Assembly: GCF_039555335.1 (NCBI RefSeq)
Contig: NC_092635.1
Location: 48,938,052-49,002,051 of the forward strand
Reading direction: 5' to 3'
DNA length: 64,000 nucleotides
DNA from: Amphiura filiformis
Taxonomy: Eukaryota; Echinodermata; Ophiuroidea; Amphilepidida; Amphiuridae
Both the position numbers and the translations under genes were made by a program. Positions 1 to 64,000 of the stretch are shown piece by piece. Under the pieces are notes generated by a model, which saw only the letters and a list, made by a program, of their open reading frames with translations, ran no database searches and was not told where the DNA came from. Every line of letters begins with the position of its first letter. Positions within the stretch are counted from its first letter, which is position 1.

Positions 1-1338
1 ATATATGGGTTCAATATATTATAGAAAACAGGTAAATTAGCTTGGTAAGTCAGTTTTGTTATTTCATGACAAATGATATCAATTATTTTCTTATTTTCCT
101 ACCTTATGTCTTCATCTCTGAATCTTTTTTGGAAACGAAATAAGTTTTAAAAAGTCTTCTAATCTAGATGATTACACAGAGCCAAATTACTGCACTATTT
201 ATTGCATTAATTAAGTCAGCATTCTATTTTCCACATACAGAAACCGGGCGCTGGGGGAATTTTCAAATCGTCCCACTCCCGCTATTATCTGATCCTGAAA
301 TGAGCGGGACATGCTAAATTGCCATCTCGCCCACATTTCCCATGTTCTCCTTTTTTCTGTGAAAATTTTAGGGGGTTCAATCAACCGAACCAGTCGAACC
401 CATCTGGACCAATTATGATGTCACACATCATTGTGTTTGATCACAATGGTTCATTATGTAAATAAATAGGCCATTTTTAAAAGTTGCACCCAACTTTGAA
501 TAGGCCTACAATCGAGTGCAAAATTCCCTAGGACACTTGTTCATATTTCGCTCACATAGTTAAGAAAAACCGTCCATGTGAAGTTCACCAGGTGATATTT
601 TAATTTGATTGGGCATTAGTCAGCTAGTTAGGCTGTTTTTTACTGGGCAGTTGGGCACAAATCAATGTGCTGATTAGATTTTCAAGCACCCATAAGACAA
701 ACATTTCTGTCTTATTCTGATATTTGGCTCATTTTCAAAGAAATTGAAAGTACATGTACCAGTTGTTATTCTGGCACATGACATTTACAGGCACCAATAT
801 TTTCTGTTTCATAGGGATTTCCCTTGGTGGGCCCCAGGAGGTGAACGCCGTGCATTCTCTAAATTCAGTAAATTTCCTTTGTCTGCCGTGCAATTGAATG
901 GGATTATTTTGAAATTTAAAAATGCTTAAAATATCACAAACAAGTAGGCCTATCTTACTATAAATAGGCTAATATTGTGGGGGTGCGGGTATGAAAGTTA
1001 AAGGCTCCGTCAGTTTCGATCCAAACGTCGCCAAATTCATACGGGACATCGACAGCAATACTTCGATAATGAACCCCACAAAACTAACCTTCAAATTAAT
1101 TAAATACAGTAAAATTTGATTATTACTGGGTGAGAGGCACTGTGACGGTTTTAAATTTGCCGTGTTGGTTAGGCTTCGATCACTCAGTGTGCAAATTGAA
1201 TAGCGCGTACCAGTGATCATGATCACGGCAGCTGTGAAATTCAGTCCCGATTTACTTCTGTGTTCCGATTGTGTGGAAAGTGCCATACGGCTGAGCAGTT
1301 TTGCTGTCTCTCTATCATGTCATTCGCCACCTGGTGGG
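1..1338. other. AT-rich non-coding stretch, nothing recognised
   Basis: Short open frames occur here on both strands but none shows a recognisable domain, a convincing splice context or a repeated unit. I see no gene or mobile element ends that I can pair. Confidence 0.5.
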
Positions 1339-1339
1339 C

Positions 1340-2078
1340 CCCAAGGCCACATCCAATCAGGATTGAACTATGTTATTTTGGTTCATTTTCGGGGACATCT
1401 ATACACATCAGGATTAATCTATTACTTTTTGAATATTCATTTACGGAATAAATCCAGATATTCATATAGTCAGCTTTATTCCATAATAAAGATTAATATA
1501 TAATGTATTTAGTCTTATTCTGTAATAATTATCATAAATTTCCATAAAATGTGAGGTCACTAAAATGTACCCACATTTTTTCTATATGACTTCAGATTGT
1601 ACAGAAAGTGTAAGAATTCCTCCACGTTGATGCGTGTTGTTGTTTTTTAAATAAAAGATATGTAAACTAGCTCTTTATCAAAATAAGGAAAATATATATC
1701 TCAAGTTTCTAGTAAATTATGAGTTGAACATATTATAGCACAGATATAAAATATAAGTGGAAAATTGTATTGTACAGTTATTTTCGTACTTAGGACCAAG
1801 AGGGACATTTAGGAATTTGTTATTTTTATGATTGCCAAACCTGCCCTACATGTATGTTTCCCATATGTGACTAGCTCCAACAAAACCGGGAACAAGTCGC
1901 CAGACATGTTTTTGAGTTTTTGACCTTAAAGATGACATTCCCATAAAAAATAATCAAATTTTGGAATTCTTAATTTCATGTTATTTGCCTGTGGGCCAAG
2001 TGGACTTTCAAATCCTTGAAAGTACTTATCAAAAAGAGGATTATTTAATCAATAAATAACAGTTGAACTATGATAATC
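1340..2078. repeat. 740-bp tandem duplication, copy 1
   Basis: From the run CCCCAAGGCCACATCC onward, about 739 bp recur immediately downstream at 2079-2823. The copies look identical by eye except for added bases in homopolymer runs. No coding potential is visible. Confidence 0.9.
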
Positions 2079-2823
2079 CCCAAGGCCACATCCAATCAGG
2101 ATTGAACTATGTTATTTTGGTTCATTTTCGGGGACATCTATACACATCAGGATTAATCTATTACTTTTTGAATATTCATTTACGGAATAAATCCAGATAT
2201 TCATATAGTCAGCTTTATTCCATAATAAAGATTAATATATAATGTATTTAGTCTTATTCTGTAATAATTATCATAAATTTCCATAAAAATGTGAGGTCAC
2301 TAAAAATGTACCCACATTTTTTCTATATGACTTCAGATTGTACAGAAAGTGTAAGAATTCCTCCACGTTGATGCGTGTTGTTGTTTTTTTAAATAAAAAG
2401 ATATGTAAACTAGCTCTTTATCAAAATAAGGAAAATATATATCTCAAGTTTCTAGTAAATTATGAGTTGAACATATTATAGCACAGATATAAAATATAAG
2501 TGGAAAATTGTATTGTACAGTTATTTTCGTACTTAGGACCAAGAGGGACATTTAGGAATTTGTTATTTTTATGATTGCCAAACCTGCCCTACATGTATGT
2601 TTCCCATATGTGACTAGCTCCAACAAAACCGGGAACAAGTCGCCAGACATGTTTTTGAGTTTTTGACCTTAAAGATGACATTCCCATAAAAAATAATCAA
2701 ATTTTGGAATTCTTAATTTCATGTTATTTGCCTGTGGGCCAAGTGGACTTTCAAATCCTTGAAAGTACTTATCAAAAAGAGGATTATTTAATCAATAAAT
2801 AACAGTTGAACTATGATAATCCC
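2079..2823. repeat. 740-bp tandem duplication, copy 2
   Basis: Direct repeat of 1340-2078. It is a few bases longer because several A or T runs carry one extra base (for example CCATAAAAATG against CCATAAAATG). Both copies end in the same GAACTATGATAATCC string. Confidence 0.9.
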
Positions 2824-2852
2824 AATTCAATCCTGTGTGAGGCAGGAAACTA

Positions 2853-3109
2853 TAGTAAGAATTCCAATTGAATGAACGCAGCTTTTAACAGCTGCACTCG
2901 ATCCAACCGCGATCGTATATTGCGTATTTCAAACTACAACGCGAACGAACGACCTTGGATACAATGCTATCCAATCACGAATGTGTTGGCATGCTTGATT
3001 CACTTCATTACTCACGCACAGTCGCTGCACGCTGGCGTGACATCGCGCAGTGTACGCAAAAATTGGCACGCTTTTGAAAGCTGCGTTCATTCAATTGGAA
3101 TTCCCACTA
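2853..3109. mobile_element. Palindromic MITE with TA target site
   Basis: Left end TAGTAAGAATTCCAATTG and right end CAATTGGAATTCCCACTA are inverted repeats that extend through GAATGAACGCAGCTTT. TA flanks both ends (2851-2852 and 3110-3111), which fits a Tc1/mariner-type non-autonomous element. The open frame across it is a by-product of the palindrome. Confidence 0.7.
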
Positions 3110-3642
3110 TAATTGGCCCATTTCTCAGAATAGCAAGTTGGTAAAATATCAAGGTATCGTTTACAAAATTATCCATACATGTATCTTGAAAGTATTGATG
3201 ATATTTATATAATTTTGGTATCGTTGTAAAGGTTGTGGTCCAGTACTTTCTTTTTTATTTTTATTCAAATTGTGAAATGTCAAAAATGTGACTTGTTCCT
3301 GGTTTTGTGAGAGCGGGTCACACATATATATTATAACATATTTTCACAAGGTGTTAATTTTGTGTAATTCGCGAAAAGAAAACCCTAGCAAAAATTACCA
3401 CATATTCAATAATTGTAGGCCAATAATTTCATGTTTAATTTGTCATCTTATTCCATTTGACACAGGTCGTGAGGTAGAGAGTTTTATATGAACCTTCTAC
3501 CTGGGATACTAGAATAAGACCTAAACATTGAAGATAGATCCAAGTTGTTGTCACTGCCTGGTTCATGCAAAAGTTGATGAGGTATGTCAATTTTTTAAAT
3601 AAATTTTCTTCAACTGTGTATATGTGTATTATACTTGATCCT
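3110..3642. other. AT-rich spacer, nothing recognised
   Basis: No gene, RNA or paired repeat ends seen. Confidence 0.4.
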
Positions 3643-3940
3643 TTAGGCCATTTTAATTAAATCCTTTGTCTCAAAGCTGCCACATGCGTTAGTAAAATTG
3701 TGCGCGTAGTCCTCTTTGAAAATCAAGAAATTAATTTTTTTATGTCTTTTTATCTTTTTTTTAAACAAAAAGGCAAAAATAAAACCCAATATTCATATTT
3801 GATCATAAGATTTTTTTAACTCACACATAAATAAAAACAAAATAAACATAAAAAAATACAATAAAAAACACTGCATTCAGCATTAGGTTTTCAATTTCTC
3901 ACAAGCTTTGAGACACAGGATTTAATCAAGATGGCCTTAG
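3643..3940. repeat. Foldback repeat (MITE-like)
   Basis: The left arm reads TAGGCCATTTTAATTAAATC and the inverse of the right arm reads AAGGCCATCTTGATTAAATC; both continue through TGTCTCAAAGCT. The centre is A/T rich. No clear target-site duplication was found. Confidence 0.55.
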
Positions 3941-4018
3941 TTGACATGGATTCTGTAATTTCAATGGCATAACTTGGATAAAAATCTGTATTACCTGTGT
4001 ATTCCTAGTTAGTATTAA

Positions 4019-4675
4019 GGGATCTAAAATGAGCGTTTATTGCGTTTCGACAGTATTTTTTGTGGGACATGAGAGCACCTCAGACCTATCGAATTGCATT
4101 CTGAATACGGAGCATGTCTTTCTGATATCAAATAATTTTCATTTTTCGAAAATCACAATATAATACAAATTTTATGACAAATTATAAAAATATGATATTT
4201 TCAAATTTTTGATATATAACAGTCCTCGAAGTAAATTATATAAATCTAATGACATATTCTTAAAGTGTATGTAGCAGGGAGGAAAAGCCGACGGTCAATT
4301 GAAAATTTTGACCTTTCATATTGAAGATATGGATTTTTTTACCAAAAAGACCCAAATTTTTTTTGGTGTTTTGGGAAACAAATCCATATCTTCAATACGA
4401 AAGGTCAAAATTTTCAATTGATCGTCGGTTTTCATCCCACCTACATACACTTTAAGTATAAATCATCAGATTTATAAAGTTTACTTCAAGTACTGTTAAA
4501 TATAAAAATATCAATTTTAATGATTTGCCATAAAATGTGTATTAAATTGCAATTTCAAAAATCAAAATTATTTAATATCAGAATGACATTCTTCGTATTT
4601 AGAATGCAATTCGATATGTCTGATGTGCTCTAATGTCCCACAATAAATACTGTCCAAACGTTCATACCCCAGCCC
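4019..4675. mobile_element. TTAA-flanked foldback MITE (piggyBac-like target), copy A
   Basis: TTAA lies at both ends (4015-4018 and 4676-4679). Long inverted arms run from GGGATCTAAAATGAGCG to AACGTTCATACCCCAGCCC and meet at a central hairpin near 4320-4400, where AATCCATATCTTCAAT faces its inverse. A second copy, interrupted by another insertion, lies at 58627-60051. TTAA duplication is the target preference of the piggyBac superfamily; no transposase is present. Confidence 0.8.
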
Positions 4676-5057
4676 TTAATGACACAAGTTAGTCAGAAAA
4701 TTACCTGCATAATCCTAACATGGGGTCATATCCCGGGGGTCATATGCCCTAAGCTGCGTGCAAACTTCATGTCCCGCTTCAAATGGGGCATGGCTACATT
4801 GTGGGCTGCACTGTTATTAAAAAGCCAAATGAGAAACTGGCCTATTTTACAGTAGGAAACTAAATTCCTAATATGAACAAGTAGAAAGGTAATAGAGTCA
4901 AATAGAATTCATGTTCACTAAAGCACAAAATTGTTACACCCTGTTTGTTCTCGGATCTCACAAAATACAGGAACATAATTGAGTTCTGGAGCGAGAGTCA
5001 GACCGAAAATATTTTCACATATTTTGTGAACAAACAAGTGGTATTAAACTAGTAGTT

Positions 5058-6144
5058 CAGGGTGTCCCAGCAAAAATGATCGGGTGAATAAATTTGAATA
5101 TAAGTCGAGAACTGAGCATCAGAATAAAAAAACCAAAAAACACGGTGTTGCACATTTTCTTGTGCATAATATAAGCAAATTTTATTTGATTAGGTTGACT
5201 GGTTTCAAAGAAATGAGCGATTATATAATGCATGCATCAATGCAATCCATTCCAAATTTGATTAATGGGTGCAATATTATGTTAAGGTAAACCAATGTGA
5301 TGTGGGGAAACAATTAAGTAATATACAGACTAGACAGTATGCGGGGGGGGGGGACAAAAACAGCAAATGTAGGCATTAGAAGTAGGCAAAGTTCGATTGC
5401 CAAAAATTACCAGTTCCAAGGCCAACAGAAGTGCTAAACCTCTGTGGCGCAGATTTCTTGTTGACATTGGGGGCATGGGATTGGAAAAAATTTCTTGAAG
5501 TATAATAGTGAATCCAGCACCTTTTGATGACAGAATAAGTTATTCTGCCATTTTTAAGCTAAACTGACGAAAAATCGTGCAAAAGTGGAATAAATGTGTG
5601 CAAAGCATGCAAAAATGTGCACTTTTGAGGCTAAATTTGCCAAATATGAGATAAATTTGGTCAGGAACCCACATACAGCCATCAACATGGAGGGGGGGGG
5701 GTGATTGTATGGACCATCCACTCTAGCAAAATATTGGGGAAATTTACCCCCCCCCCAGATCTACGCATATGCTAAACCTGCAAAAACAACAAGGATCAAT
5801 GGGAATACAAAAGTGCACTAGGAATACAAAAGTGTACTAGAACAAGTGATGAAAATCACTGTGCATATAAACAGACACAATAAACCAAACAACCAATGTA
5901 GGCACAAAAACAGGCAAAGTTCGATGGCTAAAAATTGCCAATTCCAGAGCCCACAGAAGTGTTAGGAAAACAGTACAAAAAATTACACTGGAAGTGATGA
6001 AAATCAGTAAATCACTGTGCACATATAGCAGACAAAACAAAACCAAGCTTTTGGTTTTGTTTGTTTTGAATTTTTGAATTATAATGCCTATTTCTCAAAT
6101 TATTCTCAAATTCATTCATCCGGAATTTTTTCTGGGACACCCTG
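5058..6144. mobile_element. Non-autonomous DNA transposon with CAGGGTGTCCCAG ends
   Basis: Left end CAGGGTGTCCCAGCAAAAAT pairs with right end TTTTTTCTGGGACACCCTG. The interior holds two diverged direct copies of a roughly 90-bp segment (near 5360 and 5900, sharing GGCAAAGTTCGATGGC-like text) and G or C runs. No transposase frame and no convincing target duplication are seen. Confidence 0.65.
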
Positions 6145-6252
6145 TATAGTGGGGTACTTTAAAGTAGATATATTTTTTTAAACAAATTTTTAGTTTTATA
6201 AGACCCAAACATTAAATCCTATGGACTAGTTCATATATGCACAAAACATGTA

Positions 6253-6632
6253 ACACCAGGTCTAACGTTGGACCTGGTCTGTGGAGGTTAGACTTAGGGA
6301 GAGACACCAGGTCTAACATTCGACATGGTCTATGGAGGTTAGACTTAGGGAGAGACAACAGGTCTAACATTAGACATGGTCTATGGAGGTTAGACTTAGG
6401 GAAAGACACCAGGTCTAACATTAGACATGGTCTATGGAGGTTAGACTTAGGGAAAGACACCAGGTCTAACATTAGACATGGTCTATGGAGGTTAGACTTA
6501 GGGAAAGACACCAGGTCTAACATTAGACATGGTCTATGGAGGTTAGACTTAGGGAGAGACACCAGGTCTAACATTAGACATGGTCTATGGAGGTTAGACT
6601 TAGGGAGAGACAACAGGTCTAACATTAGACAT
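6253..6632. repeat. 51-bp minisatellite, left part (about 7.5 units)
   Basis: The unit contains AGGTCTAACATTAGACATGG, then TCTATGGAGGTTAGACTTAG and GGAGAGACACC. Because 51 is divisible by three, the array is open in several frames and gives 17-residue repeats on both strands; these are not supported as proteins. The array continues after the inserted element at 8157. Confidence 0.95.
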
Positions 6633-8156
6633 TAGGGTGCATCTCTTGCCCCTCATGTTTCACAAATTTCTTGTCCCTAGTCTCAAAATGTTCCATTGGT
6701 CAAAATATTACCCCATACCAAATTTAAAATTATTCCGAAGTCGTTTGGGGGGGCCTCCGTGACGTTGAAATTGTTGGTCAATTGCCATACCATATGCATA
6801 AGGCAGCTATTTTGTTTTGCATGATTAACATTAGAAATTACTGCTGCCTTATGTATTTTGCCCATGTAGTTAGGACTATTATGATTCAAGATGTTAAAAA
6901 AGCTAATGTCCCAAAATTTAACAAAAGGGAGCTATCTACAAGGACCAAGTTTATGTAAACATAAATGGCTGCCCTTTGCTGTCTTTTCTGTGCAATTGTG
7001 AAATTACTTAAATATTCATAACTTTCCTGTTTCCATGCCAACTTTGAACCGTTAGGCTGATAATTACTACTACAGACTATAGTGATCACACACTTGCATC
7101 TAGACCTTGCTGAATTTGATGAGACAACACACACACTACAGGACTGAGGTTCTTCAAATCTTGATTTGGATATCTCCGACTGGTACTGGCATGATCATTT
7201 ACCTTATCGGCTTTATACATTGTCTTTGTTGTTGCCGTTTAAGCTATAGTGCTTCTCCTGTGTTGGTACTTAGTCAAATGTCACTGGAGAATGCAACTGC
7301 AAAGTGTACCATTTTGTTTGGTTGTACACTGCAATTTTCTTTTATGTAATATGATTTAACTGGCACTTTTGAAATTATATGATTCACATACTAACCTTTG
7401 TATAGGTCTATGAATATTTCCATGAGGTACATGTAGTTCTTGGATTGGAACATCAATTCAAGTTCAAGCAGATTATTGGGAACAAAAGTTATGCCATTCA
7501 TCTGGCCTAGCATCTACAATGCTCTGGAATCTTAAACTTAACTTCTGAGTTTGCTCACTAATGCAATTCACAACTTCGCGAAATCATCTCTGCTGAGAGC
7601 TGCGGTCTGAAGATTTGAAGGACCTTAGCCTTCCATTCTTTTTAACATATAACATGATGCTGTCTCATCAAGTTGAGCAAGGTCTATAAATGTACAACTT
7701 GCAAGTGTGCGATCACTCTTCTGTAGTAGTATCAGCCTAAGGTCAAAGTTGGCACGAAAACAGCATAGATATGTATATCGAAGCAAATTCACAATTACAC
7801 ATTAAATACAGCAAAGGGCAGCCATTTATGTTTACATAAACTTGACCTCTGTAGATAGCTCCCTTATGTTTTATTTTTTTGAGTTAGACTATTTTAACAT
7901 CTTGATTCATTAATAGTCCTGACTACATGAACAAAATACATAAGGCAGCAGTAATTTCTAATGTTAACCATGCAAAACAAAATAGCTGCTTTATGCATAT
8001 GGTATAGCCATTGACCAACAATTTCAACGTCACGGAGGCCCCCTAAACGACTTGAATAATTTTAAATTTGGTATGGGGTAATATTTTGACCAATGGAACA
8101 TTTTGAGACTAGGGACAAGAAATTTGGGTAACATGAGGGGCAAGAGATGCACCCTA
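6633..8156. mobile_element. hAT-type element with ~500-bp inverted arms, inside the 51-bp minisatellite
   Basis: The ends are TAGGGTGCATCTCTTGCCCC and its exact inverse. They are flanked by an 8-bp duplication, TTAGACAT, at 6625-6632 and 8157-8164, and that octamer is part of the minisatellite unit. TIRs beginning YAGGG with 8-bp duplications are characteristic of hAT transposons. The inverted arms extend about 500 bp (to roughly 7135 and from roughly 7640). The unique centre encodes nothing recognisable, so it is non-autonomous. Confidence 0.9.
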
Positions 8157-8396
8157 TTAGACATGGTCTATGGAGGTTAGACTTAGGGAGAGACACCAGG
8201 TCTAACATTAGACATGGTCTATGGAGGTTAGACTTAGGGAGAGACACCAGGTCTAACATTAGACATGGTCTATGGAGGTTAGACTTAGGGAGAGACACCA
8301 GGTCTAACATTAGACATGGTCTATGGAGGTTAGACTTAGGGAGAGACACCAGGTCTAACATTAGACATGGTCTATGGAGGTTAGACTTAGGGAGGG
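8157..8396. repeat. 51-bp minisatellite, right part (about 4.7 units)
   Basis: Same unit, same orientation and same register as 6253-6632, so the two blocks were one array of roughly 12 units before the hAT-type insertion. Confidence 0.93.
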
Positions 8397-8696
8397 ATCC
8401 TATTACTCTCTTCCTTTCCTCCTTTACTCCAAGCAAAGTCCAGAAGTTAAAGTTTAGCCATCTAATATTAAGTTACATGTATCTGCCCTTACTGGATCTA
8501 CAATGATATAGAATAATGCACCAAAAATTAAAAACTCTGTAGAACTAATATCCACAGTTAGACCAAGTCTTATATGAACCATGAGTCAAAAATATTTTCA
8601 AAGGATTTTAAGTTCATGAAAAGTGTAAAAATGAAACATCTAAAAATAAATTCCCTCAAAATGATATTTAGTATCTCTCATTTGTATCTGTATTTT

Positions 8697-8712
8697 CCTT
8701 TTTTCCTTCCAG
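8697..8712 (+). other. Splice acceptor of a 5' UTR intron
   Basis: A pyrimidine tract (TTTTCCTTTTTTCCTTCC) ends in AG at 8711-8712, 34 bp before the start codon of the membrane-protein gene. This implies an upstream non-coding exon that I could not place. Confidence 0.6.
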
Positions 8713-8746
8713 AGGACAGGTTTACAATCTCAGCAAGCAAATTGCA

Positions 8747-11176
8747 ATGATGGGTGACAGGCTCTACAATGTTTTCCTTGTTGGTTTTCTTATGTGCTGT
8801 GTTGATATCAACTGTTTTGACATTACAGAAGACATATGTCCTGGGAAAGTATATGCAAATAAAAACTGTAGTAACACTAGTATGAATAAGCATGCACAAA
8901 TGATGGTGCCAGCATGGCCAATATGGCCATGCGAGGACTGCCTAAACTGTTCCCTTTACAGTGATGACAACATGAAGGAACATTTCTCGAAGACTCTGCA
9001 GAAGAAGCCATATTTTATCTTTCTACAGCTAGACTTTAATGACCCCCCATTCAATGATACAGACTTTCAGTACCTTTCTCATACTTATAATCACATTGAT
9101 CCTTTATTATGGTTCTGGGCACATGGAGAAAAAGGCCGTTTTCTGTTACATTTACCCACCACCTTTCAAGCAATGTCCCTTGGATCCCTCACTCCAGGTG
9201 TTTATACCGCCTATCTCAATATTTCTATGGAATCATGTCCTCACTTTAATAAACTTTGTGACAATGATAAACTTGAAGTTTTGGCGCAACATATTTTCAA
9301 TGTCACTGAAGAAGTTGCTTCATCATGTTCTGAAGATTCATTACAATTTGATGAAGACACTATGGTTTGTCAAGATAAAGCAGTTGATGTGTTCGGCAGG
9401 GCATTTAATAATTTTCTCGCCACACATGGGTTCGACTATCTTGTAATGTACCAATCTGAAACAGAATGTTGGAATTTTAATGGTCAACCACTGGGTGCTG
9501 TTGTCAGCCCTTATTGGTTTTTAAAAACAGCGCTAATCTTTGCTATTTTCATTCTAATGTCGTACCCACTTTGTACCTTGTCCCTAATTCGTACAAATCT
9601 GCCAACACCTGTGGTGAAGGCTATTCAGACTCCACGTCCAAACAGAAACAATCAAATTATCATATTCATAGGGAAACATATGGAAATAGGCGTTGGTATA
9701 AAACACTTACTGTTGCATATGACAACAACTCCAGTGAGGATTATGCGAGGTATTTTGTGTCTCTCTATTCTCGTCCTCATTATATATCCCGGTATTACAG
9801 TTCGAAACATTTTTGATGACTCGAACGTAAGTTTCAAGCGATGGCAAGCCTTCTTTAGAATGGATTATGTAAACTGCGTCCTCTACACATGCTTGGAACA
9901 AATTCCTCTAGTAATCGCTCTATGGGGGTGCTTTGAGGTGTTTTATCTAAGGAATGGTAAACACTACCTTGAAAATATCCTGAAAAATAACCCAATGGAA
10001 AAAAAATGGCCAGTTATAAATTTGAGTATTTTTACACATGAGAACAGCGAAACCAGATTTGACGATAGTTGTGGAATGATTAGAGAGACAGGAGTTCCAA
10101 GAGATTTTGCCATGCGTCAGTTAAACACAGTGCTTGATTGGCGTCAGTTCAAAATACCTTACCATAACATAATACAGTACTGGGAAAACAAATCTAGGTA
10201 TGTAGGTATTGTGTTGTGTGTTTGCTATTACATTATTTTCCTACCGCCTATGTGGATAATGTCCTTCCCTGGACTTGATCCTCTCAGGCGACTCATAGTT
10301 AGGGTATTTCAGGTTTTGTTCAATCTTCTCCGATCATTTGCCACATTTGCAAAATGGGTTTATTCAGATACCATGTCCTTAAAAGACGAACTCAAGAAAC
10401 TGTGGCCATATGGTGTTGATGATATTCTAAACATCATAAGACTGGGAGTGTTATTCAACTTCTCTCTCCGATTTTTGGCATTTGTGTACTTGTTGGCAGA
10501 GGTTGCAGTCCATATCTTGTCTGGAATAGTACTCAATTCTGGAACAGTTACTGCAAATTTCATACTCGTGATATTTTTGATTGGTTTTACATACGAAACT
10601 ATCACCTCCATTCCTGATACATATTACGCCCTTCTTTGTACAATGATTGATATAGTATTTGAAATGATAGACGAGCAAACTCTCATAGGTTTCATTCCTG
10701 CAGAATTATGGCACAGGGATACCAGTGGACAAAATCTTATTGCTGAACAATTCTTCTGGGACATAGCTGATATTTGCAAACCGTTGAGAATAGTTGTAGT
10801 TGATGCCATGATGAAAATATTTCTGGTCGGATTAGGAATAGGAACCACAGTTTCTCTATTAAATCAGGTTCATACAAATGAAGGCAACTGGCCTGACCTA
10901 CTAACAAATATTATTTTTTTTGTTAGCGTTGTTATTTTACCAAAATTATTTGAAATGATGGGTTCCAAAGTGGACAAGCGACGACAAAATGAAATCCTTT
11001 GTAGCCAGATTCGAAAGGAAATCACAAGATATGTAGAACACATGCAAGAATTATGCGCAATTCAACTGAAAACGATTCGACAGACTTCAACTGACAACGA
11101 TTCTATTGACAATGATGAGGAAACGAAGCTTGATACAACAGCACAAAATTATGGAACAATATCACAAAATTCTTAA
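8747..11176 (+). CDS. Multi-pass membrane glycoprotein, 809 aa, family not recognised
   Basis: One uninterrupted frame codes for a secreted-ectodomain membrane protein. Residues 6-22 are hydrophobic and look like a signal peptide. Residues 24-255 form an extracellular region with cysteines at 31, 41, 62, 65, 68, 164, 171, 194, 208 and 241 and N-glycosylation sequons at 40, 43, 67, 103, 158 and 185. Membrane segments follow near 257-280, 332-352, 375-401, 485-507, 562-597 (perhaps two), 600-622, 681-705 and 718-738. Residues 739-809 are a charged, Ser/Thr/Asn-rich tail, probably cytoplasmic. The first of two adjacent Met codons was taken as the start; both give the same signal peptide. The coding part has no intron, though a splice acceptor precedes it. 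I know no family with this layout and do not assign a transport or receptor role. The long frame, codon order and topology make it a convincing gene. Confidence 0.85.
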   Translation: MMGDRLYNVFLVGFLMCCVDINCFDITEDICPGKVYANKNCSNTSMNKHAQMMVPAWPIWPCEDCLNCSLYSDDNMKEHFSKTLQKKPYFIFLQLDFNDPPFNDTDFQYLSHTYNHIDPLLWFWAHGEKGRFLLHLPTTFQAMSLGSLTPGVYTAYLNISMESCPHFNKLCDNDKLEVLAQHIFNVTEEVASSCSEDSLQFDEDTMVCQDKAVDVFGRAFNNFLATHGFDYLVMYQSETECWNFNGQPLGAVVSPYWFLKTALIFAIFILMSYPLCTLSLIRTNLPTPVVKAIQTPRPNRNNQIIIFIGKHMEIGVGIKHLLLHMTTTPVRIMRGILCLSILVLIIYPGITVRNIFDDSNVSFKRWQAFFRMDYVNCVLYTCLEQIPLVIALWGCFEVFYLRNGKHYLENILKNNPMEKKWPVINLSIFTHENSETRFDDSCGMIRETGVPRDFAMRQLNTVLDWRQFKIPYHNIIQYWENKSRYVGIVLCVCYYIIFLPPMWIMSFPGLDPLRRLIVRVFQVLFNLLRSFATFAKWVYSDTMSLKDELKKLWPYGVDDILNIIRLGVLFNFSLRFLAFVYLLAEVAVHILSGIVLNSGTVTANFILVIFLIGFTYETITSIPDTYYALLCTMIDIVFEMIDEQTLIGFIPAELWHRDTSGQNLIAEQFFWDIADICKPLRIVVVDAMMKIFLVGLGIGTTVSLLNQVHTNEGNWPDLLTNIIFFVSVVILPKLFEMMGSKVDKRRQNEILCSQIRKEITRYVEHMQELCAIQLKTIRQTSTDNDSIDNDEETKLDTTAQNYGTISQNS

Positions 11177-12214
11177 ATATTCCTTGGTTTTGGAGATGTT
11201 ACAGCTTTTTTTTAGATAGATTCATCATAACTATAAAAAGGATGGGTGGCCTATCTGCTGTGTCATTTGCCTGAGTTTCACTTAAATTGTAAGATTGAAA
11301 ATTTATAAAGCACTGGCAAACATCGATAACTGCAGCAGTAAATAACTTGTATACTGAATATACACTCACACATGCGTCACATTTCGTCCAATCAAACTAG
11401 ACACAATGCCACCTACAGATAGCACTATTTTTTTGAGGATTTCCCTGAGATAGGGGGCAGGAATTTTGTTTGCTCTTGCACTAAAGGAAGATCATGTTCA
11501 CATAAAATCGGCAACAGGATCGGCGCAAGTATATTTTTACGATTATTTTACCTGAAAATAGGAGGGTCATATTTTTTTTACACCAAAAATAGGGGGTTAT
11601 AGAAAGTTATAAAATTAGCAAGCCATGCATTATTTGCACTTTCCATCCAAATTTTTGCACAATCTTTAATTAGTTACAATTAAAATTTTTGAGCGCTGCA
11701 GGAGAATTTGTTACACTTACAATCAAAATTGTTGCATGCTATACACACATTCTTTTTTTAAAATAAAATGCTAGAGTGTACAATAGCCCATGAGGAGTGA
11801 CACAAATCAAGAACTTATATAGGTATACCTAGGCACTACAAAAAACAACAACATGGGCCAATCAGTGGTTCACAGCAGCTTAGGAACAACAAGAGTGAAG
11901 GGGTACAGTAACTTAAGCATCAGACACATGAAATAAGATGCTTATGCACTCTGCTCTTGAAAGATGGTGTGCCGTTGTCAGTTACGTCTCCGACTACTCC
12001 CATCTGTTAGGCTATTCCAAAGGTAAACTGCAGTGTGGATAAGGTCCTGCTAGTAGATATGGTTCTAGAACCTGGTACTGTGAGAACATGGCAAAGCATG
12101 GAGCGGGTAGCTCTTCTGACTACAAATGGCTTTGGTAGCAGTGCCTTCTGATCTGGTGGGCACAAGCTGGTGTGCATTTTGTAGAGGACTGTTGCTGCAG
12201 CAACTTGACATCTT
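11177..12214. other. 3' flank of the membrane-protein gene and spacer
   Basis: No canonical AATAAA was seen in the first 250 bp after the stop; variants such as TATAAA occur near 11305. The rest shows no recognisable gene. It could hold part of the unseen ULK3 3' end, but I found no MIT-domain coding sequence. Confidence 0.4.
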
Positions 12215-15085
12215 TGATGGAATTATTTTTATTTTATTATTAGATCTTATTTTGCCTGGGGAACAAACTCAGTGGTCCACACTGATTTCCAGTCTGGCCC
12301 AGGGGTCAAACAAAATACATCAAAAATACAAATGAAATACATACAAAAGAATTACATACCATGGATTTAACAAATAACATCATATATGAACACACCAAGG
12401 AAGCACATCTGTGCAGGTCGGCTGCAGTGCAGCAATGTCGGCAGGCTTCAAAGACAGCCCGCAGACAGAGTCCGCACCGCAGCCGACCATCATGCAACAA
12501 CCTGAATAATTTAATAATTTAATTGGTAATTGCACATCGCTTTGAAACGGCCTAGTGTATGAGGTAATGGTACTTTAACCTGGGTTGGCAATGAATTAAA
12601 AGAGAACACGCCTCTGTATGTAAATTTTAGCTTAGCCGACTCGCTCTTACTAAGTGGGATGACCAGATTACCTTGTGACCCTGCTCTAGTCAGGTGGTTG
12701 TGACTCAAGCAACTGTGTGGAATATATTGCACAGGGTGATGGGAGTAGGTTACAAAGGCTTTTGTACACCATTATATTTAGATGGAAATTACGGCGGCAA
12801 TCCAGTTTATCCCATTTCAGGCTGTTGAGAAGTACTTCGGTGGGATATCTGCGTGGGAGCCCCAGAATGATCTTACCAGCTGCATGTTGAAGTTTATCAA
12901 GTCTACTGAGGGATGTCTTAGCAGCGTTGCCCCACACAGTATCGCAATAATCAAGTTGCGGAATGATGAGCGTTTTATACAAAAGAATGAGAGTTTCCTT
13001 GGGCAAGATGTTTCTCAGCCTTCTTAACAAACCATTACGTTTAGAAAGCGGAGCTTGAAATCTTCTCAATGTGAGAAGACCAAGTGAGGGACGGGTCCAG
13101 CCAAACACCTAAGTATTTGAACTTCTCAACATTCTCGATGACAGACTCATTGATGTAAACCTCAAGCTCCATGTCTTTACGAGCAAGTTTTTGGGCAGTA
13201 CCTAAAATCATCCCTTTGGTTTTTTTAACATTTAGTGTGAGGAAGTTGTGGTTTAGCCACTCAGCAACGTGGGTGAGTTCATAGTTCAGAATGTCATTAA
13301 TGGCCCTGATAGTTTTAGCTCTGACAAAAATAGCAGTGTCATCAGCATATAATGCTACCTTGGAGTCAGGATGGGTAATAACACTTGATAAATTATTGAT
13401 GTACAGGGTAAGAGGAGGGGCCCCAGTATAGATCCTGCGGGACTCCAAAGTTTACTGGAGCAGGACTGGAAACCACATCACCAATTTTAGTGACTTGTTG
13501 GCGATCTCTAAGGTAGGATCCAAACCAGTCAAGTTCAGTGCCATGCACACCTATGCTATGAAGTTTGTTAATCAGGACGTTGTGGTGCACCGTATCAAAC
13601 GCCTTCTTTAGGTCTAAAAAGATAGCACCAGTGGAAAAAACCAGAGTTAAAATTGTCGAGAAGGTAGTCGGTAACACCGAGAAGGCATGTTTGAGTAGAG
13701 TGCATGGCCCTGAAGCCTGACTGGTTAGGAGACAAAAGATTGCAATCTGTGATGTAGCTGTAAAGCTGGCCATGGACCAACTTTTCAAACACCTTCATAC
13801 AGGCCGGGATGACTGATATTGGCCTATAATTGCTAGTGTCCATGTGGTCACCCTCTTTAAATATTGGAGAAACTCTGCTTTTCTTCCATGCGGAAGGTAC
13901 GACACCGGTGGAGAGACTAAGATTCATGATGTAGGTTAGTGGCCTACATAATTGCACGTACCCAATTTTGAGGAGTTTTGGACTGATATTGTCCAGACCA
14001 GTGGCTTTCTTACTATCAATACCTTTGAGAAGCTTAAGAGCATCCTCCTCAGATATCTTAGAGAAAATAAAAGGACTCTCCTCCGGTATCGTCTCTTCAG
14101 TGCAAGGTAGATTGACATTCATAGGGGTTGGTTTGAACAAATGGCATCGGCTAGATTTTGACCTATGTTTGAGAAGAAAACATTGAAATGATTAGCAATT
14201 AAATTACCATCATTGACAATTTCATCACCTATTCTTATGCTGTTGATTGATTGTTGTTTAGAACCGGGAAGCACAGTTTTAACTGTTTTCCACAATTTAT
14301 GTGAGTTTGTTCCAGCTTCATTGATTGAAGACTCAACGAAATTCCGCTTGAGCCTGGTAGCAAGATTGTTAGTTTTGTTTCTGAGGTACCTAAAAGCATC
14401 CCAGTCAACCTCAGAGCAGGTATTTTGGGCATGAGATTTTGCACGCACAAGGTCTTGTCTGCACGCAATATAATCATCATCAATCCACTGAGGAGGATTG
14501 TTTGGAATTTTAACCTGCCTAAACGGGGCGTGAACATCGCAGATGGGAATAAATAAACTTTCAAACATGCCCCATGCCAAGCCGGGGTCATCCGAGTCTT
14601 CAACCGTACCCCACGGAACCTGTTCTAAATCCTCAATAAAAGCAACATCATCAAAGCGGCGGTAAGATCTCGCTTTAATGATGCGAGAAAGGTCCTTTGA
14701 TACGTTTAGGATTTTTTTTTTTTTTTATAATTAAGGAATGATCACTGATGGCAAGTGTAATAACCTCATTTTTAGCGTCATCTCAGGACGGGATGTCCAG
14801 AAGTGGTCTATACAAGTTTTACTGGTTTGAGTAATACGTGTGGGACTAGTAAATATTTGACTGAGTTGGTAAGTATTCATGATGTTAGAAAGTTTTTTTT
14901 TTTTCCCAGTCTTTGGGTTTTAAACCATCACAATTAAAGTCACCAAAACATATGATCTCTCCAGGTGTACGAGATGAGGTACTAATGGCATTCACTTCAT
15001 CCATCACATACTCCAGGTTTTCGAAAAACTGGTTACAAACGTCAGGGGCATATACAATACCTGCCAGTATTGGGGGTGTTTTCGG
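12215..15085 (-). mobile_element. Decayed non-LTR retrotransposon (LINE, CR1/L2/Jockey group)
   Basis: Reading on the minus strand, the element starts inside an apurinic-endonuclease domain (a GDFNCD motif near 14930). A linker and reverse transcriptase follow: NYRPISVIP near 13835, FDTVHHNVLINKLHSIGVHG near 13575, GVPQD near 13450 and the catalytic ALYADDTAIF near 13345. After that come the YLGVWLD and LDYCDTVWGN C-terminal motifs. The frame changes about five times between 14580 and 12511, so it cannot make a full protein. The 5' end is truncated. The 3' part ends in an A/T-rich tail (AATAATAAAATAAAAATAA). Confidence 0.88.
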
Positions 15086-15576
15086 AATGGAAAGATGTGA
15101 TGTTCAGCTCTATAATTGCTTACTTGAAGGGCCTTCATCTAGATAGAATTTGTGAGTTAGTACAAGTAGGTTTGTTTATCCTACATGATCTTGAAGCGAA
15201 CCTTGGAGGAGAAAGTGTGGGATTATATCGGGATGACAGACTACCGGTTCTCAAAAAAATGTACTGGATGAGACACAGATTGCATGTAAGGCAGTCATTT
15301 TCAGGTCATTTTGTAGCCAGGTACCCGAAACCACGACTGAAAATGCCTGCCTTAATCAAATGAGAAAAAAATTGCAAATAAATATTCAAGTTAAACAGTC
15401 TATGGATATCAGTTAAAACAAACCTAAAGGAAACAGGAGGAAGGGGAGAGGAGAGAGCTTGAGAAGGAGGGGAAAGAAAAATATTGGTATTGCCTTACTC
15501 TTTGTGTTGTAAAATGGAAATATGATATTGACAAAACTAATATTAACTTTAATAACTGTCGTCGTCGTGGTCCTAT

Positions 15577-16498
15577 GGGTCATGACTGACCCTTTGTGAC
15601 CCTGTTGATGATGGTATTCCAGCAGCTTCTGTCTTGAGCCAGACGGTGGGCTGCGACGAGAGAAAGGCCTGTTAATTGTTTAATTCCATCAGTCCATCTA
15701 AGCTTCTGTCTACCTCTTCTCGACTGCCTTCTATGTGACCTTGCATAATTATCTTCTCAATGCTGTCACCATCTCTTCTAGAAATGTGGCCAAAATCGCC
15801 AGTTTAAAACGATCTATTTTCTGGGACACGGAAGCATGGTCTCCAATTTGGTTTCTTACAAATTCGTTGGTCTTATGTTCTTTCCAAGATATTCTCAGCA
15901 TCTTCCGCCAGCACCACATTTCAAACGCCATGATCTTTTTCTTATCTGTCATTCCAACCGCCCACGTTTCACAGCCATACAAGGCAATCGGAAAACCAGA
16001 GCATCCATAATATGAATCTTGGTAGCTTTAGAAATACCTCTGTCTTTCCATATATCTGTCAACGCAATTGCCGATGATCTTGCCATGGCTAGGCGTCTTC
16101 TGATTTCCTGGGAACTGCCCCCTGCATTGTCTATTAGTGATCCCAGAAAGTTGAAAGTGTCAACTTGTTCCACATCTTCTCCATTCACCTTCACTTGCTG
16201 ATTTGTATCTCCTCCACAGATCATTATCTTTGTTTTCTTGACATTGAGATGCAGCCCAAATTCCTCACTATTTGCTTTTACTCTGTCTATAAGGTCCTGA
16301 AGCTCATCTGATGACTTTGCAATAAGGGTGGTGTCGTCAGCGTATCTGAGGTTGTTAATCTTTCGTCCTCCGACTGACACCTGACCTGTAACACCAACAA
16401 ATGCTCTCCTCATGATGTACTCTGCATATATGTTGAAAAGGTACGGTGACAGAATGCATCCTTGACGAACGCCTTGGCCAATAGTGAACCACACAACT
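15577..16498 (-). mobile_element. 5'-truncated RTE-like LINE fragment
   Basis: Minus-strand frames encode reverse-transcriptase motifs GVRQGCILSPYLFNIYAEYI (about 16470), LRYADDTTLI (about 16330) and LHLNVKKTKIM. After a frameshift near 15965 comes the C-terminal signature MYGCETWAVG with FEMWCWRKMLRISW, and last TGLSLVAAHRLAQDRSCW close to 15620. This order is typical of the widespread RTE-like endonuclease-reverse transcriptases. The endonuclease half is missing and the frame is broken, so it is dead. Confidence 0.85.
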
Positions 16499-18010
16499 GA
16501 GCCTTTATGAAATAAGATAGGCCTACTATCATAAGAATATTTGATCGAAATATAGCGAGTTTAAAAATGATATAAGGAGATTAGCACTGGATACAAGTCC
16601 ATTCGTGTTTATTCAAACAAAGTGTCTAAGGTAGAGTCTTTTGTCTTGAAGTGTGACCAATAACCCACTTGTCCAAACAAAAGGGAGAAATTCTGTTGCA
16701 GTCACTTATACACATGCCCTTCTTTTGATCGCCCATTAATACACATGTCTCAAGTTTAACCGACAAGACGCTGTTGGTGCAGTAACCAATCAGATGTTAG
16801 TGTTGAAGTAAATCTAAGCAAGAAATCCAATCGAATATGCGAAGTTGCCATATAGAAGTTGAAGTAAAATTTCAAACTTCATTTCGCAAACTCTCTTGTA
16901 ACACATTCATACCTCAGTGACAAAACTCCACCTTCTCTGAAAGGCATATCCCTGTGCCATATCCATTTATTTGATTCATAACAATTCCTATACTTCATAC
17001 ATTTTAAGTCGCTGGTAACCAGTATTTCAAAAAAGGGTGTAGCTTTGAATTGATGTGATGGGATTCAATTTTTTTAAATATATATTTTGACCCACAGATC
17101 GTTCTACGGTTTCACGATTTAAATTACTATATGGCCCAAGATTGGCGAGAAGGCATTGAGACAAACAGCATGCATGTGAAATGTTCCAAAGGTTATGTTC
17201 GAGAATGAAAAGAACAGATTAACTTTATCATGTTTGTCTCCCTATGCACGAGTGCATATCTTTATGGCCTTTACAATATTTTCTTATGTTCTTGATTAGA
17301 TATGAGGTATACATGTATATTAAAATAAAAAATAGTTATATTATCTAGCACAAATAAATTGTCTTCATTCAATTGCCTATACTGTGTGCATATTTGTGCT
17401 CTCTTTAATGCAAGTAGAAATAGCTTGTTAACTTTCAACATGGGAACACATTGTGAAGTATCTATATAGTGAAAAGATATAGTTCAGCGGCCAACAAAAA
17501 GTAATGTCTATAGTACTAGGCCCTATACGACAAACAAGATTTTCTTCCTGAATTGGCCGTATTTTTAGTGTAAGAAAATCAATCGCATTTAATATTGTGT
17601 TCATTCTATAAGTTTGGGCCCTATTTGACTCATTGGAACATTCGAAAAGACACCCCGCGACTGTCAAGGTAAAATGAATCAAGTATAGTGTTAAATGCAG
17701 GCATCAATACATTTCCATGTTCTGAAAAAGCATATAAAATGTGGCAAAAATGGTCCAAAATGGGCTGAAAAAATGAAAACACCCAAATTTGGGCAACAAA
17801 AAAGCAGCAAATTGCTACCACTTGAAAGCAAGGTCAAGGGTCAAGAAGAGTATCACATAATTATAAAATAATAACAACATAATCATGCAATACCCTTCTT
17901 GACCTCACTTTCACTACCCTATAATATGTAATATCGATGTGACATCATCAATGTTCACCCCATCAATGGCAGGGAAGTGCCATCTATAGGAATAGGAATG
18001 GTCTATACAG
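16499..18010. other. Non-coding stretch, nothing recognised
   Basis: No gene or mobile element could be supported on either strand. It should lie in or beyond the ULK3 3' region, but no MIT-domain codons were found. Confidence 0.4.
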
Positions 18011-18018
18011 TCCTGATT

Positions 18019-18353
18019 TATTTTGTATTGTTTATTGTGTAGTAGGGTGAAATTTTATGTCAATGCATATAATGCACATCATATATGTAATATTGTATAG
18101 TATATTTTTATAGCATAGCTTATTTTTGTATGTTAAACAAGATAATAACATTATATGTTTGTTTATAATAATCATATGCAGTGTTTTCTGACCAACATGG
18201 ACACTTTGGATAGGATTTTTGTATTGTTTTTTGTGTAAAGGTTTAATTTTATGTCAATGCATATAATGCACACATATGTATATTTTTACAGCATAGCTCA
18301 TTTTTGTATGCTAAACAAGATAATAATATTATGTTTGCTTATAATAATCACAT
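18019..18353. repeat. Imperfect tandem duplication (~170-bp unit)
   Basis: Two adjacent blocks share TTTTATGTCAATGCATATAA, the string AACAAGATAATAA and TTTATAATAATCA-like text in the same order. The copies differ by scattered substitutions and small indels, so the duplication is older than the one at 1340-2823. Confidence 0.75.
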
Positions 18354-19229
18354 TGATGTTATATGTGCTAATGTTAATTATTAGCTAAAAGCACACTAAT
18401 GCAGTACCAGAAGGGGCACTACGGACAGGGTTCAAAATAACCAAGAGCCAGGAGCAATTTGAATCCGGGGCAATTTTCAAAAGAAGATCTTATTTTGAGT
18501 CCTGATTTTGGTTGTATCTACCAAGGAAAATAAATTATTGTACAAAATTAAAACTTATAAAATTCAGGGTTATACATCTGGTGCTTTTACTTGCTTGGAA
18601 ATGGCCCTGAATAGAATCATTCTGTTGTAGGCATGAAGTAAATGTATTATTGAATATTTATAAATACAATGTTATGAACATAAATATCATGAGTTTGACA
18701 GAGTGCTGAATACACAAAAATTGCTGATCAATGCAAATTTGCTGTCCTGGGTAAACAGCATCTGAAATATTTTGTACCATTCTATTGATACTTCTGAAAA
18801 TTTGAGTACATTTATGATTATACCGTTCAGCAAATTACTTCAGCGGTGTTTGTCTGCTCTGTCTGATTATCGCGTAAAAAGAACTAGGTCACGCATTGCT
18901 ACACAGCTTGACCAGCGAATGAGGTGCTGATGTGATGATGACATGATTCAATTAGCCAATCAGAACCACACTTCAGTATATGCCATAAACAGTGCCAAAT
19001 TGGCAGAATACTGAAGTTCTCTGCTGAAAACTATAATCATTTGAAATGTATATTATAGAGGTGAATGTGCCCTATTTATTTACAATAAATTGGTATAAAT
19101 GGCCACTTTCAGATTCTCTGATGAGGTACATGCCTACCCAATCTAAAATTGAGTCCCCCCCCCCCCCAAGTCCCCCTGGAAGTGTGGTGTTCAAATGGAA
19201 GAGCCCATTTCAGGAGAGGACCTGGTTAT

Positions 19230-20030
19230 CGTCACTGGGCGGGAAAAGCCTCGTATGTACTTTTTGCCCTCGAACATGGATGAAGCAAACCATTCAATTA
19301 GGGATTCAATCATGTTTCACCGTTGTTCATCACCGTTTAACAACGATGCGGCAGCGTCGTCGTCTGCGTGGTTTACTTGGCGAGGGCAGCTTTAGCTGCC
19401 CGGCGAGTAAACTTTCGCGCAGACGCTACCGGACGCGAGTTGATAAACGGTGATGAACAACGATGAAACATGATTGAATCCCTTTCAACAACGAAAAGAA
19501 GCTAAAGATCGTATAATTCACATGATTATTTCATGAGGAATGTCAGTTAGTCATTGCCACTCAGCCTTCCAAAAACTTCGATGATTTTTCTGCTAAAATC
19601 AGCAATAAAACTGGGATAAAACTACAGAATAAAACTGCAATGTTTAGCCGCTGAAAAATACTGAATTTAATTAGTAAAGCTTGCATACGCACACAGGTTC
19701 CAAACATGGCCAATTTTACGGCGCTCTCGCGTAACGCCAGTAGTCTCGCTTCGCGTTCGCGTATACGCTATAGTAAAAGTGTGGATGCATCACGGATTAA
19801 CAACGGTTGGCTCCTGTACAAAGGTATAGGAGGAGTTGTTGAATATAAAGTCTACGCCTACAAGTCTTTATCCATTTTCAAGGGCCAAAAGTAAATATGA
19901 GATGTTTCCTGCATGTACTTTTGGCCATTGAACATGGATTAAGCAACCTCTTCAATATAAAGTCTACACCTACAAGGCTTTATCCATGTTCAAGGGCCAA
20001 AAGTAATGAGGTTTTTCCCGCCCAGTGACG
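19230..20030. mobile_element. MITE with CGTCACTGGGCGGGAAAA ends, next to ULK3 exon 7
   Basis: Left end CGTCACTGGGCGGGAAAAGC pairs with right end TTTTTCCCGCCCAGTGACG. The 4-bp string TTAT flanks both ends (19226-19229 and 20031-20034). Subterminal text TTTGCCCTCGAACATGG at the left reappears inverted at the right. Smaller relatives with GGGCAGGAAAAACCT ends occur at 22234, 25008 and 47853. The right end lies 12 bp from the ULK3 exon 7 donor. Confidence 0.75.
19300..19483. repeat. Near-perfect hairpin inside the 19.2-20.0 kb MITE
   Basis: The left arm begins GGGATTCAATCATGTTTCA and the right arm is its inverse. The arms include GTTGTTCATCACCGTTTA, a CpG-rich stem and a tip at GGCAGCTTTAGCTGCC (about 19384-19399). 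It looks like a second foldback element nested in the first. Confidence 0.7.
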
Positions 20031-20042
20031 TTATGTACTTAC

Positions 20043-20198
20043 TGCTTTTTGTAGTGATTCAGTGCATGGTACATGGTCTAAGTCAATGAACGGGTGTTGA
20101 AAGAAATCGCTAAATTCTATTCTCTCGGCTGGGTCTCTCTGTAATAGTCGTACTAGAAGGTCTCTGCACTTATCTGAGATGGGAATGTTGCTGGGAAT
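20043..20198 (-). CDS. ULK3: ULK3 exon 7 (kinase C-lobe end)
   Basis: The acceptor is TTATACTTACAG and the donor GCA|GTAAGT; 52 codons, phase 0 at both ends. Text includes [20 protein letters not shown] and [13 protein letters not shown], which closes the kinase domain and leads to the MIT linker. A MITE lies 12 bp into the following intron. Confidence 0.85.
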
Positions 20199-23100
20199 CT
20201 GTAAGTATAAAAAGTTAAAAAAAACTGTCCAAGTGTTTGTGTCTCAACAACAGGTTCCCAAGCTGTTGTGGAATGCGTAAGTTGTATTCTTGAAAGTCAG
20301 GTTACCCATTGTGTCGTACGTCCTCAATCGAGAAAATATACAGACCAAAGCACCAACAGGCAAAGTCCCAGCATCACCCGTTAATAAGTGCCCACAGAGA
20401 AGAAAGAAACATAGTGCGTGCATTCGTGCAACTAGTCAAAGTCCCCGTGTATTGTATGATGTAAGTTCTCGCATATTCATGAGGGCCGATTGTTCAATCG
20501 TGCCGTGTCTAACAATTATGCCAGCGCTGTGTGCCTTCGCTTATAAGCGATAGAGTGTTGCATGCTTTCGCGATAGACCGTGAAAATACACGGTAATTGC
20601 GTAGCAGTCTCGCCTGTCGCATTTCATGGAACAATCGGCCCTCATTATTGGGTGATGACTTTGACTGGTTGCACGCGCTCTGTTTCTTTCTCCTCTGTGT
20701 AAGTGCCAATCAACCCATGAAATGTGAGTGACAAAACTGCTACCAGGGATGTAAATAGGGATGCAACATATCCATTTCCTGAAAATCCATCTGCTCCTTG
20801 GAAAGGTGACTGAGGGCTTGCGTGCGGTATTGAACATTTAGAGGGGTTTGTGTGGGGAATAGGCTGCAGTGTATCACCCCCTTTTTTTACATTTCCGGAT
20901 TTTTTTTTGTTGCCAAATTTCCGGAATTCCAGTAATTTCTGGAAGATTTACATCCCTGTTCTACGCACATACCGCATATTTTTACGGCCTTTTGCATAAA
21001 CTTGAAGGCACGCAATGCTGGGGTGATTTGATCAACTGTCATGAATATGTGAGAATTTACAGCATACAAAGCACATGGACTTTGCCTGTTTGTGAATGGT
21101 CTGTATATTTTCTTATATGTACTTATGTCCCTCCAATAGTGACGATGCCCGGGGGGGGGGCAAACTTGGGCTCCCTCCCCCTCAAAAAAAAAACAGAACA
21201 AAAAAAATCACTGAAAACTGTACTCTTTTGAGCAAATTTCGGGCAAATGTCTGTAATTTTTGCTCAGCAGATTTCCAGGAAAATTTCCTGGGGCTGCTAC
21301 CACCCAGCTATTAAACCATGGTAATTTCTCAAACCTTTATTTTGAGCTCTCGACTACAAATATAATTGTACCCCTTTGGTTGGGGATCCCTGCTCAAAAC
21401 ATTTATCAAATTTTTGAAGCTTTTTGTTCTGATTTTTCCCTTACTTATGTTTTGATGTTTATTTTATATTCTAAAACTTAGGTGGTCCAATTTTTTTTAT
21501 TATGGTTTGTACCATTCATTGAATCTGATTTCAAATTTTGAGTAAAATTATTCCAGCAGCTTGGATATTAGAGGCAAATGTGTGTATCATAATAGCCCAT
21601 ATAGAAGAGTATGAGGCTATAATCAGAGACAAAATTAAAAAAGACATATTTGCATCTGACCTCATCTGTCAATCAAACTTGGGCACGGTTTGTTTGTGAA
21701 TATGTTGTGATGATCAAATTTCTAAACGTGGCAGCAAAACGTTGTGCCTCAAGGTTAATTTTGCACCTTCAAATATATATACAAACCGTCTCAAAAAGTT
21801 AGGTAAAAGGAAATGATGGCACCATGTCTTGAATAGTTGCTTTTTGCCTTGTAAAAGTACCAAATTGTTTGCTGTTTTTTGCGATTCATTTTCTCCCATC
21901 GGGACCTACCTTTTACGCTCTACTAACCAACGAAGGTTAGTGGGGAGTTTGATTGACAGTGACGTCAGACGCAAACTAGTCTTTGATCATACAACCTTTT
22001 TGTTCATGCCATATCTTAGACCTATAAATTGTACTAGGGATATGAGAAAAATATGAGTGTTCATATGCCAAAATCTCCATTGTAAAGGGAAGGGGATGAG
22101 GCGAGGCTGTCAATAGACCATTTCAAATCAAAGTTTTCTGAAGAGTAGACAGCTGTATATATGTTTATGATGACCCACTATATAATTTGGGTCATCATCA
22201 TGCAGCTGTTGGGTGCAGCACATAAATTCATCGTTGGACAGGAAAAACCTCCTATGTGTTTGTGGCCCCTGAACATGTTTAAAACAAAACTGAAAACCAG
22301 TTAAATAAGAGGTTTTGCTTTAAGCATGTTCAGGGGCCAATGAAACACATGAGGTAATATGCCAGTTGGCATGGTTGTGCTGTGCATAAATGTTTATTGG
22401 TAGAAGCGTATTATGACGTGTACACACTTGGTACACATGGCCTAATTTTCCGAACGTTTCCTATGTTGATTTGAAAACGTCTTTAGGGTTACTCACCTTT
22501 ATTTAAGTTTAACCCTTTCCATGCGGGTGTGGACTGCAGACGACAAGTTTTAAAAAAAATTCAAAATTCAAAAATTTCAAACCTGTAAATTTTCATGGCC
22601 ATATACGGAATCAGCATGAAAAATGCATTGAAATGAGTACAAACAAACCTAGTATTGGTTTAGTGGTTCTTAAGATAGCTCTTGATATTTTGAGAAAATA
22701 TCTCGGAACTTTTATTTACGTTGAAGTTTATGGCAGAGCAGAGCATTAAGATTTGTAATATCTTTGAGGTATTTATGGTGTATAATTAACTTGTTTTTAT
22801 TTGTCATGTATTCTTTTGATTTAATTATTGTAAATTCCACTGGAATCGTGCTACCGTGTGAATAAAAAAACATAACTGAATTTGAATGTTTAATATCATG
22901 TTTTATCATTTTGTGTTCTACCTTTATAACACGGTATATACAATAATTGTACCAAATACACATAGACAGACTTTAAAAAAAAAAAGATTGTCACAGAAAA
23001 CTATGCGCACAGCTTTTAAAATCAAAGTTTGCATAATTATTTCTTTTTTATGGTAAAACTTTGGCTGTAAAGCAAAAAAAAAAAAGTGATCAAAAATGCA

Positions 23101-26100
23101 AAAAAAGAGAAAAAAATGTATGTAGCATTTTTGTTGCAAGGAAAAAAAAAAAAATCTTCTGTGGCAACTTTTTCCCATTAACATCTGTATAGGCTATTCC
23201 AATTAAAATCCACACTCCCCTGTGGAAGATTTAGCTAGTCTTCCAGAGGGAGTATGAGTTTCGAATAGAATACAGAGTTGGGTAACTTCCATTTGAAATA
23301 CTCACTCCAGTTGTGGAAGATATAGGTAAAACAATAATACAGAGGGAGTATGGGTTTCAAAATGATTAACCTTAACCAATTACATTTAAAAAACATACTC
23401 CCCCTTTGGAAGATATTTCCAAAATCTTTCATATGGGTAGTGTGAATTTCAACAGGAATAGCCCATTTTGATTTTGAACAGAAAACTTCAAAGTTTAAAC
23501 AACCTCCTTGCAAAGGAGTGAATAAAAACTGTTAGCTTATTGGTCATTAAGTGCCAACTCAGAGCATGGGGTACATCATAAAATTTAGATTAAAAAAAAT
23601 TTTTGACACTGGTAGATATCCATGAAAAATCAAAAACCTGCAAATCAGAGCCCGTAACTCCACTTCAATTTGCAGAAATGGCAGGTTTTAATTTTTTTTC
23701 AGAAATCTAAATCTTATGGTGTACATCATATACTGAGTTGGCTTTGAATGACGGTTTTGTATCATCATTACCGCTATAGGTTTGGAGCTCTTGATCTTTT
23801 CTGCTAATTCTGCATAGGACCTTGATGCGAATGGAGCTTGCCCAAACAGACATTCTGAAAAATAAAAAATATTTACAATAACATTAAAGGAAGTCTCTGG
23901 CAATCACAATACTATGCTTTATATGTATAAGAAATAATTATCGAGCACAAATCACATGGCATTATTTACAAATAACTCATAAAAACATGCGATATTCAAA
24001 ATTCCTGGGCACCAACAGTCTGGCGCAATGACGTCATGGTTATTTGTGCTCAATTGTCATCAGCCTTCATTGTATACTGGGACGTCTTTGCACTACACAA
24101 TTTCGGCGCCGGATATTTTGAATATCGTGTGTTGACAGACGGATGTTTTTGTTCGTTTTTATGGTCAATATGAGATTGTTTTAAACCATGAGATTCATGC
24201 TTGACAATTATTTTCTTACTTATAAAGCATGATGTTGTGATTGCCGGAGACATCTTTCAATGGACCATTCCATTTGAAATTCATATAACCCCTATATGGA
24301 AGACATGATCTTAATCTCACACACAGCAAGTGTAGATTTCAAATTGAGTCACCCTAAACCCTCATTTGAAATTCACACTCCCTGTGTGGAAGATTAAGGT
24401 CATGTCTTCCATCGGAGGTGTACAGATGTCAACTGGAATAGCCAGAGTTACGGCTGCACACCCAAGTTGGCTATAGTTGCAATCGCCAAATTAGTGGTTG
24501 TCAGTGTGGGGTGGGGGTGGGGGTGGGTTGAGGTGGTTTGGAGCAAAGTAATGGAAGGGCTCCAAAAATTGCCTCAAATATATAGGAAATATTTTGAAAT
24601 CTTGTCTATTCTTATTGACAGATGAGGTGGAGGAGCAAAGCCTATAATTGGGGGCATTCCCCTTTGCTCCCGGGCTACCACTGGTTATAATTTTCCAAAA
24701 TGTTCTAGTGATATTTGACTCAAACCATACGAGCATAACATTTTCAGAACCATCCCCTCATTTTGCACACTATGTGCAATGATCCTGTAACAATCCAGTT
24801 GAGGTAGATGGGATGAGGATTGGTGTGAAGAAAATCATTATCTGCAGAACTCTTAATGCCTGCAGAATATGAAAGAATTTATCTTCTGTGGGAGACTTGT
24901 TGGGATCTTGGACCTTGTTGGGATTTACACAGCAAGGTCACATGATCTGATCTGAAGGACAACTGTATGAAGAGAGTAGCTAGTGAAAGAGAATTGCATT
25001 ATCATCGCTGGGCAGGAAAGGCCTCCAATGTACTTGTGGCCCTTGAACATGTTTAAAACAAAACTGCCAAGAGGTTACATAGGATGTTTTGCATTAAACA
25101 TATTCAGGGGCCAATGACTCATAGGAGGATTTTCCTGCCCAACAACAATACCACACATGTACTGACAAGTTTGTCTTGTCCATTCCAACTTTTGAGCTGG
25201 GAATTATTTCCTGAACATGTTTATGAAATCTTACCATACATAATGACACCCACAGACCACAGGTCCACTTTGGCATCATATTTACTCTTGCATATGATTT
25301 CAGGTGCCATGTATAATGGAGAGCCTCTTAAAGTGTCGGCGTAAACTTCCTCACTCAACTGTTGCGCAAAACCAAAGTCTGTGGATATATAAGAGACAAT
25401 GTTATTGTTATATAAATTTCATCATAAAACATGTAATCTGAGACAAATGTGTCAATTTCTTAACCCCGATGCTCCAGGTGTTTTTTTCGCAAGGAGGAAG
25501 GAAAGAAGGAAGGAATAAAGAAAGAAGAAGAAGAGAAAACTTTTTTTCACAGGTGAGGTTTTGAACCACAGAGTGGACCCAGTGGCGTACCGACTAGGGG
25601 TGGGGGAAAAGTTTGAAACACTGGGACAAAATTGATAACAATCTGTGATGTGCTTCAATTTTGCCAACCAAGGAAATTTTGATGGTAAACCACCACAAAA
25701 TTAACAAGAACCGGACTACCTATACCGTCACACACATGTGTAAGATATTTGGGTCCTTCCTGTTAGTATGAACGAAAACAATTCTGTGTGATAAATATGC
25801 TTTGCGTCGCTCCTTTGACATAATCAGTACATTGCGACATGAAGTACCAATTAGTTTTGGGTGCATTTCAAGCAAAACACATACAACCCAATTTTATTGC
25901 TCCATGCGCGTATCAAGATGATGATCGAGTCCAGGTTCTTGGTTTAAATCTGTGCACATCATTGAAACTCACCTGCAACTTTGAGTACTGGATCACATGT
26001 GTCTGACAACAGCAGGTTCTCTGGTTTGATTCTGTGCACACCGCTGAATCTCACCTGCAACTTTGAGTACTGGATCACATGTGTCTGACAACAGCAGGTT

Positions 26101-29100
26101 CTCTGGTTTAATTCTGTGCACACCATTGAAACTCACCTGCAACTTTGAGTACTGGATCACATGTGTCTGACAACAGCAGGTTCTCTGGTTTAATTCTGTG
26201 TACACCATTGAAACTCACCTGCAACTTTGAGTACTGGATCACATGTGTCTGACAACAGCAGATTCTCTGGTTTAATTCTGTGTACACCACTGAAACTCAC
26301 CTGCAACTTTGAGTACTGGATCACATGTGTCTGACAACAGCAGGTTCTCTGGTTTAATTCTGTGTACACCACTGAAACTCACCTGCAACTTTGAGTACTG
26401 GATCACATGTGTCTGACAACAGCAGGTTCTCTGGTTTAATTCTGTGTACACCACTGAAACTCACCTGCAACTTTGAGTACTGGATCACATGTGTCTGACA
26501 ACAGCAGGTTCTCTGGTTTAATTCTGTGTACACCATTGAAACTCACCTGCAACTTTGAGTACTGGATCACATGTGTCTGACAACAGGAGGTTCTCTGGTT
26601 TAATTCTGTGCACACCGCTGAAACTCACCTGCAACTTTGAGTACTGGATCACATGTGTCTGACAACAGCAGGTTCTCTGGTTTAATTCTGTGTACATCAT
26701 TGAAACTCACCTGCAACTTTGAGTACTGGATCACATGTGTCTGACAACAGCAGGTTCTCTGGTTTAATTCTGTGTACACCACTGAAACTCACCTGCAACT
26801 TTGAGTACTGGATCACATGTGTTTGACAACAGCAGGTTCTCTGGTTTAATTCTGTGTACACCATTGAAACTCACCTGCAACTTTGAGTACTGGATCACAT
26901 GTGTCTGACAACAGCAGGTTCTCTGGTTTAATTCTGTGTACACCATTGAAACTCACCTGCAACTTTGAGTACGGATCACATGTGTCTGACAACAGCAGGT
27001 TCTCTGGTTTAATTCTGTGCACACCATTGAAACTCACCTGCAACTTTGAGTACTGGATCACATGTGTCTGACAACAGCAGGTTCTCTGGTTTAATTCTGT
27101 GTACACCACTGAAACTCACCTGCAACTTTGAGTACTGGATCACATGTGTCTGACAACAGCAGGTTCTCTGGTTTAATTCTGTGCACATCATTGAAACTCA
27201 CCTGCAACTTTGAGTACTAGATCACATGTGTCTGACAACAGCAGGTTCTCTGGTTTAATTCTGTGTACACCACTGAAACTCACCTGCAACTTTGAGTACT
27301 GGATCACATGTGTCTGACAACAGCAGGTTCTCTGGTTTAATTCTGTGCACACCATTGAAACTCACCTGCAACTTTGAGTACTGGATCACATGTGTCTGAC
27401 AACAGCAGATTCTCTGGTTTAATTCTGTGTACACCACTGAAACTCACCTGCAACTTTGAGTACTGGATCACATGTGTCTGACAACAGCAGGTTCTCTGGT
27501 TTAATTCTGTGTACACCACTGAATCTCACCTGCAACTTTGAGTACTGGATCACATGTGTCTGACAACAGGAGGTTCTCTGGTTTAATTCTGTGTACACCA
27601 CTGAATCTCACCTGCAACTTTGAGTACTGGATCACATGTGTCTGACAACAGCAGGTTCTCTGGTTTAATTCTGTGTACACCACTGAATCTCACCTGCAAC
27701 TTTGAGTACTGGATCACATGTGTCTGATAACAGGAGGTTCTCTGGTTTAATTCTGTGCACACCATTGAAACTCACCTGCAACTTTGAGTACTGGATCATG
27801 TGTCTGATAACAGGAGGTTCTCTGGTTTAATTCTGTGCACACCATTGAAACTCACCTGCAACTTTGAGTACTGGATCATGTGTCTGACAACAGGAGGTTC
27901 TCTGGTTTAATTCTATGCACACCATTGAAACTCACCTGCAACTTTGAGTACTGGATCACATGTGTCTGATAACAGGAGGTTCTCTGGTTTAATTCTGTGC
28001 ACACCATTGAAACTCACCTGCAACTTTGAGTACTGGATCACATGTGTCTGACAACAGCAGGTTCTCTGGTTTAATTCTGTGTACACCACTGAAACTCACC
28101 TGCAACTTTGAGTACTGGATCACATGTGTCTGACAACAGCAGGTTCTCTGGTTTAATTCTGTGTACACCACTGAATCTCACCTGCAACTTTGAGTACTGG
28201 ATCACATGTGTCTGACAACAGGAGGTTCTCTGGTTTAATTCTGTGTACACCACTGAAACTCACCTGCAACTTTGAGTACTGGATCATGTGTGTCCGACAA
28301 CAGGAGGTTCTGTGGTTTGAGGTCCATGTGAGTTATGTTTTGAGAATGCAGAAATTGCAATGCACTAGCTGTAATTCAAATGAAATTTACAAGTTTACAA
28401 AACTTTCAGAAATCAATATACACAGCTTTAAAAATGATGAATTTATTGTACAAAAATACTATTGTGTAATAAATAAATGTTTCTTTTGTGTAATAAACAC
28501 CTGGTATCATAAACACATCACAAAAAGTAATTACCCTCCTATAAGGCGAAGAAAAAAGAAAACCCTGTTGTACAGGCCCGACCGACCCAGATTTTGAACA
28601 AATTGGGGAAAAAATTTTCCTGTACAATTGAATGCCAACCCAAATTTTGGAAATTTCAGGATTTTTTTGTATTTCCTAAAATTGCAAATTACTTACAGAT
28701 TTTGGTGATTTTTTGGGTCATTTCAAAACAAAAACAAAAAAAAAAAAAGGCCAACCGACCGACCTACTTGACAACCGTCCGCCCGCAGGACAGGGTTTCT
28801 TTTTTTCGTCGCCTAATATGAGACAATAACTCAAAATCTATGCATCAAATTATAAACCTGAAAAAGTAAAAAAAACCCATTTTAGTTCTGCAAATTGTGA
28901 AACCTCATTTGTCTGGATAGTCAAAATTTGTAGCCATGGTGACTTTTTGAACGAAAAAGGAAAAAAATTCAAAAATTGAACTGAAGAGCTACTCGTCCGT
29001 ATACCAGTGTATTTTTTACATGACTGGTCAAAGCAAGGCCCATGCAGAAAAAAGTAGCAAATTGCACAGGGGAAATGGTCAATTGCATGGAGAAAAACAG

Positions 29101-32100
29101 CTAATTTCGCAGGGCATAGCATGGAAATACCCAATTGGATGAAATTTGTAAATTTTGCAGGGGATTACACGGAAAATGGCCAGTTTTGCAAGGATTTGCA
29201 GGGACATCACAAGTTTGAAGAATAGTGCTTGTGCAAGGTTTACATCAAAGTTGTGAGATCATTTTTTGGGCGCAATATACCAGAAAGCATCTATGAAATT
29301 GGTTAATTGTGTGGGAAAAAATCAAATTCTATTGTCCAGAGAACTAGCGCAAATTGCGCAGAGCTTCGCAAGATTTTCCCCTTGGGAGTATGAATTTCAA
29401 ATATTGTTACCGAAATGAGTGACTCCATTTTAAATCTACATCCCTATGTGGGAGATTAAGGTCATGTCTTAAACGGGGGGTGTAATGGATTTCAACTGGA
29501 ATAGCCCAAAGTGTTGGTATCTTACCTAACTGCTGCAAAAATCTTCTGACAAACCTCTCTGGCAAGGCCTGTTTCTTGCGTATAAAAACCGATAAATCAC
29601 CGCCACTGCAGTACTCCATCACAAGGTAGATATAGTGATTGTCCCACTGAAATGAATAAACATAAAAATTGGTTGATATTTTCAGGTTGATAGTCCAAAA
29701 GGTCATGCATACACACCCTAACCCTGAACTATGCCATAACCCTAACCTATAATTTATGCCTTAATCCTAACATACCCTTATAAATGGAACCTAATCCAAT
29801 TTTAAAACCTAACCATAACTCTAATCCTAACACTTACGCCAACAATTGGCCAGGGGTGTAGTACCACCTTAAACCCTAACTTTAACCCTTTCCAGATAAT
29901 AACCCTTTGGACTATAATTAAAGACCGAATTAAAAAGACTAATTTGCGTCTGACGTCATGACAAAGGCATGCCGTGATTGGTTGCTGACCTGCGCAGTAT
30001 GGCATTTTTGGTCTGATTGACAGGACGTCATACGCAAACTAGTCTTTTTAATTCGGTCTTCAATCATAATGCAGTTCCCCCCAAAGAAACTGGGGCATCG
30101 AGTAAAGCTACGCAAAGTCACAGCCTAAGAGAGGGAGTACTGGAGGGAGAGCTTGCAGCCCTTTGTAGGCCACATGGCCAAAGCCTGAGAGAGGGAGTGT
30201 TTGAGGTTGCGGGGGAAACATGCAGTCCTTGTGGGCAACATGACCAAAATAGGTTGAAGTAAACTTAGCAGCTTTCTTTCAATTTCTGATTAATCTGCTG
30301 ATATACTGCCCAACACTCCTTGCAGGGTTTTGTGAGTTATGATTAATTTTTGAAATGTTCATGCAGTTGTTGCCCGAAGTCACTCCCATTGTGGCCTGTA
30401 CGCCATCCGCGATAATCAACTTTTGAAAAGTGCCCTAAACATGGATTTAACCCTTGGCTAAAATGATACTCTAAACAGGTAACACGCACCTGTTTACACA
30501 CCCTAACCAGGGATTTTATTCCTTGTATCGAATTTCATACCCTAAATTTCATTTTCGCGTATAGCAATTGCAATTTTGCTACCCTTTTTTCCAATTTTTT
30601 TCAATTTTCCAATCCAAGTTTTTGACACCCTAAACACGATAACCGCGCAGTGGCGTAACTCCTATGGGCTCTGGGGCGTGCCCCGGGCACCAGGCTAAGG
30701 GCACCCAAGCCTGGATAGCCTTTGACATGATAGTACTTTGTTATAGGAAAGAAGTGGAAACCTTTACCCACCATGCATTGCATTACTCTTCATTTGGGTG
30801 CCCTTCAACACAAAATTTTTCAGCTTAGCAACATATAAATTGTCATTTTAAAGACCTAAATTCAACTTGATTAAATACCCAAATTAGTGGTATTTATGCA
30901 CATTTTCAACACCAAGATCGCAATTGTTTTAGGAAGAGGGGGGCATTTTGTATTCTTGCCTCTGGGCGCCATATGCTACGTCACTGCAGCTAGTGACGAG
31001 TCTCCAATGTAAAGACATTAGAGAATATGAAAACATTTTGTTTTATTAACATGAACTGCATTGAAACATGATATAAATTTAATCTGAAACACTTCGTAAG
31101 TTATTCGGTAGGTCTATGGCTTTCAATACTACAATTGATTAGCTCTGCACCATGTTGGTCAGGGGCACCCGAACTACTTTCGCCCCCGGGCACCCTGACC
31201 CAAAGTTACGCCACTGTATCCGCGTATCGTGCCTACCCACGAAAAACTACCCTTTTTACATGTTTTTAATATCGCGGATGGTGTAATGGCCACAATGGGA
31301 GTGACCCCCGGAGTTGTTGCTTCTGGTCAGTTGTTGATGTGATCATGAAACTATAAAAATTACTGTTGAATACATCTTTCTCAACCTAAAATGCTCAGCA
31401 ATGTTAAATAGTAGGATTCTATGCAACCGATGAGGCACAAAATTACAGTCACATGATATTTGATACATCAAAACTAATCGTTAACAAAAAAAAATAATCA
31501 TAACATGTCGGTTGCAACACATAGTGGCGTAGAGTGATTTTCCAAATTTCCATTTCACATAGTGGCGTAAAGGTTTAGAGCAAGCTATATCCTAAAATAG
31601 GTATTACAATGTACTTTTTAACTATTAAAGATATTTAATAGTTTGAACCTTTAACTTAAATTTCAAATGGAATCAGGCCACTGAGAGATAACAGTAGAGA
31701 AGTATTAACTCCGTTATTAATAGCATATCCTTCAAACATGTTTTGCTCGGAGACATATTTTGTCCTTCACAGTAAGTTTGACAAGAAATTCAAGGCATAG
31801 AATAGAGAGTACATTTACCACAAAATCTTTGAGCTGTACGATGTAGTCATGGCGGATCTTCTTGAGGATCCCTATTTCCTGCAGAAGATTCTCTGTTGTC
31901 TTCTTGTTTAGACTGCTTCTCAGGATGCATTTGACGGCAACAACCTCTCTCTGTTGACTCTATAAAAATGGTAAAAGCCATATAAATATCATCATAAAAA
32001 ACATTTTCGATTTTTATAGGCCAAGTAAAAAAAACCCATATATATCGCCCAAACTTTTGGTGAGGGAGGCCCTTATTATTTGTTATTACCGTAACCATGC

Positions 32101-35100
32101 GGGCATAAGCCCACTCTCGGTTATAAGCCCACCCCCTATTTTTCAAAATATTTGAGAAACTAGGGTGCACTTGGGTATAAGCCCAGTACTAATTTTGACC
32201 AAATACTACCATCAAATCAATGGTGAATGAATAAATATGACATCTCTTGAACAAATCTTGTTGAATAATTTCATTTTAAGTTTGTTTTTCCTCTTTATTT
32301 TGAGGTTTTATTGAGCCAATTTATGCACAAATTTATAAACAACAGTGAGCTACAGTGAACGCAGGACTTTACCATAATGATATATGTGAGCAGCTAGGGT
32401 ATTTCCCAAATCACCCAAACTGGTTTCAGCTTGCTGGAACTTGCGATCTTGCTAGACCACACGCTCGATGCTCCAGATATGCCCTTAAGCCCCATCCAGT
32501 AGACACGTCTTTGGACAGTTTATAACATCCTTAAGCCTCGCCCACTTGCTGAAATTGGCATTAAAATTTAATCACTTTGTAAGTAAACAAAACACCAACA
32601 AGAACATGTTTGATAAATTACTGAAAACCAAGTCATTGCGCTAGATTGCATCAAAATAAATTGATAGCATTGCAAGGTTGTCCTGTACCGTCTGATTTAA
32701 TTTTTTAATTTTAGTCATTTTTCCATTTTTTCCATTTTTTGTTTGACCAAAAAAGCAAAAAGTACACAAAAATATTTATGACGGTAGCAGGTCTTTTTTT
32801 TAATTATCCTTTTTTACTGAAAAAGAATGTTAGCAAGAAAACAAGAAAAAGTCTGTCCCTGTGTTTGTTTACTCTAATAGCATCCCAATTGAATTTGTTT
32901 TAACAACCCCATTCATGCATTTCATAATTAAATATCGTAACATGTCAAAACACGACCATGAAAGGTCATGCACCTGGATTTGCTCCATTATCAATTGGCA
33001 ATGTTTTGTTATTGCTTCAATGTTCAATCAAATGTTTTGCATATCAATGACTGATGCTCTAATTGGCTACTGATTTCCCGGACTGATTTACAGCATGCTT
33101 CTATGCTCCGCCCAGTGACCCTCCCGAGTATTGATTGGCTGAATAGCCTGGCTGCATGGTCTGAGCATGTGAATATGTGTTTACACATGTGCTTCTTGTC
33201 AATCACTATGCTCCACCCACTAAAACGTCAGTAATCCACCTGAGTGTTGATTGGCTGGGCTGCATGGTCTAAGCACGTGGCATTAGCTAAACCCTGGGCA
33301 TTTATACCCGGGCCTCGTGGTCTTTCTACAGGGGCCTTCTCAGGTCTGGGAAAAAGTGGTCTGGGGAGCATAATTGAAAACATTTAATTGTACATGTACT
33401 GGTACATGCATAGCACAAATTTGAGCCGGGTTTTAGCTTTTAATACTGGCGTGGTGGGTGGGGGGGGGGGGGGGTTGTGGTCTGTGTATGACTGCTGATA
33501 CAATGACACTGTGCATGTTTTGCTTGACTTGATAACTTTATTATGATCACCTTTTTTTAATTAAAAAAATCGGGCATAAATATTATACAAATTAAAATTT
33601 TTCATAAATACTAGCCCCTCCCCGGGTATAAGCCCACCCCCATTTTTTGAGTGAAATCACCCATCTAGGGGGGTGGGCTTATACCCGGGTGGTTACGGTA
33701 TGTTATTTTTCAGTACCATTCATTGCAACGTGTTTGTCAACACATCATTAAAATGGGGAGCCCCTAATATTTTTGCTATTTCCTCAAAACCCTACCCCCT
33801 ACAATGTAGGTCGAATAGAGTGACTTTGCAAGGTGTTTATTAATGATAACAAAGAACTTCTTAGTATGTCTTTTAAAAACAAAGTAAGGGAGCAAAGAAG
33901 AAAAATAACAAAAATATTTGAAAATCTCCAAAAATCGGCAAGGGTGGGGACGATATTTATTTTCTTTGGCCTTTATAGTACGCTTACTACGCTACGCATT
34001 CAACAAGCACAACGCCTAGATGTTGATCCACAAGCCTTATTACACTTTACAGTAGAGAACAAAGTTCTGTTTTCTAAAAGGCAAATTCTGTTTTGTAAAT
34101 TGTGAATGAACCCCTTATTTTGAACAGTCCAAAATTTTGTTGAAGTGCAAACTAGTATAGCAACATTTTTGATGCAATCGCCCATTGTGATCGGCTGTAT
34201 TTACTTCAAGAACTTAATCCATTGCTTTACACAGTATGATGCTTCAGGGAATCTGGCTAGATTTCCAATGCAACAGTCTCTAGCCTCGAATGTGAAGCTC
34301 ATCAGCTGTGATAAATCAGTGCTCCCAAATGAAAAAACTTAGGCGCCAAATGAGTTGAACAATCGAAACTTTCGACCTACATACATGTTTATCCTACATT
34401 GACAGACATGCACACTCATTCAATTACATAATTCGTTTATTGGTACTGGCATATAAGCAGCCTTTGAAGTCGTAACTTGTTTACTGTGGGCCAGGAGTCT
34501 TGGCGATTAAAAGCTTCAACAGTTGGTTGCTATTTGCACCAGGGATTGAAGATTTAGTCGCATCAGAAAAAATCTTGTCGCCAATGTGACTAAAAAAAAT
34601 GGTCGCACCGTACAGCACTGAACGCGGATCGCGGAAGTGAAGACAAGATGGTGACTTTTGGCGAAATTCAAACTTGTGTACCCGTACCATAAAAAATCAT
34701 CTGAAGGACATGGAAATTATTTGAAATTTTTTATCTTGGTAATTCATGGAATCGATGCACTTGTTGATATCGTAGTTAGTAAGTTATTATTAATTCTTCT
34801 CAGGTCTTATATTGCTGACCAACCTACCGGGTCGAGGAACCCTGCGTTTTTTTCAATACAATTCCTCTAGCATTTCCATTCTCCACTCTGCACGAAGGCT
34901 AGAGGAATTCAGCTATACATGTATATATGCATGTGCAAGTGCATCAGATCAGTTTGCCTGCCAAAAAATATCTGCCCCCTGCTTGCCGAAAACTTCACGC
35001 TCACCCGGCCCCTTTGCTTTGGCTTGCTAAGAAATCTGTATGTACCCTCCTTTTAAAAATCTATGAGCTTATATCTCTACATGTAGTTCAGCATCACACG

Positions 35101-35286
35101 ACTCAGGTCATGATGAACAATAATCATGTGATAATGATGTGACTTTACAAGGCTGTTGAATTTTGATCTGTTGCATCCAGGTACCTTTCGGAAAGCCTTG
35201 TAGACAGTTGCGTAGGTCCCACTGCCAAGCTTTTCGGTAAAAACAAAACCAGGTACATTCGGCTGCAACACAGTCATCCCTGCCAT
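20043..35286 (-). CDS. ULK3: ULK3-type serine/threonine kinase; complete kinase domain, 3' end not found
   Basis: ULK3 is an unc-51-like kinase that phosphorylates GLI proteins in Hedgehog signalling and acts in autophagy and the abscission checkpoint. Seven exons join with matching phases: 35286-35185, 31959-31819, 29646-29526, 28368-28264, 25378-25235, 23854-23772 and 20198-20043 (852 nt, 284 codons). Visible features are the glycine loop [12 protein letters not shown] (20-31), VAVK with Lys44, the hinge MEYCSGGDL, the catalytic loop HMDLKPQN with Asp137, DFG with Asp157 (its codon is split by intron 4), SPLYMAPE, and the C-lobe [14 protein letters not shown] and QHPFIDL. ULK3 normally has about 470 residues with two C-terminal MIT domains; those exons were not found between 20042 and 11177. 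The start Met matches the usual short ULK3 N-terminus. The kinase identity is secure, and ULK3 rather than ULK1/2 rests on the N-terminus and C-lobe text. Confidence 0.87.
20331..21112. repeat. Foldback repeat, possibly nested, in ULK3 intron 6
   Basis: AGAAAATATACAGACC and AACAGGCAAAGTCC near 20331-20370 recur inverted near 21070-21112. Inside, 20385-20710 is itself palindromic (GTGCCCACAGAGAAGAAAGA and GGGCCGATTGTTC face their inverses). No target duplication is clear. Confidence 0.6.
21620..22000. repeat. Dispersed repeat with GACGTCAGACGCAAACTAGT end
   Basis: It shares GTTGCTTTTTGCCTTGTAAA, a TTTTCTCC string and GGAGTTTGATTGACAGTGA in the same order with 51330-51550. A short palindromic relative is at 29921-30060. 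It lies in ULK3 intron 6. Confidence 0.65.
22234..22367. mobile_element. Short palindromic MITE (GGACAGGAAAAACCT family)
   Basis: GTGGCCCCTGAACATGTTTA faces its inverse AGCATGTTCAGGGGCCAA across a short centre, with GGAAAAACCTCCTATGTG at the left end. It belongs with 25008-25142 and 47853-47998. Confidence 0.7.
23190..23465. mobile_element. MITE of the GGCTATTCCA family
   Basis: Left end AGGCTATTCCAATTAAAATC pairs with right end GAATTTCAACAGGAATAGCC. Internal modules of the type CACACTCCCCTGTGGAAGAT recur in both orientations. Relatives are at 24261, 29379, 44143 and 45478. It lies in ULK3 intron 6. Confidence 0.7.
23772..23854 (-). CDS. ULK3: ULK3 exon 6
   Basis: The acceptor is TTTATTTTTCAG and the donor GCG|GTAATG; 83 nt, entering in phase 1 and leaving in phase 0. 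It encodes [20 protein letters not shown] and IKSSKPIA, the kinase F/G-helix region. Confidence 0.87.
24261..24443. mobile_element. MITE of the GGCTATTCCA family
   Basis: The ends are GACCATTCCATTTGAAATTC and GTCAACTGGAATAGCC. It has the same TGTGGAAGATTAAGGTCATG module as 29379-29512 and 45960-46108. Confidence 0.65.
25008..25142. mobile_element. Short palindromic MITE (GGGCAGGAAAAACCT family)
   Basis: Left end GCTGGGCAGGAAAGGCCTCC and right end GGAGGATTTTCCTGCCCA are inverted. The arms share TGGCCCTTGAACATGTTTA. It ends about 90 bp from ULK3 exon 5. Confidence 0.75.
25235..25378 (-). CDS. ULK3: ULK3 exon 5 (DFG to activation segment)
   Basis: The acceptor is ATATCCACAG and the donor TATG|GTAAGA; 144 nt, phase 1 to phase 1. 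It completes the DFG Asp codon and encodes [18 protein letters not shown] and [10 protein letters not shown]. Confidence 0.9.
25930..28263 (-). repeat. 82-bp minisatellite made of the ULK3 exon 4/intron 4 boundary, ~28 copies
   Basis: On the gene strand each unit is 27 bp of intron start (GTGAGTTTCARTGGTGTRCA and CAGAAT) followed by 55 bp nearly identical to the last 55 bp of exon 4, ending TCAAAGTTGCAG directly before the next GTGAGT. I counted 29 boundary sequences including the authentic one at 28264. Units differ by a few recurring substitutions, and several are 80 or 81 bp long. The exon-derived part would encode [18 protein letters not shown], but 82 is not a multiple of three, so frames shift each unit and close at stops. 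All copies lie in intron 4 in the sense direction. Confidence 0.97.
28264..28368 (-). CDS. ULK3: ULK3 exon 4 (catalytic loop), source of the 82-bp array
   Basis: The acceptor is TTTGAATTACAG and the donor GCAG|GTGAGT; 105 nt, phase 1 to phase 1. It encodes [20 protein letters not shown] and [14 protein letters not shown]. It is distinguished from the array copies by the intact HMD motif, by DTH instead of DTC and by having a real acceptor. Confidence 0.92.
28541..28817. mobile_element. Palindromic MITE in ULK3 intron 3
   Basis: ATAAGGCGAAGAAAAAAGAA with AACCCTGTTGTACAGG at the left faces its inverse GGACAGGGTTTCTTTTTTTC and GTCGCCTAAT at the right. The centre carries CCGACCGACC text. Confidence 0.7.
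29379..29512. mobile_element. Partial MITE of the GGCTATTCCA family
   Basis: It has the right end TTTCAACTGGAATAGCCCA and the module TGGGAGATTAAGGTCATGTC. The left end is not clear. It stops 14 bp short of ULK3 exon 3. Confidence 0.55.
29526..29646 (-). CDS. ULK3: ULK3 exon 3 (hinge)
   Basis: The acceptor is TTCATTTCAG and the donor TTAG|GTAAGA; 121 nt, phase 0 to phase 1. It encodes [20 protein letters not shown] and [12 protein letters not shown]. Confidence 0.9.
29710..29895. repeat. Degenerate telomere-like CCCTAA repeats
   Basis: ACCCTAACCCTGAACTATGC is followed by CATAACCCTAACCTATAA and more spaced TAACCC-type words. They are irregular, so this is degenerate satellite text in an intron and not a chromosome end. 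Confidence 0.6.
29921..30060. mobile_element. 140-bp palindromic MITE (GACCGAATTAAAAAGACTA)
   Basis: AAGACCGAATTAAAAAGACT and TTGCGTCTGACGTCA at the left face an almost exact inverse at the right. The ends resemble those of the larger repeats at 21620-22000 and 51330-51550. Confidence 0.8.
30374..31312. mobile_element. Outer MITE with CACTCCCATTGTGGCC ends
   Basis: GTCACTCCCATTGTGGCC and GCCATCCGCGAT at the left face their inverse at the right. An 8-bp duplication GTTGTTGC flanks it (30366-30373 and 31313-31320), which fits a hAT-type insertion. A second element is nested inside. Confidence 0.8.
30648..31216. mobile_element. hAT-type MITE nested in the 30.4-31.3 kb element
   Basis: Left end CAGTGGCGTAACTCCTATGG pairs with right end AAAGTTACGCCACTG. 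The flanks TAACCGCG and TATCCGCG are an 8-bp duplication with one difference. GGGCACC-rich text lies near both ends. Confidence 0.8.
31819..31959 (-). CDS. ULK3: ULK3 exon 2 (VAVK lysine and C-helix)
   Basis: The acceptor is CATTTTTATAG and the donor GTG|GTAAAT; 141 nt, phase 0 at both ends. It encodes [17 protein letters not shown] and [20 protein letters not shown], with ATP-site Lys44 and the C-helix Glu. Confidence 0.9.
32087..33700. mobile_element. 1.6-kb non-autonomous transposon with TACCGTAACCA ends
   Basis: Left end TACCGTAACCATGCGGGCAT and AAGCCCAC pair with right end GTGGGCTTATACCCGGGTGG and TTACGGTA. TGTTAT flanks both ends (32081-32086 and 33701-33706). The interior contains two related blocks with TGATTGGCTG and ATGCTCC(G/A)CCCA text but no transposase. 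It lies in ULK3 intron 1. Confidence 0.8.
33707..35184. other. ULK3 intron 1, remaining sequence
   Basis: No further exon or recognisable repeat pair is seen between the transposon and exon 1. Confidence 0.4.
35185..35286 (-). CDS. ULK3: ULK3 exon 1 (start codon and glycine loop)
   Basis: ATG at 35286-35284 opens a 34-codon exon ending AAG|GTACCT, phase 0. The text [20 protein letters not shown] is typical ULK3 N-terminal sequence. Confidence 0.9.
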
Positions 35287-35424
35287 TCTGACAGAAGAAA
35301 AGAAACGGTAGTTTTCACCATAAAAATTGAAGCTTATAAATTAGGGAATTCCTCGTAGCAATTTTTGACACAGCTGGTTTGATAGCGCCACCTGGCGGTA
35401 AGAAAGAAAACGTAAACAACAACA
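35287..35424. promoter_or_regulatory. 138-bp shared divergent promoter/5' UTR of ULK3 and ADAL
   Basis: The two start codons face away from each other with only 138 bp between them, so both transcripts must start in or very near this interval unless non-coding exons lie further out. It includes the CTCF-like motif at 35384. The ADAL-side half is duplicated at 56505-56554. Confidence 0.65.
35384..35398 (+). promoter_or_regulatory. CTCF-like motif
   Basis: AGCGCCACCTGGCGG agrees with the vertebrate and insect CTCF core AGCGCCMYCTRSTGG at 14 of 15 positions. In the duplicated copy near 56524 only AGCGCCACCTAG remains. Binding is inferred, not shown. Confidence 0.5.
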
Positions 35425-35487
35425 ATGGCGACTGCCTCTGATGGACATGTGTCTGAAGAAGAGTTTTGTAAACTTCTCCCAAAAGTG
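35425..35487 (+). CDS. ADAL: ADAL exon 1
   Basis: ATG in the context AACAACAATGG opens 21 codons ending FCKLLPKV, donor GTG|GTAAAG, phase 0. PKV joins ELHAHLNG of exon 2 exactly as in other ADAL proteins. A second copy is at 56555-56617. Confidence 0.88.
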
Positions 35488-38400
35488 GTAAAGTAACCTT
35501 CTGATTGTCGTATTTTTTCAAAACTATTGAAATTTATTATTTAGTGAATAGGAAAGAGGATAAATCGTGTGAAATCTCATAAAGGTGAGATTTTGTGTAA
35601 GCTTACTTACAGTACACTCACTCCAGAGACAGGGTTATATCTGGTTCCATACAGCAATACGCAGTATTGCTGTCTGGTAAGCAGGTACGAATTGAGACGT
35701 CGTGAATTGAGACGTCGGAGCCGGTCAAACACAGAGGACTAGCCTACATCCCGTATCCTACTATCACTCAAACAAGCAAATCTCTTCACAAATTCACTCA
35801 CCTTGCGATCCTACATCATCAGTTGAAACAAACATCTTAAGTTTCCAAAACAACTTTGTCATTCCTCAAAACTACAAGTAACTTCATTAATTAAAAATTG
35901 AAATCATACTATTACCCGTTATTGAAAATTTTGTTCGATTTATAAATGTGAACCAAAAGAACGCACGAGTCGAGTTCAGTTTACCAAAATGGTAGCTCCT
36001 GCCTCCTGGTCACCTCAGATATGACGTCAGTATCAAGCTGCTTATTAAACGGTGGATCGGATTGGTTGTACTCAACGCCTACGTTTTTGACCTTACAGGG
36101 GTCAGAGATATGCATATATTCATGTATGAAAACAGCGATGCGGATATAGTATCATCACGGAACTGATAATTGCGACATTTTCGATGTTTGTACCGGGAAT
36201 TTCAGACACAGAGACTCCATGGAGATTTAAACAAATTAGTCCAAAGGTAACCAAAGGGTTGGGGATCGCATTTTTAACTATCACTAAATGTTTCGGAATT
36301 GAGGTCGGCTAAAAAGTAGATAGTTTCGGCGACCACCCCCAGAAGTGCCAAGTCATCCGCATCACAAATAAGAAGAAGCCTACATTGTATTCAACAACCA
36401 TACACTATCCACAATCATACTCTCGAGGAGGTAGACTCAGCCAAATATCTTGGTGTTAATATCAGTAAGAACCTCAGCTGGAACCATCATATCAACTCTG
36501 TTTCAAATAAAGCAAATGCCACCAGAGCGTTCTTGCAACGTAACCTTCACCAGTGTCCCAGAAAGACCAAGGAGATGTGCTACAAGACCTTAAATGCGCC
36601 CTATCATCGAATACTCCAGCATAATATGGGATCCTTCAACATCATGCAATGTCCAAAAGCTGGAGATGGTACAACGGGCGCTTTACACGGTTTGTTTATG
36701 GGGACTACAGAACCACCAGTAGTGTTACTGCCATGTTAGACCAACTCCAGTGGCCCACCCTTCAGGAACGCCGTGCACAGACCAAAGTGGTGATGATGTT
36801 CCGGATAGTTGATCTAGTTGATGTTCCCCATACCTATCTGATTCCAACTATAGCACTGAGAGGACACTCAATGAGATACTTGATTCCCTCCGCCAGGACA
36901 GTTGTGTACCGGCAGTCATTCTTTCCGGACACCATTAGGCTATGGAATAACCTGCCTCAAGATCTCATCAACTGCACATCCGTAGCTGGATTCAAGCAAG
37001 GTGTGCAGACCATCAACTCCGTTAAGCCAGCCTGGTTTTTATCGCACAGTAGTTTGTAGAACCTTATCACCTGCACTGTATATATCTTCACTTGGCATGC
37101 ACACAGCCATCACAGTACGTGATACGCCAGAGGCGGACTGTACTTTACGGAAGAGAGAGAGAGACTGTAATTGGTGTAGATGTCACATTTTGAACAGTGA
37201 GCGATAAGTGACCAATTTGATGCTCAGCACAAGTGACTATCTTTACTCAGGGTAAGACAGGGTCTAATTCTGGATAAAACCGGGCAACGTTATTTCTTTA
37301 GATCTGCTGCTCATTCAAATTGCATTGTATTGCATCGTAATTTCATTTGTGTCTATGCTAATTATGTTTACACAACATGAACTCACGTGTTTTCAAGCAA
37401 ATTCGCCGATAATAGGTGATCAAAAGCGATCGGAATGTTACAAAAGTACAGATCGCATTCAGCTTACTTCATATGTGACACGATCTGGTCCATGGGGGCC
37501 AAAGGCGCAAATTTGAAACTGAGATAAAGGTAAAAATATGGAGTAAAAAACAATAAAATACATAAGAAAATAGACATCAAAAAACTTCATAACTTTAGAA
37601 CCAAGTATGCTAGACCTTTGGTGTTTTCAGTAAATAATAGCCTATTGTATGTATAATGTAATAATTACAGTAACTCAATTTTCAAAAATGCCTCCTTTGG
37701 CCCCCATGGACCAGATCGTGTCATATGAGATGATCTTTGGAAAAATACGGCATAATTTGTCTTGGTGTTTGCGGAATGCCATGCAGTAAAATATTAATAC
37801 GTTGCGGCAATTCATGATTGACAACTAACAATCGGCGTGTCCTTCAGTATCCTCCACTGTCAATTTCTTATCCACTCAGTAATCCTCACAAAAGCTTTGT
37901 GTTGATTACGTAATGTGTGGAGGAAAATTGCAATAAGTACAATGAAATAATGAGTAGGGCGGGCTCCGAGGCGGGTTTCTTCTTCATCTTACGTAACAGT
38001 ATTGTTCTCCAAAAAAATCCGGAAGCTTGTCGTTTGGAGCTCTAGCTGAAATATGCAAGATAATGTAAGATAGTAAATGTAAACCTGTATTTTAGCTAGA
38101 GTATCTCGAGCTAACTCACTCACTGCCTGTTGTATAGTATTTTAATTAGGACTGATGATCAGCATGTGCGCAGTGGCAGCAGTGAGCAGCCAGGAGGATG
38201 TGAGTTCATAAGGGCAATGTCGGGGACTAAAGGTCACAGTCAATGTGAAGACATGAGGTCAGACCAACAGCAATTTTGTTCATTTATACATGTATAATGA
38301 ATGGTTCCTGTTCTAACTAATTCCAGCGGACGGGCTGTGGCTAGTAAAGAATCGTCTTTGACTGAATTTTTTGTTGCGGTATCTGATTACCAAAAGCAAA

Positions 38401-41400
38401 ATATGCCGCCTGTTTCTCTTCGGATTGGTGACATGGAGATTCTGCCGACTGAAAATGTTCGGAACTTAGGTGTTATTTTTGATTGTCAAATGACAATGAC
38501 ATCACACATCAGCTCACTTTGTTCAAGTTTGAATTACCAGCTTCGTAATATATCCCGTGTTAGACGCTTCTTGGATGTTGACACATGCCACCTTGTTGTT
38601 AGGAGTCTTATACTGTCTCGCATTGACTATGGAAGTGGGCTCCTTCTGGGTAGTAATACATCTGACATTCAAAGGTTGCAAAGAATCCAGAACTGGGCAT
38701 CCAAACTCATTTGCCGCAGAACAAAACAGGACCACGCTACGCCTTGTTTACAAGAATTACATTGGCTTCGGATCAGAGAGAGGATCATTTTTAAGATCAT
38801 GATGATTATTTTCAAATGCCTTAATGGATCAGCCCCCTCTTATATGGCGGATCTGCTCTCTCTGTATTGTCCAGCCAGAGCTGGCCTCCGATCCGCCTCT
38901 GATACAACACGTCTTTCTGAGATCAACAGCGTCAAATTGCTGAAAACTGCTACAAACAGGTCTTTTGTTCATTCAGCACCACATATTTGGAACAATCTGC
39001 CCATTACCATCAGGGAATCAAATACATTGTCTGCTGATGAATAGTTTGTTCCACAGTGGTCATAATTTTTATGTTCTTTGTATTTAATTAATCTGGTTTC
39101 ATCTTTTGCCATGTTATTTTGTCATATGCGCTGCGCTCTTTATGTATGTAGCGCTATATAAATGCCTCAAATGTATGTACAGTATGTATGTATGCGCAGA
39201 TAGCCAGCCCTCCACGTTCAACCACCCATACCATATTCTGGCTGGTCAGGAAGATATTTAATATTTCGAATTTATAATATATGCCTACCAGTTTGATCGT
39301 ATTACCGATTTGCTAGAGAATATTACCATGTTTAATAAATTTGTATTTATCGTATAATAAAATGTGGCCAGATGTATATGTGTGTACATACATTTGTAGT
39401 GTGTGGATCACAAGAATAATACTCTTCTACGGACTTGGCTACTAAGCATGTCAGGAAGGATATTGACCTGTGTCAGTTATTATGTTAGACATGAGGTCCA
39501 ACTTATGGCCAGGGACAGGCGATTTGCACGGAAAAAATAGCAAATTGCGCGGAATTGCGCGGAACTCGTTTTTCAGTGCAAATCATGTATCCCTGCCCAT
39601 AGGGAAAAAAATAGCCAATTGCGCGGAAAAAAAGTTTTATGGCCCATGTCACTCTGTGCGATCATATGTGAGAGGCAATTCCTTGGGGCAGCATGACTCA
39701 TGAGCATTTCCTGGTACTTTAACTTTGACTTTGAGAGTATACTTCACAACGCTTCTGTAGAAGCCAAGTGCGAAGGGATATTCAGATCCCGGGATTTTGG
39801 TAGTGATGTGCAAGTGTACCCTAGCTAGTAGCCGTATACCAATTTTTCAAGAAATTTGGACCAATCACTAATTAATATCTTATGCAAAATTCCTTCTTCG
39901 CAGTTTTTATTTTGGCGCAGTTTATGGCGCAAACAGGAAGTCAGCACCTCATTCCCCGATCAATCACGTGACGCAGGTGTGAATTTACATGAGCGTACGA
40001 AGTTAGATAAAAACTGCGAAGCGAAGGATCTTTGCAAAAGGCTGTATTGAAGACCATTTTTTTTGTAAAATTTAATGCAAATTGTCAGGCTAATTTCCAG
40101 CATAACTCATGAACTTCTAAAATTTTGCTTGCAGTTTTAGGCAACAAAATTGGGCTATTTTTCATAAAAAAATTTGAAAAAATTACCTACCCATATACCA
40201 AAATAGTTGGCCTCCAAAAAAGTGTACCGTACATAGTTTATTAAAGTAGAAAAGGGTCTTTTTCAGATCCAAGTAATCTGGTACTCACACAGAAATATTT
40301 CAGGAATTGGATCTGGAAAGATTTTTCTTTACTTTAAGGGGGTACTACACCCCTGCCCAATTTTGTACCTATTTTTGCATTTTTCTCAAAAAATATAGCG
40401 CATTGGGACAAGTAAGATATGTATATTATAGGGGCAAGGACTACAACTACTGCACTGGAAATTTTATTTCAGCACAGACAACAGTTGTGGAGTTACAGTC
40501 AAAAATGAGGAAAACCAATATTTGATCAATAAACCAATAACTACTTGCTTTGAGTTGCTGAATTTTCAGTACAGTAGTTGTAGTCCTTGCCCTATAATAT
40601 GCATATCTTACTTTTCACCAATGTGCTATAATTTTCTAGAAAAATGCAAAAATAGGCACGAAATTTGCCAGGGGTGTTGTACCCCCTTAATGAACTATGA
40701 ACAATCCTGGAGTGATGACTCTATTTCCAGAGAAAAAGGGTACTCAAAAGTTATTTGATCTTTTTGAGATGATGTAACCTGAAACCTAATGGCTTTTGCA
40801 ATTCTCTTTCCTAACACTAAGGCTGAGAACAACAAATTAACACTGTACAAGAAAAGGCAGGGCATTGTTAGAGCACTTTTTTTCTGTGTGACTTTTTGTC
40901 AGAGGAGAAGTAGAAAGAGTTTTTCAGGCTAGAGCCCATGTAGACCCCGAATTTGACCAAAACAGCTATGAAAGGTCCTTGATTTTGACCAATTCTGCCC
41001 TAAAAAAGACCCCTAAATTGTTCATTCATGACATTTCTAACATATTTTTATGCAATTTTCAACTAGAAAGCCATTATAGACCCTTGATTTTGACTGTTTG
41101 CCGCTAAAGACCCACTTTTACCAGATTTTGCAGCTAAAGACCCACTTTTACCAGATTTTACACTGTTAGCTCAAAAAGACTCACCACCTCAAATATTCTG
41201 GGGTCATACCCACGAAAAGATGTTTGCTCCCCAAGGGCTAGAGATATTGGACAAAATCTGTTGATTGCTCCTAAACCAATTTCCAAAGGGTTATATGGTT
41301 TGTGTATTTTGAATATTCTGTGTATGTACAGGGGCGTCGCTAGGCCAATATGATTCGGGGGGTGTACAGTATGGTTTGCCGATGGAAATTTTTTGTAATT

Positions 41401-44400
41401 TGTTGACCCAAATTTTTTTAGCCACGACGGCTCTCAGAAATCTAAAAAGTGGGGGAGGGGGTAGGAGTCAAAAAATTTTCAAATTTTTTTTAACTAGTAA
41501 CTACTATACAGTATATCTATTACGTTACAACAACACAATTTCGTAATACAGCAATCTGTTATATGGCTCTCATAATTTGCTGAAACTCACACATACCTTT
41601 GACTACATTTGCCATTTGCCGACAGTCACATGGTTTTCCCGACAGCAGTCACATTTTGCCGACAAAATTTTGTATTGGGGGGTGTCACCCCCCCCCTCCC
41701 CATACCCCCCCCTCTAGCGACGGCCCTGTGTATGTATCATAGACCCGGACTCATCTGTGGGAATAACTCAATTTTGATGAAAGTGTTAACTTCAGCCCTT
41801 TTGTCATGAATGTGCAGTAGGCCTATATTGACCTGTCTTTTTCTTGCCTTCAATGGTTTCCACTAAAAAGTATTAAGTACCGGTAATTTTAAATGTTAAA
41901 TGAAAGAGTTACGTCATCACACGCCAAAAAAATATGTGATGGAAAAATCAAATTTAACTTTCAAAAGCCAATCCTCTTGAGAATGTCCATGGTTATTGGA
42001 CAAGGGAGCACGGTGGCCGAGCGGAACGAGCTAGGACTTATAATCGGAAGGTTGCGGGTTCGAGCCCCGGCGACGTCATCGTGTTGTGCCCTTGAGTAAG
42101 GCACTTTATCTCGATTACTCCTCTCCACCCAGGTGTGAAATGGGAGCTGTTATGAATACTGTTCATTGGCGCCGCCCAAAGGTATGAGCATGCCTTGGGC
42201 ATTGTATGGCAGCTGACATATATTCTAATGACGGCGGAATAAATGTAAAGCGCTTTGGTACATGTTCACATGTGAGAGGCGCTGTATAAATACCAACATT
42301 TATTTATTGAATGCTATTAAAGTGAAGTCTGTATTTGTTTATTCTTCATGAAAAGGAACTCCATGCTCACCTTAATGGCTCAATCAGTAATGAAACTATG
42401 ACAAAGCTTTTGGCTAGGAAGGCCCATCTACCTCAAGATCAGCAACCAGACACCCAGGCTTTGCAGCAGTGGACAGACAAGGTTGAGAAAGGGAAAGATG
42501 TTAATCTTGTTTCGTAAGTATCATGTCAGTGGCAGCATCAGACATTATTGTTTTGCTGGTGATGGGCATAGCAGGAGGGCCAGAAGTTTGTTACATGCTA
42601 TGAATATTTTATTGCTTTTCATCTATTTTTATCCAGACCCATTCGCATGCCTAAAATAATAATAATAATAATAATTTATTCTTATATAGCGCATTACATC
42701 AAAGACCACAAGGCGCTTTACAATTAAAACATGTGTACGTAAAAAAACAAAATTGAATTATAAATATACATCATTAAGAAATAAGAAACAAATGAAATAG
42801 GCACACGATGAACATTGCACAAAAGGGATTGCACGGAAAAAATGCATGCAAAAAGAGCAGAGAAACAACTAAGTGAAATGTTCAAAGTGACGGCATAAGC
42901 AATAAAGCAAAATACGTTTAACCAAACAACAATTTTGTATAAACAAAGGCAATATACTGCAAACAGATTAATATCAGAGATGAAATTAGAATCATAAAAC
43001 ACATATTTTTTAAAACGCCAAGCTGTACACTACATTGATAACACGTGAGTAGAAAACAACAAAAATGAAAATGAAGTATACAGCGAAGCAATTAAACACA
43101 TGATCAATTCAATGCAATATCAAAAATGGCAAAACACAAAATCAAATTGAATATGAAAAATTCCAAACAAATGGATACTTTTAACATAAACAATACCAAA
43201 AGTGGCGAAGCAAACATATTTACACCAGGTATAATACTCAAATGAACAGAGCAATCACCATGATCACGAGAACAACCAAGAAAATAACTTGAGTTATACG
43301 AGGTGTATAGGCAAAATATTATGCGAAACATATTGCACACTTTTTTTAAACATAATGAATAACCAAAATTGCACAATAATGGTTATGTGTTATATCGTTA
43401 TGAGTTTGACAGAGTGTCGAGTACACAAAAATCACTGTTCTGGGTAAATGTTGTTTGAAAGTTTTGGTACAATTCCGTCTGTCATTCTTCAAATTAAGAA
43501 TATTTATAATCAATCATTTGAAATGATTATAGAAGTGAATGTAGTATATTAGTACAATACTTTTATGTTCTGAAACAATGAATATAATGGGTATTTACAG
43601 CTGCTTGTTAAATCCAAAAAGTTTTAAAACCACTGCATAAAGAGTTTTATGCGGGGACAAATACACATTCAATTAACATTGCCATACAGGTAGTACTCCT
43701 CCTTCATTTGGGGCTTACTGGTAATTCCAGTTGATATGGACTCTAAACTTTGTGTAAAAGTTTATTCATCCCTGTCATATTTAGCAACATTTTGGTTGAA
43801 ATCAAGGATTTTAAAGTAGAAATAACAATTTTGGACTATATTTTGCTTTTAACTTTCATCTGGGATTTCCAATTTGTGTGAGTGCACACTAACATTATTA
43901 TGTCAATGTCATAGTAATATCATGTGGAGAATGCTTGTACTTATTTTGGTATCACATTAATATAGAAAATTCAGGCTTTCCAGCTGTATTACTACAGACC
44001 AACCTGCTTTGTACAGCTAAGTATAGAATGTGTCTCTTTTGTCCAAATCCAAATTTCGATATATTGGGGAGTAAGATTTACCATACATTAACTCAATTTA
44101 CTCAAAATTCTCGATTTGTCACTCTACCAAATCCATAGCAATGAGCTATTCCATTTAAAATCCACACTACCCCTGTGGAAGATTTTGGAAACATCCACTA
44201 CAGTGGGAGAATGTTTTTCAAATGTAATTGATCAGTGTTAAGGGGGTACTACACCCATGTGGTAAATTTGTGACTATTTTTGCATTTTTCTCAAAAAATA
44301 ATTACACACTGGTAACAAAAGTTATGTATATTATTGGGGCAAGAAATCCAATTACTACACTGAAATTTCAGTGACTCAAGACAAGCGGTTCAGTATATAT

Positions 44401-47400
44401 GATAGGAAACGAGGTACATCCTAGCGGTACCTTATTTCTGATCATAAATAACAAACCGCTTGTCTAGGGTCACTGAAATTGAGTGAAGTAATTGGATTCC
44501 TTGCTATAATATACATAACTTTTGTTACCAGTGTGTTATTAGTTTTCTAGAAAATGCAAAAATAGACACAAATTTATAGAGAAGTGTAGTACCCCTTAAT
44601 CATTTTGAAACCCACACTCCCCCCTGTATATGACTTTAAGTTTACCTATATCTTCCACAATTGGAGTGAGTATTTCAAATGGAAGTTACCCAATTGTCTA
44701 TTTTATTTAAAACTCATACTCCCTCTGTGGGAGACTTTAGCTAAATCTTCCACAGGGGTAGTGTGGAAATTAAATGGAATAGCCCAATATGTTATGTTCC
44801 CCTACTCCTTCACCCAATAAATGTTCCCAAATATTTATCAGTTTTCAGATGTTTAAACTGAATCATCAGATTGTTGATGACACTGAAGCTGTTACCATGG
44901 TAACCAAAGATGTTGTAAGAGAGTTTGCAGAAGATGGAGTTAGTTACTTGGAGCTGAGGAGTACGCCTAGGGATGTGCCACAGACAGGTAGGGTTAATGG
45001 AAAAGATAAATTCGCAGTAGCAGAATGGTCAACTGAAGATCCGTCGGATATCGCTTTTTCAGTGGGAAATGAACTTTGCTGCTTGGATGGTGTCACAATG
45101 AGGTTAGCATTTATTCCGTAATGAAAAGCGTGTTCTGACGGATCTGCACGCGACCGGCCTCGTAGTCCCATAAATCATTTTGATGGTAAGGTAATAGAAC
45201 TGATATTAGGTGATTGTCACACAGTCATTGATGGACTTCATGTATTGGAAATCCAAAAATCTTCCACACCTTTTCCCGGATTTTGGATAAAAATGGTTTG
45301 ATCTGGAATGGTTCAAACTGTTAAATTTTGTTTGAATTCAAAATCTCCCACAGCAGTGGTATGAATATCAAAAATAACCCAATGTGCTGTGGATTATCAG
45401 ACCTAAATCAGCTCATACTAAATACCTCAAAATTGGATACAAAAAATAAGTAGATGGGTGAGTGCCAGTGTCCACTTTAGGCTATTCCAGTTGAATTCCA
45501 CACCCCCCATGCAGAGTCTTAGCTAGAAATTGAGGTTTGCCCGTCATTTGAATAAAATTGCCTGTCCCAATTTGACCTTTAAAACATTTACCAGACATCT
45601 ATAGCCCATTGGGGGTTCAAATATGTGCTGATATGGCCTTGTTCTACAAATTGGGTTTACTAAAAAGGTCAATTAGCTTCTTAAAACATACAATTTATAA
45701 TATAGCATCTGTCAAAGGCATTAATTTTGCCCGTCCCAGGAGTAAACTCCCCGTCTAAAATGGCGGCCAAACGGGTGGCTAGCTAAGACCTTGCCCCCAT
45801 GGAAACAGGGCCTCAGATCCGACGAGAATCACAGAATCGATTCTCATAATGATTCTGGTAATTTGTTGCGAGAATCAACTTCTTTCATTAAATCATGCAT
45901 GCAGTAAGTAAAGCGACTCAGATGGTTTTTGATTCTCGCAAACTGGCATGAAAAAAAAGGGGCCCTGGGAAGACATGACCTTGATCTTCCACACAGGGAG
46001 TATGAATTTCAAATGGGAGTGACTCCATTTGAAATAGACACCTCTACAAGTAGTATGGGAGATTTAATAAGATTAAGGGGTGTATGCATTTCAATTGGAA
46101 TAGCGCATGCTGTGATAATACCTCATCCAGATCATGGAGCGATTACCAAATATGGTGCAATTTTACTAGTCTTATTGCAAGACTGCCCTACCCCAACCCT
46201 AAACCGTAACCCTAAACTACGTAAACGGGGACTGGACTCAACTCTAGCAGGTTGCACCCTATTTGGCAATTATACCCAGATCACAATAGAATGAAAGACA
46301 GGAAACATGCAAAACTTGCCAATTCAACAAGCGCCAATCATATTTTTTTCAATTATTCGATTTATGTTAATGTATTCTAGGTATGACAAAACGGAGCTAC
46401 ATTGAGACAGTACTGAATGCTTTTCAACAATGTCAGGAGGAGGGAATAGATATTATTGTCAGGTAAAAACATTAAGAGGCAAAAATGAGAATAGTGGAAT
46501 TAGTAAATGCTACTGATCTCTGCAATGTGGAGGGCTAACCTCAGTCTTGCATTTCTTGCTTGCTGTAAATGCTACTAACCTCTGCAATGTGGAGGGCTAA
46601 CCTCAGTCTTGCATTTCTTGCTTGCTGTAAATGCTACTAACCTCTGCAATGTGGAGGGCTAACATCAGTCCTGCATTTCTTGCTTGCTGTAAATGCTAGT
46701 ACTAACCTCTGCAATGTGGAGGGCTAATCTCAGACCTGCATTTCTTTCTTGCTGTAAATGCTACTAACCTCTGCAATGTGGAGGGCTAACCTTAGTCCTG
46801 CATTTCTTGCTTGCTGTAAATGCTCCTAAACTCTGCAATGTGGAGGGCTAACCTCAGACTTGCATTTCTTGCTTGCTGTAATAATGGAATCAGTAAATGC
46901 TACTAACCTCTGCAATGTGGAGGGCTAACCTCAGTCCTGCAGTTCTTGCTTGCTGTAATAATGGAATCAGTAAATGCTACTAACCTCTGCTATGTGGAGG
47001 TCTAACCTCAGTCCTACATTTCTTGCTTGCTGTAATAATGGAATCAGTAAATGCTACTAACCTCTGCAATGTGGAGGGCTAACCCCAGTCCTGCATTTCG
47101 CATTTCTTGCTTGCTGTAATAAAGACATCAGTAAATATGCTACTAACATTGAGTGTCCTATGTGATTATGCCTGGCAATGATCTTATCATTATGTAATAA
47201 ATATTATGCTAGATATAAATCTGTGCCATAAAAGAACAGCGTAAGAGATTGAGAGGGGGAAAATGAGAGAGAGATTAAGAGACATTTGGGGTGAGAAATA
47301 GAGAACAAAGTAATTTCTCAGTGTAAGGGTATTATAGACAGGGTTAAATGGATGATAGAGTATGATGTGTTTTCTTTGTCAACAGATTTATCTTGGCTAT

Positions 47401-50400
47401 AGACAGAAGAAACAGTTTAGAAACAGCTGCAGAAACTATCAGATTAGCAGAGGAATACAAGGCTAAGAGTGGAGGCATTGTTGTAGGAGTTGACCTCAGT
47501 GGAGATCCTCTGGTATGAAACAAGCACAAATCCCACCCTACACCCCCACACACCATCCTTGGTAATTGTATTGATTGTAGCTCCATGTCTATTCCCCTGA
47601 CCCTAGCCCCTGAGGCTCTGCCTGCCCTGTGTCCACTTTTATGTGAAGTGTATTATGATCTATGTCCTCAGTTGTAGGCATAGAAAACAGGCATTTGTAA
47701 CATTGCACTCCACTAATGCACATGCTGTGCAGGACCGATAATTCAAGTGCAAACAGTATGTTTCCACACGCTCTTTTTATATGCAATTTTTGACCCTCAA
47801 TTTGGTGTTTGTTGGACAAGATCAGTCAAAAGTAGACAACAAGACTATTTTTGTTGGGCAGGAAAAACCTGCTATGTGTCATTGGCCCCTGAACATGTTT
47901 AAAGCAAAACTGCCTACCCCCGGTATGTAACCTTATGACAGTTTTGTTTTAAACATGTTCAGGGGCCACAAGCACATAGGAGGGTTTTTCTGCTCAATGA
48001 TGCTCTGTTGTTAGGCATGTTGAGTGTTAAGTTTATTTCCTGGCAATATGGTCCATTTAAAATGACAAAATTGTTTGGGGGTTGCCCGATCGTGGTAATT
48101 GGCCCACACTTAACACAAAGTAGGGGGTAGGGCCATTGGGCTCCTGTTCTGGAGCTACTGTATGTTTTGTTTTTTTCAATTTATTTGTAATTTAAAGAAT
48201 AATGTCAACTATATATTTCCAAAAGTATATTCTTTGAATTTGACCTGTTGGCAATTTGAAGTTGTATCAGGCAACTTGAAAGTGTAGCTGCTAAGCTCCC
48301 AAATTTGGTACAGTTGTGCACTTAGTGCATGATAGTTTTTACACATGAAGCACATGGACCAAAGTGTATTTTAAGACGTGGAGGCATTTTGGATATGACC
48401 CCTAGTGACCACTAGAGGAGTCTATTTCCATTGACCATATTCATTCTTTTGCAGGTTGGTGATGCAAGGCAGTTTATTCCATTATTACAGCAAGCAAGAA
48501 CTGCAGGACTGAGGTTAGCCCTCCACATTGCAGAGGTTAGTAGCATTTACTGATTCCATTATTAGGCAATAGAAAGAAATAAGTTTGATCTTTCGATCAA
48601 CCATTGATGCTTGGTTGATCCTTATTATTTTATGAAATCAATTTATTAATTTTGATAACATATGAATCTTAGTATGTTTTGATATTGACCAATATAAATT
48701 TAGCATTAATTCTCATTAATCAGTTTTTAGTTCATTAATAACAAGCATCGAAGCAGATTGATGGTCGATCCAAAGATCGAACAAATTTGTTTCTCATGCC
48801 TTACAGCAAACAAGGAATGCAGGACTGAGGTCTCCCCTGCACATTGCAGAAGTTAGTAGTATTTTTGCAAGCCAAGTCCAACTCACAAGTCCTTTTGTCC
48901 AAGTCCCAAGTAAGTCAAGTCATTTTGAAAAAGTTGCAAGTCAAGTCAAATCACAAGTCATCAAATCACAAGTCAAGTCACAAGTAAGTCACAATTTGTC
49001 ACAAGTCACTACAAGTCTATTCACCAGTTGGTCATGGTGTGATTTGTTGATGGGTATTCAATATGGCGGAAATCAAATTGAGTTTCGGAGTATAGTACTA
49101 ATAAAGTCTGATGCACTAATTACTATAAAAGTGAAGCTTATTATAATTGTATACAATGGTCACATTGGTAGTTCAAGAACAAGTTAAATTGTAAATTATT
49201 CATGAATTCTACGGTACATCCATAAATTTCAAAGTAACCTCAGACTTGCGTTGGTGACAAGTCATTTTTGTCAAGTCCAAGTCCAAGTCATTTTGTCTAA
49301 ATCACAAGTAAGTCAAGTCATTTTGCAAAAGTTGCAAGTCAAGTCACAAGTCCCAAAAATAGTGACTTGAGGCAGACTTGAGTCCAAGTCACACGACTCG
49401 AGTCTACATCTCTGTCATTTACAGCTCACAATTAGTAAATTCAAGCTCTGCACTTCACATATCGTCGCCTGGGTGACAAAACCTTGTATCTCACTTTTTG
49501 GTGATTTTGTAGCTAGCAAGCCAAATTTTTTCTATATCTATCTGCAATAATAAACCCACAGTTACATACAGGGTGTACAAAACACTGTTTATTGACAACG
49601 GAAGGCAGCCATTTGTGCTAATATTTCAAGACAGCAGTGTTCTTTTGCTCTCCTGAACATTCCACTTTTTGGAAACAAAAGGTTTTATCACCCCAGAGAC
49701 GATATGTGCATCTACAGTCTGTGCAATTAGGTTAGAAATTTGATAAATAGTGCAATCGAAATGTACGCATACCAATGTGTGTGTGCAAGAACATGTTTGT
49801 GCATTTTAGTCAGTTCTGAATTTTATATAATAGTAGTTTTATTAGAATCAAGACAGGAATTGTTAGGAATAAAGTGGCGTAGCGTGAGTCATCCCATTGG
49901 GGGAGGCACCGACCATGATTGGGGGGCACTGGGCCTGATTGGTGTGTCCGTAACGCGGAGGTGGATCCAACCATGCCAACACTCTTGTGATTGGTTGTTA
50001 TTTTCATTAGTATCCAAGGTAGTGGGTTTGTGTGGTATTTTGAAATACTATCACGGTCGGATCGCATACAGCGGTTGGCAACTATGTACATTAAATGAAA
50101 TAGTTACAAAGAGATCAGGATGTCGAAACTAGGGTTTGGGCAAGGTGTGGCAACCTCTATTCACAATTTGCTCTAAAATCAGTGTTTTTTTCATACCATA
50201 TTTTGCTCTAAAATCGGATTTGTTATCATACCATTTGTATTATCCTAGAGATGCCATCAAGCAGCAGAGAGTCTGGCATTACTGAACATCCCCACAGACA
50301 GGATAGGCCATGGGACATTCCTACATCGGGTTGAAGGGTCGCAAGAACTGGTGGCAGCAACACAACTTCACAGCATTCCTTTAGGTAAATATTTTGTGCT

Positions 50401-51862
50401 GTTATTTATTCCACAGAGCAAAATTGTTAGGATAGAGGAATGTTTGGGCGAATCATAATTGTTCAGACACAGGCATAGTGTACGAACAGCCAGGTGTTCC
50501 CCAACTGGAACTGACTGTGAGGTCTTTGTCATTCCCTGTTTGCCAGGGAGTTACTCTGATCGAAATTGGCTGTGAGGTCTTGGGTCATCCACTGCATCTG
50601 CCGCACAATTCAGTTTAATATCTGTCATATAAAATATGCACAGCTACAAGAAATACCGTAAAAATTCGCCTAATCACGCACTTGGGCTCCTTTGCCTTGG
50701 GGTACATGCAAATAGAGAGCTCCCTCCTCTGAAATCCCAACAAGAATTACGGTTCCATGCCCTTATTTGCTGGTGGGAATTTTACAGGCGGGTACTTTTA
50801 GGTTGTGCCTAAAATTCCACTTACGTCAAGTGAACCCATAGCGCCATCAGGCGAATCTTTACGGTATGTGCCTTCAAGTGCTAAATAAAATGAAACATTT
50901 GGCTTTTTACTTGCAGAATTATGTCAAACAGCCAACCATATTAGTAAGTCAGTGCCATCATATGATCAGCATCATTTCAAGTATTGGTATGACAAGGGAC
51001 ATCCGTGTGTTTTATGTGTGAGTACCATGTTTTCATTTTACATCACTTTATTCATTAATATGCATGATAAGGCAGATATGAAATGATACGGTCTAGATCA
51101 GTGCTCCAGAATGATTGTGGCACCATGGACTATTACAGACTTTATCAACAGTCAAAGCCCCTGTGCTTAATGCTGTGAATTCTCGCATATTCATGAGGGC
51201 TGAAAAAAGCTGAAAATGCTCAAAAGCACTGAAAAAACAGCGTAAAATTGGAGTAAAATGGCTCAAATTGGGTTGAAAATTAAAGAAAACACATAATTTT
51301 CAGAAAAAAAAAAAAGAGGAAATCAGCTGAAAAAAGTTTCAGGTCTGAATAGGAAACTTTATTTACTGAAGGTACCATGTCAAGAATGCCTAGAAAAGTT
51401 GCTTTTTGCCTTGTAAAAATACCATAATTTGTTGCCATTTTCAATGATTCCTTTTCTCCGATCAACCTTCCTTTTATGGGCTACTAAATCAATCATCAAA
51501 GGAGTTTGATCGACAGTGATGTCAGACGCAAACTTTTTAATTCCGTCTTGGATTATGTAACAACAAGTTCATGCGACATGTGCATGTGTTTCTAAAACAG
51601 GTTTTTCAGGTTGGAAGGGATGTGAAACATCAAATAATTTTTTTATTATGCTTGTATTTTCACTTAACAGACAGACGACAAAGGAGTTTTCCATACCACC
51701 CTAAGCAAAGAGTACCACCTTGCCATGACGACCTTTGACCTTAGCAGGGAGCAACTGTGGCAACTGTCTGAACGGAGCATAGACTACATATTTGCAGATG
51801 ATGATGTCAAGCAAACTTTACATAAACATTGGAGCGATGGGAGGTCAAAACTACTGGTGTAA
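35425..51862 (+). CDS. ADAL: Adenosine deaminase-like protein (N6-methyl-AMP deaminase), 361 aa, nine exons
   Basis: ADAL/MAPDA is a cytosolic zinc enzyme that hydrolyses N6-methyl-AMP, from m6A RNA turnover, to IMP. Exons are 35425-35487, 42356-42513, 44842-44987, 46381-46462, 47386-47512, 48455-48535, 50249-50384, 50917-51017 and 51671-51862 (1086 nt with stop). All phases match. Visible motifs are ELHAHLNGS with metal ligands His24 and His26, EDGVSYLELRSTPR, TGMTK, DLSGDP, LHIAE with metal ligand His216 and catalytic Glu219, DRIGHGTF with His240, VPSYDQHHF, and TDDKGVF with Asp300 and Asp301. Length is close to the roughly 355 residues usual for the family. Every catalytic residue I know for the family is present, so the gene looks functional. 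It is divergent to ULK3. Confidence 0.94.
35735..36325. repeat. Segment present inverted at 57440-58190
   Basis: ATCCTACTATC, AAATTCACTCACCTT, CATTCCTCAAAACTACA, CAAAATGG and AAAGGGTTGGGGATCGCATT occur in the same order on the minus strand of 58190-57440. It lies at the start of ADAL intron 1. No coding role is recognised. Confidence 0.75.
36335..37230 (+). mobile_element. 3' fragment of an L2/CR1-type LINE
   Basis: The translation gives CQVIRITNKK, DSAKYLGVNISKNLSWNHHI and FLQRNLHQCPRKTKEMCYKT. After frameshifts come LDQLQWPTLQERRAQTKVVM and TIRLWNNLPQDLINC, the end of a LINE reverse-transcriptase ORF. It is 5'-truncated, frame-broken and in ADAL intron 1. Confidence 0.85.
37476..37723. mobile_element. 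248-bp MITE with TGACACGATCTGG ends
   Basis: TGACACGATCTGGTCCATGG at the left is exactly inverted at the right, and the inverted match goes on through GGGCCAAAGG. TATG flanks both ends (37472-37475 and 37724-37727). Confidence 0.85.
38350..39190 (+). mobile_element. 3' fragment of an L2-type LINE with diagnostic tail
   Basis: One open frame encodes the reverse-transcriptase C-terminus: NVRNLGVIFDCQMTMTSHIS, LSRIDYGSGLL, LQELHWLRIRERI and APHIWNNLPITIR. The 3' tail TGTAGCGCTATATAAATGCC followed by short ATGT repeats is the type found in L2 elements. It is 5'-truncated but little decayed. Confidence 0.88.
39888..40052. repeat. Foldback repeat in ADAL intron 1
   Basis: TTCGCAGTTTTTAT near 39898 faces ATAAAAACTGCGAA near 40007, flanked by inverted TGCAAA and CCTTC words. 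The centre includes CAATCACGTGACGCAGG. Confidence 0.5.
40338..40686. mobile_element. TTAA-flanked MITE (GGGGGTACTACACCC family), copy 1
   Basis: TTAA lies at 40334-40337 and 40687-40690. GGGGGTACTACACCCCTG pairs with CAGGGGTGTTGTACCCCC. The arms share TATTTTTGCATTTTTCTC and GGGGCAAGGACTACAACTAC. A relative is at 44242-44595. Confidence 0.88.
40915..41230. repeat. Dispersed repeat rich in AAAGACCC
   Basis: Blocks such as AGACCCTTGATTTTGACTGT, TTCAACTAGAAAGCC and AAGACCCACTTTTACCAG recur in the same order at 54960-55330. Two adjacent copies of a 31-bp AAGACCCACTTTTACC unit lie near 41105-41160. Confidence 0.6.
41329..41728. mobile_element. 400-bp hAT-type MITE (CAGGGGCGTCGCTAG ends)
   Basis: CAGGGGCGTCGCTAGG and CTAGCGACGGCCCTG are inverted ends. 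The 8-bp string TGTATGTA is duplicated exactly on both sides (41321-41328 and 41729-41736). TIR and duplication length both fit hAT. Inner text has a CCCCCC-rich right end. Confidence 0.92.
42004..42309 (+). mobile_element. tRNA-headed SINE with L2-type 3' tail
   Basis: The head carries a pol III A box TGGCCGAGCGG (42014-42024) and B box GGTTCGAGCCC (42057-42067), resembling a Leu/Ser-type tRNA. The body is unrelated. The tail AAAGCGCTTTGG and GAGGCGCTGTATAAATACC matches the GCGCTATATAAATGCC tail of the LINE at 38350-39190, so an L2-type LINE probably mobilised it. Its end lies 46 bp before ADAL exon 2. Confidence 0.88.
42356..42513 (+). CDS. ADAL: ADAL exon 2 (metal-binding HAH)
   Basis: The acceptor is TTATTCTTCATGAAAAG and the donor GTTTC|GTAAGT; 158 nt, phase 0 to phase 2. 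It encodes ELHAHLNGSISNETMTKLLA with the two N-terminal zinc-ligand histidines. The pyrimidine tract is modest and lies just after a SINE insertion. Confidence 0.9.
42655..42735 (-). repeat. L2-type LINE or SINE 3' tail, minus strand
   Basis: Read on the minus strand, TGTAAAGCGCCTTGTGG, GCGCTATATAAGAATAAA and (ATT)n form the tail pattern of L2-dependent elements. No body was recognised between 42736 and 43380. Confidence 0.6.
42736..44142. other. ADAL intron 2, mostly unassigned
   Basis: AT-rich. The segment at 43400-43540 (GAGTTTGACAGAGTG and TACACAAAAAT) is a dispersed repeat also seen at 18690-18800. No exon is recognised. Confidence 0.4.
44143..44787. mobile_element. MITE of the GGCTATTCCA family, interrupted
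   Basis: The ends are GAGCTATTCCATTTAAAATC and its near inverse ATTAAATGGAATAGCCCA. Both subterminal regions carry CTACCCCTGTGGAAGATTT. A TTAA-target MITE is nested at 44242-44595. The right end is 55 bp before ADAL exon 3. Confidence 0.8.
44242..44595. mobile_element. TTAA-flanked MITE (GGGGGTACTACACCC family), copy 2, nested
   Basis: TTAA lies at 44238-44241 and 44596-44599. GGGGGTACTACACCCATG pairs with AAGTGTAGTACCCC. It is a relative of 40338-40686, with the same TTTGCATTTTTCTC and GGGGCAAG subterminal words. Confidence 0.88.
44842..44987 (+). CDS. ADAL: ADAL exon 3
   Basis: The acceptor is AATATTTATCAG and the donor ACAG|GTAGGG; 146 nt, phase 2 to phase 1. It encodes FQMFKLNHQ, MVTKDVVREFAEDGVSYLEL and RSTPRDVPQT. 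A second AG seven bases on was rejected because only the first keeps FQMF and the frame. Confidence 0.92.
45478..46108. mobile_element. MITE of the GGCTATTCCA family carrying two insertions
   Basis: The ends are GGCTATTCCAGTTGAATTCC and TTTCAATTGGAATAGC. Inserted at about 45515-45789 is an element with ends GTCTTAGCTAG / CTAGCTAAGAC. At 45806-45967 is one with ends CAGGGCC / GGCCCTG and internal GATTCTCG inverted words. Confidence 0.6.
46381..46462 (+). CDS. ADAL: ADAL exon 4
   Basis: The acceptor is ATGTATTCTAG and the donor GTCAG|GTAAAA; 82 nt, phase 1 to phase 2. It encodes GMTKRSYIETVLNAFQQCQE and EGIDIIV. Confidence 0.92.
46491..47156 (-). repeat. Inverted minisatellite made of the ADAL exon 6/intron 6 boundary, ~9 copies
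   Basis: Read on the minus strand, each unit is CAGCAAGCAAGAAMTGCAGG, ACTGAGGTTAGCCCTCCACA, TTGCAGAG, then GTTAGTAGCATTTA. This is the last ~48 bp of ADAL exon 6 plus its 5' splice site and intron start. The first six units are about 62 bp long; the later ones are about 77-82 bp and add the CTGATTCCATTATTA segment that also flanks exon 6. The array sits in ADAL intron 4, antisense to the gene and about 1.3-2 kb upstream of exon 6. Confidence 0.95.
47386..47512 (+). CDS. ADAL: ADAL exon 5
   Basis: The acceptor is TTTCTTTGTCAACAG and the donor CTG|GTATGA; 127 nt, phase 2 to phase 0. It encodes FILAIDRRNSLETAAETIRL and GGIVVGVDLSGDPL. Confidence 0.92.
47853..47998. mobile_element. Short palindromic MITE (GGGCAGGAAAAACCT family)
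   Basis: GTTGGGCAGGAAAAACCTGC at the left faces GGGTTTTTCTGCTCAA at the right. GGCCCCTGAACATGTTTAAA faces its inverse in the middle. Confidence 0.78.
48455..48535 (+). CDS. ADAL: ADAL exon 6 (catalytic Glu), source of the inverted array
   Basis: The acceptor is CATTCTTTTGCAG and the donor GAG|GTTAGT; 81 nt, phase 0 at both ends, so skipping it would keep the frame. It encodes VGDARQFIPLLQQARTAGLR and LALHIAE, with zinc ligand His216 and catalytic Glu219. The exon end and donor are repeated elsewhere in the gene. Confidence 0.93.
48565..48800. mobile_element. PIF/Harbinger-type MITE between exon 6 and its decayed copy
   Basis: Left end GGCAATAGAAAGAAATAAGT and right end AAATTTGTTTCTCATGCC are inverted, with GATCTTTCGATCAACCAT-like subterminal repeats. 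The TTA duplication (48562-48564 and 48801-48803) is the Harbinger target. Removing it restores the CCATTATTACAGCAA continuity of a tandem exon-6 repeat. Confidence 0.75.
48801..48866 (+). pseudogene. Decayed sense copy of ADAL exon 6 end plus splice donor
   Basis: TTACAGCAAACAAGGAATGC, AGGACTGAGGTCTCCCCTGC and ACATTGCAGAAGTTAGTAG match exon 6 from its Leu-Gln-Gln codons into the intron, with several substitutions. HIAE and a GTTAGT donor survive. It is the second unit of a sense array interrupted by the MITE. Confidence 0.85.
48868..49415. repeat. CAAGTC-rich dispersed repeat
   Basis: Dense irregular CAAGTC, AAGTCAAGTC and CACAAGTC words lie at both ends, around a unique centre (49030-49230). 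It ends GACTTGAGTCCAAGTCACAC and ACTCGAGTC. It may be a foldback or satellite-bearing element; the type is not identified. Confidence 0.65.
49416..50248. other. ADAL intron 6, remaining sequence
   Basis: A possible solo MITE end, AGTGGCGTAGCGTGAGTC, lies near 49872 without a partner. No exon is recognised. Confidence 0.4.
50249..50384 (+). CDS. ADAL: ADAL exon 7 (GHG histidine)
   Basis: The acceptor is TGTATTATCCTAG and the donor TTAG|GTAAAT; 136 nt, phase 0 to phase 1. It encodes ESLALLNIPTDRIGHGTFLH and HSIPL, with catalytic His240. Confidence 0.92.
50654..50866. mobile_element. MITE with TACCGTAAAAATTCGCC ends
   Basis: TACCGTAAAAATTCGCCT pairs with AGGCGAATCTTTACGGTA. The first eight bases equal those of the 32087-33700 element, so they may be related. 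No clear target duplication. Confidence 0.7.
50917..51017 (+). CDS. ADAL: ADAL exon 8
   Basis: The acceptor is TTTTTACTTGCAG and the donor TGT|GTGAGT; 101 nt, phase 1 to phase 0. It encodes ELCQTANHISKSVPSYDQHH and FKYWYDKGHPCVLC. Confidence 0.92.
51330..51550. repeat. Dispersed repeat, relative of 21620-22000
   Basis: It shares GTTGCTTTTTGCCTTGTAAA, TCAGACGCAAACTTTTTAAT and the order of intervening words. It lies in ADAL intron 8. Confidence 0.65.
51671..51862 (+). CDS. ADAL: ADAL exon 9 and stop codon
   Basis: The acceptor is TTTTCACTTAACAG. 63 codons and TAA encode TDDKGVFHTTLSKEYHLAMT and IDYIFADDDVKQTLHKHW. TDD carries the C-terminal zinc ligand Asp and the substrate-binding Asp. Confidence 0.93.
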   Translation, partial: TDDKGVFHTTLSKEYHLAMTTFDLSREQLWQLSERSIDYIFADDDVKQTLHKHWSDGRSKLLV

Positions 51863-52302
51863 TGGGTCAAATTTTGTATTCAAAACAACTCTTTAGACAT
51901 TCTTATAAATTTGACACACTGAACTATATTATAGATCTTCAACTAGATCTAAAAAACATTTGAATTTATATCTTACACTTCCCATAATGCATTTCTCCAT
52001 TTCAATATCTGTACGGATTTGCTCTCCAGTGCAACTTGGGTCGATAGTGATTAAATGTACATCAACGAAAAGAGCACATCCATCTCTTGCAAAATAGGTT
52101 TTTTCTTATTTTTCGACCCATGGTTGGCCAGTCCATTCTCAAAATAAAAATGAAGTCAATCTACATTTAAGTGTCATTTGATGAAATGAGGTGATTTATT
52201 GTGTTGCAAAGGATTCTGGGAGGGATAAGATATCTTCTGTGATACCAAGTTATGCAAAACTTTGTTAGCTACAGTTTGGTAACTCAATAGGTTTGTCTCT
52301 GA

Positions 52303-52308
52303 AATAAA
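52303..52308 (+). terminator. Candidate ADAL polyadenylation signal
   Basis: First AATAAA after the ADAL stop, giving a 3' UTR of about 450-470 nt. Candidate only. Confidence 0.45.
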
Positions 52309-53029
52309 CTAAACTATGTGAAATGCAGGATTTTTTTTTACTGTGTTCTAGTCTACTTTTTCCTTGTTTTTGGCTGCTACCCAGCTATTTATTTTATTTT
52401 TCTGATAACTAATAAAAAGTGTATAAAAAAGGCCCAGTGGGTAAGGATATGCACTAGAATGGAATTCTCATACTTAAGCGAGAAAAATCTTCTTTTGCTT
52501 AAAACTTTCTCAAAATTGCATAAAGTTATTCAAAGTTTCACAAAATAGCTTAGCATTTTCTCAAAATTTCATGAAGTTAACTAAAAGTTTCATAAAATTG
52601 CTTAGTTTCAAAATTCCTCAAAATTGCTCCACTCTGCGTACAACTGCGTAATGTGAGAGTGGATTGCGATAAGTTGCTGAAAATCTTCCATTGTGGTCAG
52701 GCAATTTGAAGAACTTTGGGTCATTGTATGTAACATATAAAATCTTTGAAATGTCTAACATTTTTGGACAATTTGATCAACTTGGGCAATTTCCGCTGTG
52801 ACATGTGGCCTAGTTCATGGAGAATAAGTTGAAGCAGTGATGTAGCCAGGACTTTTTCAGGGGGGGGACAAGGTAAATTTCCAGGGGGAAAACTGATGAA
52901 AATGGTAAAAATGGGCTAAAAATTACAAAAAGACTTCACACAGGGGGGCAGCTGCCCCTGCCCCCTAAGCAGAAATAAGGAAAAGGGAAGGAGTGGAAGA
53001 CCAAAAGGTGACGCCAAAGAAGAAGAAAG

Positions 53030-53510
53030 ACTGAAGAAATAGCATGACCACCATTTCAAAGACCCCTCTGAAATGACCTCCAATGGCTTTAAAAGTTATG
53101 GCCTTAGTTTTATAGTTGGGGGTCTAACTATAGCACTAAGACCCGGCTCAAATGATTGATCTTGTGGTCTTAGTTTTATAGAGGTGGTTTATAAACTATG
53201 AAACTAAGACCCCACTCTGAAATGACTTCAAATGGCTTTAAAAATGAGGTTTTATCAATTCAGGGGAAAGGGGTGTAACTATCAAACTAAGACCCCCGTC
53301 TCTAAAACTAAGACCCACTCTCAAATGACTTCCAATGGCTTTAAAAATGAGGTATTATCACTATGGGGGAAAGGGGTGTAACTATTAAACTAAAACCCCT
53401 GTCAAATGGTATTGTCTTAATTTTATAGTTGGAGGAGGTATAACTAACCCAGAAATGACCTCAAATGGCTTTAACAATAATTAGGGTCTTAGTTTGATAG
53501 CGGGGGGGGG
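53030..53510. repeat. Degenerate tandem repeat (ACTAAGACCCC / GGCTTTAAAAATGAGG), left part
   Basis: Blocks of about 90-110 bp repeat AATGACCTCCAATGGCTTTA, then AACTATNAAACTAAGACCCC, with many changes. The array continues after the hAT-type insertion at 54646-54920. Confidence 0.7.
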
Positions 53511-53518
53511 GGTCTTAC

Positions 53519-54645
53519 CAGGGCAGCGGAAAATAATTCCCTTTCTGGGAGCGTGAAGTGCTGTTTGGAATATTTTCTGCCAGCACGGATTCGGAGCCTT
53601 GAGTAAAACGGGTGGGGTCAGGGCGAAGCCCCAGCGGGGTCCAGGCAGGGCGGCCGTTATCTGAAACTTCTAATTACAAGCGCAAGCAGGGGTAAAATTT
53701 ATACCAAACATCTGAAAATTCAAATATGAAAAAAAAATCAGTCCATTTGAGAAAGTAGGCCTACTATACGGTGTAGTACGATACGCCATTGAGGTATGTT
53801 TAAGATCTTTATACCGAAATACTTTAGGATTTGTACACAAGAACATTTGCAAATTATGAATTATGGATAATCCTGATGAATTAATTTACGGAATTTAGGT
53901 CTACTTTTTGAGAAAATTAGCGCCATATAAAAAGGCCAGATTTTCCCGTGTGGCATCACAGATATTGGAACACCTGTGGTGGCATCCGACTGCTAATCAT
54001 GTTTTCATCTGATGTTTTGACCTCGTCTGTTCATGCGCACATAATCGTAAATATCACTCAAATCATTGTCGTGTTTTCATTTCAAATTTGTAGAGATATA
54101 GATCACATTCACAAGTTCTAGCAAACATAATTTTCAACACTAAAATTGTTAATATTGTACCGATTTTGCAAAATTTTTATACAACGTTGAGACTATATAG
54201 CGGATTTAGCAGTGAACCCTTGAAAAAAGCTGAAAAACAAGATGACAGTTAGACTCTACCGCATTTACTTTCTGGGATCCCAGCGGTGTCGTCTGGTCTG
54301 GAGCTCTTGTTGACGCAGCAGCGTTAGAGACTACAGTGGATCGAGCCATACAAAGTTTAAAATCAACAAATTAAAAGGCATCTTTTTATTTTCATATTTT
54401 GCTTACAAATATTCCTCGCGTTTAATTTTATTGATCAGCTATGAGCTATCCTCAAAAGCTCTCAAAGTTCGCAGAAATATATTTTACAAGAGGTGGTTTT
54501 CACAGAATATTTTCAGATCTGAAGGAAAGTGGTATTAAATGATTAGGATATTAAAAATATTTTTACCGTCTTGTTTTTTTTTTTGCGACTATGAATTTTT
54601 TTCTGGGAACGCCGGTACCACGATACAGGTGATTTCGTAGCCCTG
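53519..54645. mobile_element. 1.1-kb hAT-type element (CAGGGC ends) inside the degenerate array
   Basis: CAGGGC and GCCCTG ends are flanked by an exact 8-bp duplication GGTCTTAC (53511-53518 and 54646-54653). The TIR is short. No transposase frame is present. Confidence 0.78.
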
Positions 54646-54920
54646 GGTCTTACTATAAAACTAAGATCCCTTCAATTAATTTTATCTTGGGGTCTTAATT
54701 TTAGAGCTAGAGGGAGTGTAATCATAAAACTACAATGATATGAAGCGTGAGGCAAAGGAGCATTCCAATTTCAATGTAAAACTAAGACCTGCTATGAAAA
54801 GATCTCCAATGGTTTTAAAAATTATGGTCAAACTATCAAACTAATAACCCTGAAATGATTTTATTTGGGTGGATTAGTTGAATACATGAGTGTCTTTAAC
54901 TCTGATAAAGGACCTTAGAC
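54646..54920. repeat. Degenerate tandem repeat, right part
   Basis: Continuation of 53030-53510: TAAAACTAAGATCCC, AAACTAAGACCTGC and CCAATGGTTTTAAAAATTA. Confidence 0.6.
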
Positions 54921-54959
54921 CTAAGATCCAGTCTGAAGTGTCCCATGCAGCATCCCGGT

Positions 54960-55330
54960 GTGGTGGGGGAGCACTTGACACAAATGACCATACGGGTATG
55001 CCCCCCCTTTTGGATTTTGCAGCTCCGAAAGCCCCCTATATTTGACCAAATTAGAGTTCCGAAAAGCCCTTGATTTTTTATAATTTCAGCTATAAAAAAA
55101 CCCAAATTGCTCATTCATCGTATTTCTGTTTTTTCAGGCGATTTTCAACCAGAAAGCCAAGAAAGACCCTTGATTTTGACTGTTCGCAGTTCCAGAAGTC
55201 CCAATTTTACTTGTTCGCAGCTCCAAAAGACCCCATTTTCCTGGGCCCCTTTTACCGGTACGCTCTCAGCTCCTGAAGACCCACTACCTCAAAATTCTAG
55301 GGGAACATACGCACCAAAAAATTTTTATGT
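54960..55330. repeat. Dispersed repeat, relative of 40915-41230
   Basis: It shares AGACCCTTGATTTTGACTGT, TTTTCAACCAGAAAGCCA and CACTACCTCAAAATTCT in order. Open frames across it are not supported as genes. Confidence 0.6.
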
Positions 55331-55683
55331 GCCCCCACCCCCACCCCTGGGGTGTGATCAAACTAAGACTCATTCAGAAATAATCCCAACTAGGCATAGC
55401 CTCGGCTAGTCTTCAACGGCTAAAAATTAAGGTTGCAGATTATAGCCATAAGGGGCTAACCATAAATGTAAGGGTTCTGGGGGCTACCCCCACTTTTGGC
55501 AGTCGGGGGTACCCTGTGTGTACCCTGGGGCACTCGAATGATGAAAGTGACGTAGGGCCTATGTGCCTACCGAACTGAGTACAAGGGTCTATCGGTGGGG
55601 ATTTTTGCCAAGAGTGAAAAGGGGTCATGGGGGCTCCAAGAAAATGGGTCATTCAGTGTGGGAATACAAAAAGTGGGTGTCAT

Positions 55684-56032
55684 TAAAAGGGCATTTCGTG
55701 ATCCACAGCCTCATCCCCCCACTTTTTTTCTCAAAAAAAGTTGAGATTTTTATATGACTGGAAACCTCTGGCTACATAATGTTTATGTACAAAATATTTC
55801 TTGCAGATTACTTCGTTTAGCAAAGATATCGTGAAATTTGAATTTCGTTCTGGTGCACCAGAACGAAATTACAACGCATTGTCTATGGAGCAGTGTAATA
55901 CACATAATCATGCATAACTCGCGAACACAAAATCGGAATCAACTAAAATTTTGGGAATAAGTTTTTTTGGTGGATATCTACTGAAAAATGTCATAAAAAG
56001 AGGATGCTAGAATCACGAAATAATCCTTTAAC
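55684..56032. mobile_element. Palindromic TTAA-type MITE, copy 1
   Basis: TTAAAAGGGCATTTCGTGAT at the left and ATCACGAAATAATCCTTTAA at the right are inverted. The centre is TTTCGTTCTGGTGCACCAGA with ACGAAA, a perfect palindrome near 55842-55868. An inverted copy is at 61674-62010. Confidence 0.75.
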
Positions 56033-56504
56033 AGTGAAAAAGGAACTTATTGCTGGGCAAAAATGTGCAACGTCAACGAGGGTCATTGGGTGTAAGCTGA
56101 TGAAATGAAAAACTAGCATTCTAGTTCAGTTCTTTCAACAGTGCTCGAGGAAAGTAGGAGGCCTTTTTTTGGAGAGATGCTGAGGGATAAACCCCCTAGA
56201 GTTCCACATAAAGTCTTGGAAGTGATCCATCTCTAATAAACTTGTGTATAAAGTTTTCCTAAAAGTAGGCCCCCTACTATCATTCCCAAGTCTAAAATTT
56301 TTTGAAATAGACCTAAAATCTGCTCGGACAAATCCCAGAAATTGAGGAGGGAGGGGACGAGAACCAAAACATTAATTTTATACGACCTTACGGACGCGTC
56401 GGTACGGTCGGTAAATCCACACTGAATGACGACGTCAGCTCAGGCCTTCTATTAAAATATTTAGTCAATCTTGGCCGCCACCCCCCCCCCCCCCCCGAGA
56501 TTTT

Positions 56505-56745
56505 TTTTGACAGCTGGTTTGATAGCGCCACCTAGATAAATGTAAACAACAAAAATGGCGACAACCTCAGATGAACATGTGTCTGAAGAAAAGTTTTGTA
56601 AACTTCTTCCAAAATTGGTAAATATACTTTCTGATTATCGTGTGTTTCTAAAAATATTTAAAATTATTACTTGAAGACTTAAAAGGGGAGTAAATTTGGT
56701 AAAATCTCGCATATATGAAGGTGAGATTTTGTGTAAGCTTAACTC
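56505..56745. repeat. Second copy of the ADAL promoter/exon 1/intron start
   Basis: TTTGACAGCTGGTTTGATAG, GCGCCACCT, GTAAACAACA, the exon and GGTGAGATTTTGTGTAAGCT occur in the same order as at 35360-35610. Divergence is visible throughout and the CTCF-like site is broken. Confidence 0.88.
56555..56617 (+). pseudogene. Orphan copy of ADAL exon 1
   Basis: 21 codons from ATG to TTG|GTAAAT, matching ADAL exon 1 except for several replacements, including the last residue (V to L). Start, frame and donor are intact. No ADAL exon 2 was found between here and 64000, so it is either an orphan or the start of a second gene that continues outside. Confidence 0.7.
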
Positions 56746-57439
56746 AGTTAGTTATCACTGAGGCTGCTTATTGATTTTACTAGTATTCATGATGATCACA
56801 CGTCACAATCATGCATGATCATGATTCATGATGCATCATTGCATGTATAAAGCAAACTCTAATTTACACAGTGCTTGTCAGCCAAATTGGCCCAAACCGG
56901 GGCCCAAACACAAAACAAATTCTAGATTGAAAATTAAAAGAAAAGATAGGTCAAGGAAAGCCTTTGCATCGGGGCCTGAGATTGGAATTCCAGTTTCCTT
57001 TCTCACGAAGTAAGGGCTAAGAGTAAAATTGTACAATTGTGTTTGGGAGTGGCCTTCTCTCTTTTCTCTTTTTCCTAGCTATTTTCTTCCATTTCTTGCT
57101 TTGTTTATCAAAGCTATCTAGGCCAGCAAGCATATATTAGCCTACACTGGCTATCCAGGCTTGTGCATTTGTATGAGCTTGGAGCGGTCCATGGTTTTCC
57201 ATGGATTAGCATGTGTTCCTCACGGACCAACCTGGGTAAACAAACAAACAAACAAAGTATAATAGGAAACCTCATTTGTTGTCTATACTTCACTTGACCT
57301 ATACCTGATCTCATGTACCAATTACCTTGTGTATTGGTACATGATTCGGCGGGTATACTTCAGCAATAGCGAATAAGTGGTTGTTTTTTACTCTTTTCAA
57401 AACGTCACATGTACACCAAATACAGCCCCGAAATGGTCT

Positions 57440-58190
57440 ACTTTTAGCGTGCCTTAACTCCGAAACAGTTTAGTCAAAGTTAAAATGCGATCCCCAACCC
57501 TTTGCTTACCTTGGGCGAATTTGCAGTATTTTCCGCTAGCTCCGTGTTGGAAAATGTCCGGTACTGCCCGGTACAAACATAGAAATGGCCACATTTGCTT
57601 CAGTCCTGGTATGAATATTTCTTCCGTAATCCAATGGTTCCAACGTGGGCATCACGATGATAGTCTCCTACACAACCAGATTGTGTCGGCCTGGCGCTCG
57701 TCGATCCTAAAAGTGAGGACAGCGTGAGCTCTTACCTCGCGTAAAAGTCTGTTCGACAAAGGCAATAAGGATGATTGACAGCGCCGTTCATTGGGCGAGC
57801 CATTACGGCATGACAGCAGACAGGTTGCGCTGTTCTCTGACCTTGACTGTTAAATCACGTAGACATACCGTGACCTGGGTACATGTACAAAGCTGGGGAT
57901 GCGACTGCGGCCGCCATTTTGACACGCGTATCTACTCTTCAGAAAAATTACTTTTGGTGACGTTTTATATCAAACAATTTTTCGATAACGGATTTCTACT
58001 AGGATTTCAATTTTTATTAATGAAGGTGCATGTAGTTTTGAGGAATAACACGGGATGTTTGAGTTTTATTTCAACTGGTGGTGTAGGAAGGTGAGTGAAT
58101 TCGTGAATGAGGCGGGGATTGAGGTTTCGTTGCTTCAACGATCCGATAGTAGGATCTGAAACGTAGGCTAAAATGTCTAATGACGCCATG
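57440..58190 (-). repeat. Inverted copy of 35735-36325
   Basis: On the minus strand it carries GATCCTACTATC, GAATTCACTCACCTT, TTCCTCAAAACTACA, CAAAATGGCGGCC and AAAGGGTTGGGGATCGCATT, the same order as after ADAL exon 1. A 60-codon minus-strand frame begins at 58189 with ATGGCG after GTAAAC. It could be a first exon, but I do not recognise it. Confidence 0.72.
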
Positions 58191-58626
58191 TTTACATGAA
58201 AACATTAGCTGTTGCGAGGTCAGTGTCGTTGAATTAGATTACCTAAATTCCTTTCAGGATATTCTGATTTCACTTATTTATGATGTGTACGAAAATTCAC
58301 CATATAAACTCAAAAGTGTGAATGCAAGCTGTTATTGCTGACAATAGAAACATTGTTGCAAAGTCATTAAAAACAGGTATGTATTACAGACGTTCTTTGG
58401 CCAAAACGAGATACAGGCCAGTTAGGCAGTCTACACTTGACCCAAATTAAATTATTGTTGTTATGAGAGATCGCACATGGAATTTTAGAGCGATTTTAAT
58501 AGCAGTTCCATGTTGTAGAAAAGCTGCTCTATCATGAGATGATGAGACTATGACAGCGTTCAAGCTTTGACTTACTTTTTGTGGCCAGAATGGTGAAAAC
58601 ATAAAAGTGAAAGATATCCTACTTAA

Positions 58627-60051
58627 GGGATCTAAAATGAGCGTTTATTGTGTTTCGACAGTATTATTTGTGGGACATGAGAGCACATCAGACCTATCGA
58701 ATTGCATTCTGAATACGAAGCATGTCTTTCTGATATCAAATAATTTTCATTTTTTGAAAGTCACAATATAATACAAATTTTATGACAAATTATAAAAATT
58801 TGATATTTTTCAAATTTTTGATATATATATAGCAGTCCTCAAGTAAATTATATAAATCTAATGATATATTCTTAAAGTGTATGTAGCAGGGAGGAAAAGC
58901 CGACGGTCAATTGAAAATTTTGACCTTTTATATTGAAGATATGGATTTTTTTCCCAAAAAGACCTAATTTTTTTTTTTTTTTTTTTGAAAAAATCCATAT
59001 CTTCAATTAGACCGAATAATCAGTCCCCAATACAAAATTCACTTGCTGACATTAACCTGTATGGGGACTGAATGGGTTTCAACGGCACATTGAATGGTAA
59101 ACATTATGTCACTTTTGAGTTGCACTAGTACTCACTTGGATATATATAACACACTCCAAATTGTTGCTTGCATTACTAGAAAAGGTTTGCTGTACAATCG
59201 ACGTCAAAAACCATTCTACATTCCTTGCACAAAAGGTATTTTTAAGCTTTCGTTTCGACACGGCATCTTCCGCATGTTCATATTTATTTGTGCTTGCCGA
59301 AGAGGTCAATGATTGCATTGACATAATGCATATTGATCAGTCCATTTTTCAAATAGGGGTGTTTTGCAATTTGATCACATTGATGGGCATGCTGACAACT
59401 TCATGAGGGGATAGCCAGAGAAGTAGTATGTCCCACCCCCCTGACGCGGTTGGTATTTCCCTTGTCAATTAGCAGATGACACAGGTCATACCGGGTCAAC
59501 CATGATAAATTTTGACGGCCAAAACAACACAATGTGATTTATGATACTCTCGAAGAAAGTTCTGGCAAAAATTCACTTTTTCAGTGCACATCGAGAAGTT
59601 TGAAGTATTGCAGAAGAGTGAGAAGTAAGTTGTCATGACGTATAGGTCCACACAGTAAATTATAGAACATCATAAACGGGTGAAAAATAGCATGTAAAAT
59701 GAGAAGGACAATATCGACCTCTTCGGCGAATAGCAAAGTAGCAGCGTTAGTACGGCACTAATCTTCAATACGAAAGGTCAAAATTTTCAATTGATCGTCG
59801 GCTTTTCATCCCACCTACACACACTTTAAGTATAAATCATCAGATTATAAAGTTTACTTCAAGTACTGTTAAATATCAAAAATATCAATTTTTAATGATT
59901 TGCCATAAAATGTGCATTAAATTGCAATTTCAAAAAATCAAAATTATTTGATATCAGAATGACATTCTTCGTATTCAGAATGCAATTCGATATGTCTGAT
60001 GTGCCCTAATGTCCCAAAATAAATACTGTCCAAACGTTCATACCCCAGCCC
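58627..60051. mobile_element. TTAA-flanked foldback MITE, copy B, interrupted
   Basis: TTAA at 58623-58626 and 60052-60055. Ends GGGATCTAAAATGAGCG and CGTTCATACCCCAGCCC and the arms match 4019-4675 closely. An unrelated element interrupts it at 59008-59760. Confidence 0.85.
59008..59760. mobile_element. Insertion within copy B, 9-bp target duplication
   Basis: Compared with copy A, the sequence is broken at ATCTTCAAT, which appears on both sides (58999-59007 and 59761-59769). Weak ends TAGACCGA and TAGTGCCG and an internal inverted GCCGAAGAGGTC pair are seen. A 9-bp duplication suggests a Mutator-like element, less likely hAT. Confidence 0.7.
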
Positions 60052-60055
60052 TTAA

Positions 60056-60749
60056 GGTTGGTCTGAACCCTGGAATTATGAAAACTTTCGGGCCTCATAA
60101 CTGCTAAATTATTAGTCTAAAGAATATAAAAGTAGACATTTTTAGAATGGAAATGACTTGATAAATTCATCTGTGAGGTCCAATTTGGGCCAAAATGCTC
60201 ATTTTTGGAGAAAATCCTGGCCCAAATTTTTTCGTGCAACGTAACAAAAAAAATTGTTTGGCCAAAAATTGTTTTTTATTAATTTTTAAAAATTAGATAA
60301 AAATATCTAGGGACCGTTTTTTCATTTTTTTGAATTTTGACCAACTTCACCAAAAATATTTGAAATTTGGTAGAAAATCAGGTTTTTGTATGGTTTTTTT
60401 GAAAATTTTGCATTTTTTGACCATTTTTGGTGCGAATTTCTAAAAGTTGGTCAAAATTCAAAAAAATGAATAAATGGTCCCTAGATATTTTTATCTAGTT
60501 TTTAAAAATAAATAAAAAATTTTTTTTTGGCCAAACAGTTTTTTTGTTACGGTGCACAAAAAAATATAAAACAAAAAACCTGTTCTTTGGGATTTTCTCC
60601 AAAATGAGCATTTTGGCCCAAATTGGACCTCACAGATGAATTCAGCAAGTCATTTCCAGTCTAAAATGTATACTTTTATATTCTTTAGACTAATAATTTA
60701 GCAGTTATGAAGCCCGAAAGTTTCCATAATTCCAGGGTTAAGACCACCC
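60056..60749. mobile_element. TTAA-flanked foldback MITE (GGTTGGTCTGAACCC), abutting copy B
   Basis: Ends GGTTGGTCTGAACCCTGG and CCAGGGTTAAGACCACCC. The arms include TAAATTATTAGTCTAAAGAA and AAATGCTCATTTTTGGAG and their inverses. Its left TTAA (60052-60055) is the right TTAA of the preceding element. Confidence 0.85.
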
Positions 60750-60893
60750 TTAAAGGAACATTTTCTAGGGTGAAATTTTGTGTAGAAACTGAATCTGACA
60801 TAAAAAATGCATAATTATCAACTTGAAAATTTTCCCCATAGCACTGTACAGGCATATTTCTGCCCGAAATCCTCAAATATGACTGAAATTTGC

Positions 60894-61042
60894 TCTAAAA
60901 AAAAATAAGTCCTTCAAAATGGGGATACTTAATAGGGCTAAATAAACATAAACTTGCTCTAGAGGGAGGTATTGGCAAGAGCAAGTTTGTGTTTGTTTAG
61001 CCTTAAACCTTGCAGTTTTGAAGGACTTATTTTTTTTAGAGA
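60894..61042. repeat. 150-bp hairpin repeat
   Basis: TCTAAAAAAAAATAAGTCCT and AACTTGCTCTAGAGG at the left face GCAAGAGCAAGTTTGTG and AAGGACTTATTTTTTTTAGA at the right. Confidence 0.75.
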
Positions 61043-61673
61043 ATCCATTAATTCTTAGGGGTGGGGGTAGCATATTGCAAGTTATTTTCTTTTCTGTAAA
61101 TCTGGCTTACTTATTTATTATATTACCATTTAGCTATTGAAATACTGAGCAAAAAGACACTTAAAGCATCCCTATAGCTCATACCATTGTGGAGATATGG
61201 CCTTTTCAAATAGAAAATGAGGCGAATATCATACTTTTTTCCAAATCAATTGTCACCCAAACGCTCAAGTTTCTACTGCTGCTACGTAAATAAAGAAATA
61301 TGTTGATCCCATTCAATGCTTTTAATATCACAATTGTACCCTTGTTACACAATTAGTATAGAAAATTAGGCTCTATTTAATATTGTTCATGTTCATACAC
61401 TCACAGGAAATCTGCAAGTCAATTTTTTGTCACCCCAAAACGGCTATTTTCGGCCAAAATCTGACATAAAATTTAATTTTTCTTGAAATCTATGAAAGAT
61501 AGGGAGTTTTAAGTGCCAACATCTAAAACTACATGATATTTTACCCTTGGAAACATATAAACAATCAAGAATTTTATTGTTTTCACCCCTAAATAATTTT
61601 TTCACACTTTTGTCCGCCAAACGTAAGTCAAAGCTTGAATGCTGTCCTATGCTGTTGTTTTGCAGTTGATGCA

Positions 61674-62010
61674 TTAAAGGAGAATTTCATCATGATGATC
61701 CTAGCATCCACTTTTTATGACTTTTTTCAGTAGATATTTCAACGAAACAAGCTTATTCCCAAAATTTCAGTTTGCGAGTTTAATATTCATGAGTATGTCA
61801 CGCCTCCATTAGGCCACTGTTGTAATTTCGTTCTGGTATACCAGAATGAAATTAAAATTTGACGATATTTTTGCTAAACGAATTAATCTGCAAGAAATGT
61901 AAACATAAACATCAAAATGTAGCCAGAGGTTTCCAGTGGTATAAAAATGTCAACTTTTTTTAGAAAAGTGGGGGGATGAGGCTGTGGATCATGAAATGCC
62001 CTTTTAAATC
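61674..62010. mobile_element. Palindromic TTAA-type MITE, copy 2 (inverted relative to copy 1)
   Basis: TTAAAGGAGAATTTCATCAT at the left and AAATGCCCTTTTAA at the right. The centre TTTCGTTCTGGTATACCAGA matches the centre of 55684-56032. Shared text includes GTAGCCAGAGGTTTCCAGT and GGGGGGATGAGGCTGTGGAT. Confidence 0.75.
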
Positions 62011-63420
62011 ATGGCTGAACATTTTTGATGGAAGTAAATCTTTGACAAGGTGTAACTTTGCTACGGAAAGTGATAGGACAACAAAACGGTTTTCAGTTTT
62101 GGCTTTCTAATTTACCGAAGGGCTTTAATTTGATAGACAAAATGATGTGGTTTTATGGCAAATTTGAATTCCCCTTTTATACCTAGTGAATGAATGTGAT
62201 GATGATCAGCTAAGCTGCCGTGGCTGTCATACATAGGCGGTGGGGGAGGGGGATGGGGGGACACATGCATCCCAACTCATTTCCCACATGCTTGCAGGTG
62301 CGAGGACAATCCCGGGGAACAATACAACAATAAATAATGACTTGTTTTGTGACATGCATCAGGTGGATTTTACGAGCGGTTAAAAGTTTTTCTTCTTCCG
62401 GCGTGAATATTCACATCTAGGTGCTAGTGATGACTAGTTTTGTAACTTTCAAACTTTCAAACTTAGTAGAAACGATAGCTCAAGCTGTACATTGTACAAA
62501 ATATATATTTTGATATAGGCTTAAATATAAGTGCACAAATAGAACAACCATAAAGGCTAGGGATGTTTATGGTTCTGGTTGTATACTGTCTGAGACTATT
62601 ACTAGTTTCAAATACTTCTCAACACTTGCTATGAAACCAGGCGAGAAGGGATGTATGGTGTATAGTCTTAAGGGCAGAGTAATGGGAGAGAACACAGACC
62701 TTTTCGAGCATCATTATTTTGGAATTGTATGTGCAAAGTATATAAAACTATACATTTTTGGAAAGGAAATGAGTCAAGGAATCCCATGGTGATGTCAGAT
62801 TTGTTCAAAAATCTCGAGTTTTTGAAAAAATCACAAAAATGCACTTTTTTACCCCAATTTTTTTGTGACAACTTTTTAAAGAATCCGTTCGGAGTAAAAA
62901 AAAATTAGTTAGTTTTTCATAGAGAAGAGACATGAACTTAGGGAAGGTTTTTTATTTTTTGAAATTCGTCTTATTTTTGAAATATTGCAAAAACATGTGA
63001 AAAAAGCAATTTTGTCACTCTATGAAGCTTAAAATTGCACTATTGGTGTATATTTTTGTTCAAAACAAATATTTTGAAAAAATGAGAAAACCTTACGTAG
63101 ACTTTGATGTGCTCTAAACGATAGTGCAAAAGGTTTACCTTTTACTTGCATATTTTTTGAGTTATCTTATCACAAAAATGGTACAATATTGTTAAAAATG
63201 AACTCTGAGAAATCGACGTTTTAGTAAAAAAATGTCAAAATTATGCACAAAACGTCCTTATATTTTAAAACGGCAAGACTTTCACGCTTGTAAAAGCTGT
63301 ATCTGGTGTATGGTCTAAATATGCATCTTTTTGCACCAATGAATCTATAATGTCTGTTTTTAGTGCGCCTAAATCCAAAATAATAAAAAAAATCTAAGTG
63401 GATTTTTTACTGCAAATTTT
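62011..63420. other. AT-rich non-coding stretch, nothing recognised
   Basis: No gene or paired repeat ends could be supported. Confidence 0.4.
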
Positions 63421-63429
63421 TGTTTTGTT

Positions 63430-63600
63430 TACATCACATTTGCTGGCGTTAACAACATACCGAATGCGCCTTGACTCGTTGGACATACGCGCAGAGTTGC
63501 GCCGCGTCACGCGACGCGAATCGCGCGCGAAATTACAATATTTAGCATTCGCGCATTGCCGACTCATTATTTCCCGCCAATTTACTAAGCTGTCTTGAGC
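63430..63600. other. CpG-rich patch
   Basis: Dense CG dinucleotides (CGCGCCGCGTCACGCGACGC-like text, then GCGAATCGCGCGCGAAATT) in AT-rich surroundings. Open frames on both strands here have no recognised product. It could be a promoter of a gene beyond the window or a repeat. Confidence 0.45.
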
Positions 63601-64000
63601 CATGTGACTTTTAGAGTTGAAAAGTGAAAAGAGTGAAATAAATCAAGCAAAAATACAAGTAAATATTAGGAAGTTGTATTTTTATCAGTTTCAAGTGAAA
63701 GAATACATCTTAGTGTTGATAAATATCAAGAAATCTCAAATTCGGGTGTGGACGAATGTGTCTCCCCTTACTCTGGCCTTAAATTTATATGTTCCAGCTG
63801 CGTGAAGCTCCACTCAATAATAATCGGCGAGCTAATAGACACATTGACAATATAATTATAAGCACTGGAATGAAATTTTGTCACATTTTTTATTTTGCAT
63901 CAAAAAAGTCATTTGCAGAAATAATTCATTATTTTGCCATTTTATTGAAAACTTCCCATCTTTTTTCTACTTTTGATACCGTAGTCTTTTGTATTACAAG
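63601..64000. other. AT-rich end of window
   Basis: Nothing recognised. Confidence 0.4.

Follow-up and report, generated by a model that had tools for sequence, protein, structure and literature searches.

Intronic minisatellites whose tandem units run across an exon-intron boundary, known as mirages, have been described in the globin genes and Adh3 of amphioxus (PMC3087553), and the same structures have been reported in amphioxus troponin C and PGBD5 (PMC3902484). In the available text of these reports, the repeats are reported or thought to leave splicing undisturbed (PMC3087553, PMC3902484), and it is also stated that the units could serve as cryptic sites, giving rise to aberrant transcripts or new introns (PMC3087553). 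Amphioxus VCBP clones in human cells gave diverse RT-PCR products, some of them with stops or frameshifts, according to the portion of that study available (PMC2632668). In human genes, many intronic sites presumed to be unused can be used, and the AGGT repeats of UBC act as dual-specific splice sites, as described in the accessible part of the source (PMC10809524). Among the matches listed in our literature search, which covered few subscription papers, those recognised as dealing with boundary-spanning arrays were all on amphioxus (PMC3087553, PMC3902484, PMC2632668), and no match was recognised as describing such an array in ULK3.

In the present study, an array of this type was observed in intron 4 of ULK3 in Amphiura filiformis, within the window, that is, the whole stretch of 64,000 nucleotides that was analysed (Table 1). 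Boundary-spanning mirages are thus already known in amphioxus, and the ULK3 array adds a further case. The assignment of the host gene in an earlier note on this DNA is upheld, with the best match of the spliced gene model being PDB 6fdy (Serine/threonine-protein kinase ULK3; E 4.6e-115), followed by ULK1 (1e-65), and exons 4 and 5 together with the donor are in frame with human ULK3. Each unit of the array (80-82 bp) comprises the last 55 bp of exon 4, the donor GCAG/GTGAG (slash, exon-intron boundary) and 27 bp of intron, a composition that the earlier note had read from the letters and that TRF and the donor positions confirm. The units lie head to tail, the authentic boundary being the first of 29, and they occupy 2,332 of the 2,885 nt of the intron (28263-25932). 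The minus strand of the array carries 29 GCAGGTRAG sites, namely the authentic donor and 28 decoys, in agreement with the claim of about 28 near-identical decoys in sense orientation. The spacing between donors is 82 bp in 25 of 28 cases, 80 bp in two and 81 bp in one; the donor reads GCAG/GTGAGT in 24 of the 29 units and GCAG/GTGAGA in five, and the splice signal GCAGGTGAG is kept in all 29. Moreover, all 24 minus-strand copies of CAGGTGAGT in the window (24/24) lie inside the array, and the plus strand has none, indicating that the array did not arise by chance.

Table 1. Features of the two boundary-derived arrays and their host genes (window positions; slash, exon-intron boundary).
Feature	Position	Strand	Basis
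ULK3 exon 4, catalytic-loop exon, 105 nt	28264..28368	-	translation, spliced-model match to PDB 6fdy
ULK3 intron 4, 2,885 nt	25379..28263	-	exon model
Authentic 5' splice site of ULK3 intron 4, GCAG/GTGAGT	28258..28263	-	sequence; first intron base 28263
TAA at which all read-through beyond exon 4 would end	28235..28237	-	reading frame
82-bp minisatellite, authentic exon end and 28 decoy units	25932..28318	-	TRF: period 82, 29.2 copies, 96% matches
28 decoy donors GCAG/GTGAG(T/A)	25967..28181; first intron bases 28181 to 25972	-	motif positions
ULK3 exon 5, starting within the D of DFGFAQQL	25235..25378	-	translation
Inverted array of ADAL exon d donor boundary, 62- and 77-bp units	46490..47147	-	nine BLAST matches
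ADAL-like exon d, from which the second boundary-derived array stems	48455..48535	+	sequence matches
Second tandem copy of ADAL exon d donor boundary, split by insert	48553..48864	+	sequence matches
MITE-like insert, 236 bp, TTA on both sides	48565-48800		within the second ADAL exon d boundary copy

Several likenesses and differences place the ULK3 array among the known systems. First, like the amphioxus mirages in Adh3, BflGb6, BflGb9, troponin C and PGBD5, as far as the available text describes them, it consists of boundary-spanning units, many with AG/GT signals, that adjoin the authentic boundary. Unlike the cases given there (six and three units in the two haplotypes of BflGb6, three units of 108 bp in PGBD5), it contains 29 units, and the strong donor in every unit sets it apart from the amphioxus mirages. 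Regular splicing and length instability are reported features of the latter. Second, the AGGT motif is present in 29/29 units, as in each unit of the tandem array of human UBC (PMC10809524). In UBC, however, each repeat is a ubiquitin monomer, and the intron both begins and ends within the repeat, as the accessible part of the source has it (PMC10809524), whereas the 82-bp unit of ULK3 shifts the frame and exon 5 is outside the repeat; exon 5 with its flanks, used as a query, matched only itself in the window, which places its acceptor outside the repeat as well. Third, an AGGT-bearing exon segment was duplicated, as in the gain of introns by tandem genomic duplication outlined in the available text (PMC3087553; also listed for this subject, PMC4974935). 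Since the acceptor of intron 4 is absent from the repeat, the duplication did not create this intron, and such an origin was rejected.

The units are highly homogeneous. Mean pairwise identity among the 28 decoys is 96.2%, with 19 distinct sequences, compared with 92.2% between the decoys and the authentic unit. Five of the 82 columns of the authentic unit depart from the decoy consensus, each of them in columns 6-31, while columns 32-81 are identical, suggesting that the outer exon part has been shielded from exchange. The decoys are therefore under concerted evolution from which the boundary unit is excluded, as is the case in mirages and, in the parts of the reports available, in BflGb6, where the cluster boundary is excluded (PMC3087553, PMC3902484). 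No recurring block of more than two units was found as a sign of higher-order repeats. The latter result also bears on an assembly error, in which the true array would be far shorter or longer than 29 copies. A draft assembly of the amphioxus globin array was reportedly aberrant, according to the available text (PMC3087553), but 19 types among 28 decoys in irregular order, with no block longer than two units, are not the pattern of block duplication by an assembler, and we regard such an error as unlikely. The two ends of the array share AAACCA(C)AGAACCT, but 43 of 2000 shuffled pairs scored as high as the local alignment containing this stretch, and a truncated last copy would look alike; a founding role for short direct repeats was rejected. 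An exact 23-mer of the unit gave 0 matches in viral contigs, a collection uninformative on this point.

With good confidence, we propose that the ULK3 array is a mirage-type boundary-spanning intronic minisatellite that is mostly tolerated, has no dedicated function and leaves the first donor in use. A tandem duplication across the exon 4 donor would have started the array, and because the authentic exon and donor remained in first place, all later units would have become intron. Slippage or unequal exchange may then have enlarged the array and homogenised its units. The spliceosome would be expected to pick the first donor, as it closes an exon of normal length (105 nt from the acceptor of exon 4), while decoys would define exons of at least 187 nt; this single-donor use is an expectation drawn from the sequence, with precedents in amphioxus. 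As the earlier note had predicted, any slip to a decoy would lengthen exon 4 by about n x 82 nt and give a truncated kinase, which would end ahead of the DFG motif encoded in exon 5. The stop that the note placed within about two units, however, already falls in the first intronic unit, upstream of the first decoy, as a TAA at intron bases 27-29. All decoy-extended products of exon 4 would consequently share one early stop, yielding a uniform product open to nonsense-mediated decay. Together with the expected preference for the first donor, this makes it likely that the array is mostly tolerated. In other words, the array is probably tolerated repeat DNA, the plainest of the readings that had been put forward for it and the likeliest.

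The strength of the decoys nevertheless speaks against this reading. The U1 duplex energy is -12.4 kcal/mol for 24 of the 29 donors, including the authentic one, and -11.3 kcal/mol for the other five, compared with -5.3 to -9.6 kcal/mol for six other ULK3 donors tested. Competition of the decoys with the authentic donor is thus plausible. In addition, the pyrimidine tract of the exon 4 acceptor is the poorest among ten compared (0.53; the rest, 0.65-0.76), suggesting that the definition of this exon may be weaker than assumed. A share of the transcripts might use decoys and meet the same early stop, such that the length of the array would set the amount of surviving ULK3 mRNA. The position of the stop ahead of every decoy, the equal or nearly equal duplex energies and the weak acceptor would suit this rheostat, but most decoys would create unusually long exons, comparable amphioxus repeats are reported without aberrant mRNAs in the available text (PMC3902484), and the decoy donors show no excess conservation, so that we consider it quite improbable. 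In terms of column diversity, CAG/GTGAGT is matched or exceeded in invariance by 29 of the 82 nine-column windows, and the longest stretch of unvarying columns in the unit (21), which spans the exon end and the donor, has a length attained by 10.4% of random placements; with 28 recently related units the test has low power, and it gives no support to selection on the decoys.

Alternatively, the decoys might recruit U1 snRNP and thereby strengthen the definition of exon 4, whose acceptor is the weakest, or silence intronic poly(A) signals. Exon inclusion can profit from U1 binding on the downstream side of a natural donor (PMC5933811), and intronic poly(A) sites are suppressed by U1 (PMC5499120, PMC3826338), as stated in the available portions of these papers. 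ATTAAA follows 27 of the 29 donors at intron bases 25-30, and AATAAA lies at 25898, directly beyond the end of the array. However, a single chance ATTAAA in the founding unit accounts for all 27, donor conservation is not above background, and plain local folds leave authentic and decoy donors alike rarely unpaired (chance of an unpaired 9-nt donor: authentic, 0.000; mean of 28 decoys, 0.001; region, 0.051). Docking of U1 is accordingly rated very improbable, and masking of the decoys by RNA structure was rejected on the same folding results. A fold of three units is nothing special either (z +1.52; stability equalled or exceeded in 190 of 200 shuffles). The suggestion in the earlier note that the ladder might tune ULK3 output or sequester U1 is weakened by the ordinary conservation of the decoys, by this unremarkable fold and by the normal splicing reported for the counterparts in the available published text, and a functional reading of the ladder has no support here.

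The units might also act as micro-exons, with TTGTCAG in a decoy serving as acceptor and the next donor closing a 30-nt in-frame exon of 10 residues, such that repeats would be inserted before DFG. TT(G/A)TCAG is found at 27 sites, exactly 30 nt from the donor in 24 of them, inclusion would keep the frame, the authentic exon reads TCGG where the decoys read TCAG, and dual-specific AGGT repeats are known in human UBC from the accessible text (PMC10809524). Nevertheless, the pyrimidine tract of these sites is weak (mean 0.49, versus 0.53-0.76 in ten real acceptors), the gaps of about 52 nt between micro-exons would be below the usual metazoan introns, and an insert ahead of DFG would probably damage the kinase. 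We therefore hold this possibility to be highly improbable, and the tolerated mirage remains our reading.

What makes the spliceosome settle on one of several identical neighbouring donors has long been asked. At the ULK3 locus, a single acceptor is followed by a series of 29 near-identical, near-consensus donors, which offers a natural test of splice-site choice, and junction reads would show whether position decides. If the length of the array varies between individuals, the locus would also measure the cost of decoys. A study on DDX3Y and a minisatellite (PMC3039753) may also bear on the matter of boundary arrays.

A second boundary-derived array was observed in the window. The donor of ADAL exon d is present as a two-copy sense duplication and as nine inverted copies in an upstream ADAL intron. 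A 12-bp repeat, 77 bp apart, was rejected as a founding direct repeat in ADAL, being the start of the insert-split second tandem copy. With the 11 identified donors, the probability of a donor being spanned by one or both of the two other array families is 0.028, and with 22 assumed donors it is 0.055, a rough estimate given that the window is only partly annotated. Given this second array, a general habit of the genome becomes likelier than a device specific to ULK3. A broader proposal would be that exon-donor junctions are amplified over and over in this genome and can be put to new uses, in ULK3 through the 28 full-strength decoys of the sense ladder and in ADAL through an inverted array that could pair with its source exon and donor in a long duplex, looping out the intervening exon. 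Array length would then act as an unstable, heritable control of host-gene splicing; we consider this improbable. As modelled, the inverted ADAL copies could pair with exon d, and the possible duplex with the source exon and donor has a longest run of 89 bp and 110 pairs in all (-184 kcal/mol).

The ULK3 array, an 82-bp-unit minisatellite on the minus strand in intron 4, is genuine and is most readily explained as a large mirage, the name given in amphioxus to minisatellites that span exon-intron boundaries. First, Tandem Repeats Finder places it in one stretch at 25932-28318 (period 82, 29.2 copies, 96% matches), beginning within exon 4, whose end reads GTACTCAAAGTTGCAG|GTGAGTTTC. It holds 29 donors with first intron bases from 28263 to 25972, confirming both the roughly 28 decoy copies downstream of the authentic donor and the exon end at 28264 described in an earlier note. 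The donors are spaced by 82 nt in 25 of 28 intervals, by 80 in two and by 81 in one, and read GCAG|GTGAGT (24/29) or GCAG|GTGAGA (5/29); CAGGTGAGT was not found outside the array on either strand of the 64-kb window. Second, the array is homogenised, with a mean identity of 96.2% among the 28 decoys, which fall into 19 distinct types. Since no recurring block longer than two units was observed in the 29-unit order (ABCDEFGHIBCJCKCDLMNOPQCCCRDST, A being the authentic unit), a block duplicated in the assembly is disfavoured. Against the decoy consensus, the authentic unit has five mismatches in 82 columns. All of them lie in columns 6-31 and columns 32-81 are identical, so that exchange apparently extended over the donor and the final 23 bases of the exon while sparing the outer part of the exon. 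Variable columns among the decoys number 16 of 82 (8/55 in the exon part, 8/27 in the intron part). The nine donor columns contain one of them, a value equalled or bettered by 29 of 82 circular windows, and the longest invariant run, 21 columns over the exon end and donor, is matched in length by 10.4% of random placements. Thus, at low power, the column diversity of the 28 decoys gave no clear evidence of selection keeping or purging decoy donors.

Third, the host gene is ULK3, as previously proposed: the product of a partial model of seven exons had ULK3 as its top PDB match (6fdy, E 4.6e-115), with ULK1 behind (1e-65). HMDLKPQN lies in exon 4, which ends in VA, and DFG opens exon 5; intron 4 is 2,885 nt long, of which 2,332 nt (28263-25932) are array. 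Reading past the authentic donor reaches TAA at intron bases 27-29 (28237-28235), 53 nt before the first decoy junction, and therefore any decoy-extended exon 4 ends at one common premature stop irrespective of unit number. The early stop of the earlier note stands, and its placement within about two units was too late. Mis-spliced products would presumably decay.

Positions of the ULK3 exons and the ADAL features in the window
Feature	Positions	Remark
ULK3 exons	35286-35185, 31959-31819, 29646-29526, 28368-28264, 25378-25235, 23854-23772, 20198-20043	joined in frame; descending coordinates
ADAL exons	44849-44987, 46381-46462, 47386-47512, 48455-48535 (exon d), 50249 onward	last base of first exon set by frame
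Inverted array of exon d donor boundary	46490-47147	62/77-bp units; upstream ADAL intron; nine BLAST matches within 46490-47122
MITE-like insert	48565-48800	236 bp; imperfect inverted ends, TTA each side; splits tandem exon d boundary pair

By pairing alone, the decoys are equal or near-equal competitors of the authentic donor. U1 duplex energies, computed with the U1 5' end sequence, were -12.4 kcal/mol in 24 of 29 donors, including the authentic one, and -11.3 in the five GTGAGA decoys, compared with -5.3 to -9.6 in six further ULK3 donors and -4.2 to -8.4 in three ADAL donors. If the first donor is used, as we infer, the choice must rest on position; exon definition would favour the 105-nt exon 4 over decoy-ended exons of at least 187 nt. 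The exon 4 acceptor, however, has the lowest pyrimidine tract among ten acceptors (0.53 vs 0.65-0.76), which counts against such a choice. A three-unit stretch folded no better than shuffles (z +1.52), and local RNA accessibility did not separate authentic from decoy donors. In addition, 27 acceptor-like TT(G/A)TCAG sites (mean pyrimidine 0.49) were observed, 24 of which would bound a 30-nt in-frame micro-exon; ATTAAA occupies intron bases 25-30 after 27 of 29 donors, and one AATAAA lies at 25898.

The array is probably tolerated and presumably without function. In one amphioxus study, mirages in globin genes and Adh3 show length instability and concerted evolution, with six and three units in two BflGb6 haplotypes and somatic instability at Adh3, and, as assayed by RT-PCR, leave regular splicing undisturbed; their units are conceded as possible cryptic sites and put forward as a source of new introns (PMC3087553). 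The founding paper is cited by later amphioxus papers as Nucleic Acids Res 2002, 30:2871. Related reports describe further cases in troponin C and PGBD5 (PMC3902484), amphioxus VCBP3 introns carrying partial exons with canonical splice sites, with varied spliced products from VCBP clones (PMC2632668), AGGT repeats as splice sites of dual specificity through which new introns may arise (PMC10809524), and exon inclusion aided by U1 bound downstream of a donor (PMC5933811).

Boundary-derived copies recur in the window at ADAL, whose product is adenosine deaminase-like (PDB match 8qch, E 4.5e-53; Pfam A_deaminase, the latter from a query whose last exon contained an error). Ten further copies of the exon d donor boundary lie in the window, one in sense (48801-48864) and nine inverted. 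With the MITE-like insert set aside, the sense copy agrees with the exon d boundary at 64 of 77 positions and is a genuine second unit of the tandem. In the pre-mRNA, exon d and its donor could pair with the inverted array, enclosing exon 47386-47512; the predicted duplex (-184 kcal/mol, 110 pairs, longest run 89 bp) may have a greater capacity to interfere than the ULK3 array has. Donors are spanned by two of the three array families in the window (51, 62/77 and 82 bp; at least four copies, period at least 30). The ULK3 array was given beforehand, and therefore the ADAL array is the sole independent observation; the chance of such donor overlap is 0.028-0.055 under rough assumptions.

The 51-bp minisatellite lies in two parts (6253-6632 and 8156-8394) divided by a fold-back element of about 1.5 kb, which is flanked on both sides by ATTAGACAT, as judged by eye, and has arms of about 500 bp aligning 6634-7129 with 8155-7658. 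An 809-aa open frame at 8747-11176, with several hydrophobic stretches by eye, gave no Pfam match at E 0.001. Reverse-transcriptase gene remnants were also observed on the minus strand at 12686-16494, with RVT_1 matches at 13595-14140 (E 6.6e-06, under the curated cut-off) and 15949-16494 (E 3.4e-18).
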